45,478 bases of DNA from positions 1 to 45,478 of the forward strand of contig JAANXD010000001.1 of NCBI GenBank assembly GCA_018263435.1, written 5' to 3'. Shown piece after piece: positions 1-45,478 of this stretch. The position numbers and the translations under genes are program-made. The notes beneath the pieces were generated by a model. That model saw only the letters and a program-made list of their open reading frames with translations. It made no database searches and was not told the DNA's origin. The DNA is from Candidatus Scalindua arabica. GTDB lineage: Bacteria > Planctomycetota > Brocadiia > Brocadiales > Scalinduaceae. Positions within the stretch are counted from its first letter, which is position 1, and every line of letters begins with the position of its first letter.

Positions 1-115
1 GACGCTTATTGCAGAGTTCAGGTTTGAGGTCTTTTAGTACCTCTTCCAATGTGTAATGTGCCTGACCGCCTTTTAATAATTCGATTAAGTCTTTCCGTGA
101 AGCCTTGTCATTCAT
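1..115 (-). CDS. DinB-like protein, N-terminal fragment
   Basis: The reverse strand starts at an ATG at 115 and stays open to the left edge for 38 residues. The start reads MNDKASRKDLIELLKGGQAH, followed by a short helical stretch (YTLEEVLKDLKPE). The pattern LIELLKGGQAH followed by an acidic helix resembles the N terminus of DinB-superfamily four-helix proteins. Everything after that, including the metal-binding histidines of the family, lies outside the window. The family assignment rests on this short stretch only, and no specific function can be given. Confidence 0.5.
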   Translation of the reverse strand, partial: MNDKASRKDLIELLKGGQAHYTLEEVLKDLKPELCNKR

Positions 116-264
116 GGTTATTTACTTTTAATAAATTGTACTTTGGAAATCAAGGGAATGTTTAAACCTGATGCTAGATTTAAGTTTATGTGAAACTGTT
201 TTCCACTCTTTATTTATCTGTTTCGGCTTGAAAATCTTTTGTTAATTATGTAACATTGCCGAAA

Positions 265-561
265 ATGAGTAAAAAAATAATAGTAATTATCCTGTTACCG
301 CTGTTTCTCTTTGCCTGTGTTGCGCTTAAACCTGTAGAAAAGTTGACGGATGAGGAGCTGGCAGATAGGTATGATAAGATTGACCTTCAAATTTATATGG
401 TGAAACGTGCCGCCTCAAAAGATAATCCGGCAAAGTATCCCAGTGGATCTGGAAGTTCGGGAAGTGGTTATAGCAACGGTGATATTAAGAAGATAAAAAA
501 GCTTGAAGCAAATCTTGAGGTAGTAAGACAAGAGCTTATCAAAAGAGGTTATATCCCTTAA
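265..561 (+). CDS. small Gly/Ser-linker lipoprotein
   Basis: A protein of about 98 residues. It has a basic N terminus (MSKK), a hydrophobic stretch and a lipobox ending in LFAC, so it is probably a lipoprotein anchored through that Cys. The mature part is a short helical region (LTDEELADRYDKIDLQIYMV), a flexible SGSGSSGSG linker and a second helix rich in Lys and Glu. I chose the ATG at 265 over the in-frame TTG at 256 because it gives a normal signal peptide. No family is recognised. A role in the cell envelope is inferred only from the signal. Confidence 0.6.
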   Translation: MSKKIIVIILLPLFLFACVALKPVEKLTDEELADRYDKIDLQIYMVKRAASKDNPAKYPSGSGSSGSGYSNGDIKKIKKLEANLEVVRQELIKRGYIP

Positions 562-648
562 TGCAATAAGCTGTGGCCGAAACAACAACTCATACCTGAA
601 AAAGTTTCTACCCATATGGACCCTTTGCCGTTTTGCACAATTCTAGGA

Positions 649-843
649 TTAATCAACGAGAATATTAAGTTTGTCCTTGAATTCCAAAGCTACGCCCAAT
701 TTGTTACCATGATTGGTGACTTCTCTTATATCATTTCTGACAACTAGTCCTCTTCCAGAAAGCTTGAGCTTTGTTTCGTAGTCACCGGTAGTGGCAGTGG
801 TTATTAGAAATGGAATTATTGTCCCGGGAGAGTATGTATTCAT
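649..843 (-). pseudogene. PilZ-like C-terminal fragment (tentative)
   Basis: A 64-residue reading frame contains GRGLVVRND, then GNKLGVALEF. This resembles the second half of a PilZ (c-di-GMP-binding) domain, where a strand with VVR is followed by GVxF. The N-terminal RxxxR and D/NxSxxG motifs are absent because an in-frame stop lies just upstream. It overlaps the last ~60 bases of mobA in another frame. MobA proteins normally end near the NxxTxxDY motif, so the mobA tail may simply run into an older PilZ remnant. No ribosome binding site is visible. It could also be a non-coding shadow. Confidence 0.3.
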
Positions 844-1387
844 CCCTGGTGTTAAGGTTCTTAATTGAGTTTTTAAAACTATCCGGTAAAGTCAGGCTTC
901 CTAACTCTACTACTTTCACCTTTACGTGAGGAAAGAAGCTGATTATCCTCAGGTTGTTATTGTCAAGTTCCTTCTTGATTGGATCAATACAATCCTTTGA
1001 GTAGAATGCATGTAACGGTTCCAGGCCTCTTTCGCTTTTTGGGACTACAACATCATACTCTTTTGTAAAACTTTTAAGATGTTTTATCAGTCCTGATTCG
1101 ACAAAAGGCATATCACATGCAAGCATAAAGGTGCTGGCGCTGCCTGAGTTGACGAGGCTGGTGTATATTCCGCATAGCGGTCCTTTTTCCGGATAGATAT
1201 CCTTGAAAACAGGCAGGTTCAGATACTCATACTCTGATGGTGTATTGGCGGAGATAAGAATCTCATCAAACATTTCTCTGAGTAAGTCTATTTGTCGTTC
1301 TATGAACGCCTTGCCCTTAAGTTTAAGAAACGCCTTGTTGGAACCCATTCTACTACTCTTACCGCCAGCAAGAATTACTGCAGTCAT
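782..1387 (-). CDS. mobA: molybdenum cofactor guanylyltransferase MobA
   Basis: Transfers GMP from GTP to molybdopterin, making the guanine dinucleotide cofactor used by many molybdoenzymes in the cytoplasm. The N terminus has the nucleotidyltransferase signature LAGGKSSRMGSNKAFL. Further on are GPLCGIYTSL and the acidic metal site LACDMPF. The family's closing motif is seen as LNTRDEY, after which about 17 extra residues follow. I chose the ATG at 1387 because AAAGGTGG lies five bases upstream; the longer frame would start at GTG 1396. It stands alone, convergent with the small lipoprotein gene. Confidence 0.9.
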   Translation of the reverse strand: MTAVILAGGKSSRMGSNKAFLKLKGKAFIERQIDLLREMFDEILISANTPSEYEYLNLPVFKDIYPEKGPLCGIYTSLVNSGSASTFMLACDMPFVESGLIKHLKSFTKEYDVVVPKSERGLEPLHAFYSKDCIDPIKKELDNNNLRIISFFPHVKVKVVELGSLTLPDSFKNSIKNLNTRDEYILSRDNNSISNNHCHYR

Positions 1388-1478
1388 AAATTCCACCTTT
1401 TTGAGATTTAAATAACTGAACGTTATAATAAAAAAGGATGTGTTCTGCTTAATCCATACTATAGATCATCCGCACGTA

Positions 1479-2531
1479 TCATACAGAAAATACCTTTGTA
1501 AGATCATACCAGTAGTCATCAACTGTTTTATAGTGTCCCATTACCTCTTTCAGCTCTATGGATATGATTTTATTTCCCCTCAAAACGACAATCTTTCCAG
1601 ATTCGCCTTTATGTATCAATTCCATTGCGGCTATACCAAAGCGGGTACTCAACACCCGGTCGAAGGCAGTAGGGGTGCCTCCCCTCTGGGTATGACCTAG
1701 CACTGTGCATCGGGTCTCGAAACCGGTACGTTCTTCAATCATCTTAGCAAGTACTGAACCTATTCCTCCCAGCATTACATGTCCATAGGCGTCTTTTTTA
1801 GTACTTTGAAGAACAAACCCGCTTTCTTCATTGTCTTTAACAGGCAGCTTTATGCCTTCTGATACGACTACAATACTGAAGTTTCTGCCGCGCTTGTGCC
1901 GCTTTCTGATTGTTTCATAAACTTCATCCATATCAACAGGTTTTTCCGGTATCAGAATAATGTCAGCACCTCCGGCAATGCCTGCAAACATAGCGATCCA
2001 TCCTGTATGTCTCCCCATAACCTCTACTACCATCACTCTGTTGTGTGATTCTGCAGTCGTGTGGAGTCTGTCTATAGCTTCTGTTGCTATATTTACGGCG
2101 GTATCAAAACCAAATGTATAATCAGTACCCGGTAAATCGTTATCTATAGTTTTAGGGATTCCAACAACGTTGACGCCCATTTCAGACAACTTGAATGCAG
2201 CACCCTGAGTGTCTTCTCCTCCTATAGATACAATAGCATGCAGGTCGAGCTTCTTTATATTTTCCAGGATACGTTCCGGATCCCCTTTGTTGTCTTTTCC
2301 AAAAGGGTTTGTTCTGCTCGTACCAATTATAGTACCTCCCCTGTAAAGTATTCCGGCAGTACTATTCATATCAAGTTCTTTTATGTTTCCATCTATTAAA
2401 CCTTTCCATCCTTCCAATATTCCATACATTTTATAACGGTAGTCTATTATGCCTTTTCTGACAACTGCACGAATTGTTGCATTTAGTCCAGGGCAGTCAC
2501 CGCCTCCTGTTAAAACACCAATCTTTTTCAT
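1479..2531 (-). CDS. pfp: 6-phosphofructokinase, pyrophosphate-type signature
   Basis: Phosphorylates fructose 6-phosphate to fructose 1,6-bisphosphate. Residues 9-21 hold the phosphate-binding loop (GGGDCPGLNATIR), PKTIDND is at 126-132, and GRHTGW and LGHTQRGG follow. The substrate-discriminating positions read GGEDT (Asp107) and PKTIDND (Lys127). In this superfamily Asp plus Lys at these sites goes with pyrophosphate as phosphoryl donor, whereas ATP enzymes have Gly at the first site. I infer a reversible PPi-dependent enzyme. The ATG at 2531 is preferred because GGAGGATA lies upstream. The protein has 350 residues, a normal length. The MBL hydrolase gene lies just upstream on the same strand, so the two may be co-transcribed. 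Confidence 0.88.
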   Translation of the reverse strand: MKKIGVLTGGGDCPGLNATIRAVVRKGIIDYRYKMYGILEGWKGLIDGNIKELDMNSTAGILYRGGTIIGTSRTNPFGKDNKGDPERILENIKKLDLHAIVSIGGEDTQGAAFKLSEMGVNVVGIPKTIDNDLPGTDYTFGFDTAVNIATEAIDRLHTTAESHNRVMVVEVMGRHTGWIAMFAGIAGGADIILIPEKPVDMDEVYETIRKRHKRGRNFSIVVVSEGIKLPVKDNEESGFVLQSTKKDAYGHVMLGGIGSVLAKMIEERTGFETRCTVLGHTQRGGTPTAFDRVLSTRFGIAAMELIHKGESGKIVVLRGNKIISIELKEVMGHYKTVDDYWYDLTKVFSV

Positions 2532-2550
2532 AGATGTATCCTCCATTTTC

Positions 2551-3171
2551 TTACGTTAAGAATGGGTTGTGTTCTCTTTCGCTTTCTATTGTTGTTGAAG
2601 GGCCATGTCCGGGATATACTATAGTACTGTCACCCAGAGGGAAAAGCCTTTCCTTTATTGAATTTATCAACGTTTCGTACGAACCACCCGGTAAGTCTGT
2701 CCTGCCTATCGAGCTGGCGAACATGGTATCTCCAACAAAGACACTATTATCTATGTGGTAGCAGACACCGCCTGGTGAATGTCCGGGTGTATGAATAACA
2801 TTAATAATCTTGTCACCCAAAGAAATCTTGTCTCCATCATTGACAAATTTATTAATATCCGGTTTTGGAATGGGGCTAAGCCCAAAAGCAGTAGCTTGTT
2901 CACTGGCATTTTCAACAAGAAATGAATCTCCTTTATGAAGGAGGAACTCTATCTTGAAATGCTCCTGTATAGTTTTCACACCGCCTATATGGTCAAAATG
3001 TGCATGAGTATTTATGATAAATTCCGGGCGGAGGCCTTCATTGTCTATGGCTTGAATAATTTCATCTGCATTATCACCCGGGTCGATAATAGCTGCCATT
3101 TTTGTATCTTCGCATCCCAATATGTAACAGTTTACATCTAATGGGCCGACTACAACATTTTTGATTATCAT
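2551..3171 (-). CDS. MBL-fold hydrolase, glyoxalase II-like
   Basis: A 206-residue metallo-beta-lactamase fold protein with all metal ligands present: THAHFDHIGG, then HTPGHSPGG, GDTMF and a final YPGHG. The length and the motif GRTDLPGG match the short glyoxalase-II-like (YcbL-type) hydrolases, which act on thioesters or related small substrates with a binuclear zinc site. The C-terminal helical domain of classical GloB is missing, so S-lactoylglutathione need not be the substrate. It lies 19 bases upstream of the phosphofructokinase gene and may share its transcript. Confidence 0.85.
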   Translation of the reverse strand: MIIKNVVVGPLDVNCYILGCEDTKMAAIIDPGDNADEIIQAIDNEGLRPEFIINTHAHFDHIGGVKTIQEHFKIEFLLHKGDSFLVENASEQATAFGLSPIPKPDINKFVNDGDKISLGDKIINVIHTPGHSPGGVCYHIDNSVFVGDTMFASSIGRTDLPGGSYETLINSIKERLFPLGDSTIVYPGHGPSTTIESEREHNPFLT

Positions 3172-3200
3172 TGTACCGTTCTTGAAAAGGATTCTGAAAA

Positions 3201-3266
3201 AGTAAGAATATTTATTTTAAGCATAAATGTTGTATTTGTACAACTTATAAATCCTATATTCTTACT
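3201..3266. terminator. 66-base nested stem-loop
   Basis: AGTAAGAATAT (3201-3211) pairs perfectly with ATATTCTTACT (3256-3266). Inside, GTTGTA (3229-3234) pairs with TACAAC (3239-3244) around a TTTG loop. The element lies between the end of the secreted thioredoxin-like gene and the start of the MBL hydrolase gene, both on the minus strand. It could terminate the upstream gene or act as a regulatory dyad for the hydrolase. There is no clear U-tract. Confidence 0.4.
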
Positions 3267-3280
3267 GCATTTACTATGCA

Positions 3281-4069
3281 TTATTTCACATTTTTAATTG
3301 CATCTCTAATCATATCCTTAGAGGGGTAATCTGACTTCCTGCCATCGATTGAATATAAACGGCTTCTTAAGGCATAATCTTTAATGTCTTTGATATTAGA
3401 TTCTATGTCTTTCCCATTGATTCTCACTGTGGGAGAACCGGTAAAATGTAACTGACGCGCATCTTCCGGTGTCTCAATTAGGATTAAACTTATTTTAGCA
3501 TCAATAGCCTCTTCCGCAATAACCTCTTTAATATGCCTTGCGGTGGGTATGACTCCGGGACAGCCTTCAATAAAGAAGATGCCTATTTTAGCCACTCTTC
3601 TCGGGGTCTGTGTTATCGTAACCAGTATTTCGCCATTATTGTCTTTGAATCCTTTTCCAAATGCGCTTAACAAGTCATCGTTAATGGTTAAATATAAGTA
3701 ACTTCCCCCCTCGTCAGGCCTGACATTATCTGAACCTGACAGTCCCATTGATATGACCCGACCTTCTCCCGTTTTGCCAAGCAGCATGCCTATATCTTCT
3801 CCCGGTAAGGCGTAGCTCCGCAATGCAGGTACAGGTATTCCATCGGCACTATGACCTTCAGGGAACATTGCAGTATTAAAGCTCCAGTAATCATCCTCTT
3901 TTACCTGCCACTTAAGAGTATGATCCTCCTTCAAGATTATGTCTGTTATTTGCCACGCCTCGTTCGCGTGAACTACAGCAACTTCCGCAAGGATTTCCTT
4001 TTGGTTGTTTATTGTAAATATGGGGAAAACCAGAATTACAAAGACAACAATAATTATTAATTTTTTCAT
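3281..4069 (-). CDS. secreted two-part protein with thioredoxin-like C-terminal domain
   Basis: A 262-residue protein with an N-terminal signal peptide or anchor (MKKLIIIVVFVILVFPIF), so it is probably exported. Residues ~30-150 form a beta-rich domain I do not recognise. The C-terminal part reads FFIEGCPGVIPTARHIKEVI, then LILIETPEDARQLHFTGSPTVRINGKDIE. This resembles the thioredoxin-like family that normally carries CPxC, followed by a cis-Pro loop (GSPTVRINGKD). Here the second Cys is absent (CPGV), so dithiol chemistry is unlikely. Function unknown; metal or thiol handling in the periplasm-like compartment is only a guess. Confidence 0.65.
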   Translation of the reverse strand: MKKLIIIVVFVILVFPIFTINNQKEILAEVAVVHANEAWQITDIILKEDHTLKWQVKEDDYWSFNTAMFPEGHSADGIPVPALRSYALPGEDIGMLLGKTGEGRVISMGLSGSDNVRPDEGGSYLYLTINDDLLSAFGKGFKDNNGEILVTITQTPRRVAKIGIFFIEGCPGVIPTARHIKEVIAEEAIDAKISLILIETPEDARQLHFTGSPTVRINGKDIESNIKDIKDYALRSRLYSIDGRKSDYPSKDMIRDAIKNVK

Positions 4070-4140
4070 GTTGATTTAATAATTTTGCCTAAGATTATGT
4101 GAAGAAATATTGTACTGGGGTTTGTTAATTATTTCAAAGA

Positions 4141-5673
4141 TTACTTGAGGAAATCCGTCAGGCAGGCATTTAAATATCCGTCATACTTTAATCTTGTCCT
4201 TCCATCAACAAAGCCGGGCGTTATATGTTTATAGAATTCATCTTCTTTACGGCTGTTATTGCATATATCGTCGTTCCAATCTATGTTTAATGTTAACAGA
4301 TCTAAAGTGAGATATCTCAGAAGTCGAGATATCTCGGAGACCGGATCGTACAGGAATTTGCTATTTAGTACCACCTTTGTTTTCCTGGATGGAGCGTACC
4401 CCAGTGCAGGACCTGCAATTCCGTAAATCTTTTCTACCTTAATACCATCATCATTGAGAATCCTCGCTGTTGCAATACTTCTTTGAACACCTCCGCTATG
4501 TCCACTTAAGTGTATAGAATCACCAGGGTTTACATCATATTTAGAGATAATCTCTGCTGCCATATCGTAAGCATAACCATGTGATATGTTAAACAATGCC
4601 CAGAAAACGTCAATGCCGCTTCCATATCTATAGGGTATTACTTTTACAAGGGAGTTGTTAGTGTTTGTTCGATTTGTCTTTTCCGGATTGGTACTGCCAG
4701 GCCGACTGGTAGGCATATCTGACGGATACCCTTGTGCTGGGGAGTTTGTTAAATAATGAACCCACAGATCCATATTCTGGGCAGAGTCATCACCACCATA
4801 AATACCCCTTGTCAAAAACAGCTTATTTGCAGTACCGTTTTTATCTCTATGCCGTTGGTCAAATACTGAACCAATAACTGGGATTTCACCCAACAAATTC
4901 TGAGTTGTCGCCAATAGTCCCTGCTTGCCATCTACCCTGTACCTGTATGTAAGTGCAGTGATTCCATTTCTCCAGTCTTCTCCTGCTGCTCTGAAACCAT
5001 CCAACTTATAAAATGGAATCTTTTTCTCAATAAAAATATTCTCAAGCAATTCTGCTTCAACAAAAGAAATAGGAGACTTGATAATCTCACCTGTAAATTG
5101 CTTAAGCCCGATAACTGTGTCTATCAGAAATGTATATGGTAATCTCAAATAATCTGTGGGTTTCTTGATCTTATAATTAATATAGGTCTGTCTGTTTACT
5201 TTGGAGTTGTTCTTGTTGCCATATTTCACATAATCCCAACCAAATACCTTAGGTTCATCTTGTCCTGTGCCCCCAAAGCTTTCCATGTAAAACGTCAGGG
5301 AAGAGAGTTCTAAGAGCCCTCTTCTATCATAAACATAAGAAAGCAGTTTAATATTGCTTGATCTTTCTTTCTTGACGACTGTTAGCATGTCGTCATATAG
5401 GTCTGTACGGTTAGGTATTAATAAAACACCCGAATCTTTTTTAAGATTATATAAAGAAGAAGAGTTAAGATTATGTTCGTAAATAGGTTTTAGAAATCCC
5501 GGTTTGCCGAGTTTCTCCTTGATTTTCTCTTCAGTCAATTCTTCGCCGTTTTCTTCTAAATCCTTTACGGATGAAAGTAGTTGATCAAGCCTGTCTTTAC
5601 CGTATCTGGCCAGACATCCGGGGAGCGTGAGAAATAACAGGATAATGGAAATGGTCAGTTTAATGTTGGTCAT
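4141..5673 (-). CDS. lipase-like lipoprotein with alpha/beta-hydrolase fold
   Basis: A protein of about 510 residues. The signal peptide ends in the lipobox LPGC (Cys20 from the ATG at 5673; a TTG lies six bases earlier). Residues ~20-90 look helical. The C-terminal third has a nucleophile elbow, HLSGHSGGVQRS, which fits GxSxG of lipases and esterases, followed by IYGIAGPALGYAP. The catalytic acid and His cannot be fixed by eye. It is likely a membrane-anchored esterase or phospholipase on the outer face of a membrane. The substrate is unknown. The YihY-family gene lies just upstream on the same strand. Confidence 0.65.
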   Translation of the reverse strand: MTNIKLTISIILLFLTLPGCLARYGKDRLDQLLSSVKDLEENGEELTEEKIKEKLGKPGFLKPIYEHNLNSSSLYNLKKDSGVLLIPNRTDLYDDMLTVVKKERSSNIKLLSYVYDRRGLLELSSLTFYMESFGGTGQDEPKVFGWDYVKYGNKNNSKVNRQTYINYKIKKPTDYLRLPYTFLIDTVIGLKQFTGEIIKSPISFVEAELLENIFIEKKIPFYKLDGFRAAGEDWRNGITALTYRYRVDGKQGLLATTQNLLGEIPVIGSVFDQRHRDKNGTANKLFLTRGIYGGDDSAQNMDLWVHYLTNSPAQGYPSDMPTSRPGSTNPEKTNRTNTNNSLVKVIPYRYGSGIDVFWALFNISHGYAYDMAAEIISKYDVNPGDSIHLSGHSGGVQRSIATARILNDDGIKVEKIYGIAGPALGYAPSRKTKVVLNSKFLYDPVSEISRLLRYLTLDLLTLNIDWNDDICNNSRKEDEFYKHITPGFVDGRTRLKYDGYLNACLTDFLK

Positions 5674-5704
5674 AAGCAAATGCAGTTTGTAGCTAAAGGC
5701 TTCT

Positions 5705-7033
5705 TTATATGTCTTTTAAAAGCTTGTTTGCGGAGGATTTCTCAATTGTATCATTAAACGTTTGCAGTGATTCTGACAATATTTTTAATTCTCTGTTTTG
5801 AGCGACAGGTATATCGTCAGTTCCACTCTTGTCTAAAGCATCAATTACGTGCTTTATGGTGAGCAAATTAATAGTACATGCAGGCTGATACGCAAATTCC
5901 TGGTCATCTTCAGTTTTGGTTTCGGTGGCAATTCCACACTCGACTAATTCATAAAGAATTTGATGTACCAGCCGAATGGGTATTTCCAGAGTATGCGAAA
6001 TCTGGTTTGCAGTTAAGGGTTTTACTTCGTTGGAGAAATTCTTTGTTATTAAGTGAGTTATCTGCAAAGTAAGCAATCTCTTGTACGAGAGACTTACGCG
6101 AGAACAATCCGGCTCGAACTCATATGTATCTATATTCTGAAGGGCAAAAGAAATTTCTGCTCCAAAAAGGACTATCAGCCAACTAATCTGCAACCATATC
6201 AGAAACAGTGGCAATGCGGCAAAACTTCCATAAATAGCATTATACTGTGCCACGCCAACCTGGGAATTGATGTAGCCCCATTGTGCGGCTTGATAAGCTA
6301 TACCTGCAATCACACCTGCAATAAGGCCATACCAGAATTTAACCTTCGTGTTAGGCATAAAGATATAAATAAAAGTAAAGGCACCACAGATTACGCAATA
6401 AGGCAGAAGTTTGAATGAGAAGAATATCAGTGGACTGAAAAATCCCAGAAATGCGAACCTTTCTGTTATGAGAGTTATCTGTGTGATTATGAATACGGTA
6501 AGACCACTTGACACAATTACAAGAACAGGGCAAATAAGCATTATAGAAATATAATCTGTTATTTTTCTTGCCGTACTTCTTGGTTTTTTTATCCCCCAGA
6601 TATCATTGAATGAATGTTCGATGTTGCTTAATAGTTTTATTACTATCCAGAAAAGAACCGCCAGGCCGATACCTTCTACTATCCCTCCTTTGGTTTGTTC
6701 GAGAAGTGAACGGGCAAATCCCATAACCTGCATGAGCACTTCTTCCTGACCGGGAAATTTTTCCAGCAGTTGTTTTTCAAGAGATTTATCAGAACCAAAA
6801 CCCTTTGCTATACCGAATATCAGAGCAACAACAGGAACAATTGAAAGCAGAGAGTAGAAGGTAAGAGCTGATGCCCTTAAACTACATTTATCTTCATAAA
6901 ATCCGCGTAATGCCAAAAGAACAACCCTTAGATGTTTAATGAAGAATATTCTTTTACGAGGATGGTCTTTTAGACGGATTCTCCATATGTCAGTTGTTAT
7001 ATAATTAATAATTTTTGATAACAGAGTTTTCAT
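5705..7033 (-). CDS. YihY/UPF0761 family inner-membrane protein
   Basis: A 442-residue integral membrane protein. Residues ~40-310 match the YihY (once called RNase BN) family: RASALTFYSLLSIVPVVALIFG, then NIEHSFNDIWGIKKPRS, six hydrophobic segments and a closing LFGAEISFALQN. The C-terminal ~120 residues are a soluble winged-helix-like extension (LTANQISHTLEIPIRLVHQILYELVECGIA), as in the longer members of the family. The molecular role of the family is not settled, and the old tRNA-processing assignment is not supported. It is divergent from yjbQ across ~157 bases. Confidence 0.85.
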   Translation of the reverse strand: MKTLLSKIINYITTDIWRIRLKDHPRKRIFFIKHLRVVLLALRGFYEDKCSLRASALTFYSLLSIVPVVALIFGIAKGFGSDKSLEKQLLEKFPGQEEVLMQVMGFARSLLEQTKGGIVEGIGLAVLFWIVIKLLSNIEHSFNDIWGIKKPRSTARKITDYISIMLICPVLVIVSSGLTVFIITQITLITERFAFLGFFSPLIFFSFKLLPYCVICGAFTFIYIFMPNTKVKFWYGLIAGVIAGIAYQAAQWGYINSQVGVAQYNAIYGSFAALPLFLIWLQISWLIVLFGAEISFALQNIDTYEFEPDCSRVSLSYKRLLTLQITHLITKNFSNEVKPLTANQISHTLEIPIRLVHQILYELVECGIATETKTEDDQEFAYQPACTINLLTIKHVIDALDKSGTDDIPVAQNRELKILSESLQTFNDTIEKSSANKLLKDI

Positions 7034-7190
7034 ATGATTAAAACCTCATTTAGCTCACTTCAAACATTAGGCACTTTTTTATGCTTATTCTATAGTATGG
7101 TGAAATATCTTGTCAATCGTTATAATTGGTTGTTGAGGAATGGAAGGTGAGAATGTAAACTTGCAATATTTACAATTATAAAAGGAGTGT

Positions 7191-7616
7191 ATGGAAATGA
7201 AAAATTATCGTAAAGAACTATGGTTCAATGTGACTAAAAGGAGGGAGTTTATAAACATTACTCCTCAGGTCAATACCTGTCTCAAGGAAAGTGGTATTCA
7301 GGAAGGTCTTGTCCTGGTTAATGCCATGCACATCACTGCCTCAGTCTTTATAAATGATGATGAGTCTGGTCTTCATCAGGATTATGAAGAGTGGCTGGAG
7401 AAGCTGGCGCCCCATGAGCCAATCTCACAATACAGTCATAACAATACAGGCGAGGATAATGGCGACGCACACCTTAAGCGGCAGGTAATGGGACGTGAAG
7501 TCGTTGTCGCAATAACCGGTGGCAAGTTGGACTTCGGCCCCTGGGAACAGATATTTTATGGAGAATTCGACGGTAGACGGAAGAAGAGGGTTCTGGTAAA
7601 AATTATCGGTGAATAG
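7191..7616 (+). CDS. yjbQ: YjbQ/UPF0047 family protein
   Basis: A 141-residue member of the YjbQ family, known for weak thiamine-phosphate synthase activity in other bacteria. It shows the conserved core: [29 protein letters not shown], a His-bearing segment and the C-terminal [37 protein letters not shown] lies just upstream. Spacing fits the second Met (ATG at 7197) slightly better than the ATG at 7191. It is a single-gene unit divergent from the YihY-family gene. The physiological role is uncertain even where studied. Confidence 0.9.
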
Positions 7617-7632
7617 GGGGTATGTTACCGGA

Positions 7633-7773
7633 ATGAGTCAGTCCAACATATCTGCTTTAGAAACAAATACTCGTAACATTGGAAGAGATCGGGCCTTGGT
7701 ATTGGCAAAGGCACTAAAAGTTCATCCTGCCGTTATTCTATTTCCGGATTATTGTATGGAAGCGGTTGCCTAG
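7633..7773 (+). pseudogene. truncated XRE-type helix-turn-helix remnant
   Basis: This 46-residue frame begins MSQSNISALETNTRNIGRD and ends VHPAVILFPDYCMEAVA. The text matches the second half of a Cro/C1-type HTH domain: the recognition helix (SQSNISALE) and the closing helix common in HigA-like antitoxins and small repressors. The first helices are missing; upstream in this frame the sequence soon runs into the yjbQ gene. It is probably the leftover of a toxin-antitoxin or phage repressor gene, and it marks the left boundary of the accessory island. I see no ribosome binding site. Confidence 0.6.
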
Positions 7774-7992
7774 AAAATTCCCCTTATATCTTTTGCAACA
7801 AAATAAACCTCTAAAACCTTGATAGTTTTAGGGCAGCGATGATAATGTATTGTTATTGACGCATGGATTTGTTAACTATATACTTACAATACAGATTTAA
7901 TTGATAGTCGTAAAAAATAATAACGTACATAGTCACATAACCTAAGTTAGATTTTACTTCAACTTGAAATCAAAGTTTTCTATATTTCAGCT

Positions 7993-8181
7993 ATGAGTAC
8001 TTTAAAAGATGACATTGCAGAGATGATTCATCACTTGCCGGAAAAGGCTACATTGGAAGACATCCAATACCATCTTTACGTTCTTGAAAAGATCCGCAAA
8101 GGTCAGGAATCCATAAAAAATGGTAATGGTATTTCTAATGAAGAAGCCAAAGCTCGACTTGCAAAATGGATTACAAAATAA
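7993..8181 (+). CDS. type II antitoxin (addiction-module helper)
   Basis: A 62-residue acidic/basic protein: MSTLKDDIAEMIHHLPEKAT, then LEDIQYHLYVLEKIRKGQES and a tail with ISNEEAKARLAKW. This follows the layout of short antitoxins paired with ParE/RelE toxins: an N-terminal helix pair, a YxLYVxxKI motif and a toxin-binding tail. The stop overlaps the toxin start by 16 bases, so the two are translationally coupled. It would neutralise the toxin and probably repress its own promoter. The DNA-binding mode is not clear from the sequence. Confidence 0.75.
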   Translation: MSTLKDDIAEMIHHLPEKATLEDIQYHLYVLEKIRKGQESIKNGNGISNEEAKARLAKWITK

Positions 8182-8462
8182 TTTGGTCTCCAGAAGCTTT
8201 GGAAGATATTGACGCAATTGGGGAATACATAGCAAGAGATTCTGCGTTTTATGCTGAATCAACGGTCAACAAAATTTATGAAACTCCTCAATCCTTAATT
8301 CATTTCCCCAAATCCGGCCGTGTTGTTCCAGAAATTGGTGACGCAGCCATTCGAGAGTTATATGTTTTTCAATATCGGTTGATTTATGAAATAAAAGGTA
8401 AAGAGATTTATATTTTAACCGTTATACATGGAAAACGTTTATTAGACAAAGATCAAATCTAA
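8166..8462 (+). CDS. ParE/RelE-family toxin
   Basis: A 98-residue protein with the ParE-type pattern: YKIIWSPEALEDIDAIGEYIARDS, then PKSGRVVPEIGDAAIRELYVFQYRLIYEI and a final ILTVIHGKRLL. The opening WSPEALEDI helix, the RELYVFQYRLIY strands and the VIHGKR end are hallmarks of the ParE branch, whose studied members poison DNA gyrase. Whether this one targets gyrase or mRNA cannot be told. It overlaps the antitoxin gene upstream. The pair lies next to a restriction-modification gene. Confidence 0.85.
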   Translation: MDYKIIWSPEALEDIDAIGEYIARDSAFYAESTVNKIYETPQSLIHFPKSGRVVPEIGDAAIRELYVFQYRLIYEIKGKEIYILTVIHGKRLLDKDQI

Positions 8463-8634
8463 CTATTGCATTGAGTATGACGTGAAATAGCACTCTATAA
8501 TTCAAATACTTAATCTGCTGTCTTCGTGAATACTAACATAAAAATATTTCTATAGAATAACGTTACTATAGTGATATTTTTCAGAACTTTATAATAACTT
8601 GTTACTTAGAGGTAAATAAAAATATTTTGTAAAA

Positions 8635-11600
8635 ATGAAAAACAATATAGAACAATATTGTAAAAACATAAAACAAAGATTTGGAACAGGTATTTCAACG
8701 GAACATAGTTACCGTGGGGATTTGCAAAATCTTTTACAAAACCTCATAAAAGGGATAAATATAACCAATGAACCCAAAAGGCAGAAATGCGGCGCTCCTG
8801 ATTATATAATCCAAAGGAAGGAAGTGCCTATCGGTTACATTGAGGCAAAGGATATTGGAATTGATTTAGATAAGATTGAAAAAAGTGACCAATTAAAACG
8901 GTATAAAAAGAGCCTTGATAATCTGATTTTAACAGACTACCTGGAATTCAGATTTATTAAATATGGCGAAAAAGTAAAAACGATAAAAATTGTTGACACA
9001 GAAAACAACAAATTCAACATATTGTCAGAAAACTTTGAATCATTTATTTTGCACATAAATGATTTTTGTTCTTTTAAGGGACAAACCATAAAGTCTGCTG
9101 AAAAGCTTGCCAAAATGATGGCTCATAAAGCCAGAATGATGGAAGAGGTTATCCATAAAGCGGTAGAGACAGAAGATGAAGACAATACTTTGAAAGAACA
9201 ACTTGGCGCTTTCCGTCAAATACTAATTCATGACTTGTCTGAAAAACAATTCGCGGATATTTACGCACAGACCATTGCCTATGGATTATTTGCAGCAAGA
9301 TTGCATGATATAACATTAGAAGATTTCTCCAGGGAAGAAGCTCTGTTTTTGGTTCCAAAATCAAATCCATTTCTAAGACAACTCTTTACTTATGTTGCAG
9401 GCCCGGATTTGGACAACCGTGTCGTCTGGATAGTAAATGACCTTGCTGATATTTTTAGAGCAACTGACGTAAAATCATTATTGGCAGATTTCGGAATAGC
9501 TACCCAACAACACGACCCTTTCATCCATTTCTATGAAACCTTCCTTGCTGAATATGACGCAAAACTACGGAAATCGCGAGGTGTGTATTATACACCTGAA
9601 CCGGTTGTTAATTTTATTGTAAGAGCAGTGGATGATATTTTAAAAACCGAATTTGATTTGCAGCAAGGTTTAGCCGATACAACCAAGATTGAAATGAAAG
9701 TAGAGGTGCAGGGTGTAGGCAAAAAAATAAAGAAACAGATACATAAAGTACAAATTCTTGATCCCGCAACCGGCACGGGCACCTTTCTGACTGAAGTCGT
9801 CAAACAAATATATAAAAAATTTGAAAATCAAAAAGGCATCTGGTCAAACTATGTTGAAAATGAACTTGTACCACGCATTAATGGTTTTGAAATATTAATG
9901 GCATCTTATACGATATGCCATTTAAAACTGGAAATGCTCTTGCGTGAAACAGGATATAAGCCGAGAGATAATAACAAACAACAAAGGTTAAGAGTATTCC
10001 TGACAAACAGCCTTGAAGAAGCCCATCCCGACACGGGGACATTATTTGCTAGTTGGTTATCAAGGGAAGCAAAAGAAGCTAATTTAGTAAAGAGGGATAC
10101 GCCTGTTATGGTAGTTTTGGGTAATCCTCCTTATTCGGTCAGTAGTGCCAATAATTCGAAATGGATTCAAAAATTGATGTTTGATTATAAAAAGGATTTA
10201 AATGAAAAAAACATTAATCCGCTTTCAGATGACTATATCAAGTTTATTAGATACGCTCAGCATTTCATTAATAAAAATGGTGAAGGAATATTAGCCTACA
10301 TTTCTAACAATAGCTTTATTGATGGAATTGTACATCGTCAAATGCGAAAACATTTATTAGAATGCTTTGATAAAATTTACATAATTGATTTACACGGAAA
10401 TTCTAATAAAAAGGAAAAAGCTCCAGATGGCTCCGTTGATGAAAATGTATTTGATATACAGCAAGGTGTTTCTATAAATATATTCATAAAAAACAAAACA
10501 AAGAAAAGGAATACTTTCGCAGATATTTCCCATATTGATAGATTCGGCCAAAGAGATTCTAAATACAAATTTTTGACTGACAGCAATATTTTTGATTTAA
10601 AATGGCAAAAAATAGAATGCAATAGTCCAGATTTCTTTTTTGTTCCAAAAGATTTTAAACTTAAAGCAAATTATGATTCTCTAATTTCCTTAAAAAATTT
10701 GTTTAAAGAATCCAACGTTGGATTGAATACTGAATTTGATGAATTTGTTATAAAAGAGACGCCAAAGGAAGCAGAAAGATTATTAGAAGATATTCAAGAA
10801 TTATCAATAGAAGATATACTGTCAAAATACAATTTACCTACTAAAAGTAAAAACAAAGTGCTTAATTCTAAAAATGATGTGTTAAACAACAATCCAATTA
10901 TTACAAAAATTGTATATCGTCCTTTTGACATAAAGAATACTGTTTATACAGGGGCATCAAATGGGTTGATGGGAAGGCCAAGACATAAAATAATGCAACA
11001 TATGTTAAATGGTGCCAATATTGGGCTAATTACAATGAGACAATACGCATATCAAGTACCAAATTATTGTTATTCATTTGTCTCTAAAAACATAGTTGCA
11101 AGTCGACTTTTCATAAGTAATAAGGGATATTGTTCTATACTACCGCTATATCTTTATTATGAAAATAATAATCAACAAACAATAGAAGATACAGTAGAAA
11201 GGATACCTAACTTAAACCAAGAACATATACAGCAATTGGCCGAAAAGGTAGATTTAGTATTTACCAAAGAAAAAGAAGAAACCAAAGATACTTTTGCACC
11301 AATAGATATTTTGGATTATATCTATGCCGTATTACACTCACCAACGTACCGTGAGAAATACAAAGAGTTCCTGAAAATAGATTTTCCTCGAATTCCATAT
11401 CCTAAAGATAAGGACATATTCTGGCAACTGGTAAAACTTGGAGGAGAATTGAGGCAAATACATTTATTAGAAAGTCCAATAGTTGAACAAGAGAATACTT
11501 CTTATCCAAATGATGGCGACAATATGGTAACTCGTAAAATTGGTAAAAATGATTTTGAAATAATTGACAAAGAAAAAGGCTTAGGCCGCGTTTGGATAAA

Positions 11601-11811
11601 TGACCAGCAATATTTTGATAGAGTTCCTGCTATTGCATGGGAATTTTACATCGGTGGTTATCAACCCGCACAGAAATGGCTAAAGGACAGAAAAGGCAGA
11701 GAATTAAGCTATGATGATATTTCGCATTATCAAAAAATAATTGTAGCGTTGACAGAAACAGATAGGCTTATGAAAGAAATCGATAAAATTCAATTTATGG
11801 ATTTAGCATAA
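8635..11811 (+). CDS. single-chain restriction-modification enzyme (type ISP/IIG-like)
   Basis: A 1058-residue protein combining nuclease, adenine methyltransferase and target recognition. The N-terminal domain has a PD-(D/E)XK site: GAPDY (Asp56) and IEAKD (Glu70, Lys72). A helical linker follows (~120-330), then the N6-adenine methyltransferase with the SAM loop LDPATGTGTF (from ~378) and catalytic NPPY at 497-500. The C-terminal ~450 residues resemble the type ISP specificity domain (IVYRPFDIKNTVY, then YIYAVLHSPTYREKY). I see no helicase motifs between nuclease and methylase, so it differs from translocating LlaGI-type enzymes. It should cut foreign DNA and methylate its own. Toxin-antitoxin genes lie on both sides. 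The coding sequence is strikingly AT-rich, which suggests transfer. Confidence 0.88.
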   Translation: MKNNIEQYCKNIKQRFGTGISTEHSYRGDLQNLLQNLIKGINITNEPKRQKCGAPDYIIQRKEVPIGYIEAKDIGIDLDKIEKSDQLKRYKKSLDNLILTDYLEFRFIKYGEKVKTIKIVDTENNKFNILSENFESFILHINDFCSFKGQTIKSAEKLAKMMAHKARMMEEVIHKAVETEDEDNTLKEQLGAFRQILIHDLSEKQFADIYAQTIAYGLFAARLHDITLEDFSREEALFLVPKSNPFLRQLFTYVAGPDLDNRVVWIVNDLADIFRATDVKSLLADFGIATQQHDPFIHFYETFLAEYDAKLRKSRGVYYTPEPVVNFIVRAVDDILKTEFDLQQGLADTTKIEMKVEVQGVGKKIKKQIHKVQILDPATGTGTFLTEVVKQIYKKFENQKGIWSNYVENELVPRINGFEILMASYTICHLKLEMLLRETGYKPRDNNKQQRLRVFLTNSLEEAHPDTGTLFASWLSREAKEANLVKRDTPVMVVLGNPPYSVSSANNSKWIQKLMFDYKKDLNEKNINPLSDDYIKFIRYAQHFINKNGEGILAYISNNSFIDGIVHRQMRKHLLECFDKIYIIDLHGNSNKKEKAPDGSVDENVFDIQQGVSINIFIKNKTKKRNTFADISHIDRFGQRDSKYKFLTDSNIFDLKWQKIECNSPDFFFVPKDFKLKANYDSLISLKNLFKESNVGLNTEFDEFVIKETPKEAERLLEDIQELSIEDILSKYNLPTKSKNKVLNSKNDVLNNNPIITKIVYRPFDIKNTVYTGASNGLMGRPRHKIMQHMLNGANIGLITMRQYAYQVPNYCYSFVSKNIVASRLFISNKGYCSILPLYLYYENNNQQTIEDTVERIPNLNQEHIQQLAEKVDLVFTKEKEETKDTFAPIDILDYIYAVLHSPTYREKYKEFLKIDFPRIPYPKDKDIFWQLVKLGGELRQIHLLESPIVEQENTSYPNDGDNMVTRKIGKNDFEIIDKEKGLGRVWINDQQYFDRVPAIAWEFYIGGYQPAQKWLKDRKGRELSYDDISHYQKIIVALTETDRLMKEIDKIQFMDLA

Positions 11812-11890
11812 GCTACCCAAACTTCTGCCTATAGAAATGCCAAATTGTGTGTTGACGTAAGTGATAATATATATTATCATTTAGCTTATC

Positions 11891-12178
11891 ATGGGTGTAT
11901 TATTCAAACCACCATTCAAGAAATTCGTAAAAAAACAATCAAGACCTTTTCAACTTGCCATTGAAGATGAAGTGGAAAATATACTAAATGATCCAGATAT
12001 TGGAGAAGTAAAGAAAGGTGACCTCTCTGGATTCAAAGTTTACAAATTTAGCTTTAAGGGTCAGCAATTTTTAATCGCTTATACATTACAACAAAATAAC
12101 ATAATTTTTTATATGATAGAAACTCATGAAAATTTTTATCTTAGACTGAAAAGATATTTGAAGGAGACCGAAAAATGA
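11891..12178 (+). CDS. RelE/HigB-like toxin
   Basis: A 95-residue protein. The start FKPPFKKFVKKQSRPFQLAIEDEVENIL, the middle KKGDLSGFKVYKFSFKGQQFLIAYTL and the end IIFYMIETHENFYLRLKRYL match the RelE superfamily branch often found upstream of an HTH antitoxin. The end THENFYxxLKRYL is typical of it. Likely a ribosome-associated mRNA endonuclease; that is known for the superfamily but untested here. It overlaps the next gene by four bases (ATGA), in toxin-first order as in higBA-type loci. Confidence 0.8.
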   Translation: MGVLFKPPFKKFVKKQSRPFQLAIEDEVENILNDPDIGEVKKGDLSGFKVYKFSFKGQQFLIAYTLQQNNIIFYMIETHENFYLRLKRYLKETEK

Positions 12179-12486
12179 ATACCGCACAAAAGGTATATAA
12201 AGAGATTGTGGAAATGTCAATTGCAGAAAGGGAAAAACTATTTGCTGTTATTGCAAGACGTGGATTTGAAAAGGATTTTTACAATCACGATGAAGTATTT
12301 GGCGAAATAAGGCAATCTCCTTTTACTATAAAGGAGGCGGCTGAATATCTTGAAGTAGCTGAAATAACCGTGCGAAGGTGGGTAAAATCAAAAAAGTTAA
12401 AAGCAAGAAAGATTGGCAGGAATATTGTATTCAGTGCAGATGCACTGAAAAGTTTTAAGAAACATAGTAAATATCTAAAATCTTGA
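12175..12486 (+). CDS. antitoxin with excisionase-type HTH domain
   Basis: A 103-residue protein. The N-terminal half (KVYKEIVEMSIAEREKLFAVIARRGF) is helical and probably binds the toxin. The C-terminal half is an excisionase/MerR-type winged helix: FTIKEAAEYLEVAEITVRRWVKSKKLKARKIGRNIVFS. It overlaps the toxin gene by four bases and would be the antitoxin and autoregulator of the pair. GGAGACC at 12164-12170 serves as the ribosome binding site. Confidence 0.8.
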   Translation: MNTAQKVYKEIVEMSIAEREKLFAVIARRGFEKDFYNHDEVFGEIRQSPFTIKEAAEYLEVAEITVRRWVKSKKLKARKIGRNIVFSADALKSFKKHSKYLKS

Positions 12487-12596
12487 TAGTCCAGCGGATA
12501 GCTTGCACACATTCGTGCCATCTGTGATAGCACGAACGTGGCAATTAAACACCAACGGAATATCAATCCGGCTCAATGACTCGTTATAAATACTTC

Positions 12597-12794
12597 TTAT
12601 TGTGCGACCTGATGAAGTATTTCAGAAATGTATGTTTGATATTTTACACCTAATTTTTTTGCTTTCTTCCTTATTTTCTCAATATCTTCCCTATTAACCC
12701 TAATGGTCATTGTCACGTCTTTCTTTCTTGATCTTAGAGATTTTTCTATCATCTCAAGCTGCTTCCCTTTAATTGGTACAAACTCACCATTCAA
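12597..12794 (-). CDS. CopG-like antitoxin (orphan)
   Basis: About 65 residues from a TTG at 12794. The C-terminal half reads MTIRVNREDIEKIRKKAKKLGVKYQTYISEILHQVA, the usual pattern of short CopG/BrnA-type antitoxins (IRVN, a long helix, then KYQTxISxILH). The open frame continues upstream of the TTG without a stop (SIIQEFQAIEESLLNGE) into the 5' end of the neighbouring gene, so the true start is unclear. I find no toxin gene beside it on the minus strand, so it looks orphaned. Its presence fits the TA-rich island to the left. Confidence 0.6.
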   Translation of the reverse strand: MNGEFVPIKGKQLEMIEKSLRSRKKDVTMTIRVNREDIEKIRKKAKKLGVKYQTYISEILHQVAQ

Positions 12795-12876
12795 TAAAGA
12801 TTCTTCTATTGCTTGAAATTCTTGTATAATACTTTTAGTATTTGTATTCCTTTTTGTTTTACAAAAATAATAGAAA

Positions 12877-13986
12877 TTGAAAGTTTCAGATAATAATTTA
12901 AAAATCGGTGCATATGTGTATCCGGGCTGGCATTCTTGTCCCGAGCGAGACTGCCATTTTCCACCGGGTTGGAGTGAGTGGGATCTTGTTTTGAATGCCC
13001 CGTCCCGCTTTCCAGATCATAATCAACCACGGCTTCCTTTTGATGGGAAGTACGATGATTCAGATCCCTCCACTGCACAGAAGCAGGTTGGGCTGGCCTG
13101 TGAGTATGGTGTGGATTTCTTCGTGTACGGTTTTTTCTGGTCACGGGGAAAACGAGTCTTCGATGCGGCCCTTGATAATGGATTTCTAGGCAAAAATGGT
13201 GGTGGTGATTTTCCATTTGCCCTCATGTGGGCAAACCGTATGCCCCGTGGAGTCCTACCCGTAAAATACAAACCCGGTCCAGGGATTGATCCTGGAAGGT
13301 TGGTGTATACTGACCCTGATGATTTTGTTGAGTTGATAAAATTTCTTGAGGAAAGGTACTTTTCAAGATCAAACTACCTGCGCATAGACGATATGCCTCT
13401 GTTCTCTATCTTTGACAGCACATTCTTTCTCCGGCAGTTGGGGCCAAGTCTGGCGTCTCTGGCAATCCACAAAGCTAAAGACTATCTTATTAAAAAAGGA
13501 TATTCAGGCCTCCATATTATGGCCATTAATCCGGCGCCTTCTATGATTGCTGAGTTCAAGAGGGCCGGGTTTGACAGCATAAGCCACTACGTCTGGCTCC
13601 CTGACTGGAAGGGAGAGTACCAACAGGATTATGGTAAACTGGTCCAAAAGCGAAGCAGAGAATGGGAGGGTTTTGCTGATAAGTCAAGGTTAACTTACTT
13701 TCCATCCGTATCTCCGGGATGGGACGCTACACCGCGGGCCGCCACAAACGGTTACCACAAACAGGATCGTTATCCCTGGTGGCCTGTTGTTGTAAATGAG
13801 GATCCTGCACTCTTTTCCAATTTTCTTGGTCAGGCAATCCGCTACACAAAAAAATTTAACAAGCCTCAACTATCATTCATAGCGTCGTGGAACGAGTGGA
13901 GTGAAGGCCATTATCTGGAACCGGACGAACGTTTCGGTACTGCGTGGCTTGAGGTAGTCAGGAAGGAGAAACAGTATGCCGTCTGA
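12877..13986 (+). CDS. WbsX/GH99-like glycan protein
   Basis: A 369-residue protein resembling the WbsX-type family (GH99-like fold, found in polysaccharide gene clusters): KIGAYVYPGWHSCPERD, GVDFFVYGFFWSRGKRVFD, RIDDMPLFSIFD and the typical end SFIASWNEWSEGHYLEPD. WNEWxEGxYLEPD is the family signature and holds the likely acidic residues. Whether it hydrolyses or transfers sugar is not settled for the family. The start is a TTG at 12877, with no clear Shine-Dalgarno. Its 3' end overlaps the following radical SAM gene by 11 bases, so the two probably act together. Confidence 0.8.
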   Translation: MKVSDNNLKIGAYVYPGWHSCPERDCHFPPGWSEWDLVLNAPSRFPDHNQPRLPFDGKYDDSDPSTAQKQVGLACEYGVDFFVYGFFWSRGKRVFDAALDNGFLGKNGGGDFPFALMWANRMPRGVLPVKYKPGPGIDPGRLVYTDPDDFVELIKFLEERYFSRSNYLRIDDMPLFSIFDSTFFLRQLGPSLASLAIHKAKDYLIKKGYSGLHIMAINPAPSMIAEFKRAGFDSISHYVWLPDWKGEYQQDYGKLVQKRSREWEGFADKSRLTYFPSVSPGWDATPRAATNGYHKQDRYPWWPVVVNEDPALFSNFLGQAIRYTKKFNKPQLSFIASWNEWSEGHYLEPDERFGTAWLEVVRKEKQYAV

Positions 13987-14878
13987 TTGGGCGTTTGTAT
14001 CCGTAGACATGGAACTCACCAACCGGTGTAGTACCGACTGCCTTATGTGTCCCCGTGAAGCTATAACAAGGCCTGAAGGTTTGATGTCAGAATGTGTATT
14101 CAAGGCAATCTTGGAGAAACTTATCGGTGAAGGGAGTCTTATTACATTCTCCGGCATGGGTGATCCTCTATCACATCCAAATGTATTTGATTGGATTTCC
14201 GACATTCGCGAGAAAGGTGCTGATGTGGGGATAGTGATAAATCCTGCATCATTAAACAAGAAAATTTCCCAAAAGCTTGTTGAGTTCAGTCCTAATTCTA
14301 TTACACTCTCCTTTCCAAGCTTACGAAAAAGTGTTTTTGAGAAGTTATGCCCAAAGGTATCTTATGATGATGCGCTTAAACGGACTTTAGAATTAATAGA
14401 TCTTGCCAGGGGAAATGCAGGTTTAAGGGTGACTGGTATAATAACTGACATCAACAGTGGAGAACAGGAAGAATATGTCAGTTTCTGGAAGGAGCGGGGT
14501 GTAGGTTCCGGTATGAAGAGATGTCACGGACGGGGTGGAAATCTAAGAGCGCCTGGGGTATATGAACCACACTCCTTTGGTCTTGAATCTGGAGAATGCA
14601 GCCTCTTTCAGTTTCACACATTTGTAACTTGGGAAGGGGAGGTGCTGGCATGCTGCCATGACCTGACCGGCGCTACACGAATCGGGAGCCTGGTAAATGA
14701 TGATGTTTCTGTTATCTCCGAAAGGAAAAGGAATATCATAAGAGGCTCTATGCCTTTTCCGGTGTGCGGGCAATGTGACGAACCTTTAAGACAGTGTCAG
14801 GCCCCTCAAGGTTTACCGCCGAGAGGGAGAAAAGAAAGGAACAGGTTTTTTGGTCTGGCTGCACATTCACACAGATAG
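13976..14878 (+). CDS. radical SAM protein with C-terminal Cys-rich domain
   Basis: A 300-residue enzyme with the radical SAM cluster motif CSTDCLMC (Cys18, Cys22, Cys25) in ELTNRC context. FSGMGDPLSHPNVFDW corresponds to the GGE-type SAM-binding motif. The C-terminal part has EVLACCHDLTGATRIGSL and CGQCDEPLRQC, a SPASM/twitch-like arrangement that usually binds one or two auxiliary Fe-S clusters. Such enzymes often modify peptides or sugars. The ATG overlaps the WbsX/GH99-like gene by 11 bases, suggesting coupled translation and a shared pathway, perhaps glycan modification. The substrate is unknown. Confidence 0.82.
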   Translation: MPSDWAFVSVDMELTNRCSTDCLMCPREAITRPEGLMSECVFKAILEKLIGEGSLITFSGMGDPLSHPNVFDWISDIREKGADVGIVINPASLNKKISQKLVEFSPNSITLSFPSLRKSVFEKLCPKVSYDDALKRTLELIDLARGNAGLRVTGIITDINSGEQEEYVSFWKERGVGSGMKRCHGRGGNLRAPGVYEPHSFGLESGECSLFQFHTFVTWEGEVLACCHDLTGATRIGSLVNDDVSVISERKRNIIRGSMPFPVCGQCDEPLRQCQAPQGLPPRGRKERNRFFGLAAHSHR

Positions 14879-14923
14879 GCGTGTTTGGTTATACTGAGAT
14901 GATAGATATTATTCTGCGAAGTT

Positions 14924-15463
14924 TTATTCCTCTGAATCTTCTTCTGTCTCTTCTTCGACTAAGGTTCCGAACGGGCCGCGATCTTTAATTGGATCTTTCT
15001 CTTGTGTTGCTTTCTTACCGGGGGTAATGATTTCGACACTTCCATTTATAGTCTTGAAAGGAGATTTTGAAATCTCAATCCTGAAGGTGTTGCCAAGAAA
15101 TCTGGCTTTATTAAAATGCTCTTGAGTATATGTGTAAACAAGGTGGACAGGGCTAACGTCTTTTTTGCTGACCAGAGAATTTCCTTCCTGATCATATAGT
15201 GTAATCCTTAGTTTTCTTATCAGTGGTTTTTTATGATCAAGACCCCATGAAGCGTCAATCTTAATATCGCCCGGATATTTTACGTCGAATGAAATTTCCC
15301 TGTTCCGAACATCACTGCCTTGCTTGAAAACACTAGGCAGATGAAATGAGTGTACATTTTTCCCGGCCAGAACATTTTTCTGGGAAAATGTTGCAAAAAC
15401 AATCACCATTGCAATGGTTAATGAAAACAAGAAAAATATCTTTTTTCTTAATAAGCAATACAT
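14924..15463 (-). CDS. secreted beta-rich protein of unknown function
   Basis: A 179-residue protein with a signal peptide (MYCLLRKKIFFLFSLTIAMVIVFATF). The mature part is likely a single beta-sandwich: FDVKYPGDIKIDASW, KLRITLYDQEGNSLV, HLVYTYTQEHF and FRIEISKSPF. It closes with a charged tail very rich in Glu and Asp (EEETEEDSEE). The motif GDIKIDASW resembles extracellular domains of the pre-peptidase C-terminal type, but I cannot place it in a family. GGAGGATC upstream (15469-15476) is the ribosome binding site. It is convergent with the radical SAM gene. Confidence 0.55.
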   Translation of the reverse strand: MYCLLRKKIFFLFSLTIAMVIVFATFSQKNVLAGKNVHSFHLPSVFKQGSDVRNREISFDVKYPGDIKIDASWGLDHKKPLIRKLRITLYDQEGNSLVSKKDVSPVHLVYTYTQEHFNKARFLGNTFRIEISKSPFKTINGSVEIITPGKKATQEKDPIKDRGPFGTLVEEETEEDSEE

Positions 15464-15862
15464 TTTAGATCCTCCATAATTGAGTTAAACCTAGCTACAT
15501 TTAGATGTTATGTTGCGTTTGCAAAAGAAATAAGAGTAGCCATAATCCGCATCATTTCATTGTAAGAGAATAAATTTGGGTAAAATTGCTAAACGTGCAT
15601 TTAAATTGAGCAAAATTTATACCCTGAAGTAGTAAATTAGAAAAAAACGATTGTTTTAGTAAATAGCACAACGGAAACAAGAAAATTCTTATCAATTTAT
15701 TTCATAGACATTTTCCTTTGACATAATTAATTGAATCTTCTATGCTATTCCTCCAATTGCGATGGGGTAGGGTGTATTTACTGTGAAGCTTTAATTGACG
15801 TAAATACCGCTCAATACAACATTTTAATTATATTTTATAATCTGATAAATGAGGAAAAGCTG
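15464..15862. other. 399-base intergenic region
   Basis: AT-rich stretch between the divergent secreted-protein gene and the small Cys-rich gene. A reading frame on the plus strand extends back to 15731, but it has no ribosome binding site and its extra 44 residues look non-coding. Nothing else is clear, apart from likely promoters for both flanking genes. Confidence 0.5.
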
Positions 15863-16081
15863 ATGTCAATCGATGGTTATATTGATTATAAGCGCAGAGA
15901 ATATTGCAAAGACATTAAGTGTCCTGTGCAACTCGATCTGGATGCTCAGGATGAGGGTTCGGAAGAGTACGAAAGAATAAGGGCAATATGTAAGAATGAA
16001 TGTATTCATACAACTTACGAATTTCATCACTGGTTGATAAATAAAGGTTATTTAGTAATCAAGCCTGGTGAATCTGACTGA
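15863..16081 (+). CDS. small Cys-containing hypothetical protein
   Basis: A 72-residue protein starting at the ATG at 15863, where GAGGAAAAG lies upstream. It contains four Cys: CKDIKCPVQ and then CKNECIHTTYEFHHWLINKGYLVIKP. The Cys spacing (Cx4C ... Cx3C) with a nearby His could bind zinc or an Fe-S cluster. The end HHWLINKGYLVIK looks like a compact fold rather than random translation. No family recognised. It is transcribed towards the LsrF-like gene, 72 bases away, and may be in the same unit. Confidence 0.6.
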   Translation: MSIDGYIDYKRREYCKDIKCPVQLDLDAQDEGSEEYERIRAICKNECIHTTYEFHHWLINKGYLVIKPGESD

Positions 16082-16153
16082 AAAGTATGATGGAGTCTTG
16101 AGCAGAATGAAAAAAACAAAAGATATAACAGTTTAACAGAGGAGGTGTAAGAA

Positions 16154-16942
16154 ATGGATTGGGGAATGAAAAACCGTTTGTCATCACTGATGGGGTCTGA
16201 CGGCAAGTGTATGTTTATGCCAATAGACCATGGATATTTTCTGGGACCAACTAGTAAACTTGAAAAGCCGGGTGAGACGATTAAGCCGATTATTGAGTAT
16301 TGCGACGCCCTTTTCTGTACACGGGGTGTATTGCGTGCCGCTATAAATCCGGAGGATAGCAAGCCAGTCATCCTCAGGGTATCCGGTGGAACCAGTATAA
16401 TCGGGGGAGATCTTGCTAATGAGGGCCTTACTACTGCCATAAAGGATGCTGTTCGCCTGAATGTTTCTGGAGTAGGGATATCTGTTTTTATTGGCAGTGA
16501 TTATGAGAGGCAGACACTTTTGAATCTGGGAAAACTCGTGGATGAATGTGAAGAGTACGGTATTCCTGTGATGGCGGTTACTGCAGTTGGTAAGGAGCTG
16601 GAGAAACGGGACGCCAAATATCTGGCATTGTGCTGCCGCATTGCCGCGGAAATAGGAGCCAAGGTGGTCAAAACTTATTGGTGTGAAGATTTTAATAAGG
16701 TGACTGAAAGCTGCCCCGTTCCAATAGTTATAGCCGGTGGGCCGAAGTTTGACACAGAACTGCCGGTGTTTGAATTTGTCCATGATGGTATGCAGAAGGG
16801 TGCGATAGGTTTGAACCTGGGAAGGAATATCTGGCAGCATGAGTATCCTGTTGCAATGGCAAAGGCCCTGCATGCAATTATTCATAAAGATGCAACTGCT
16901 GCTGCTGCTAACGACATATTCAATGAGACAAAGAATGGATAG
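16154..16942 (+). CDS. LsrF/DeoC-type class I aldolase or thiolase
   Basis: A 262-residue TIM-barrel enzyme closely following LsrF: opening MDWGMKNRLSSLM, MPIDHGYFLGPT, CTRGVLRAAI, AVTAVGKELEKRDAKY, KTYWCEDF (the Schiff-base Lys is expected in VVKTYW) and IVIAGGPK, ending in GLNLGRNIWQ. LsrF handles the phosphorylated AI-2 breakdown product, while related proteins are fructose-bisphosphate or heptulosonate aldolases. No other lsr genes are present, so quorum-signal breakdown is doubtful and a sugar-phosphate aldol reaction is at least as likely. AGGAGG lies 8 bases before the ATG. A zinc alcohol dehydrogenase follows 300 bases downstream. Confidence 0.85.
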   Translation: MDWGMKNRLSSLMGSDGKCMFMPIDHGYFLGPTSKLEKPGETIKPIIEYCDALFCTRGVLRAAINPEDSKPVILRVSGGTSIIGGDLANEGLTTAIKDAVRLNVSGVGISVFIGSDYERQTLLNLGKLVDECEEYGIPVMAVTAVGKELEKRDAKYLALCCRIAAEIGAKVVKTYWCEDFNKVTESCPVPIVIAGGPKFDTELPVFEFVHDGMQKGAIGLNLGRNIWQHEYPVAMAKALHAIIHKDATAAAANDIFNETKNG

Positions 16943-17024
16943 CCGCCGGTAGTATCCATGAGTAGGAATGTTTTGACCGTTTCTAAGATAATTGATTCTA
17001 GCTCTACGGAGAATTACGACTTTA

Positions 17025-17163
17025 ATTTCCAAATAACAAATTCCAAATAACAAACAAATCCCAATAAACAAACACAAAATTCCAAACAAACTGTTTTTGT
17101 TATAGAGCTAAGCTTGGTAATTTGAATTTTGTTTGGGATTTGTGATTTGAGATTTGGAATTTT
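17025..17163. repeat. imperfect palindrome of AAATTCCAAAT-type units
   Basis: The left half is built of short units such as AATTCCAAATAACAAA and AAATCCCAATAAAC. The right half (from ~17120) carries their approximate complements, for example GAATTTTGTTTGGGATTTG and GATTTGGAATTTTT. The whole stretch can fold into one long, interrupted hairpin around TTTTTGTTATAGAGC. A similar, diverged element sits at about 40866-41035. Such AT-rich palindromic repeats are usually dispersed elements rather than genes; the reading frame across this one is an artefact of the repeat. Confidence 0.7.
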
Positions 17164-17242
17164 TAACTCACTTATACTGCACACCATTAAGTAGGCTGGT
17201 GTAATCTTAACTGCGGGTTCATCCAGAGAGATAATAACCATC

Positions 17243-18268
17243 ATGCGCGTAGCAATGTATTACAACAATAAGGATATAAGACTGGAGGAAATGCCGACTC
17301 CACAGGTTGGTCCGGGTGAGGTATTGTTAAAATCTCTGGCATGTGGTATCTGCGGCAGTGATGTAATGGAGTGGTATCGTATTCACAAGGCGCCGCTGGT
17401 ACTTGGCCATGAGGCTACCGGTGAAATTGTGGAAACAGGAGGAGATGTCAAACGATTCAAAAAAGGTGACAGGGTATTTGTGTCTCATCATGTGCCTTGT
17501 AATACATGTTATTATTGCTTAAATGGTAACCATACTGTTTGTGATACATTGCGTAGCACAAATTTTGACCCAGGCGGCTTTGCTGAATATGTACGGGTGC
17601 CGGAGATCAATGTAGACAGGGGAGTATTTATACTTCCCGATAATATGTCGCTTGAAGACGGTACATTAATCGAACCACTGGCCTGTGTGGTCCGCGGGCA
17701 GAGATTAGCGCGTATAGAACCCGGCCAGACCGTAGTTGTTATTGGCAGTGGTATTTCGGGCCTTCTCCACATACTACTTGCCCGGGCATCAGGAGCTGGA
17801 AAGATAATTGCGACTGACATAAGTGGATATCGTATGAACATGGCAGGGAAACTTGGTGCCGATTCTGTTATATCTGCTCATGACGATCTTCCTTCACATC
17901 TGCTCAAGTTAAATGATAACAGGCTTGCTGATCGTGTTATTGCAACTGCCGGAGCCGTTCCTGCTTTAGAAACAGCGCTTAAATCCGTAGACCGTGGAGG
18001 CACTGTCCTGTTCTTTGCTCCCGGAGGTCCGGACGTTGAACTTCATGTTCCGTTCAATGATTTCTGGCGTGATGGTATAACTTTAATGCCTACATACGGT
18101 GCTGCTCCTCTGGACATAGATGTGGCGATAGAATTAATAAGTTCCGGGCGTGTTCCAGTACAAGATATGATAACTCATCGTCTGGGACTGGCGGATACCG
18201 CTCGTGGCTTTGAGCTCGTTACTGACGCCAAGGAGTCTGTAAAAGTGATTATCGAGCCTCATAAATAG
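17243..18268 (+). CDS. zinc-dependent medium-chain alcohol dehydrogenase
   Basis: A 341-residue MDR-family oxidoreductase. Catalytic zinc ligands appear in CGICGSD, GHEATGEIVE and the later EPLACV. Structural zinc is bound by CNTCYYCLNGNHTVC (Cx2Cx2Cx7C). The nucleotide-binding Rossmann motif is VVVIGSGISGLLHI, followed by ATDISGYR, where the Asp suggests NAD rather than NADP. The sequence resembles the sorbitol/threonine dehydrogenase branch, so the substrate is probably a polyol or hydroxy acid. It follows the LsrF-like aldolase on the same strand, separated by the palindromic repeat. The two could form a sugar-processing pair. Confidence 0.87.
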   Translation: MRVAMYYNNKDIRLEEMPTPQVGPGEVLLKSLACGICGSDVMEWYRIHKAPLVLGHEATGEIVETGGDVKRFKKGDRVFVSHHVPCNTCYYCLNGNHTVCDTLRSTNFDPGGFAEYVRVPEINVDRGVFILPDNMSLEDGTLIEPLACVVRGQRLARIEPGQTVVVIGSGISGLLHILLARASGAGKIIATDISGYRMNMAGKLGADSVISAHDDLPSHLLKLNDNRLADRVIATAGAVPALETALKSVDRGGTVLFFAPGGPDVELHVPFNDFWRDGITLMPTYGAAPLDIDVAIELISSGRVPVQDMITHRLGLADTARGFELVTDAKESVKVIIEPHK

Positions 18269-18302
18269 ACCTTACAAAACCTCACAAGATTCATCCTGCG
18301 AA

Positions 18303-18521
18303 ATGCAGGAAACCGGATTGTCTATTCAGCGGCAGGATAAAGAAGAATTTGTGTTGAACAAAGAATATTCAGGAAAGCTCTTCGGTGTTTCTAATAGTGG
18401 GGAGTTTGTACTATTAGATAATACACGTGTGAAAGCTCTGCTAGAGAAGATTAAGGTGAGCGATAGACATGTATACAGTTTATCGCTTAAAGATTACCAT
18501 ACATCATTTGTCTCCTCATAG
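18303..18521 (+). CDS. short hypothetical open reading frame
   Basis: A 72-residue frame from an ATG at 18303 that overlaps the end of the minus-strand membrane-protein gene by 28 bases. It contains GKLFGVSNSGEFVLLDNTRVKALLEKI, which reads like a beta-hairpin followed by a helix. No ribosome binding site is visible and no family is recognised. It may be a small gene or chance. Confidence 0.3.
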   Translation: MQETGLSIQRQDKEEFVLNKEYSGKLFGVSNSGEFVLLDNTRVKALLEKIKVSDRHVYSLSLKDYHTSFVSS

Positions 18522-18997
18522 TTTATAAATCCTGAGTCAACTTGTTTTTCTATGCTTGCCAGTTTTGTGTGCAGCGTATCAATTTGGTTTGTCAGGTCTC
18601 TGTAGACTATGAAACCCAGGATCAGTATTAATACAGTGTAGACAATTACAAAGGCAGTTGCAGGATTACTATCTTTTTGTGTTGTTTCTCGTGGCTTCTT
18701 AACGTGATAACCATATGCCTTCTCTCCCAGAATAGACTTTCTATACGCCTCTGTTACGTCACTGGGTTCATATGTTTCATCTTCCAATATTTCATTTTTT
18801 AAATCTAAATCATCGTCGTCTTGATGAGTTTCTATTACGTTGTTCGATTCATAAACAATTTCTTCTTTTATTTCATCTTCTATATTTGATTCATTAATAT
18901 CATTTGGCTCTGAAGGATTATTTGTCTGGCCTTCTTGTTTATTCTTTCCTTTCAGCCAGCTTAGAGGATCCATTCCAAGTGCATTTTTCTTTTGCAT
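18494..18997 (-). CDS. small single-pass membrane protein next to ParA
   Basis: 167 residues from the ATG at 18997, which has GGGAGG four bases upstream. The N terminus carries a compact motif, MQKKNALGMDPLSWLKG. A long, very acidic and probably disordered region follows (IEDEIKEEIVYES, DDDDLDLKNEILEDE), then a transmembrane helix (ATAFVIVYTVLILILGFIVY) and a C-terminal coiled coil (DLTNQIDTLHTKLASIEKQV). It lies 97 bases downstream of the ParA gene on the same strand. A membrane-tethered partner of the ATPase, with the N-terminal motif as docking site, is a reasonable inference. Confidence 0.65.
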   Translation of the reverse strand: MQKKNALGMDPLSWLKGKNKQEGQTNNPSEPNDINESNIEDEIKEEIVYESNNVIETHQDDDDLDLKNEILEDETYEPSDVTEAYRKSILGEKAYGYHVKKPRETTQKDSNPATAFVIVYTVLILILGFIVYRDLTNQIDTLHTKLASIEKQVDSGFINYEETNDVW

Positions 18998-19094
18998 AAA
19001 ACCTCCCTTAAAAGAATATACGTTACTGAGATTATATAATCTGAAAAGTGACAAATAAGGTTAGATTCAGTTTGATTAAGAATCTTGAATTGTA

Positions 19095-19925
19095 TTAAGA
19101 AAAAACATGCTCTCTAATCTCTGATTTCTGCTTTTTTGCTTTTGCCCCTTTGAATTTAAGAAATTTCTTTTCTTGAGCAATTACTTCCTTGGTTAAGGCT
19201 ATATAATCTTGTGCTCCGTTAGAATCCGGAGCATATGTTATAATTGGCATACCATGACTTGGTGCTTCTGAAAGTTTAATATTCTTTCTGATTATGGTGG
19301 TAAATACCTTGTCTTCAAAATATTCCTTGATCTTGTCAAGCACTGCAGTTCCTAATTTTGTTCTACTATCGTACATACAGGGTATTATTCCCGTAATCTC
19401 TAATGAACTATTCAATCTCTTCTTTATAACATCGAATGTTTGTAATAATTTGCTTACACCCTGTAGGGCGAAAAACTCGGTTTGTAGAGGAACGAATATT
19501 TCATTGGCTACAGTGAGTGCATTCAGTGTGAGAAGTCCTAAAGAGGGAGGGCAATCAATTAAAACGTAATCATATTTATTTATCAATTTGTCGAGATAGA
19601 ATTTGACGATAGTTTCACGTCCAACCGTGTTGACAAGTTCTATCTCTGCACTTGCAAGGTCGATGTCAGAGGGGATGATATCCAGACCACTTATTTCTGT
19701 CTTTGTCAATATTTCAGTGGCATTCTTCTTGCCGCACATGAGTTGGTATATAGATGAATCTTTTCCATGTACATCGACTCCAAGGTGCATACTCATATTG
19801 CCTTGAGGATCGAGATCGATCATCAGCACCTTTTTGCCAAGCGAAGCCAGGCATGCCCCAACGTTCGCAGTCGAAGTTGTTTTTCCTACTCCACCCTTTT
19901 GATTTATGAACGCAATGCTACGCAT
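19095..19925 (-). CDS. parA: ParA/Soj-family partition ATPase
   Basis: A 276-residue deviant Walker ATPase: KGGVGKTTSTAN (signature Lys plus P-loop), IDLDPQGNMS, and the Walker B region DYVLIDCPPSLGLLTLNAL. The C-terminal half has TKLGTAVLDKIKEYF and KLSEAPSHGMPIITY, typical of chromosomal ParA/Soj proteins. These bind DNA nonspecifically as ATP dimers and position cargo such as chromosomes. No ParB lies beside it; instead a small membrane protein follows, so it may position a membrane-linked cargo. It is transcribed away from the lipid cluster and shares the 610-base intergenic region with it. Confidence 0.9.
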   Translation of the reverse strand: MRSIAFINQKGGVGKTTSTANVGACLASLGKKVLMIDLDPQGNMSMHLGVDVHGKDSSIYQLMCGKKNATEILTKTEISGLDIIPSDIDLASAEIELVNTVGRETIVKFYLDKLINKYDYVLIDCPPSLGLLTLNALTVANEIFVPLQTEFFALQGVSKLLQTFDVIKKRLNSSLEITGIIPCMYDSRTKLGTAVLDKIKEYFEDKVFTTIIRKNIKLSEAPSHGMPIITYAPDSNGAQDYIALTKEVIAQEKKFLKFKGAKAKKQKSEIREHVFS

Positions 19926-19975
19926 CCTGTCCCTTATGATGTGTGTTTAGATGTGACAGATATATAACAGCTAGA

Positions 19976-20003
19976 ATAGTAACATACAAAATGTAGTTGT
20001 CAA
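19976..20003 (-). promoter_or_regulatory. candidate sigma-70-type promoter of parA
   Basis: Read on the minus strand: TTGACA (20003-19998), a 16-base spacer, then TACTAT (19981-19976). The start of parA is about 50 bases downstream. The -35 box is a perfect consensus. Confidence 0.45.
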
Positions 20004-20345
20004 GCATATTTATGTAAAAATTCTTACTATTTACAAGGGGGATATTTTGTAATTTTTACACACTTATACTTTTTGAATACTTTTACATGGTTTTTATTAC
20101 TTTACAGATAGCAACTTTTGGTAGATATGGCAGAAATTTGATAAACGTAATGCGTAAAACAATAATGCGGGAATTACTAAAACTAGTTGCTGGTCTGGTT
20201 AGAATTTTTTTCGTTCGTCTGTACATGAAGGGAAAAAAGGCTTATTTGGTATCACCTCTAAAATATAGTTTGAATTGCCTTCAATTCGGAAGAGATATAC
20301 ACTTTGTACTAGAAATAAGCTGTCTTGACAACCCTAAGATTGTTA

Positions 20346-20374
20346 TTGACATATTGATACAAGTTTGTTATTTT
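20346..20374 (+). promoter_or_regulatory. candidate promoter of the lipid cluster
   Basis: TTGACA (20346-20351), a 17-base spacer, then TATTTT (20369-20374), about 160 bases before the acyl carrier protein start. The -35 box and spacing are ideal and the -10 box is weak. It is the best candidate I see for driving the cluster. Confidence 0.4.
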
Positions 20375-20535
20375 CCCCGTTCTAATAAATTTCTTTATTC
20401 GTATTCAAATTTCATACATAATTTTATTAAACCAGCAATTTTTATAGAAAACAACTTCTTGATACCCTTCTATTAAATGTGTTTTGTATTTCTGTATAAG
20501 TTAGATTTCTGATTGCTTATTAAGGAGGTAAGATA

Positions 20536-20790
20536 TTGTCTGTAGAGAACTTAGAAAAAGATATTACTGCAATTGTGGCTGAAGTAACAGAGCTGGATGA
20601 GAGTGAAATATGGGAGAAAAGAGATGCAGATTTTTTTAAGGATTTGGAGATAGATTCCTTATTGGCACTGGAGATCCTGGCTCTTATAGAGAAGAAGTTT
20701 AAGGTGCAGATACCGGAAGAAAAACTCGTAGATATTACGTCGCTGAATGCCACAATAGAAATGACAAGATCTACCCTTGAAGGAAATTAA
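20536..20790 (+). CDS. acyl carrier protein
   Basis: An 84-residue acyl carrier protein. The phosphopantetheine attachment Ser is in the motif EIDSLLALEIL, on the second helix. Surrounding sequence (FFKDLEIDSL, FKVQIPEEKLVDITSL) follows the family closely, although the usual DSLD is DSLL. The start codon is TTG, chosen because AAGGAGG lies nine bases upstream. It would carry growing acyl chains as thioesters in the cytoplasm. As first gene of the ACP-dehydratase-KS-KS-desaturase-radical SAM cluster, it is probably dedicated to that pathway rather than to housekeeping fatty acid synthesis. Confidence 0.92.
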   Translation: MSVENLEKDITAIVAEVTELDESEIWEKRDADFFKDLEIDSLLALEILALIEKKFKVQIPEEKLVDITSLNATIEMTRSTLEGN

Positions 20791-20820
20791 AAAAAATAGC
20801 TAAAATACTTCTTCATCTTG

Positions 20821-20849
20821 CCTGTCCCGTAAATCACGGAGTGGTCAGG
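20821..20849 (+). promoter_or_regulatory. hairpin between ACP and dehydratase genes
   Basis: CCTG (20821-20824) and CCGT (20827-20830) can pair with ACGG (20836-20839) and CAGG (20846-20849) around a small loop. It sits in the 90-base gap after the ACP gene. A partial terminator or mRNA-end stabiliser could let the ACP be made in excess over the enzymes. No long U-tract follows. Confidence 0.3.
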
Positions 20850-20880
20850 TTAAAACAATTAAGACGAAAGGCTGTTATAA

Positions 20881-21330
20881 ATGTTGAGCTTTGAGGAAGT
20901 GAGAGAGTTGGTTCCTCAAAAATATCCCTTCTTATTTATTGATAAAGTTGTTGAGCTTCAAAAAGAAAGTAGAATTGTTTGTTTAAAAAACATTTCTGGT
21001 AATGAGTCTTTCTTCGCAGGACACTTCCCTGATTTTGCCATAATGCCCGGGGTTTTAATTATAGAAGCTCTGGCACAAGCCTCGATCATACTTTTTAAAA
21101 AGAGTTTTGACACTGAGCAGAATAAAGATAAAGTCTTTTTGTTAGCTTCCGCCAACGTACGTTTTTCAAAACCTGTTTTTCCTGGTGATCAACTTATACT
21201 GGAAATTGATGTAGAAAAGGTCATTTCCAGTGCGGCAATAGTTAAGGGAGTGGCCAAAGTGGGAGACAAAGTCGTAACAAAAGCAACTTTGAGCTTTGGC
21301 GTTGCTGATAGAGAATCTTTAAAAAGTTGA
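20881..21330 (+). CDS. fabZ: FabZ-like 3-hydroxyacyl-ACP dehydratase
   Basis: A 149-residue hot-dog-fold dehydratase. The catalytic pair is present: His48 in FFAGHFPDF and Glu62 in MPGVLIIEALAQ. The opening VPQKYPFLFIDKVVEL and the later NVRFSKPVFPGDQLILEI match FabZ. It dehydrates 3-hydroxyacyl-ACP to trans-2-enoyl-ACP. No isomerase (FabA-type) feature stands out, so it is taken as FabZ-like. It follows the ACP gene and precedes two ketosynthase-like genes, all on one strand, so it is likely the dehydratase of this specialised pathway. Confidence 0.9.
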   Translation: MLSFEEVRELVPQKYPFLFIDKVVELQKESRIVCLKNISGNESFFAGHFPDFAIMPGVLIIEALAQASIILFKKSFDTEQNKDKVFLLASANVRFSKPVFPGDQLILEIDVEKVISSAAIVKGVAKVGDKVVTKATLSFGVADRESLKS

Positions 21331-21366
21331 TAAAACTTTAATATTCTGTAAAAGTATAAAAAACCA

Positions 21367-22587
21367 ATGGACAAAAGAATTGTAATTACTGGCCTAGGTG
21401 TAATTTCTCCTATCGGAAACAAGAAAGATGCATTTTGGAATGCGTTAATATCGGGAACGTCAGGTGTGTCTGATGTCACATCATTTGATACTTCCGTCTT
21501 TAAGGTACATAGAGGCTGTTTTGTTAAAGATTTCAATTATGATGATTATGTTAGTAATGGTTCAGGTCGGGAGATAGGTAAAGGTTCACAATTTGCCATA
21601 GCAGCAGCAAAACTCGCTATCGAAGATTCTAATGTTGGTTTAAACAGTATTGATCCTGAAAGAGCAGGTGTTTCAATTGGAACAACTGCAGGTGAAATTC
21701 AGATTTTGGAAAAAGTGAACTATGTAAGGCATGAAAAGGGAGATGATAGTGTTGATCCAAACCTGTTCCTTAAGCATCCTTGCGTTAATATGCCATCTAA
21801 CATATCTATTGAATTTGGTTTTAAGGGGCCAAGCACAATAATACCTACAGCATGTGCAGCCGGGAACTATGCAATCGGTTATGCATGTGACCTGATAAAG
21901 CTGGGAAGAACAGACATAATGCTGGCCGGTGGTTCTGACCCGTTTTCTAAAGTAGCTTTTGTTGGTTTTAGTAGACTTAATGCTATTGCTCCTGATATTT
22001 GTCAACCTTTTGATAAAAACAGAAAAGGCCTGTTAGTTGGTGAAGGTGCAGGAATGCTGGTATTAGAATCCCTGGAAGAACCACCGGCCAGGAACGCGAA
22101 TATATATGCAGAAATCCTGGGTTACGGTCTGAGCTGTGATGGTTATCACATAACAATTCCGCACCCGGATGGAAATGGTGTTACTTCGGCGATGGAAAAA
22201 GCCTTAACAAGTGCCAAAATTAAACCCGAAGATGTTCAGTATATGAGCGCACATGGTACGGGAACGGTCGCCAACGACAAGGCTGAAACAATATCTATAA
22301 AGAAGGTCTTTGGTGAACATGCAAAAAACCTGGCCATAAGCTCTATAAAATCAATGCTTGGCCACACAATGGGAGCTGCCAGCGCCATAGAGGCGATTGC
22401 ATGCGCTTTAGCTATTAAAGATGGTGTTGTGCCTCCAACTATAAACCACGAAACAAAAGACCCTGAGTGTGATCTGGATTTTGTTCCAAATGTTAAACGT
22501 GAAATGCAGGTTGATATTGCCATGAATAATGCGTATGCCTTTGGTGGCAATAACAGTAGTCTTATATTAAAAAAATTTACGGGTTAA
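21367..22587 (+). CDS. fabF: FabF-like ketosynthase, active subunit
   Basis: A 406-residue beta-ketoacyl-ACP synthase of the KAS II type. The full Cys-His-His triad is present: Cys163 in TACAAG, His296 in SAHGTGT and His333 in LGHTMGAAS. The end [14 protein letters not shown] is typical. It condenses malonyl-ACP with an acyl chain. The next gene, six bases downstream, encodes a homologous protein of almost the same length with the triad destroyed. The pair therefore looks like an active KS plus chain-length-factor heterodimer, as in type II polyketide and aryl polyene systems. That pairing is inferred. Confidence 0.93.
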
Positions 22588-22593
22588 AAATTT

Positions 22594-23829
22594 ATGAATA
22601 GTCGTCTGGTTATTACAGGAATAAGTGTCTTGTCGTCAATCGGTGTGAACAAGGATGAGTTCTGGGCCAATTTGACGAATGGTGTTTCCGGAATAAAAGA
22701 CGTTACTCTGTTTGATGTCTCTAAGTATAAAAGCAAAAAAGCGGGTGAAATATCAGATTTTGACGCAAAGGAATATTTAGGTAAAAAAGGTATTCGTCAC
22801 GTAGACAGGACATCGTTGCTGGCATCCTCGGCAGCAATGCTTGTAATGACTGATGCCGGGGTTTCGCATGAAACTTACGGTGAGGACGAACTGGGAATAG
22901 TAATCGGGTCAACGTATGGCAGTATTGACAGTATCAGTTCATTTGACCTGGAGGGATTAGAGGAGGGTCCTACTTTCGTCAATCCTATGGATTTTCCAAA
23001 TACTGTCCTGAATGCTCCAGCAAGCAGGGCCTCTATTTTCTGTAACGCGACAGGTCTGAATTCTACAATATCTACAGGAACTGCCAGTGGATTGGACGCT
23101 GTCATTTACGCTTCCGATTTCCTGAGGCTAGGCAGGGGAAAGGCTGTATTGGCCGGTGGGGTTCACGGGTTGACTGCCGACATATTCTGGGGTGCATACG
23201 GATCAGGCATATTATCAGGGAGCAGGAGTGATGGTATTGAGATTTCTGCCCCATTTGATAAAAGACGTAATGGTCTCATAATTGGTGAAGCAGCTGCGTT
23301 ACTGGTGATAGAGAGACTCGGAGATGCACTGGAAAGAAACGCAAACATCTATGCAGAAATTAAAGGCTATGGTTGTACCTTTAATCCAGACAAGGTTTCT
23401 CATGGCAATATAAATACTGAACAAGGCGTAAGATGTATTACCATGGCAATGGAAGAAGCCGGGCTTAATGCTGAAGACATTTCTTATATTTCTGCATGTG
23501 CGAATTCCAGTGTGACCGGTGATAAAATGGAGGCCGAAATTATTAAGGATTATTTCGGCGATTGTGTTGAGAAGGTTCCTGTTAGTGCCATAAAGTCAAT
23601 GACAGGAGAGTGCCTTGACGCATCAGGTTCATTACAGTGTGTTGCCGGTGTATTAGCAATTAATAATGGTGTTATTCCTCCAACAATAAACTTTCAGGAA
23701 AAAGATGAAGAATGTAATCTGGATTGCGTGCCTAATAATAGCAGGGAGTCAGATGTAAAAAACGTACTTGTAAACTCATTTTCTGATACAGGCAACATTT
23801 CATCCGTAATCATCTCAAAATATTCATAA
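22594..23829 (+). CDS. ketosynthase-like protein lacking the catalytic triad (chain-length-factor-like)
   Basis: A 411-residue homologue of the gene before it, aligned almost without gaps through the core (for example SDFLRLGRGKAVLAGG). All three catalytic residues are replaced: the Cys position is Thr163 (STGTASG), the first His is Cys302 (SACANSS) and the second His is Glu339 (TGECLDAS). The fold-defining regions remain (FDKRRNGLIIGEAAALLV, IPPTINFQEKD). This is what is expected of a non-catalytic partner that sets chain length in a KS heterodimer. It is not decay: the frame is full length and intact. Confidence 0.88.
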   Translation: MNSRLVITGISVLSSIGVNKDEFWANLTNGVSGIKDVTLFDVSKYKSKKAGEISDFDAKEYLGKKGIRHVDRTSLLASSAAMLVMTDAGVSHETYGEDELGIVIGSTYGSIDSISSFDLEGLEEGPTFVNPMDFPNTVLNAPASRASIFCNATGLNSTISTGTASGLDAVIYASDFLRLGRGKAVLAGGVHGLTADIFWGAYGSGILSGSRSDGIEISAPFDKRRNGLIIGEAAALLVIERLGDALERNANIYAEIKGYGCTFNPDKVSHGNINTEQGVRCITMAMEEAGLNAEDISYISACANSSVTGDKMEAEIIKDYFGDCVEKVPVSAIKSMTGECLDASGSLQCVAGVLAINNGVIPPTINFQEKDEECNLDCVPNNSRESDVKNVLVNSFSDTGNISSVIISKYS

Positions 23830-23836
23830 CCTCATA

Positions 23837-25282
23837 GTGTCTGCTTCCATGCGTAACTTTTCCCTTGATAAATCTGAAATAAAACCTAAGTATGACGTAA
23901 TTGTATTGGGAGCCGGAATTGCCGGTCTTATCTGCGGAACTTTTCTGGCAAAAAGTGGAAAGAAAGTGTTGATTATTGAGCAACATAGTATTCCCGGAGG
24001 CTATTGTACCTCTTTTAAGAGAAAAGGTTTTGTTTTTGATGCGGCGGTTCATCATATTGGTGGGTGTGGGAAATGGAGTGTAGTTGGCAGATGTCTTAAG
24101 GAGCTTGATATAAACACTAAATTCCTACAGCTCGATCCTATGGACAGCGTTAATTTCCCTTCATTTTCTGTAGATATACCTGCCGAGATTGACGATTATG
24201 TGGATTTGCTGAAAAAACGTTTTCCATCTGAAAGTGAAAATCTGTCTTCGTTCTTTAAAGAATTCACCAGGTTGTACAGGGCTACGTTTAGCACAGAAAG
24301 ACATAAGATGCTTGTCAAATACCAGGATCTTACTTATAAGGAAATGCTGGATAGTTTCTTTGCTGATGAACAGCTGAAGATGGTCTTGTCAGCACAGTGG
24401 GGATATATAGGTTCTCCTCCTCATGAGGTTTCGGCTATCGGTATGTGTCAGATGCTGGTAAATTATCTGAAGGATGGGGCGTATTTTCCTGTTGGCGGTA
24501 CTCAGAATTTCGCTGATGCAATTGCTCAAAAATTTATTGACTATGGCGGTCACATTATGCTATCTTCTAGAGTTGAGAAGTTGCTTACAGAGGATAATAT
24601 TACCAAAGGAGTTACAACAGAAAAAGGGGATAAGATCGCTGCAGATCTTTTTGTATCAAACATTGATCCCAGACAAACCTTTTTCAATTTAATGGAAGGA
24701 AATGCCGTTGATGACGCATACCTTCGAAAACTCGAGACTATGAAGGAAAGTGTTTCATTCTTTCTTTTATACCTTGGGCTTGATAGCCAAATTGACTTAA
24801 AAAGCCTGAAAAGAGGTTTTTACCATACATCAAATAGTACAAGTTTTTCCGATAATGATTGGTTTTATATATCCGTTCCAACAGATGTGGATTCAAGCCT
24901 GGCGCCTGATAATAAACAAATAATTTCTGTTGTTGTCTCATCAAGGGACTATTACGATGATATAGAAGACTGGGCTGTGTATAAAGATAAAATGAAAGAA
25001 TACACAATAAATTACCTGGAAGATATTGTACCCGACATTCAGGGCCATATTGAAGTGATTGACGCCGCTACGCCAAAGACTCTATATCGTTACACACTTA
25101 ACTCAAAGGGTGCAGCCTATGGCTGGGCTGTTACCGTAGACCAGACATGGTCAAATAGACTTCCACACACGACGCCATTCGAAAATCTTTTTCTGGCAGG
25201 ACACTGGACTAATCCCGGGCCGGGGATATGTGCGGTTGTATCCTCTGGTTGGAGGGTGGCCAATATGATTTTAGATAATTAG
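23837..25282 (+). CDS. CrtI/CrtISO-like FAD-dependent desaturase or isomerase
   Basis: A 481-residue flavoprotein of the phytoene desaturase/carotene isomerase/retinol saturase group. The FAD-binding motif is VIVLGAGIAGLICGTFLAKSGKKV, followed by GGYCTSFKRKGFVFDAAVHHIGG and YFPVGGTQNFADAI. The C-terminal flavin motif is FENLFLAGHWTNPGPGICAVVSSG. Members desaturate, saturate or isomerise polyene chains. It starts at GTG 23837 or ATG 23849, with no strong ribosome binding site, only 7 bases after the ketosynthase-like gene. Next to ACP and KS genes it most likely acts on an ACP-bound or free polyunsaturated chain rather than on a carotenoid. Confidence 0.88.
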   Translation: MSASMRNFSLDKSEIKPKYDVIVLGAGIAGLICGTFLAKSGKKVLIIEQHSIPGGYCTSFKRKGFVFDAAVHHIGGCGKWSVVGRCLKELDINTKFLQLDPMDSVNFPSFSVDIPAEIDDYVDLLKKRFPSESENLSSFFKEFTRLYRATFSTERHKMLVKYQDLTYKEMLDSFFADEQLKMVLSAQWGYIGSPPHEVSAIGMCQMLVNYLKDGAYFPVGGTQNFADAIAQKFIDYGGHIMLSSRVEKLLTEDNITKGVTTEKGDKIAADLFVSNIDPRQTFFNLMEGNAVDDAYLRKLETMKESVSFFLLYLGLDSQIDLKSLKRGFYHTSNSTSFSDNDWFYISVPTDVDSSLAPDNKQIISVVVSSRDYYDDIEDWAVYKDKMKEYTINYLEDIVPDIQGHIEVIDAATPKTLYRYTLNSKGAAYGWAVTVDQTWSNRLPHTTPFENLFLAGHWTNPGPGICAVVSSGWRVANMILDN

Positions 25283-25294
25283 GAGGATAAAAGA

Positions 25295-26761
25295 ATGAGA
25301 AAAATGATGCTTATCAATCCGCATCCCCCTGGGAGACATGGTGAGGAGAGTATATCTGTCATAGTTCAAATGCCTTTAAACCTGGCATACATCGCAGCCC
25401 TTACACCGGGTGACTGGGAGTTTGACGTAATCGATGAAAATCTTGAACTGGCCCTGGATGATAACGGAGATATTACATTCGAGCCCGTGGATATGGTTTG
25501 CATTACTTCTGTTACCTATCAAGTGTCAAGAGCATACAAGATAGCTGAGGTCTGTAGGAAAAAAGGCATGACAGTGGTCATGGGAGGAATACACGCTTCA
25601 GTAGTGCCAGAAGAAGCTTCAAAATACGTGGATGCAATTTTTATCGGAGAGGCCGAAACATTGTGGCCACAAGTCATTAAAGATTTTGAAAAAGGCGAAC
25701 TCAAAAAGAAGTATGAAGGTGGGCTGCCAGGCCTGTCAGAGATGAAGCATGTATTTCCGAACAGGGAACTCTTGAAGAAGAAATATGATTACAAGTTTTC
25801 ATCTATTGTTACAACAAAAGGTTGTCCAAATTACTGTGATTTCTGTAGTGTACCAACCTTTCAGGGAAAAAAGTACAGAGAAAGACCGTTTGAAGATGTC
25901 CTGGATGAGATGGAATCAACTGATTATAAGGGGCTCATGTTTGCAGAAGATAATTTCTATGGACATAGTAAGAACTCTGCTAACAGGGCAAAAGACCTCT
26001 TTCGTGGTATGATAGATAGGGGCATTAAAAAGGACTGGCTTGGATTTACTGCGCTCAATATATCAAAGGATGCAGAGGCACTTGATCTCATGGCAAAGAG
26101 TGGAAATTTCGGATTTCTCTGTGGCATAGAATCAACAAATGAAGCGGTTCTGGAAAAGATGAATAAAACGACTAATTTAAGGATTGGTGCTGATAATTAT
26201 TATGACAGCGTTCAAAAGATTCACGATCATGGCCTTGTTGTCTGGGGATCCATAGTTTTGGGAGCAGATGGTGATGACAAAGATTCATTCAAAAGAATGA
26301 CAGATTTTGTTCTGCAAAACAATATTGACGTTCTTACCTTTGGAATTAATTGTCCGTTTCCAAAGACTGCACTTTATGCCAGGCTTGATTCTGAAAAGAG
26401 GATTTTTAGAAAGAATTATCCTGAAGACTGGAAATATTACGACACGGCTCATGTAGTTCACAGACTCGTAGATATGAACCTTGAGGAGTTTATAGAAGGC
26501 ATGCAATATATGTATGATCATCTTTATGCCGGAGACAATCTGAGATTGCGATTCAGGAAATCACTTCAGACTATCGGAAGTACAACTCATGGCAAACGTA
26601 ACGCCATGTTTGGTTTCAGGGTCGGCTCTGACTGGATTCAGGTATTTGAACAGGTGCTGGAGAATCTGCGTAAACTTTACGATTCGGGAGATTATTACCA
26701 GGACTGGTACAAGAGCAGTGCCGTTACCGTACAGTCAGAAAAAGGAGTTGCAGTTAGTTGA
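25295..26761 (+). CDS. B12-binding-domain radical SAM enzyme
   Basis: A 488-residue enzyme. The N-terminal ~150 residues form a Rossmann-type cobalamin-binding-like domain (MLINPHPPG, LNLAYIAAL, DMVCITSVTYQ, VVMGGIHASVVPEEA, FIGEAE). The classical DxHxxG motif is not seen, as in many members. The radical SAM motif CPNYCDFC (Cx3Cx2C) follows at about residues 179-186, with AEDNFYG and GIESTNE after it. AGGAGG lies upstream of the ATG. Such enzymes do C-C bond formation, methylation and ring chemistry on unreactive carbons. As last gene of the cluster it is the best candidate for the unusual carbon chemistry. Confidence 0.88.
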   Translation: MRKMMLINPHPPGRHGEESISVIVQMPLNLAYIAALTPGDWEFDVIDENLELALDDNGDITFEPVDMVCITSVTYQVSRAYKIAEVCRKKGMTVVMGGIHASVVPEEASKYVDAIFIGEAETLWPQVIKDFEKGELKKKYEGGLPGLSEMKHVFPNRELLKKKYDYKFSSIVTTKGCPNYCDFCSVPTFQGKKYRERPFEDVLDEMESTDYKGLMFAEDNFYGHSKNSANRAKDLFRGMIDRGIKKDWLGFTALNISKDAEALDLMAKSGNFGFLCGIESTNEAVLEKMNKTTNLRIGADNYYDSVQKIHDHGLVVWGSIVLGADGDDKDSFKRMTDFVLQNNIDVLTFGINCPFPKTALYARLDSEKRIFRKNYPEDWKYYDTAHVVHRLVDMNLEEFIEGMQYMYDHLYAGDNLRLRFRKSLQTIGSTTHGKRNAMFGFRVGSDWIQVFEQVLENLRKLYDSGDYYQDWYKSSAVTVQSEKGVAVS

Positions 26762-27127
26762 GAGTTGACTCAATTGTTACTTTTCTAGCATAACACATAT
26801 GTTGGGCATGTACAGGATAATCCTGATTAAGAAAGTCAGGGCAAAACATTAGAAGAATCAAAGAAAAACAAAAAGCAGGTATGGTGCCCACCGATTTCTT
26901 AGATTTCTTTCCTCAAATACCCCCATAAATGGAAAACGTCAAGAGCGTTTTAATAAGTGGACAAGCTTTTCCACTTTTATCTATATAATTAGAAATATTT
27001 TCCTTCTATAGCAAGTAATATCATGGAAAGTTTCCACTTATTGCACTGTTAGTGGCCTATCCAAATAGCCATACAATTATATGTACTTTTATATGGCATA
27101 ATGTGCTGATAATGTTATAATCTTTGT
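26762..27127. other. 366-base region between lipid cluster and cassette array
   Basis: No gene is seen. It holds a short palindrome, CAGGATAATCCTG (26813-26825), and a 10-base inverted pair, AATAAGTGGA (26952-26961) with TCCACTTATT (27033-27042), followed by GTTAGTGG. The second structure could be a degraded attC-like site at the head of the array, but the outer arms pair poorly. Confidence 0.4.
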
Positions 27128-27406
27128 ATGGCAAAGACAAGATTTGAATGGGAAGAGGATAAAAACCGAAAAAACAAAGAAAAGCACGGTGTCTCATTTG
27201 AGTTGGCTCAATATGCTTTTGTCGACCCGAACAGAGTAATTGCAGAGGATCGAAAACATAGCCATAAGGAAGAACGCTATTATTGTTTTGGCAAAATCGG
27301 AGAGGAAATTTTAACAGTAAGATTTACATATCGAAAGGATGTAATTAGAATAATAGGTGCAGGTTACTGGAGGAAAGGAAAAAATATATATGAAAAACAA
27401 AATTAG
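27128..27406 (+). CDS. brnT: BrnT-family toxin
   Basis: A 92-residue protein with the BrnT pattern: FEWEEDKNRKNKEKHGVSFELAQYAFVDPNRVIAED, then ERYYCFGKIGEEILTVRFTYRKDVIRIIGAGYWRKGK. BrnT toxins have a RelE-like fold and cut RNA, arresting growth. It overlaps the downstream antitoxin by 17 bases. As a promoter-bearing toxin-antitoxin unit inside an integron-type array, it probably stabilises the array against deletion. Confidence 0.87.
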   Translation: MAKTRFEWEEDKNRKNKEKHGVSFELAQYAFVDPNRVIAEDRKHSHKEERYYCFGKIGEEILTVRFTYRKDVIRIIGAGYWRKGKNIYEKQN

Positions 27407-27644
27407 GTACACCGATGAGCCTCTTGGCAAATTAAAAGTTGTTGATGATTTTTTACCACCACTAGAAGATTTGATCTTTAAGAAAGAAAATGTAAAAGTC
27501 ACAATGTCTTTGAGTAAGTCTAGTGTTGATTTCTTTAAGAAAGAAGCCAAGAAGCATCATACATCTTATCAAGCAATGATCCGCAAGCTACTTGACTTTT
27601 ACACAGCACAGCATGAAAAGCCCCTAACAAGGCGCTCAAGCTAA
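27390..27644 (+). CDS. brnA: BrnA-like antitoxin
   Basis: 84 residues from the ATG at 27390, with AGGAAAGGAA just upstream. The first half is a toxin-binding segment (PLGKLKVVDDFLPPLEDLIFKKE). The second half is a ribbon-helix-helix-like domain: KVTMSLSKSSVDFFKKEAKKHHTSYQAMIRKLLDFYTAQH. It should neutralise BrnT and repress the operon. The final residues (PLTRRSS) are encoded by the beginning of the attC-like site, showing that the cassette junction has supplied the end of the coding sequence. Confidence 0.82.
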   Translation: MKNKIRYTDEPLGKLKVVDDFLPPLEDLIFKKENVKVTMSLSKSSVDFFKKEAKKHHTSYQAMIRKLLDFYTAQHEKPLTRRSS

Positions 27645-27747
27645 CCCCTCTATCATGTGTGGTTTTCAAGTTTTCAGATTCATTGATTATTTTATTTTTG
27701 TCAAAAGGTTTATCCGCTAAGCGGGTTAGCTTGGCTCGACGTTAGCA
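27622..27747 (+). repeat. attC-like recombination site 1
   Basis: A 126-base site. The outer boxes are CCCTAAC (27622-27628) and GTTAGCA (27741-27747). The left arm CTAACAAGGCGCTCAAGCTAACCC, broken here as CTAACAAGGCGC + TCAAGCTAACCC, pairs with the right arm GGGTTAGC TTGGC TCGAC GTTAG, leaving a few unpaired bases as is usual for attC. The TAACAAGGCGCTCAAGC opening resembles well-known attC sites. It follows BrnTA. Confidence 0.8.
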
Positions 27748-27790
27748 TGTGGAATATCCTTTTTTAATATCATTATAAGATTTAAAAATC

Positions 27791-28237
27791 ATGGCAACAC
27801 AGTTTGCAACGATTCAGAAAAAAGACAAGAATGCACTATGGATAGAATTACGTTATGAAGCTCCAAAAGAAGAATATACAGGGTTGCGTTTAGAACGTAG
27901 TGACCGTCTATTTGATGTTCCATTTGAAAAATGGGAACAGCACACAGGTCAAACAATTGATTTGTCAACTTGGGAGGGCACAGGCGAGGGTATGATAGGC
28001 GGACCGACAAAACAACAAATAGAATTTTATTTGGATGGTCCATTGGCATTTATAGCAGCTTTCACAGATGAAAAAGAAATCCGGAATGGAATAAAGGAAC
28101 TCCGTCAATGGCTCAAAGATGAAAATATAGATTTCTCTAAAAATGCACGAAATCAGATTGAGGAAGAAATTAGGTACGCAAATTATTGCATCAAGGAAGG
28201 AAGAAAATTTAGAAATAACCAAAAGAAAAAATGCTAA
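27791..28237 (+). CDS. cassette-borne hypothetical protein
   Basis: A 148-residue soluble protein. It contains ALWIELRYEAPKEEYTGLRLERSDRLFDVPFEKWEQHTGQ, GMIGGPTKQQIEFYLDGPLAFIAAFTDEKEIRNGIKELRQWLK and a Lys/Asn-rich helical tail. No signal peptide or catalytic motif is visible and I do not recognise a family. The TAA stop is the TAA of the following attC-like box (TGCTAAC). It is the sole gene of its cassette, between sites 1 and 2. Confidence 0.65.
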   Translation: MATQFATIQKKDKNALWIELRYEAPKEEYTGLRLERSDRLFDVPFEKWEQHTGQTIDLSTWEGTGEGMIGGPTKQQIEFYLDGPLAFIAAFTDEKEIRNGIKELRQWLKDENIDFSKNARNQIEEEIRYANYCIKEGRKFRNNQKKKC

Positions 28238-28303
28238 CGACTGTTCAATCTGACGTTTTTCGCCGCTACGCTTTGAAAAATGCAAGTTAAACAGTCGTTA
28301 GCT
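28232..28303 (+). repeat. attC-like recombination site 2
   Basis: A 72-base site, the shortest and clearest of the array. GCTAACGACTGTT at the left pairs with AACAGTCGTTAGC at the right, a perfect 13-base stem including both boxes (TGCTAAC and GTTAGCT). An inner imperfect stem lies around CGCCGCTACGC. Confidence 0.83.
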
Positions 28304-28311
28304 TAAAAAAT

Positions 28312-28897
28312 ATGGAAGAATTACCAGCAATCGAAGTAACCAAGAAATCAGGAAATGAAGTATTTCACATATCTGGGAAACCATTGACTTTCAATCTTAT
28401 GTCTTTTTGGCAATGGTCATCATCGGACTTGGCAGGCAATGCTCTACGGGGAATGTTTGCAGAGTTTATCGTTGCATCAGCAGTTGGTAGTACAGTTGAC
28501 ACCAGAAAGGAATGGGGCGCCTTCGATATCGAAGATTGAAGTGAAATCCACTGCCTATGTCCAAAGCTGGTCTCAGAAAAAACTGTCTTCAATTCAATTT
28601 AGTATCCAACCCACTCAGGGTTGGGATGCAACATCAAATACATATTCATCGGAAAGAGTGAGGCAATCAGATATTTATGTCTTTTGTGTTTTATCACATA
28701 AAAACAAAAAAACCATTGATCCTTTGAACCTCGATCAGTGGGAGTTTTATGTTATAGACACAGATAGATTAAACAGGTCGGTTGGTAATCAAAAAAGAAT
28801 CATGTTGTCTCGGCTTATAAAGCTGGGACCGCGCAAAGTTACGTACAAAGATATTGCTGCAACAGTTAAACGAGTGAAGGGTAACATCATAAGCTAA
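28312..28897 (+). pseudogene. PD-(D/E)XK nuclease-like gene with a frameshift
   Basis: Two overlapping frames make one protein of about 190 residues. The first (from ATG 28312) runs ALRGMFAEFIVASAVG ... EWGAFDIE and then hits TGA at 28537-28539. The second frame continues IEVKSTAYVQSWSQKKLSSI ... QWEFYVIDTDRL to 28897. Joined, they give a WGAFDI-EVKS active site, the D...ExK of restriction-like nucleases. The break lies in ATCGAAGATTGAAG, where ATCGAAG and ATTGAAG look like a 7-base near-tandem duplication; removing one copy restores the frame. It is either a decayed gene or a sequence error. It is the only gene between attC-like sites 2 and 3, and the stop is supplied by site 3. Confidence 0.7.
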
Positions 28898-29022
28898 CAA
28901 CTTCTTGCACCTAACCACAAGCAGCAAGTTTTTTTCAAAAGGGTTTCTGCAGAGTATGTTTTATAGTTTGCAAATATTTTATATCCTGTTTGCTTGTGGT
29001 AGGTGAAGAATGGTCGTTATGG
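28892..29022 (+). repeat. attC-like recombination site 3
   Basis: A 131-base site. The left arm from AGCTAAC (28892-28898) continues AACTTCTTGCACCTAACCACAAGCA. The right arm TGCTTGTGGTAGGTGAAGAATGG ends in GTTATGG (29016-29022), broken here as TGCTTGTGGTAGG + TGAAGAATGG. They pair over most of their length with a few bulges. The stop codon of the nuclease-like gene lies in the left box. Confidence 0.78.
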
Positions 29023-29053
29023 CTAACAAACACAAAATGGAGGAGGTGAAATT

Positions 29054-29420
29054 ATGAGCAGTCTGCAACTTGATTGTGGGGCTTGTAAAACTGAGTCATC
29101 GATGAAAGCAACTAAAATTCCAAGGTTTTAATATAATTTTAAGAATTATTGGTTTTATTATCGCTATTCCCTCTGTATTGGGAGTACTATTTTCAATAAT
29201 TATGCTTTTCACCACTGGGCAAGCAACTTCTGAGGTAATGTCTACTGCGCAAAGTGATGCTGAAACTGCTGGAGCTGCAATTGGTGCAACTATGGGTTTT
29301 GGTATTTCCATTTTTATTGGTGCAAGTTCTCTGGTAGGTGGTACAATTGGATATTTGTTATTGATGAAAAGAAAAGTATACAAGTGCTTGAGGTGTGGTT
29401 ATATATTAGACAGGGCGTAA
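29054..29420 (+). pseudogene. zinc-ribbon membrane protein gene with a frameshift
   Basis: The start at ATG 29054 has GGAGGTG upstream and encodes MSSLQLDCGACKTESSMKAT, then KIPRF, followed by a TAA. In the next frame, without a break in sense, comes NIILRIIGFIIAIPSVLGVLFSIIM, a second membrane segment (GFGISIFIGASSLVGGTIGYLLL) and a zinc knuckle (CLRCGYIL). An extra T in GGTTTTAAT (29124-29132) explains the shift; with three Ts one protein of about 121 residues results. It has CxxC pairs at both ends and two to three membrane helices. Function unknown. Confidence 0.65.
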
Positions 29421-29528
29421 TTAAACATCTCTATTTAACATTTCTATTGTTATCTTAACCGGCACTTTTTAAGTATTTGCTGGAATGTGCTTTTATTCAA
29501 TCGTAAAAAGTTAGGAGGAAAGAGAAAT

Positions 29529-29753
29529 ATGAATATTAATTTAACAGCAATATTTGAGAAATCACCTCTTGGTTACATTGGATACATTGAAGAACTCCCA
29601 GGTGCAAACACACAGGGTAATACATTGGAAGAAACAAAAGAAAATCTTGCGGAAGCTGTCCAGTTGGTTCTTGAAACTAATCGTAAGCTGACAGAAGAGG
29701 AAAATAAAGGAAAGGAAATAATTAAAGAAACATTTGGTGTGATTTCCGCATGA
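29529..29753 (+). CDS. hicB: HicB-family antitoxin
   Basis: 74 residues from the ATG at 29529, which has AGGAGGAAAG upstream. The sequence INLTAIFEKSPLGYIGYIEELPGANTQGNTLEETKENLAEAVQLVLE is the partial RNase-H-like HicB fold with the standard ELPGANTQGxTLEEAxxNLxEA motif. There is no C-terminal DNA-binding domain, as in short HicB proteins. It overlaps hicA by four bases (ATGA). Antitoxin-first order is unusual relative to classical hicAB but common in this subgroup. Confidence 0.9.
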   Translation: MNINLTAIFEKSPLGYIGYIEELPGANTQGNTLEETKENLAEAVQLVLETNRKLTEEENKGKEIIKETFGVISA

Positions 29754-29935
29754 AAAGAAAAGATTTGATTCGGCATTTAGAAAAGAATGGATGCGAGTTT
29801 CTTCGTGAAGGAGGTAATCATACGGTATATGTAAATAGAATGGAAAAGAAGGTTTCTACGATTCCAAGGCATCGTGAGATTGATAAAAATCTGGCAAAAA
29901 GAATATGCAAAGATTTAGGAATATCCAAGCCATAA
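29750..29935 (+). CDS. hicA: HicA-family toxin
   Basis: A 61-residue dsRBD-like mRNA interferase. It has KRKDLIRHLEKNGCEFLREGGNHTVYVN and TIPRHREIDKNLAKRICKDLGI, with the catalytic His in GGNHTVY. Start overlaps hicB. The TAA stop falls in the left box of attC-like site 4 (CCATAAC). Confidence 0.9.
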   Translation: MKRKDLIRHLEKNGCEFLREGGNHTVYVNRMEKKVSTIPRHREIDKNLAKRICKDLGISKP

Positions 29936-30054
29936 CAAGCGCATTAAGCCAACCACCAATACATTAGCGGTTTAATATTTATCGAGGCTACCGCTCCAAG
30001 CCTCTCTTGTAACGTCACCGTACAGGTGGTGGCGACTTATGCGGGTCGTTAGCC
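29930..30054 (+). repeat. attC-like recombination site 4
   Basis: A 125-base site. The left arm CCATAACAAGCGCATTAAGC + CAACCACC pairs with the right arm GGTGGCGACTTATGCG + GGTCGTTAGCC (ending at 30054). The box pair is CCATAAC / GTTAGCC. The opening TAACAAGCGCATTAAGCC is close to typical attC text. Confidence 0.8.
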
Positions 30055-30090
30055 AAAAAACAATAACTTTGAATTAGAGGGGAGAACTGA

Positions 30091-30291
30091 ATGTCAACAG
30101 TAGGCGAAATCAAAGAAGCGATAGAAACGCTTCCAGAGAAAGATTATATCCAATTGAGGCAGTGGTTTTCGGAAAAAGACTGGGGAAAATGGGATAAACA
30201 GATTTTAGCGGATTCAGAAGCAGGAACGTTGGATTTCCTGATTAAGGAAGCCCTTGAGGAAAAATCTAAGGGAAAGCTTAAAGAACTCTAA
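30091..30291 (+). CDS. antitoxin of a RelE-type pair
   Basis: A 66-residue protein: VGEIKEAIETLPEKDYIQLRQWFSEKDWGKWDKQILADSEAGTLDFLIKEALEEKSKGKLKEL. The order helix (LPxxxxxxLRxWF), DxxKWDxQIxxDxxAGxLDxL, and a basic end GKLKEL is the common layout of short antitoxins placed directly before RelE-type toxins. AGGGGAG lies before the ATG. It abuts the toxin gene with no gap. Confidence 0.82.
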   Translation: MSTVGEIKEAIETLPEKDYIQLRQWFSEKDWGKWDKQILADSEAGTLDFLIKEALEEKSKGKLKEL

Positions 30292-30552
30292 ATGCATCGG
30301 ACAACAAATCGATTCTGGAAATATTTTGAGAATCTTCCACAACTTGTTCAAATGAGAGCTAAGAAGAATTTTGAGCTTCTCAAAAAGAACCATTCACATC
30401 CATCTCTTCATTTTAAAAAAGTTGGAAAACTTTGGTCAGTCCGGGCAGGAATGAATCATAGGGCACTTTCAGTTGAAGATGGTAAAGATTATATTTTGGT
30501 TTGGATAGGTACTCACGATGAGTACGAGCGTATGATTAATAAAAAGGGCTAA
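30292..30552 (+). CDS. RelE/ParE-like toxin
   Basis: 86 residues: TTNRFWKYFENLPQLVQMRAKKNFELLKKNHSHPSLHFKKVGKLWSVRAGMNHRALSVEDGKDYILVWIGTHDEYERMI. The RAKKNFELLKKNxxHPSLHFKKVG and YRALxxE-like (HRALSVE) segments plus WIGTHDEYERMI mark the RelE superfamily branch whose relatives cleave mRNA. It starts directly at the antitoxin stop. Its own stop (TAA, 30550-30552) sits in GGGCTAACACC, which looks like the left box of a fifth attC whose right half is missing. Confidence 0.85.
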   Translation: MHRTTNRFWKYFENLPQLVQMRAKKNFELLKKNHSHPSLHFKKVGKLWSVRAGMNHRALSVEDGKDYILVWIGTHDEYERMINKKG

Positions 30553-30570
30553 CACCTATAAGGCCCCCGT
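30547..30570 (+). repeat. left arm of a truncated fifth attC-like site
   Basis: GGCTAACACCTATAAGGCCC has the box and arm pattern of the other sites. I searched the 170 bases that follow and found no matching GTTAG-type right arm, so the array appears cut off here, just before the end of guaA. Confidence 0.4.
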
Positions 30571-30743
30571 TGTCAAGCGATAAAGTACTCCTCATAGAAA
30601 GAGTTAAGATACTTTTCCTTAATAATTTATATATCTGCCTCAAAAAAAGAATCAATACTCCGGCTTTATTTCAAAATATAGCAGTTACAGGAGTACCCTG
30701 TGCACCAAACACCTATTGGGGTTCAATAGTCATGAGCTTTAAA

Positions 30744-32297
30744 TCACTCCCACTCGATAGTGCTTGGTGGTTTTGAACTGATATCATAAACAACACGGTT
30801 AACTCCCCTGACCTCATTAATTATGCGGCTTGAAATATTGGCCAGTACTTCGTATGGTAATTTTACCCAATCTGCTGTCATAAAGTCGGTTGTTTCAACA
30901 GCCCTTAAAGCGATAACATTTTCGTAACTTCTTTCATCTCCCATAACACCAACGGTACTTACCGGTAAGAAGACGGCAAATGCTTGAGCAATTTTTCCAT
31001 AAAAACCTGCTGATTGTATCTCCTGGATCATGATTTCATCTGCACATCTGAGGATTTCCAATCGGTCTTGTGTGATTTCTCCTATTATCCTTATAGCAAG
31101 ACCAGGGCCGGGAAAGGGGTGTCTCCATATGATTTCATCCGGCAAGCCAAGTTCCGAACCCATTTTTCTCACTTCATCTTTGAAAAGCTCTTTCAGGGGC
31201 TCGACAAGTTCAAAACCCAATTCTGCAGGCAATGCCCCCACATTGTGATGGCTTTTTATAGTGGCAGTAGGGCCGCCATGTGCAGAAACGCTTTCTATAA
31301 TATCCGGGTAGAGTGTGCCCTGTGCCAGGTATTTAATATCAGCCAACTTATTTGCTTCATCTTTAAACACATCAATAAACTCGTGGCCGATAATTTTCCT
31401 TTTCTGCTCCGGATCGGTTACACCTGATAACTTTTCCAGGAATCTCTCCTTTGCATTAACAGGATGTAAATCTACTTTGAAATTATTATTGAAGGCTTCT
31501 ATTACACTTTCAAATTCGTTTATTCTCAGTAATCCGTTGTCTACGAAAATGCAGGAAAGCTTGCTGCCTATTGCATTGTAAATAAGAGCAGCGGCAACAG
31601 CAGAATCAACACCGCCTGACAGGCCACAAACAACTCTTTCATTTCCAACCTGCTTTTGTATTTTTTCTACCGCACTTTTTATATAGGAACTCATTATCCA
31701 GTCACCAGCACAGCCACAAATATTGAAAAGAAAGTTACGTATAATCTGATTGCCAGATGTGGTGTGTGTTACTTCCGGGTGGAATTGAACGCCATAGAAA
31801 CTCTTCTCTTTATGTCTTGCTGCTGCGTAAGGACAATTTTCCGTATATGCAAGTGATTGGAAATCTTCAGGAAGCCCTATTGCCTGATCACCATGACTCA
31901 TCCATACATCTATAGAATCACCCAGTGTATCATCAAAAAGAGATGTATGGTCCTTGATGGTACATTTAGTGTTTCCGTATTCTCTGTTTTCTGATGATTT
32001 TATTTCGGCGCCTAATATTTGGCTGCCCAATTGAAACCCATAACATATCCCTAAAATTGGAATATCCATAAAAAGAATTTGTTCATCACATTGTGGTGCA
32101 TTGGAAGCATATACACTGGATGGCCCGCCACTGAAGATTATGCCCTTTGGATTCAGTTTTTTGATTTCTTCAGGTGTTATTTTGTATGATACAATTTTAC
32201 TATAGATATTTTGTTCCCTGATTCTCCTTGCAATCAGATGAGAGTATTGTGAACCAAAATCTACAACAAGTATGATTTCATGTGTTATTTTCTGCAT
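30744..32297 (-). CDS. guaA: GMP synthase (glutamine-hydrolysing)
   Basis: Converts XMP to GMP with ATP and glutamine. The class I glutaminase has GGPSSVYA, the nucleophile Cys in GICYGFQL and the His/Glu pair in FHPEVTHT. The ATP pyrophosphatase domain has the P-loop [10 protein letters not shown], and the C-terminal dimerisation domain ends with the expected KPPSTIEWE. 517 residues from the ATG at 32297, a normal length. A TTG lies nine bases earlier. Stands alone, converging on the cassette array. Confidence 0.96.
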
Positions 32298-32531
32298 ATT
32301 CTTCAAAAATTAATTAAATGTTTGTCTAAATCAGCGCGACAAAATAACATAAAAAACACCTTGCGGTTGTTGAAAAAATAGACAAATTCGAGTCTGATTT
32401 TCCGTTAAAGAAGGTTTTTACACGTAATACTATATATCGTAGAAATAATCAAGTTAGTTTTTCTGATGGCCTGTAAAGGCATAAATTTGGGGTAGTTTGC
32501 AGGTATCAGAAAACCCTGTCACAGCAAACCC

Positions 32532-32559
32532 TTGACTTTGGGTTATATTTAGTTATATT
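32532..32559 (+). promoter_or_regulatory. candidate promoter upstream of dksA
   Basis: TTGACT (32532-32537), a 16-base spacer, then TATATT (32554-32559), about 100 bases before the dksA start. Confidence 0.45.
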
Positions 32560-32603
32560 CATTCCTCGAGTAGGAAAAAATACCCTTTTTAATGAAGAAG
32601 AAA

Positions 32604-32614
32604 TATGGTATAAT
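32604..32614 (+). promoter_or_regulatory. extended -10 promoter element near dksA
   Basis: TATGGTATAAT contains a perfect TATAAT (32609-32614) preceded by TGG, the extended -10 pattern. Transcription would start near 32621, leaving a short leader with GGGAGG at 32648-32653. Confidence 0.5.
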
Positions 32615-32658
32615 TTCCGCTTTTAAAGGTTATTTAAATAAGTAGTGGGAGGATTGGA

Positions 32659-33039
32659 TTGAAGGCAGCTGAATTAGCACTATACAAGAAAACACTTCTG
32701 GAGCTTCGTGAAAAGCTGGTTGGAAACGTAAACTTTATGGAAGACGAAGCATTGGGGAAATCCAGACAGGATGCTTCAGGAGATCTATCAAACGTACCTA
32801 TCCACATGGCTGATGTTGGTACTGACAATTATGACCGTGATTTAACCATCGGGCTTATTCAAAATGGCGAGGAAGAGTTAAGGTCAATAGATGAGGCTTT
32901 GGAAAGGATAAGTAATAAGAAGTTTGGTTTGTGCGAGGAGTGTGGAAAGAAGGTTTCCAAGGCACGTCTAACGGCGTTACCTTATGTAAAGAACTGTATT
33001 GAATGTCAGAGACAGGAGGAGGAATCTGATAAGACTTAA
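32659..33039 (+). CDS. DksA/TraR-family zinc-finger protein
   Basis: A 126-residue member of the DksA/TraR family: an N-terminal coiled coil (ELALYKKTLLELREKLVGNV), the DNYDRDLTIGL segment and a four-Cys zinc finger CEECGKKVSKARLTALPYVKNCIEC. The coiled-coil-tip Asp pair of true DksA is not clearly matched (DVGTDNYDRD), so it may be one of the shorter RNA-polymerase-binding relatives. The start is TTG at 32659, following GGGAGG by six bases. lspA overlaps its 3' end, as seen in many bacteria. Confidence 0.88.
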   Translation: MKAAELALYKKTLLELREKLVGNVNFMEDEALGKSRQDASGDLSNVPIHMADVGTDNYDRDLTIGLIQNGEEELRSIDEALERISNKKFGLCEECGKKVSKARLTALPYVKNCIECQRQEEESDKT

Positions 33040-33538
33040 GGCCTCGAAAAATACCATTTTGTTTCTAGCTGTTACTTTTTCCGGTATTCTTCTTGACCTT
33101 CTGACAAAGTGGATAGTATTCGCAAATTTTAAAGGTGCCGGAAGATATGTAATTATAAAAGGTTTTCTGGGAATTGTTTGCAGTGAAAATGAGGGTGTTG
33201 TTTTTGGCTTTGCTCAAGGCAGAAACAATATCCTCATTTTTTTTTGTATAGCAGCTATAGGTGTTATTCTGTGGTTTTACAAAAGTTTCGACAAGTCCGG
33301 ATCACTTCCCAGTATTGCTTTTGGTATGATACTTTCAGGTGCTATAGGAAATTTATGGGACAGGATCTTCCATCATCATGTTAGAGATTTCATAGATGTT
33401 CATTTAGGCATGGGGTACCATTGGCCGACCTTTAATATTGCGGACTCTCTAATATGTGTAGGAGTTGGTTTGATCTTTTATGAAACGCTGTTTACAAAAA
33501 AGCGGGGGGGTACGCTCACGCAGAAGAGTGTGTTGTAA
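32999..33538 (+). CDS. lspA: signal peptidase II
   Basis: Cleaves the signal peptide of diacylated prolipoproteins in the inner membrane. Four membrane helices are visible. Catalytic Asp motifs are HHVRDFIDVH and FNIADS; NEGVVFGFA and GNLWDRI are also conserved. The frame opens at TTG 32999, inside dksA. AGGAGGAGGAA at 33014-33024 suggests a later non-ATG start (CTG or ATA near 33026), so the true N terminus is uncertain. Several lipoproteins in this window would be its substrates. Confidence 0.93.
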   Translation: MNVRDRRRNLIRLKASKNTILFLAVTFSGILLDLLTKWIVFANFKGAGRYVIIKGFLGIVCSENEGVVFGFAQGRNNILIFFCIAAIGVILWFYKSFDKSGSLPSIAFGMILSGAIGNLWDRIFHHHVRDFIDVHLGMGYHWPTFNIADSLICVGVGLIFYETLFTKKRGGTLTQKSVL

Positions 33539-34382
33539 GTTCCTGGTACTTCTTTAAGAGGTTGAGAGTTGCTTTGCCGGGTTTTCCTGATGCGATCTTT
33601 CTTCCGTCCAGGTTGACTACAGGAATAATTTCTGCCGCAGTTCCGGTCAAAAAACATTCATCAGCATTATATAAATCATCCCGCGTCAGTTGTTCTTCTT
33701 TCACATTCATGCCTGCCTCGTTAGCAAGTTCGATGACTACGTTTCTAGTTATTCCTATTAAGATTCCTGCAGTAGTGGGTGGTGTAACGATTTCGTTATC
33801 CTTCACTATAAAAATATTATCACCGGTACCTTCTGCCACATAACCATCTTTATTTAACATAATTCCCTCGGTAGCACCTGCATTAATACACTCAATCTTT
33901 GCCAGAATATTATTAAGGTAATTCAAGGACTTTACATTGGGGTTGAGTGCGTCAGAATGATTGCGAATTGTAGGGACGATAATTGCATCAAGTCCCTTTT
34001 CGTATAACTCTTTGGAATATAGTTGAATGAAATCTGTTATAATTATAACCTGTGACTCCGAACAGAGAAAAGGGTTAAGGCCGAGTTTTCCTACTCCCCT
34101 GGTTACAACCAATCTGATGTATGAATCTTTCAAATTGTTAGCCTTCAGGGTATTTAAAACGGCATCCTTAAGCTCATCCCTGGTCAACTGTATCTCCATG
34201 GAAATTGCCTTGGCGGAATTGTAAAGCCTGTCGATATGCTCTGAAAGCTTGAATACATTACCATTGTAACATCTAATACCTTCAAAGACTCCATCTCCAT
34301 ATAACAATCCGTGGTCGAAGACAGATACCTTGGCCTCATCTTTTGGATATAACTTTCCGTTTATATATACCTTAGGTTCCAC
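33516..34382 (-). CDS. ilvE: branched-chain amino acid aminotransferase
   Basis: A 288-residue class IV PLP aminotransferase. It shows VFDHGLLYGDGVFEGIRCY, RLVVTRGVGKLGL, the PLP Lys in NVKSLNYLNN, and EGTGDNIFIVKD with TAGILIGITR. It interconverts Val, Leu and Ile with their 2-oxo acids; D-amino acid transaminases share the fold, but YGDGVFEGIR favours IlvE. Its last bases overlap the end of lspA on the opposite strand. Follows lolD by 14 bases on the minus strand, likely in one operon. Confidence 0.92.
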   Translation of the reverse strand: MEPKVYINGKLYPKDEAKVSVFDHGLLYGDGVFEGIRCYNGNVFKLSEHIDRLYNSAKAISMEIQLTRDELKDAVLNTLKANNLKDSYIRLVVTRGVGKLGLNPFLCSESQVIIITDFIQLYSKELYEKGLDAIIVPTIRNHSDALNPNVKSLNYLNNILAKIECINAGATEGIMLNKDGYVAEGTGDNIFIVKDNEIVTPPTTAGILIGITRNVVIELANEAGMNVKEEQLTRDDLYNADECFLTGTAAEIIPVVNLDGRKIASGKPGKATLNLLKKYQELTTHSSA

Positions 34383-34396
34383 TTACTATATTCCTC

Positions 34397-35113
34397 TCAA
34401 TTACTGGTATAATCTGTAATCTTGCCATCAGTCATCCTGATTACATGCCCTGCTGATTTCGCAAATCTTTCATCGTGGGTAACCATTACCACTGTTTGCT
34501 TTGTATTTTCATTTAATTCCCAGATTAATTCCTGTATCTCTCTTCCAGACTTTGTATCGAGATTGCCGGTTGGTTCATCACACAACAATATCTCAGGATC
34601 ATTCATCAATGCCCTGACGATTGCTACTCTCTGCTTCTCTCCTCCTGAGAGTTCGTTTGGCCTATGGTTTATCCTGCTTCCCAGGCCTACCCGTTCTAAA
34701 AGCTGTACTGCTTTTTCAGTATGCTCTTTTTTAGATACTGTCCTAAAGAACTTCTTGCCAATCAGGCGCGGCATCAAAACATTTTCTAATGCACTGAAAT
34801 CGGGTAACAGATGATAAAATTGAAACACAAATCCAAAAATCCTGTTTCGCTTTTCAGCTAATTCTTTCTGGCCAAAGATATTTAAATTTTTACCCTTAAA
34901 GCTCACATGGCCGGAAGTTGGAGTATCTAATATGCCCAGTATATGAAGGAGTGTACTTTTGCCAGCACCCGAAGCGCCCAGGATTATTAGTATCTCACCT
35001 TCTTTTACATCCAGATTTATTCCGCTAAGTACAGGGATAGATGTTTTGCCTATTCTGTACTCCTTATGGATTTCATTTGCACACAGGTAGGCGTTATCAG
35101 TTGTTTCAGTCAT
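34397..35113 (-). CDS. lolD: LolD-type ABC transporter ATPase
   Basis: A 238-residue ATPase. It has Walker A GASGAGKST, the Q-loop FVFQFYHLLPDFSALENVLMP, signature LSGGEKQR, Walker B ILLCDEPTGNLD and the switch His in MVTHDERFA. The FQFYHLLPDFxALENVxMP text is characteristic of LolD, which powers release of lipoproteins from the inner membrane. The usual permease gene (lolC/lolE), often placed between lysS and lolD, is not in this window. Close spacing with lysS upstream and ilvE downstream suggests one transcript. Confidence 0.9.
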   Translation of the reverse strand: MTETTDNAYLCANEIHKEYRIGKTSIPVLSGINLDVKEGEILIILGASGAGKSTLLHILGILDTPTSGHVSFKGKNLNIFGQKELAEKRNRIFGFVFQFYHLLPDFSALENVLMPRLIGKKFFRTVSKKEHTEKAVQLLERVGLGSRINHRPNELSGGEKQRVAIVRALMNDPEILLCDEPTGNLDTKSGREIQELIWELNENTKQTVVMVTHDERFAKSAGHVIRMTDGKITDYTSN

Positions 35114-35155
35114 GTATTAATACTTCCAGAATAAATTATATTGAAAACTAATTTG

Positions 35156-36586
35156 TTAAGATTGTTGTCGCAACAATGGGAACAAGATTACGTCCCGGAT
35201 AGAAGTACTGTTTGTCAATATCATAACCAGCCTGTCAATTCCTATTCCTAAACCACCTGCAGGCGGCATTCCGTATTTGAGTGACTTCAGGAAGTCTTCG
35301 TCTATCTTGCCCTCTGTGTCATCATCAGTTATTTGTTCATGAAATCGCTTGCTTTGTTCGAGTGGTTCATTCAGTTCTGAATAGGAATTAGCTAGTTCCA
35401 TTGTAGCAATATACAATTCAAACCTTTGGGCCAGGTTAGGATCATTATCGCAGGATTTTGTCAGCGGGCAGATAGTAACCGGGTAGTCAACCACGAACGT
35501 TGGATTCCACAACTCCTTCTCAACAAGTTCTCCAAAAATATGTTCAGCAATAACATCTTTGTGGACACCTTCAACCTCAATCCCTAACTCCCTACCTTTC
35601 GTTTTCAACCCTTCCTCATCGCCTAAATCAACTTTAGCATACTTTGACAGGAGTTCAGAGAACGTACTCCTCTGCCAGGGAGGAGACAAGTCTAATTGCC
35701 TTTCACCGTAAGGAATCTCAAAATTGTTGTGTAGTTCGTGCGACAGGCCGCTAATCAAACTTTCAGTAAGCTCCATCATTCCGTTATAGTCGCTATATGC
35801 CTGATAGAGCTCCATCATCGTAAACTCCGGATTATGCCGTGTGGAGAGACCTTCATTACGGAAGTTCCTGTTAATTTCATATACCCGTTCCATACCTCCT
35901 ACAAGCAGTCTCTTTAAATACAATTCTGGTGCTATACGCAAAAACAAATCCATGTCTAATACATTGTGATGGGTAATAAAAGGCTTTGCTACAGCTCCGC
36001 CCGGAATGGATTGCATCATAGGGGTTTCAACTTCAACAAACTTTCTGTCATCAAGGAAATTCCTGATCGATTTTATAATGTTAGATCTCTTCAAAAAAAG
36101 ATCCATTACCTCATCATTTGATGAGAGGTCAATGTAACGCTGCCTGTATCTGATTTCTACATCCTTTAAGCCATGCCATTTTTCAGGTGGTGGAAGCAGG
36201 GCTTTGGAAAGCACGGTAATGTCATCGGCAAAGATGGTTATTTCGCCGGTTCGAGTCTTAACTAATCCACCCTCAACACCAATTATGTCACCCAGGTCCA
36301 ACAGACGAAAAATTTCATATTTTTCTTCACCCACAGTATTGAGCTTCACATAAACCTGTAGTTTGCCTGTCCAATCCTTTATGTGAAGAAATGAAGCCTT
36401 ACCATGAGGTCTTATGGTCATGATCCTGCCGGCACATTTCACCTTCTTTCCTTCGTCTTCCTCCGAGTAACTCTCTATTACTTCGTTCAAAGGTGTGGCG
36501 TTTTTGTAACATGCACCATAAGGTTCGACTCCCTTATCCCTGAGTTTGTTTAGTTTTTCAATTCTGGTATTTTCAAGAGTTTCCAA
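35156..36586 (-). CDS. lysS: lysyl-tRNA synthetase, class II
   Basis: A 476-residue enzyme charging tRNA(Lys). The N-terminal anticodon-binding OB fold ([19 protein letters not shown]) is followed by the catalytic core with motif 1, motif 2 ([26 protein letters not shown]) and motif 3 ([16 protein letters not shown]). [15 protein letters not shown] and [12 protein letters not shown] are also class II LysRS features. Length is normal, slightly short at the N terminus. First gene of the minus-strand lysS-lolD-ilvE run. Confidence 0.96.
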
Positions 36587-36666
36587 TAGATTCCTCTAAC
36601 ACTAAATACAATAGTACCTTGTATTCAAGGCTATTTTCATTGTTTACGATGTGTTTTCATTTTTTC

Positions 36667-36684
36667 CCCCTTTCGCAAAAGGGG
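36667..36684. repeat. CCCCTTT...AAAGGGG hairpin
   Basis: CCCCTTTCGCAAAAGGGG forms a short G/C-capped hairpin, followed by AATCAATGGGGGG. It lies in the 261-base gap between the divergent lysS and rnpA genes. Elements of this kind are often dispersed repeats. I see no rpmH gene in this gap. Confidence 0.45.
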
Positions 36685-36847
36685 AATCAATGGGGGGTTG
36701 ATGAATAAAATAGAGAGTTTTAGATTAATCGGATTATTCTATCAGCAAAGAACATACTGTCAAGTTAAAATGCAAAATGACATTGATGGTGAAGATATGC
36801 TTTGTTTCTCCTTGAATATATGATTTAAAAGCATTAATATTAGAAAA

Positions 36848-37201
36848 ATGGATCAACGTTTTACCAAGAAAGAACGTCTGCTGAAGAGAAAAGAATTCCA
36901 GAGAGTCTTTGATAATGGGAAGGCTTACGGCAACGATCAGGTAAAGATATATGCGTTATTAAATGATGATTCTGTTTCCCGTCTGGGTCTAGTCGTGGGA
37001 CGGAAGTTTGGTAATGCTCCTAAGCGCAACAGATTTAAGAGAATCTTTCGAGAGGCATACAGATTAAATAAAAGTTTGTTGAGCAAAGGCGTAGACATAA
37101 TTATAATTCCAAGGCCGGGGTTGTCGGATCTCTCGCTAAGGGCAGTAGAAGATAAATTTAAGAGGATCCTGTCACAAATTAATGAAGAATTGGCAAAATG
37201 A
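36848..37201 (+). CDS. rnpA: ribonuclease P protein component
   Basis: A 117-residue basic protein that helps the RNase P RNA remove 5' leaders from pre-tRNAs. The signature [21 protein letters not shown] is present, after the N-terminal [19 protein letters not shown]. The usual neighbour rpmH is not upstream; lysS diverges instead. Its stop overlaps the start of yidD by four bases (ATGA). Confidence 0.94.
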
Positions 37202-37407
37202 AATATTTATTAATTAAATTTGTACAGATTTATCAGGCAATTCTGTCTCCTCTCTTACATCCCTCATGCCGCTTCTATCCAACATGCTCACAATACGTAG
37301 TTGAAGCAATTGAGAAAAGAGGTATTGTGGTAGGGATATTGAAGGGTATCTGGAGAATCTTGAGATGCCATCCATTTGGCGGATCGGGATATGATCCTGT
37401 TAAGTAG
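37198..37407 (+). CDS. yidD: membrane protein insertion factor YidD
   Basis: A 69-residue protein of the YidD family: [58 protein letters not shown]. The three conserved Cys and the HPFGGSGxDPV end are complete. It has an amphipathic N terminus and assists YidC at the inner membrane. yidC, the normal next gene, is replaced by the formiminotransferase gene. The stop codon falls inside a perfect 28-base palindrome. Confidence 0.94.
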
Positions 37408-37431
37408 GGGCGAACGGCCGTTCGCCCCTAC
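37404..37431. repeat. perfect 28-base palindrome
   Basis: GTAGGGGCGAACGG is followed directly by its exact complement CCGTTCGCCCCTAC. It is GC-rich in an AT-rich region and contains the yidD stop codon. Elements of this type occur dispersed in many genomes. It could also act as a terminator or mRNA stabiliser between yidD and ftcD. Confidence 0.85.
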
Positions 37432-37444
37432 ACATAAAAATATA

Positions 37445-38452
37445 ATGATTAATACAGATAAAAAAGTCATCGAATGCGTACCAAACTTCAGTGAAGGTCG
37501 AAACCTGGATATTATAGATAAGATTGCATCAGCGGTAAAATCAACCCAAAATGTCAAGCTCTTGAATGTAGAACCTGACAAGGACTACAACAGGACAGTA
37601 ATAACCTTTGCCGGAGAACCTTCCGGTGTAAAAGAAGCGGCATTTAATGCAATATCTACTGCGTCGGAACTTATAGATATGTCACGGCAAAAGGGAGAGC
37701 ATCCGAGAATAGGCGCTACTGACGTCTGCCCGATAATACCTGTTGCCAATGCAACAAGGGAAGAGTGTGTGAAATTAGCAAACGAACTGGGAAGAGACGT
37801 AGGTGAGAAGCTGGGCATTCCTGTATATCTATATGAGAATGCTGCAATATCAGAAGAAAGAAGAAACCTTGAAAATATCAGGAAGGGAGAATATGAAGGC
37901 CTGAAGCAAAAGCTGAGAGATTGGGTACCGGATTACGGGCCGGTGGAATACAATGATAATGTCAGGAAATCCGGTGCAACAGTGATCGGGGCCAGATTCT
38001 TTCTGATTGCCTATAACGTGAACCTGGGTTTTGATGATATCCGTGTTGCTAACGAGATAGCAAGGAAGGTGAGAGAATCTGGTTCTATGATTGCGGACGA
38101 GACTGGTGAGAAGAGAAGAGTTCCCGGAATCCTAAAATATGTAAAGGCAATAGGTGTCGAATTAAGGGAATACAATATATCACAGGTTTCCATGAACCTG
38201 ACTAACTATAAGGAGACTCCGATTCATAAGGCATTTGAGACCGTAAAGACTCAAGCCAGAGAGTTTGGCATGGAGGCAACAGGAAGTGAGATAATCGGCC
38301 TGGTACCAAAAGAAGCCCTGGTAGAGGCCGGAACCTTTTATGCAGGTAATAATTCTGAAGAAGAACTTATAAAAGCAGCAATAGAAAACCTCGGATTGAG
38401 TCAATTAAATAAATTTGAACCCGGGAATAAGATAATAGAAAATCTGTTGTGA
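37445..38452 (+). CDS. ftcD: glutamate formimidoyltransferase
   Basis: A 335-residue formiminotransferase. It transfers the formimino group between formiminoglutamate and tetrahydrofolate. The start VIECVPNFSEGRN is the family hallmark; ADR-type text follows as RIGATDVCPIIPV, YLYENAAI and KSGATVIGARFFLIAYNVNL, and SMNLTNYKETPIHKAFE is also conserved. The cyclodeaminase half is absent, so it is the single-domain form. The ATG at 37445 lies just past the palindrome; longer frames would read through it. In autotrophs it may serve one-carbon metabolism rather than histidine breakdown. Confidence 0.92.
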   Translation: MINTDKKVIECVPNFSEGRNLDIIDKIASAVKSTQNVKLLNVEPDKDYNRTVITFAGEPSGVKEAAFNAISTASELIDMSRQKGEHPRIGATDVCPIIPVANATREECVKLANELGRDVGEKLGIPVYLYENAAISEERRNLENIRKGEYEGLKQKLRDWVPDYGPVEYNDNVRKSGATVIGARFFLIAYNVNLGFDDIRVANEIARKVRESGSMIADETGEKRRVPGILKYVKAIGVELREYNISQVSMNLTNYKETPIHKAFETVKTQAREFGMEATGSEIIGLVPKEALVEAGTFYAGNNSEEELIKAAIENLGLSQLNKFEPGNKIIENLL

Positions 38453-38492
38453 AGAAGCTTCTTTCAGCGTGATTAGAAGGACCTTAAAAACA

Positions 38493-38559
38493 TTAGACAA
38501 GATAACAGGACAAAAAAGGATATTTGACAAATCCAATTCGTCTCGCTAGTCTTGTCTAA
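38493..38559. repeat. 10-base inverted repeat pair
   Basis: TTAGACAAGA (38493-38502) pairs with TCTTGTCTAA (38550-38559), 47 bases apart. It lies between ftcD and the small zinc-ribbon gene. It could be a terminator, an operator or the remains of a dispersed element. Confidence 0.4.
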
Positions 38560-38578
38560 AACCTTTCTTTGGAATATT

Positions 38579-38749
38579 ATGGCGAATTGCTGGAAATGTG
38601 GACGTTACCTGGGCGTTAAAGATGAATGGAAGAAGATGAAGACTGACAAGGGTGATATCTGCTACGTATGTTACCACGAATCAAAAGAATCTGCAGAAGA
38701 ACAAATCCAGAAAGATATGGATAAGATAATGAAAAAGAAGGTGGACTAG
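38579..38749 (+). CDS. small zinc-ribbon protein
   Basis: 56 residues from the ATG at 38579: MANCWKCGRYLGVKDEWKKM, then GDICYVCYHESKESAEEQI and a Lys-rich tail. Two CxxC pairs (CWKC and CYVC) should bind one zinc. Helical C terminus. No specific family recognised. It is directly followed by the TPR lipoprotein gene, with which it may be co-transcribed. Confidence 0.65.
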   Translation: MANCWKCGRYLGVKDEWKKMKTDKGDICYVCYHESKESAEEQIQKDMDKIMKKKVD

Positions 38750-38752
38750 TTG

Positions 38753-39547
38753 ATGTTCAGCGTAGGTTACAATTCTTTAATGATGAAGAAATATTTATCA
38801 CAATTTGGAACTGTAGTAGGCATTATCACTGTATTAATTTTTCTAATTGGATGTGCTCAAACTATAGCATTGAATAAACTGGAGAGATTGGTTTTGGATG
38901 ACGATGAATATCATAGTCATCCAAAACCGAATGCAATTAGTTGCATTGAGAGTATTGATTATGAAAGACATCATGAAGAGATTGTAAATATAATATTTGA
39001 AAGCGGTAATCTTGATTTAATTGACCAGTTTGTTGAATATTTTCCGGATGACTTTAGAAACTATATTGTTAGAGGAGATCGTTATGTAAAGAATGCGATG
39101 ATGCAGCAAATGATAGGGATTCTTATGAAATCTTCGGTTACTTCTTCATTTAATACAGCTAAAGAGAGTTACATGAAGGCATTGGAGTTAAATAACAGAG
39201 ATATTTATGCTCTTGGTGTCCTTAGTTTTCTTTATGGAGAAGAGAAGGAATATGATAAGGCGGAAGAACTGTTAAAAAGAGGGCTTGGGTTTGCACCAAA
39301 TAATCCTTTACTTTACATGGCGTTAGGTCAGATGTATGACAGGAAGAAAGAATACAATATTGCAATTGATTATTATGAGAAAGTTTTAGGATTTACTGAA
39401 GAAGAAGTAGAAAAGGAATTTGAACATATGAAACAATATTATCATAAGTTAATGGATTCTTATCCTGATTCACTTGCAAAAGCAAAAGAAGAAGCCAGAA
39501 AAAATCTTAAAAAAAATTATAGGAAAATCGGAAGAGAAACAACATGA
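38753..39547 (+). CDS. TPR-repeat lipoprotein
   Basis: A 264-residue protein with a signal peptide ending in LIGC (lipobox; VLIFLIGCAQT). After a 100-residue N-terminal region come two or three tetratricopeptide repeats: YALGVLSFLYGEEKEYDKAEELLKRGLGFAPNN and PLLYMALGQMYDRKKEYNIAIDYYEKVLGF. It ends in a Lys-rich coiled coil. AAGGTGG before the ATG at 38753 supports this start; a Met ten residues on gives a more standard signal peptide. Likely a scaffold at the membrane, partners unknown. Confidence 0.7.
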   Translation: MFSVGYNSLMMKKYLSQFGTVVGIITVLIFLIGCAQTIALNKLERLVLDDDEYHSHPKPNAISCIESIDYERHHEEIVNIIFESGNLDLIDQFVEYFPDDFRNYIVRGDRYVKNAMMQQMIGILMKSSVTSSFNTAKESYMKALELNNRDIYALGVLSFLYGEEKEYDKAEELLKRGLGFAPNNPLLYMALGQMYDRKKEYNIAIDYYEKVLGFTEEEVEKEFEHMKQYYHKLMDSYPDSLAKAKEEARKNLKKNYRKIGRETT

Positions 39548-39554
39548 CGAAAGT

Positions 39555-39602
39555 CCTCTCTTTCGAGAGGAATCCAATACTGGACTCCTCTCGAAAGAGA
39601 GG
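39555..39602 (+). terminator. long inverted repeat after the TPR gene
   Basis: CCTCTCTTTCGAGAGG (39555-39570) and CCTCTCGAAAGAGAGG (39587-39602) are exact reverse complements, with TCCA...TGGA pairing inside the loop. It starts 8 bases after the TPR lipoprotein stop. It can act as a terminator, although no U-tract follows. Each arm is also nearly self-complementary. Confidence 0.55.
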
Positions 39603-39658
39603 AACATGTCCTGGTTTTTACTTGTGACCGCCTGACCACCAGGCGTATGGGGGGGAAC

Positions 39659-39711
39659 AATCGTTCCCACGCTCTGCGTGGGAATGCCTATTGCAAGACG
39701 CTCTGCGTCAC
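39659..39711. repeat. CGTTCCCACGCTCTGCGTGGGAA-type palindrome
   Basis: GTTCCCACGC and GCGTGGGAA pair around TCT, and a second small palindrome, GACGCTCTGCGTC, follows. Elements with this text are common dispersed repeats in environmental genomes. No coding sense. Confidence 0.6.
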
Positions 39712-39776
39712 TACTCCATACAAACTCCCAATAAACATTTTTTTTATGGATAGCATGATGGGAACCGTTCGTACCC

Positions 39777-39942
39777 AATGTCATTGAATTAAGACTTTTT
39801 TCTAAAATTCAGTGTATATCAGCAAACTGTAGCGGAATGGCTTCCCGCCTGTACCTATTCGGGCAGGTAGTCTTCCATTTATACACTTAGACATGTTAAT
39901 GGAAACCTGAAGGTTTCCGCTACGTCTTAATTCAATGACATT
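39777..39942. mobile_element. 166-base element with 19-base terminal inverted repeats (MITE-like)
   Basis: AATGTCATTGAATTAAGAC (39777-39795) and GTCTTAATTCAATGACATT (39924-39942) are perfect reverse complements. A second nested pair, GTAGCGGAA (39829-39837) and TTCCGCTAC (39915-39923), abuts the right repeat. It has no coding capacity. I see no clear target-site duplication. The size and ends fit a miniature inverted-repeat element or a large structured repeat. Confidence 0.5.
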
Positions 39943-39981
39943 CCAGTATGATCTGTCGGGCATACCTATCGACAAGATTTA

Positions 39982-40455
39982 TCATTCTAACTCCACTATT
40001 TCAGCGTCTATAGAAGCTCCTTTTATATATAAGAAGGCTATCGAGACCGGGTACTTAAACCGTCTTGGACCCGCGCTTCCGGGGTTGAGGAATAGTACCC
40101 CGTTTCGCTCCTCAATCTTAGGTATGTGTGAATGGCCGCTGATGACAGCGTTAAATCCAGCTGCTACAGGGTCCAGGTCAAGTGTATTCAAATCATGAAG
40201 GACATATAAATGTTTCTTGCCCACTTGTACGAATTCAGTGAAAGGAATGTTTTCAGACCATTTACCACCGTCAACATTTCCACGAACCGGGTAAACCCTG
40301 GCAATACCTTGTAGAGTTTCAAGTACCTCTGGTTTTCCCACATCTCCCGCGTGCACAATCAAATCTACATCTTTAAATGATTTAACTACGCTTTGCCTTA
40401 TAAGGCCGTGAGTGTCTGAAATTATACCTATCTTATGATCATATTTACGTTTCAT
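39982..40455 (-). CDS. yfcE: YfcE/MJ0936-type metallophosphoesterase
   Basis: A 157-residue calcineurin-like phosphoesterase. Metal ligands are in GIISDTHG, VHAGDVG, VRGNVDG and ISGHSHIPK. The LNPGSAGPRR end is typical of YfcE, a small phosphodiesterase active on phosphodiester substrates in vitro. The natural substrate is unknown. Upstream neighbour on the same strand is the muconolactone-isomerase-like gene, 60 bases away. Confidence 0.9.
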   Translation of the reverse strand: MKRKYDHKIGIISDTHGLIRQSVVKSFKDVDLIVHAGDVGKPEVLETLQGIARVYPVRGNVDGGKWSENIPFTEFVQVGKKHLYVLHDLNTLDLDPVAAGFNAVISGHSHIPKIEERNGVLFLNPGSAGPRRFKYPVSIAFLYIKGASIDAEIVELE

Positions 40456-40514
40456 CTCATGCTAATTGTATATTGCTTTAGCCTGCGACTAAAATATTAT
40501 GTTTATTGTGATTT

Positions 40515-40826
40515 CTATTTCATAAGCGAATGGATGCGTTTGACATCAGTCAAAGCCTTGTCTGTGGGGACTAGCGGGGTAATTTCTATATCGGTAAAGA
40601 ATGGAAATAGTGGAAGGTTTGTTACGAGTTGGTCAAGGTCTTCATTAGTATCAACTTCAATAATAGCGGCGGCGCCTCTGCTGCCGGCCAGTTTGCCACC
40701 GGCAAGGATCCTGCCCCTTTTTTTCATCCTGATAAAATATTCCCATTCTTTGACTACAAATCCCAGGAAATCCTTCACCGGTATATCAGGTAATTTCTTT
40801 ATTTCAACTTTTAACAAGAAGATCAT
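40515..40826 (-). CDS. muconolactone delta-isomerase-like protein
   Basis: 103 residues from the ATG at 40826, which has AAGGAG upstream. The frame can be read further back to 40940, but that part translates the palindromic repeat and is not real. MIFLLKVEIKKLPDIPVKDF, GRILAGGKLAGSRGAAAIIEVDTNEDLDQLVTNLPLFPFFTDIEITPLV fits the dimeric alpha/beta-barrel fold of the muconolactone isomerase family. Catechol breakdown genes are not around, so another small-ligand role is likely. Confidence 0.75.
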   Translation of the reverse strand: MIFLLKVEIKKLPDIPVKDFLGFVVKEWEYFIRMKKRGRILAGGKLAGSRGAAAIIEVDTNEDLDQLVTNLPLFPFFTDIEITPLVPTDKALTDVKRIHSLMK

Positions 40827-40865
40827 TTTATATAAACTCCTTTCCGTCTTATTAAACCATATTTG

Positions 40866-41035
40866 TATGTCAAAATCCGAAATGCGAATATCGAAACTCA
40901 AAACAAACTCGAAGTTCAAATTTTCAAATGTCAGAAACAAAAAAGACAGTTGTTGCTTGGTGTCTTTGTTTTGAATTTAGAGATTTAATTATTTGATATT
41001 TGTTTCGTATTTCGTACTTCGTGTTTCGAGTTTAA
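40866..41035. repeat. imperfect palindrome of CGAAATACGAA-type units
   Basis: The left arm (CCGAAATGCGAATATCGAAAC, read in two parts CCGAAATGCG + AATATCGAAAC) is mirrored on the right by TTTCGTATTTCGTACTTCG + TGTTTCGAG. The middle has TTCAAATTTTCAAATGTC. It is related in style to the element at 17025-17163. It lies in the gap between fabG and the isomerase-like gene. Confidence 0.65.
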
Positions 41036-41101
41036 CAATTTATAGATATTCATTCTTGCTTTTGTGTCTATCTGCAATTATCTGCCAGTGTCTTATTTAA
41101 A

Positions 41102-41839
41102 TTACAACGCCAGTCCTCCATCAACAGACAGTACCTGGCCGGTAATATATTTTGCATCGTCCGAAAGCATAAACATTGCGGTTTTTGCGACATCATCAGT
41201 CGTACCGAATCGCTTTAGCGAAGTCATATCTATCATCTTTGTTTTGTATTCTTCCGGAAGCTCAGAGGTCATATCCGTCTCTATGAATCCACATGCAATG
41301 GCATTAACATTAATATTTGCCTTACCGACCTCTTTCGCAAGGGCCTTTGTAAAGCCAATCATTCCAGCCTTGGAAGCTGAGTAATTGGACTGTCCTGCCA
41401 CACCGGCAATACCGCTGACAGAAGTTATGTTGAGAATGTTTCCACGTTTCTGTTTGACCATAGTCATGATTACGGCCTTGGAGAAATTATACACACTCTT
41501 TAGATTTATATTGAGCACATCATCCCAGTCGTCCTCTTTCATTAAGGCGAGAAGTTTATCCCTCGTGATTCCCGCATTGTTAACCAGAATATCTATCTGT
41601 CCAAATTCATCCTTAACCTCTTTTGCCATCTCTTTTGCACCCTCAAAATTCGATACATCTGCCTTTTTTGCCATGGCCTTGACCCCGAGTGTCTCTATCT
41701 CCTTTACGAGTTCGTTTGCCAGGTCATCACTCTTGCTATAGTTGAAGGCAACATTACATCCGTGTTTTGCCAGCTCAAGTGCTATCGCTCTACCTATACC
41801 TCTGGTACCACCTGTTACTATTGCTGTCTTGTTACTCAT
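41102..41839 (-). CDS. fabG: 3-oxoacyl-ACP reductase FabG
   Basis: A 245-residue short-chain dehydrogenase: NADP-binding VTGGTRGIGRAIA, the NNAG motif, and the catalytic Ser-Tyr-Lys in NITSVSGIAGVAGQSNYSASKAGM. ACGFIETDMTSELPEEYK and the end TGQVLSVDGGL are typical for FabG. It reduces 3-oxoacyl-ACP with NADPH. GGAGGTAAG lies seven bases before the ATG. It lies 34 bases after the crotonase gene on the same strand, the last step visible in the KS-FadH-crotonase-FabG operon. Confidence 0.93.
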   Translation of the reverse strand: MSNKTAIVTGGTRGIGRAIALELAKHGCNVAFNYSKSDDLANELVKEIETLGVKAMAKKADVSNFEGAKEMAKEVKDEFGQIDILVNNAGITRDKLLALMKEDDWDDVLNINLKSVYNFSKAVIMTMVKQKRGNILNITSVSGIAGVAGQSNYSASKAGMIGFTKALAKEVGKANINVNAIACGFIETDMTSELPEEYKTKMIDMTSLKRFGTTDDVAKTAMFMLSDDAKYITGQVLSVDGGLAL

Positions 41840-41873
41840 AGTCTTACCTCCGGAAATTTTTATTATGTTTCTT

Positions 41874-42707
41874 TTAAGATTTTACTTTGTGAGTTTCTCG
41901 GTGAGCTTCTTTCTCAACCAGCTTTAAACGCATCATTTCAGCAAAGAGCTCTACTTCGTATTCAATACCTTTCCTTATGTCATGGTCAACTGCGTAGTTT
42001 ATACATTTTTTCATCGTTTGTATAGCAGTATCATTATTTTCTGCCAGCTTACGTGCAAATTCTATAGACTCTTTAAGTACCTCTCTTGCAGGTGCCAGTG
42101 AGTTAACCAGTCCCCATGCAAGGGCGGTCTTTGCACGGATCATCTTTGCCGAAAACAGCATCTCCTTGGCCCTGGCTGCACCTATGACCTTTGGCAGCCT
42201 TATGGTTCCGCCGAGGCCGGGGATTATACTCAACTCAGGTTTTGCTTCCGGCAAACTGAAGAATGCTATTTCAGATGTTATGCGAATATCACACAATAAT
42301 GCAAGCTCAAGTCCTGCACCAATTGTAACACCATTAAGGGCTGCAATAAGCGGCTTTCTGCAGTTCTCAATCTCTATATACATTTCATGAGCCCTTACGA
42401 ACCTGTCGTAGTTCTTTTCTGCTACCAACCCTGAAATCCATGAACCAAATAATTCGTCCTGGTCTGCACCATCACAGAAAACGCCTCTGATACTGCTTGT
42501 TATTATTATGGACGTTATTCTCTCATCCTTCTCGTAAGAATCTATCTTGTCATATATAGCATCCAGCAGCCAGGAACCTATAGAATTCCTCGGACGTTTC
42601 TTCATCTTGATAATACCTGCGTATTTATTCTCCTGAAGTTTTACCTCCTCACATTCCAAATGCTGGTAACCAGAATCATCACCCATATTCATCCGTATGT
42701 CTTTCAT
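41874..42707 (-). CDS. enoyl-CoA hydratase/isomerase (crotonase) family protein
   Basis: A 277-residue crotonase-fold protein. The oxyanion-hole segment SSIRGVFCDGADQDEL and ALNGVTIGAGLELALLCDIRI hold the first catalytic acid, and SLPEAKPELSIIPGLGGTIRLPKVIG the second, so hydratase activity is possible. It has an N-terminal extension of about 25 residues. It starts four bases after the FadH-like gene stop and precedes fabG. It acts on CoA or ACP enoyl esters; in this operon a lipid-modifying role is inferred. Confidence 0.88.
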   Translation of the reverse strand: MKDIRMNMGDDSGYQHLECEEVKLQENKYAGIIKMKKRPRNSIGSWLLDAIYDKIDSYEKDERITSIIITSSIRGVFCDGADQDELFGSWISGLVAEKNYDRFVRAHEMYIEIENCRKPLIAALNGVTIGAGLELALLCDIRITSEIAFFSLPEAKPELSIIPGLGGTIRLPKVIGAARAKEMLFSAKMIRAKTALAWGLVNSLAPAREVLKESIEFARKLAENNDTAIQTMKKCINYAVDHDIRKGIEYEVELFAEMMRLKLVEKEAHRETHKVKS

Positions 42708-42711
42708 AATC

Positions 42712-44727
42712 TTAAATCCTCAGACTTGCTTCAAATCCTTCATGTATTGCTTCGAGTGCAGTCCTGACCTCTACACAATCACCTATTTTATATAATTCAT
42801 CAATCTTGCCATTTAATTTTCTGGTAAGGTTCTGGTTGGGTTTGTATCCTGCCGCAATTATAACAGTATCAGCAAGAAGATTAATATCTTTATTATCTTT
42901 TTCAAATGTTATAGAGGCTTTACCTGATTTGTTAATGTGTTTGATGTCTTTAACATTTATACCAGTTATACTGTTGATACCGGCATCTTTAACCTGCTTT
43001 AGGACGACCCACCTGGTTGAGATGCCGAATCTTCCACCGATTTTGTTTTTCATTTCCAGGATAGTGATATTTCGTTTTCCCCTTGAAGTAAGTTTTACAG
43101 CTTCATCCCCATTTATAACTCTGTTCTTTAGAAGAAAGCAGGCAACGTCAGGTTCCATTGCCCCCATCTTTGCAGTGTGAAGGGCAATCTCGCAGCCTAT
43201 AGTGCCTCCGCCTATGATTACTACATCTTTGCCGACCTGTACCCTGTTGTCAAACACGTCTTCGGCCACAACAACGTTCTTTTCCTTAACACCAGAAATC
43301 TTAGGGATAATAGGACTCCCTCCAACAGCAGCAACTACAACATCCGGTTTTAATTCTTTTATAGTTTTCACATCTACATTTTTGCAGAATTGTATTTTTA
43401 CATTCAATTTTTTAATTTGATTCTCCAGGAATTTAATGACATTTTCTATCTCTTCCCTTCCCGGAGGAATGTAAGCGTATCTCAATTGTCCGCCAAGTAC
43501 ATCTGTTTTTTCAAATAAATGCACGTCATGTCCTCTTAAAGCAGCAACTCTTGCTGCCTCCATACCTGCCGGCCCGCCGCCAATAACCATTACCTTTTTC
43601 TTCTTTTTAGCCTTCCTGATCTTTAATTCACTTTCTCTGCCGGCCCTGACATTATATAGACAACTTACAGATTTGAAGTTTAACAGAGAGTCGAAGCATC
43701 CCTGATTACAGGCAATACATCTTCTGATATCGTCGTATTGTTTCCTCTTATACTTTTTTGGTAATTCCGGGTCTGCTATTAATGGTCTTCCGATTGAAAC
43801 AATGTCTGACTGATTATTGTCTATAACTTCTTCTGCCAGAGCCAGATCATTTATCCGTACCGATCCGATTACCGGTACTTTTACGTTATCCTTAATCTTT
43901 TCTGATAAAAAGATATAAGACATTCTCGGGATGGCCATAATCATTATGGGTGTACGGCTCTCATGCCAGCCGGGAGAAACATTAAACGCATCCACACCTG
44001 CCTTTTCCAGTTCCTTTGCTATCTCAACACTTTCATCAATCTTGAGGCCTTCATCTACAAAATCATCACCTGACATACGGAAGATTATGGGATAGCCCTT
44101 TCCCACCTTTTTTCTTATGGTTATGACCATCTCTTTTGCAAAATTTATCCTGTTCTTAAGGCTCCCTCCATATCTGTCCTTTCTCTTATTTGTTGCTTTC
44201 GAAAGAAACTGATTGATAAGATAGCCCATGCCGCCATGTATCTCTACTGCATCAAACCCTGCCTTCTTTACCCTTGTTGTGGCAGAGACATAGCTATCTA
44301 TAACCTTCTTTATTTCAGGTATGGTTAGTGCGTGCGGTTTTTGTTTTATATTAGCATGGGCCAGGCTTGATGGCGATACGGGATGCGTTTTCGAGAAAAA
44401 CGAAGAAGCACTTCTGCCTCCATGAAGAATTTGAGCGGCCACCTTGACATCATATTTATGGATTGTATCTGTTAATTTTCTTAATCCCGGTATAAACTCA
44501 TCTTTGTCCAGACCAACTATACTCTTCCACACCTTGCCGGTCATTTCCGGATAACAACCACCTACTACAATTAATCCCACTCCACCGCGAGCCCTTTCTA
44601 CATAAAAATCAATAAAACGCTTGTTAATAGAACCGTCCGACGTAAATCCAAGATCCATTGCGGACATGGCCAGTCTGTTCTTAATTTCTAATTTACCTAT
44701 TTTTATTGGTTCAAATAATTTACTCAT
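42712..44727 (-). CDS. 2,4-dienoyl-CoA reductase-like flavoenzyme (FadH/OYE family)
   Basis: A 671-residue enzyme. The N-terminal TIM barrel of the old-yellow-enzyme type (PIKIGKLEIKNRLAMSAMDL, EIHGGMGYLINQFLS, DRYGGSLKNR) binds FMN. The Fe-S site is CIACNQGC plus a further Cys (SVSCL). The C-terminal half has two dinucleotide folds (MVIGGGPAGMEAA and VVIIGGGTIGCE) for FAD and NAD(P). Such enzymes reduce conjugated dienoyl-CoA. The ATG overlaps the ketosynthase-like gene's stop (ATGAGTAA) by eight bases, so the two are coupled. A conjugated-ene reductase fits with an unusual lipid pathway. Confidence 0.9.
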   Translation of the reverse strand: MSKLFEPIKIGKLEIKNRLAMSAMDLGFTSDGSINKRFIDFYVERARGGVGLIVVGGCYPEMTGKVWKSIVGLDKDEFIPGLRKLTDTIHKYDVKVAAQILHGGRSASSFFSKTHPVSPSSLAHANIKQKPHALTIPEIKKVIDSYVSATTRVKKAGFDAVEIHGGMGYLINQFLSKATNKRKDRYGGSLKNRINFAKEMVITIRKKVGKGYPIIFRMSGDDFVDEGLKIDESVEIAKELEKAGVDAFNVSPGWHESRTPIMIMAIPRMSYIFLSEKIKDNVKVPVIGSVRINDLALAEEVIDNNQSDIVSIGRPLIADPELPKKYKRKQYDDIRRCIACNQGCFDSLLNFKSVSCLYNVRAGRESELKIRKAKKKKKVMVIGGGPAGMEAARVAALRGHDVHLFEKTDVLGGQLRYAYIPPGREEIENVIKFLENQIKKLNVKIQFCKNVDVKTIKELKPDVVVAAVGGSPIIPKISGVKEKNVVVAEDVFDNRVQVGKDVVIIGGGTIGCEIALHTAKMGAMEPDVACFLLKNRVINGDEAVKLTSRGKRNITILEMKNKIGGRFGISTRWVVLKQVKDAGINSITGINVKDIKHINKSGKASITFEKDNKDINLLADTVIIAAGYKPNQNLTRKLNGKIDELYKIGDCVEVRTALEAIHEGFEASLRI

Positions 44728-45478
44728 GTTTTTTAACAATCAGGCAGGAGTTATTTCCAGACAAATCAAACGAATTTATTAGGACTGTGTTTACATCTTT
44801 TTCGAGTTTCTCATTCACAACATTCAGATTACATTCAGGATCTTTTTCTTCGCAGTTAATTGTGGGTGGTATTAAACTATCGTTTATGGAAAGTAACGCG
44901 GACGCTGTCTGAACCGCTCCCGATGCTCCATAACTTTCCCCCAAAGCCGATTTAACGGTATGGACGGGAATGTTTTTACTCTTCTCTCCAAATAATTCCT
45001 GGATGGCTTTTGCCTCTATGAGGTCTGGTAATTTGCCTGAATTTCCATTTGCGTTAATCAGGTCTATATCTTCCGGAGACAAACCGGCATCTTCGATACA
45101 TTTTTTCATAGCGTTCCCAGCTTTCTCAACTCTTTTTCCAGTATCACTGTTCCTGCCACCTGCAAAGATACTTCCATATCCGGAAACTTCACCATAGATC
45201 CTTGCCCCGCGGCTTACAGCGTAATCATGATCTTCCAATACGAATACATAACTGCCTTCACTCATGATAAAACCATCTCTTCTTTTGTCGAAAGGCATGC
45301 TGATCTCATTGCCGGTACCACTGGCTCCGGCCAGCATCTTCTGCAGATAAAATATCATGTATAGATCCAGTGAGATCTGCTCGACTCCACCCGCTATGAT
45401 TACGTTTGTCTTTCCATTCTGTATAAGTTTAAAGGCATTACCAACAGCATCGGTACTTGACGTAAAGCCTGAAGAAAT
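44720..45478 (-). CDS. ketosynthase-like protein lacking catalytic residues (partial)
   Basis: At least 252 residues; the frame is open to the right edge, beyond the internal Met at 45358. It is the C-terminal two thirds of a FabF-type fold, with INANGNSGKLPDLIEAKAIQELFGEKSKNIPVHTVKSALGESYGASG. The triad positions are lost: the Cys site is Phe (SSGFTSS), the first His is Asn (NANGNSG) and the second His is Glu (LGESYG). FDKRRDGFIMSEGSYVFVLED is kept. It is the second KS-like protein in the window that cannot condense, and it is coupled to the FadH-like gene. Confidence 0.87.
   Translation of the reverse strand: MSSGFTSSTDAVGNAFKLIQNGKTNVIIAGGVEQISLDLYMIFYLQKMLAGASGTGNEISMPFDKRRDGFIMSEGSYVFVLEDHDYAVSRGARIYGEVSGYGSIFAGGRNSDTGKRVEKAGNAMKKCIEDAGLSPEDIDLINANGNSGKLPDLIEAKAIQELFGEKSKNIPVHTVKSALGESYGASGAVQTASALLSINDSLIPPTINCEEKDPECNLNVVNEKLEKDVNTVLINSFDLSGNNSCLIVKKHE

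Follow-up and report, generated by a model that had tools for sequence, protein, structure and literature searches.

The window analysed here, a stretch of 45,478 nucleotides, comes from an anammox bacterium of the order Brocadiales, Ca. Scalindua (hydrazine synthase alpha is present in 29 of 39 relatives), and carries two KS operons. Our sequence comparisons suggest that one of them (operon 2) probably encodes a heterodimeric condensing enzyme together with its own beta-carbon processing enzymes, with a ladderane acyl chain as the likeliest product. A radical SAM-KS-KS-like core was duplicated to give operons 1 and 2, both of which are conserved throughout anammox bacteria.

Layout and origin of the two operons

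Operon 2 in the window:
44720-45478, on to contig position 45952, minus strand: KS-like protein of the chain-length-factor (CLF) type, kuste2805 ortholog (410 aa; F163/N298/K328/E333; Pfam KS domains)
42712-44739, ATG at 44727-44725, minus strand: FadH-like flavoprotein with FMN barrel, FAD/NAD domain and four Fe-S Cys (PF00724 and PF07992)
41874-42707, minus strand: crotonase-fold enoyl-CoA hydratase/isomerase (PF00378, E 4.1e-46; both catalytic Glu present)
41102-41839, minus strand: FabG-type 3-oxoacyl-ACP reductase (TIGR01830, 323.2 bits, cut-off 297.75; Ser-Tyr-Lys present)

Operon 1 (20536-26761):
20536-20790, plus strand: acyl carrier protein, kuste3603-type (solved relatives 7qv0_D, 7auf and 9s5i_E)
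20881-21330, plus strand: FabZ-type dehydratase, kuste3604-type (synteny; Table 2 of PMC4790861)
21367-22587, plus strand: intact KS (Cys-His-His), kuste3605-type (72% identical to a stretch of 9s5h chain B)
22594-23829, plus strand: KS-like partner with Thr163/Cys298/Glu333, kuste3606-type (65% identical to a stretch of 9s5h chain C)
23837-25282, plus strand: phytoene-desaturase-like flavoprotein, kuste3607-type (PF01593; TIGR02734 below cut-off)
25295-26761, plus strand: B12-binding radical SAM protein, kuste3608-type (identity to its operon 2 counterpart about 52%; 50-57% between the radical SAM copies)

The four operon 2 genes of the original prediction all lie at the coordinates it gave, and are on the minus strand. 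Its description of the KS-like gene as partial holds within the window, but the whole gene is intact on the contig, its truncation arising because the window ends just before a single N while the contig runs on; this N sits a few codons ahead of Phe163 and not on an active-site residue. Directly upstream of the KS-like gene, beyond the right edge, where the original prediction advised looking for a partner KS, ACP or dehydratase, lie an intact KS with the Cys-His-His triad (0 bp between its stop and the KS-like start), a B12-radical SAM gene and acpS, but neither an ACP nor a FabZ gene is found in operon 2, its upstream part included. The complete order is acpS, B12-radical SAM gene, intact KS, KS-like, FadH-like, crotonase and fabG. 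The predicted overlap of the KS-like stop (TAA, 44722-44720) with the FadH-like start amounts to 8 bp, and crotonase and FabG follow closely on the same strand. A promoter scan gave 25 matches, compared with 24.5 expected by chance.

The first four genes of operon 2 are the counterparts of kuste2802-2805 and reproduce the make-up of that cluster (acpS, B12-radical SAM, fabF and a non-canonical fabB with Phe163/Asn298/Glu333), and operon 1 is the counterpart of kuste3603-3608. There are indeed two inactive KS-like proteins in the 45-kb window, about 35-41% identical to each other and each adjoining an intact KS. In our trees, the KSs of both operons and an Omnitrophica KS formed one clade (SH-aLRT 98-100), and the two KS-like proteins with an Omnitrophica CLF formed another (SH-aLRT 99-100). 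The operon 2 KS-like protein thus groups with the 22594-23829 protein and the KSs group together, and these parallel clades indicate that the KS/KS-like pair was duplicated as a unit. A quick tree joined the CLF clade to actinobacterial CLFs (support 92, long branches), a second tree contained no such grouping, and an AU test of their common origin gave a p of 0.376.

Both operons are ladderane candidates, and their deviant KS active sites were published in 2009 (Rattray et al., PMC2649909). Since the two operons are conserved throughout anammox bacteria, a ladderane acyl chain is the likeliest product. That both pairs make some other anammox-specific lipid, such as polyunsaturated hydrocarbons or a different component of the membrane, strikes us as somewhat unlikely: similar Desulfotalea clusters were tied by Rattray et al. 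to C31 polyunsaturated hydrocarbons, ladderanes not being found there (PMC2649909), and an Omnitrophica genome carries a related KS/KS-like/FabG/ACP set, but the genes are near-universal in the anammox lineage, as a defining membrane lipid would predict. The near-universality of the KS-like and FadH-like genes also makes their co-occurrence with ladderanes inseparable from other anammox traits.

The FadH-like, crotonase and FabG genes

Every catalytic residue is retained in the three enzymes encoded downstream of the KS-like gene, and the Glu pair of the crotonase (in ELALL and SLPE) is kept in all aligned sequences. The FadH-like protein combines the FMN barrel and FAD/NAD domain with the 4Fe-4S Cys, Tyr166 and His252, and has in common with E. 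coli FadH the full-length domain order, the catalytic Tyr and His and the four Fe-S Cys; unlike the E. coli gene, its gene belongs to an operon of the fatty-acid-synthesis type. Its best solved relative is E. coli 2,4-dienoyl-CoA reductase (1ps9; E 2.4e-112), chain NCR of 6qkg scores almost equally, and its best NCBIfam matches fall below their cut-offs; the conjugated enes to which the original prediction pointed are thus candidate substrates.

Orthologs of the FadH-like protein occur in nearly all Brocadiales, although at least one well-assembled genome shows none; 13 genomes from the rest of the class yielded none. The first Brocadiaceae loci had suggested that it was an add-on missing from that family, which the order-wide ortholog rules out. 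No more than about 5 kb separates the FadH-like and KS-like genes in 39 of 54 genomes, drawn from all five families of the order, and where the FadH-like gene has moved away the crotonase gene stays beside it, the two being about 315 kb from the KS-like gene in Kuenenia. This linkage, the stop/start overlap in the window and the lack of a thiolase and an acyl-CoA dehydrogenase in the block make it unlikely that the three genes form an independent module for CoA-linked degradation or salvage, adjoining the KS pair by chance, even though all three enzyme types have beta-oxidation or CoA-linked homologs and the FadH-crotonase block stands alone in Kuenenia and some other Brocadiaceae. The usual substrates of crotonases and FadH-type enzymes are CoA thioesters, not ACP thioesters, which counts against their acting with the condensing enzyme of operon 2.

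The KS-like protein and its KS partner

Phe, Asn and Glu had been read where Cys, His and His are expected, and the full-length protein bears this out: Phe163, Asn298 and Glu333 replace the FabF triad and Lys328 is retained, an exact match to the residues published for Kuste2805 (PMC2649909). The fold motifs are kept, as had also been noted, with matches above cut-off to the N as well as the C domain of Pfam ketoacyl-synt; against TIGR03150 the protein scores 329 bits, below the cut-off of 493.75. Its AlphaFold model (mean pLDDT 87.9) matched mostly FabF in Foldseek, the ishigamide KS ranking 25th and the AntDE complex 46th, matches that inform fold and not function.

An intact KS adjoining a KS-fold partner without the catalytic Cys is likewise the arrangement of type II PKS KS-CLF pairs (actinorhodin 1tqy, ishigamide 6kxd, AntDE 6smo and aryl polyene ApeO-ApeC), and the KS subunits of these heterodimers are solved relatives. 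At the Cys/His/His sites, the F/N/E of the KS-like protein compares with Q/D/R in two aligned Streptomyces CLFs; the Gln and Asp/Arg that it lacks mark the aromatic subgroup and not all CLFs. PDB entries 9s5h and 9s5i, whose source is Brocadiaceae-like as judged from identity, hold operon 1-type KS and KS-like chains in equal numbers, with the ACP also present in 9s5i; the solved complex is thus of pair 1 homologs and not of the Phe163-type pair 2. Our limited literature search returned no paper on 9s5h and none on ladderanes together with a dienoyl reductase. The presence of a paralogous pair in 9s5h argues for heterodimers, and with the parallel trees it makes the original view that heterodimeric KS systems have been elaborated here very likely right; by analogy, pair 2 would be a heterodimer as well.

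From the same residue changes, Rattray et al. (PMC2649909) proposed for the KS-like protein a role of its own as an acyltransferase or recruiter, by which a ready-made ladderane or another non-FAS unit would enter the synthesis of fatty acids, and some divergent KS-fold proteins do move acyl groups (e.g. NCBIfam AmcF, the cispentacin biosynthesis acyltransferase subunit). Such a role is quite improbable for a protein that has Phe at position 163, and hence no nucleophile, is paired strictly one-to-one with an intact KS in parallel trees, and has a homologous pair sharing one crystal entry.

The KS-like protein was detected in 56 of 62 Brocadiales. Phe163 and Glu333 occur in every aligned full-length ortholog from the order, and Asn298 in all but one, which has Gly; with a dN/dS of 0.11-0.14 (0.08-0.09 for its KS), the F/N/E site is under purifying selection and fixed across the order save for this Gly298. 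In other genomes of the class and phylum, matches reached at most 37% identity, and the three inspected have Cys-His-His. A pseudogene, chance or a sequencing error at the active site, which one N nearby in the assembly might suggest, is ruled out because independent Brocadiales genomes share the residues and dN/dS is low.

Proposed pathway and earlier candidate genes

In the heterodimeric condensing enzyme that we favour, the intact KS of operon 2 would catalyse Claisen condensation and the Phe/Asn/Glu KS-like subunit would be a dedicated dead partner shaping the acyl pocket and carrier-protein surface, as in the type II PKS CLF. FabG would carry out ketoreduction in the same cycle, the crotonase dehydration or isomerisation, and the FadH-like flavoprotein the reduction of its predicted enoyl or 2,4-dienoyl substrates, with AcpS providing holo-ACP, probably from the ACP of the sister operon. 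Labour may be split such that operon 1, which has no reductase gene, makes an unsaturated segment that operon 2 then lengthens with reduction. Possibly, although we put this forward tentatively, the two duplicated lineage-specific KS/dead-KS heterodimers, only one with a reductive set, constitute a two-stage ladderane assembly line, and FadH-crotonase-FabG is a pathway component that previous reconstruction attempts omitted owing to its lack of linkage in Kuenenia.

The 2009 candidate list was drawn from Kuenenia (PMC2649909), and the FadH-like, crotonase and fabG genes of operon 2 are all missing from the portions of the published ladderane gene lists covered here, the FadH-like gene probably because of its distance from the KS-like gene in that genome. 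New here are the fixation of F/N/E across the order, the duplication of the pair as a unit and the order-wide FadH-like gene; the sections of the 2009 account available to us (PMC2649909) contain neither the first two nor the FadH-crotonase-FabG module. In published heterologous expression of the Kuenenia candidate genes, ladderanes were undetected and many proteins were insoluble. Should the FadH-crotonase-FabG block prove to be part of the ladderane pathway, the set of 2009-list genes expressed was incomplete. Two defined KS/KS-like pairs are now available for expression with their partners and assay, and a small order-wide core of two radical SAM-KS-KS-like sets is set apart from the larger, patchy list of candidates.

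Gene content of operon 2 across the window edge

The window covers G000:C1:1-45478 of a 50,630-bp contig, with one N directly after its end. Read past that edge (locus L023), the minus-strand operon 2 comprises the following genes, whose protein domains were assigned by Pfam and NCBIfam:

41102-41839, minus strand: FabG
41874-42707, minus strand: crotonase
42712-44739, minus strand: FadH-like protein (ATG at 44727-44725)
L023:4721-5953, minus strand of the window: KS-like protein (CLF2; whole gene, 410 aa), open at the window edge
L023:5954-7162, beyond the window edge: intact KS (KS2)
L023:7300-8775, beyond the window edge: B12-binding radical SAM protein
L023:8777-9172, beyond the window edge: AcpS

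The stop of KS2 abuts the KS-like start, the FadH-like start overlaps the KS-like stop by 8 bp, and gaps of 4 bp and 34 bp precede crotonase and FabG, respectively. Because of these short spacings and overlaps the genes look like one operon, and the coupling of the KS-like gene to FadH-like, crotonase and FabG genes in the original prediction is confirmed. Of the partners sought past the right edge, an intact KS was indeed directly upstream, but neither an ACP nor a FabZ-type dehydratase is present in operon 2, window and contig continuation included.

A probably duplicated KS/KS-like pair with fixed, non-canonical residues

In a 100-sequence tree, KS2 and KS1 (from sister operon 1, 20536-26761) grouped with an Omnitrophica KS (98), and CLF1 and CLF2 with an Omnitrophica KS-like protein (100); a thinned tree gave support of 100 and 99, respectively. 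The KS-like protein and that at 22594-23829, whose joint tree had been called for earlier, thus share one clade (99-100). The trees are compatible with the Omnitrophica branch lying inside or outside the anammox duplication, and an AU test (p 0.376) decided neither for nor against common descent of anammox and actinobacterial CLFs. The two operons' radical SAM proteins share 50-57% identity, which points to a probable duplication of a radical SAM-KS-KS-like core. Frequently the operons lie close together, with KS-like genes ~21 kb apart in the window and 20, 15 and 7.5 kb apart in genomes G009, G013 and G025. Among the sequences compared, the nearest relative outside the anammox bacteria is an Omnitrophica set (L052:6239-9797) with consecutive KS-like (Phe/Ser/Asp), FabG, ACP and intact KS genes.

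The deviant active site noticed in the KS-like protein proved genuine: Phe163, Asn298 and Glu333 match Kuste2805, and Phe163, Lys328 and Glu333 occur in every aligned ortholog, and Asn298 has a single exception, Gly in L111. In the common alignment the KS-like 1 family is looser (Val/Thr/Glu at 163, Cys/Asn at 298, Glu/Asp at 333), whereas Streptomyces CLFs have Gln, Asp and Arg in place of Phe163, Asn298 and Glu333. Among Scalindua orthologs, dN/dS was 0.11-0.14 for the KS-like 2 gene and 0.08-0.09 for KS2. In other Planctomycetota, KS-like genes with Glu163/His298/Asn333 lie upstream of an intact KS, with FabZ-like genes alongside (L048:3575, L050:6113); these are the residues tabulated for R. 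baltica NP_866153 in 2009 (PMC2649909). Three KS-family genes in G053 (L123:4612-11319), one Gly163/Ser298/Tyr333 and one Cys163/His298/Gln333, may be the counterpart of the kuste3346-3349 group.

KS-like 2 occurs in 56 of 62 Brocadiales at 53-100% identity (absent from G005, G039, G046, G054, G055 and G061). In the 13 other class genomes the best match, where there was one, stood at ~E 1e-61 to 1e-70; beyond Brocadiales the phylum sample reached at most 37% identity, and the three of these matches that were aligned have Cys-His-His. The named sequences among the close orthologs come from Candidatus Scalindua. Hydrazine synthase alpha was found in 29 of 39 relatives, the window's genome among them, and in none of 14 controls. 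At E 1e-3 the FabF family numbers just five proteins in the window's genome (KS1, CLF1, KS2, CLF2 and one FabF); if Scalindua makes ladderanes, the additional KS genes that Kuenenia has in its large cluster (kuste3346-3349) thus appear dispensable there. Four other Brocadiales (G003, G010, G019, G021) have large polyketide-type complements, with 23-38 KS matches each versus 5 in most Scalindua.

The FadH-crotonase-FabG block

Every aligned FadH-like ortholog retains Tyr (GYLIN), His (GWHES) and four Cys; the paralog in the window's genome (L002) retains neither that Tyr nor that His. Both crotonase Glu and the FabG Ser-Tyr-Lys are kept in alignment. By sequence, the FadH-like protein reaches 380 bits against E. 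coli FadH and 367 bits against NCR (6qkg), which we take to be 2-naphthoyl-CoA reductase. Dienoyl substrates would be plausible.

Orthologs (~55-94% identity) occur in nearly all Brocadiales, with no clear copy in G005, G047 and G048 and only contig-end fragments in a few others; none was found in the 13 other class genomes (best match 35%). G047 and G048 (Brocadiaceae) keep KS-like 2, and their lack of a clear FadH-like ortholog could reflect assembly gaps or genuine loss. Combining both genome searches, KS-like 2 and FadH-like genes lie within ~5 kb in 39 of the 54 genomes having both (every such genome in families f1 to f3, one of the two in f4 and 12 in f5). A relocated FadH-like gene was accompanied by crotonase in all four cases checked (L115, L116, L117 and L118, the last also with FabG); at L030 a second crotonase remained near the KS-like gene. 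In G026, which we take as Kuenenia, the FadH-crotonase block lies at 4.256 Mb and KS-like 2 at 3.941 Mb; the block's neighbours are genes for prenyl synthase, glycosyltransferase and transposase, not one of the listed clusters. In five Scalindua loci (L026, L027, L028, L041, L042) the operon crotonase is 61-64% identical to the window's, versus 68-73% in Brocadiaceae, and the flanking FadH and FabG keep 84-92%; either replacement or fast evolution would explain this.

Published counterparts and proposed function

Rattray et al. (2009, PMC2649909) tabulated Kuste2805 (Phe163, Asn298, Lys328, Glu333) and Kuste3606 (Val163, Asn298, Glu333), judged both unable to be normal FabF and suggested that non-FAS units are recruited. 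Javidpour et al. (2016, PMC4790861) listed kuste2802-2805 (AcpS, radical SAM, FabF, non-canonical FabB) and kuste3603-3608 (ACP, FabZ, FabF, non-canonical FabF, phytoene desaturase, radical SAM), which are the window's two operons. In PDB 9s5h and 9s5i two distinct chains of the KS family (B and C) occur in a 1:1 ratio, and 9s5i also contains an ACP; chain C of 9s5h has the Kuste3606 residues and, being 93% identical to G030 and 82% to G026, would come from a Brocadiaceae-type bacterium, not clearly Kuenenia. Since the residue table, gene lists and these structures precede it, the core of the finding is already known, and the suggestion of heterodimeric KS systems is well supported, though largely foreshadowed. 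The FadH-crotonase-FabG block is absent from the gene lists in the main texts and tables of both papers: the 2009 main text has no mention of 'dienoyl', 'enoyl-CoA hydratase' or locus tag 2806 (a figure legend carries 'OX oxidoreductase', not traceable to a gene), and FadH-like or enoyl-CoA hydratase genes are likewise missing from the table of 2016.

Most likely, the intact KS of operon 2 would work with a catalytically dead CLF-type partner, after which the beta-carbon cycle enzymes would act. Next to the observed genes, residues, conservation and phylogeny, pair 2 would form a heterodimer by analogy with pair 1, and we infer that operon 2 uses the ACP of operon 1, as we do its substrates and product. 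Ladderanes are the proposed product because the genes co-occur with the anammox lineage and because such a role was put forward in 2009 (PMC2649909). The addition worth pursuing is the FadH-crotonase-FabG block.
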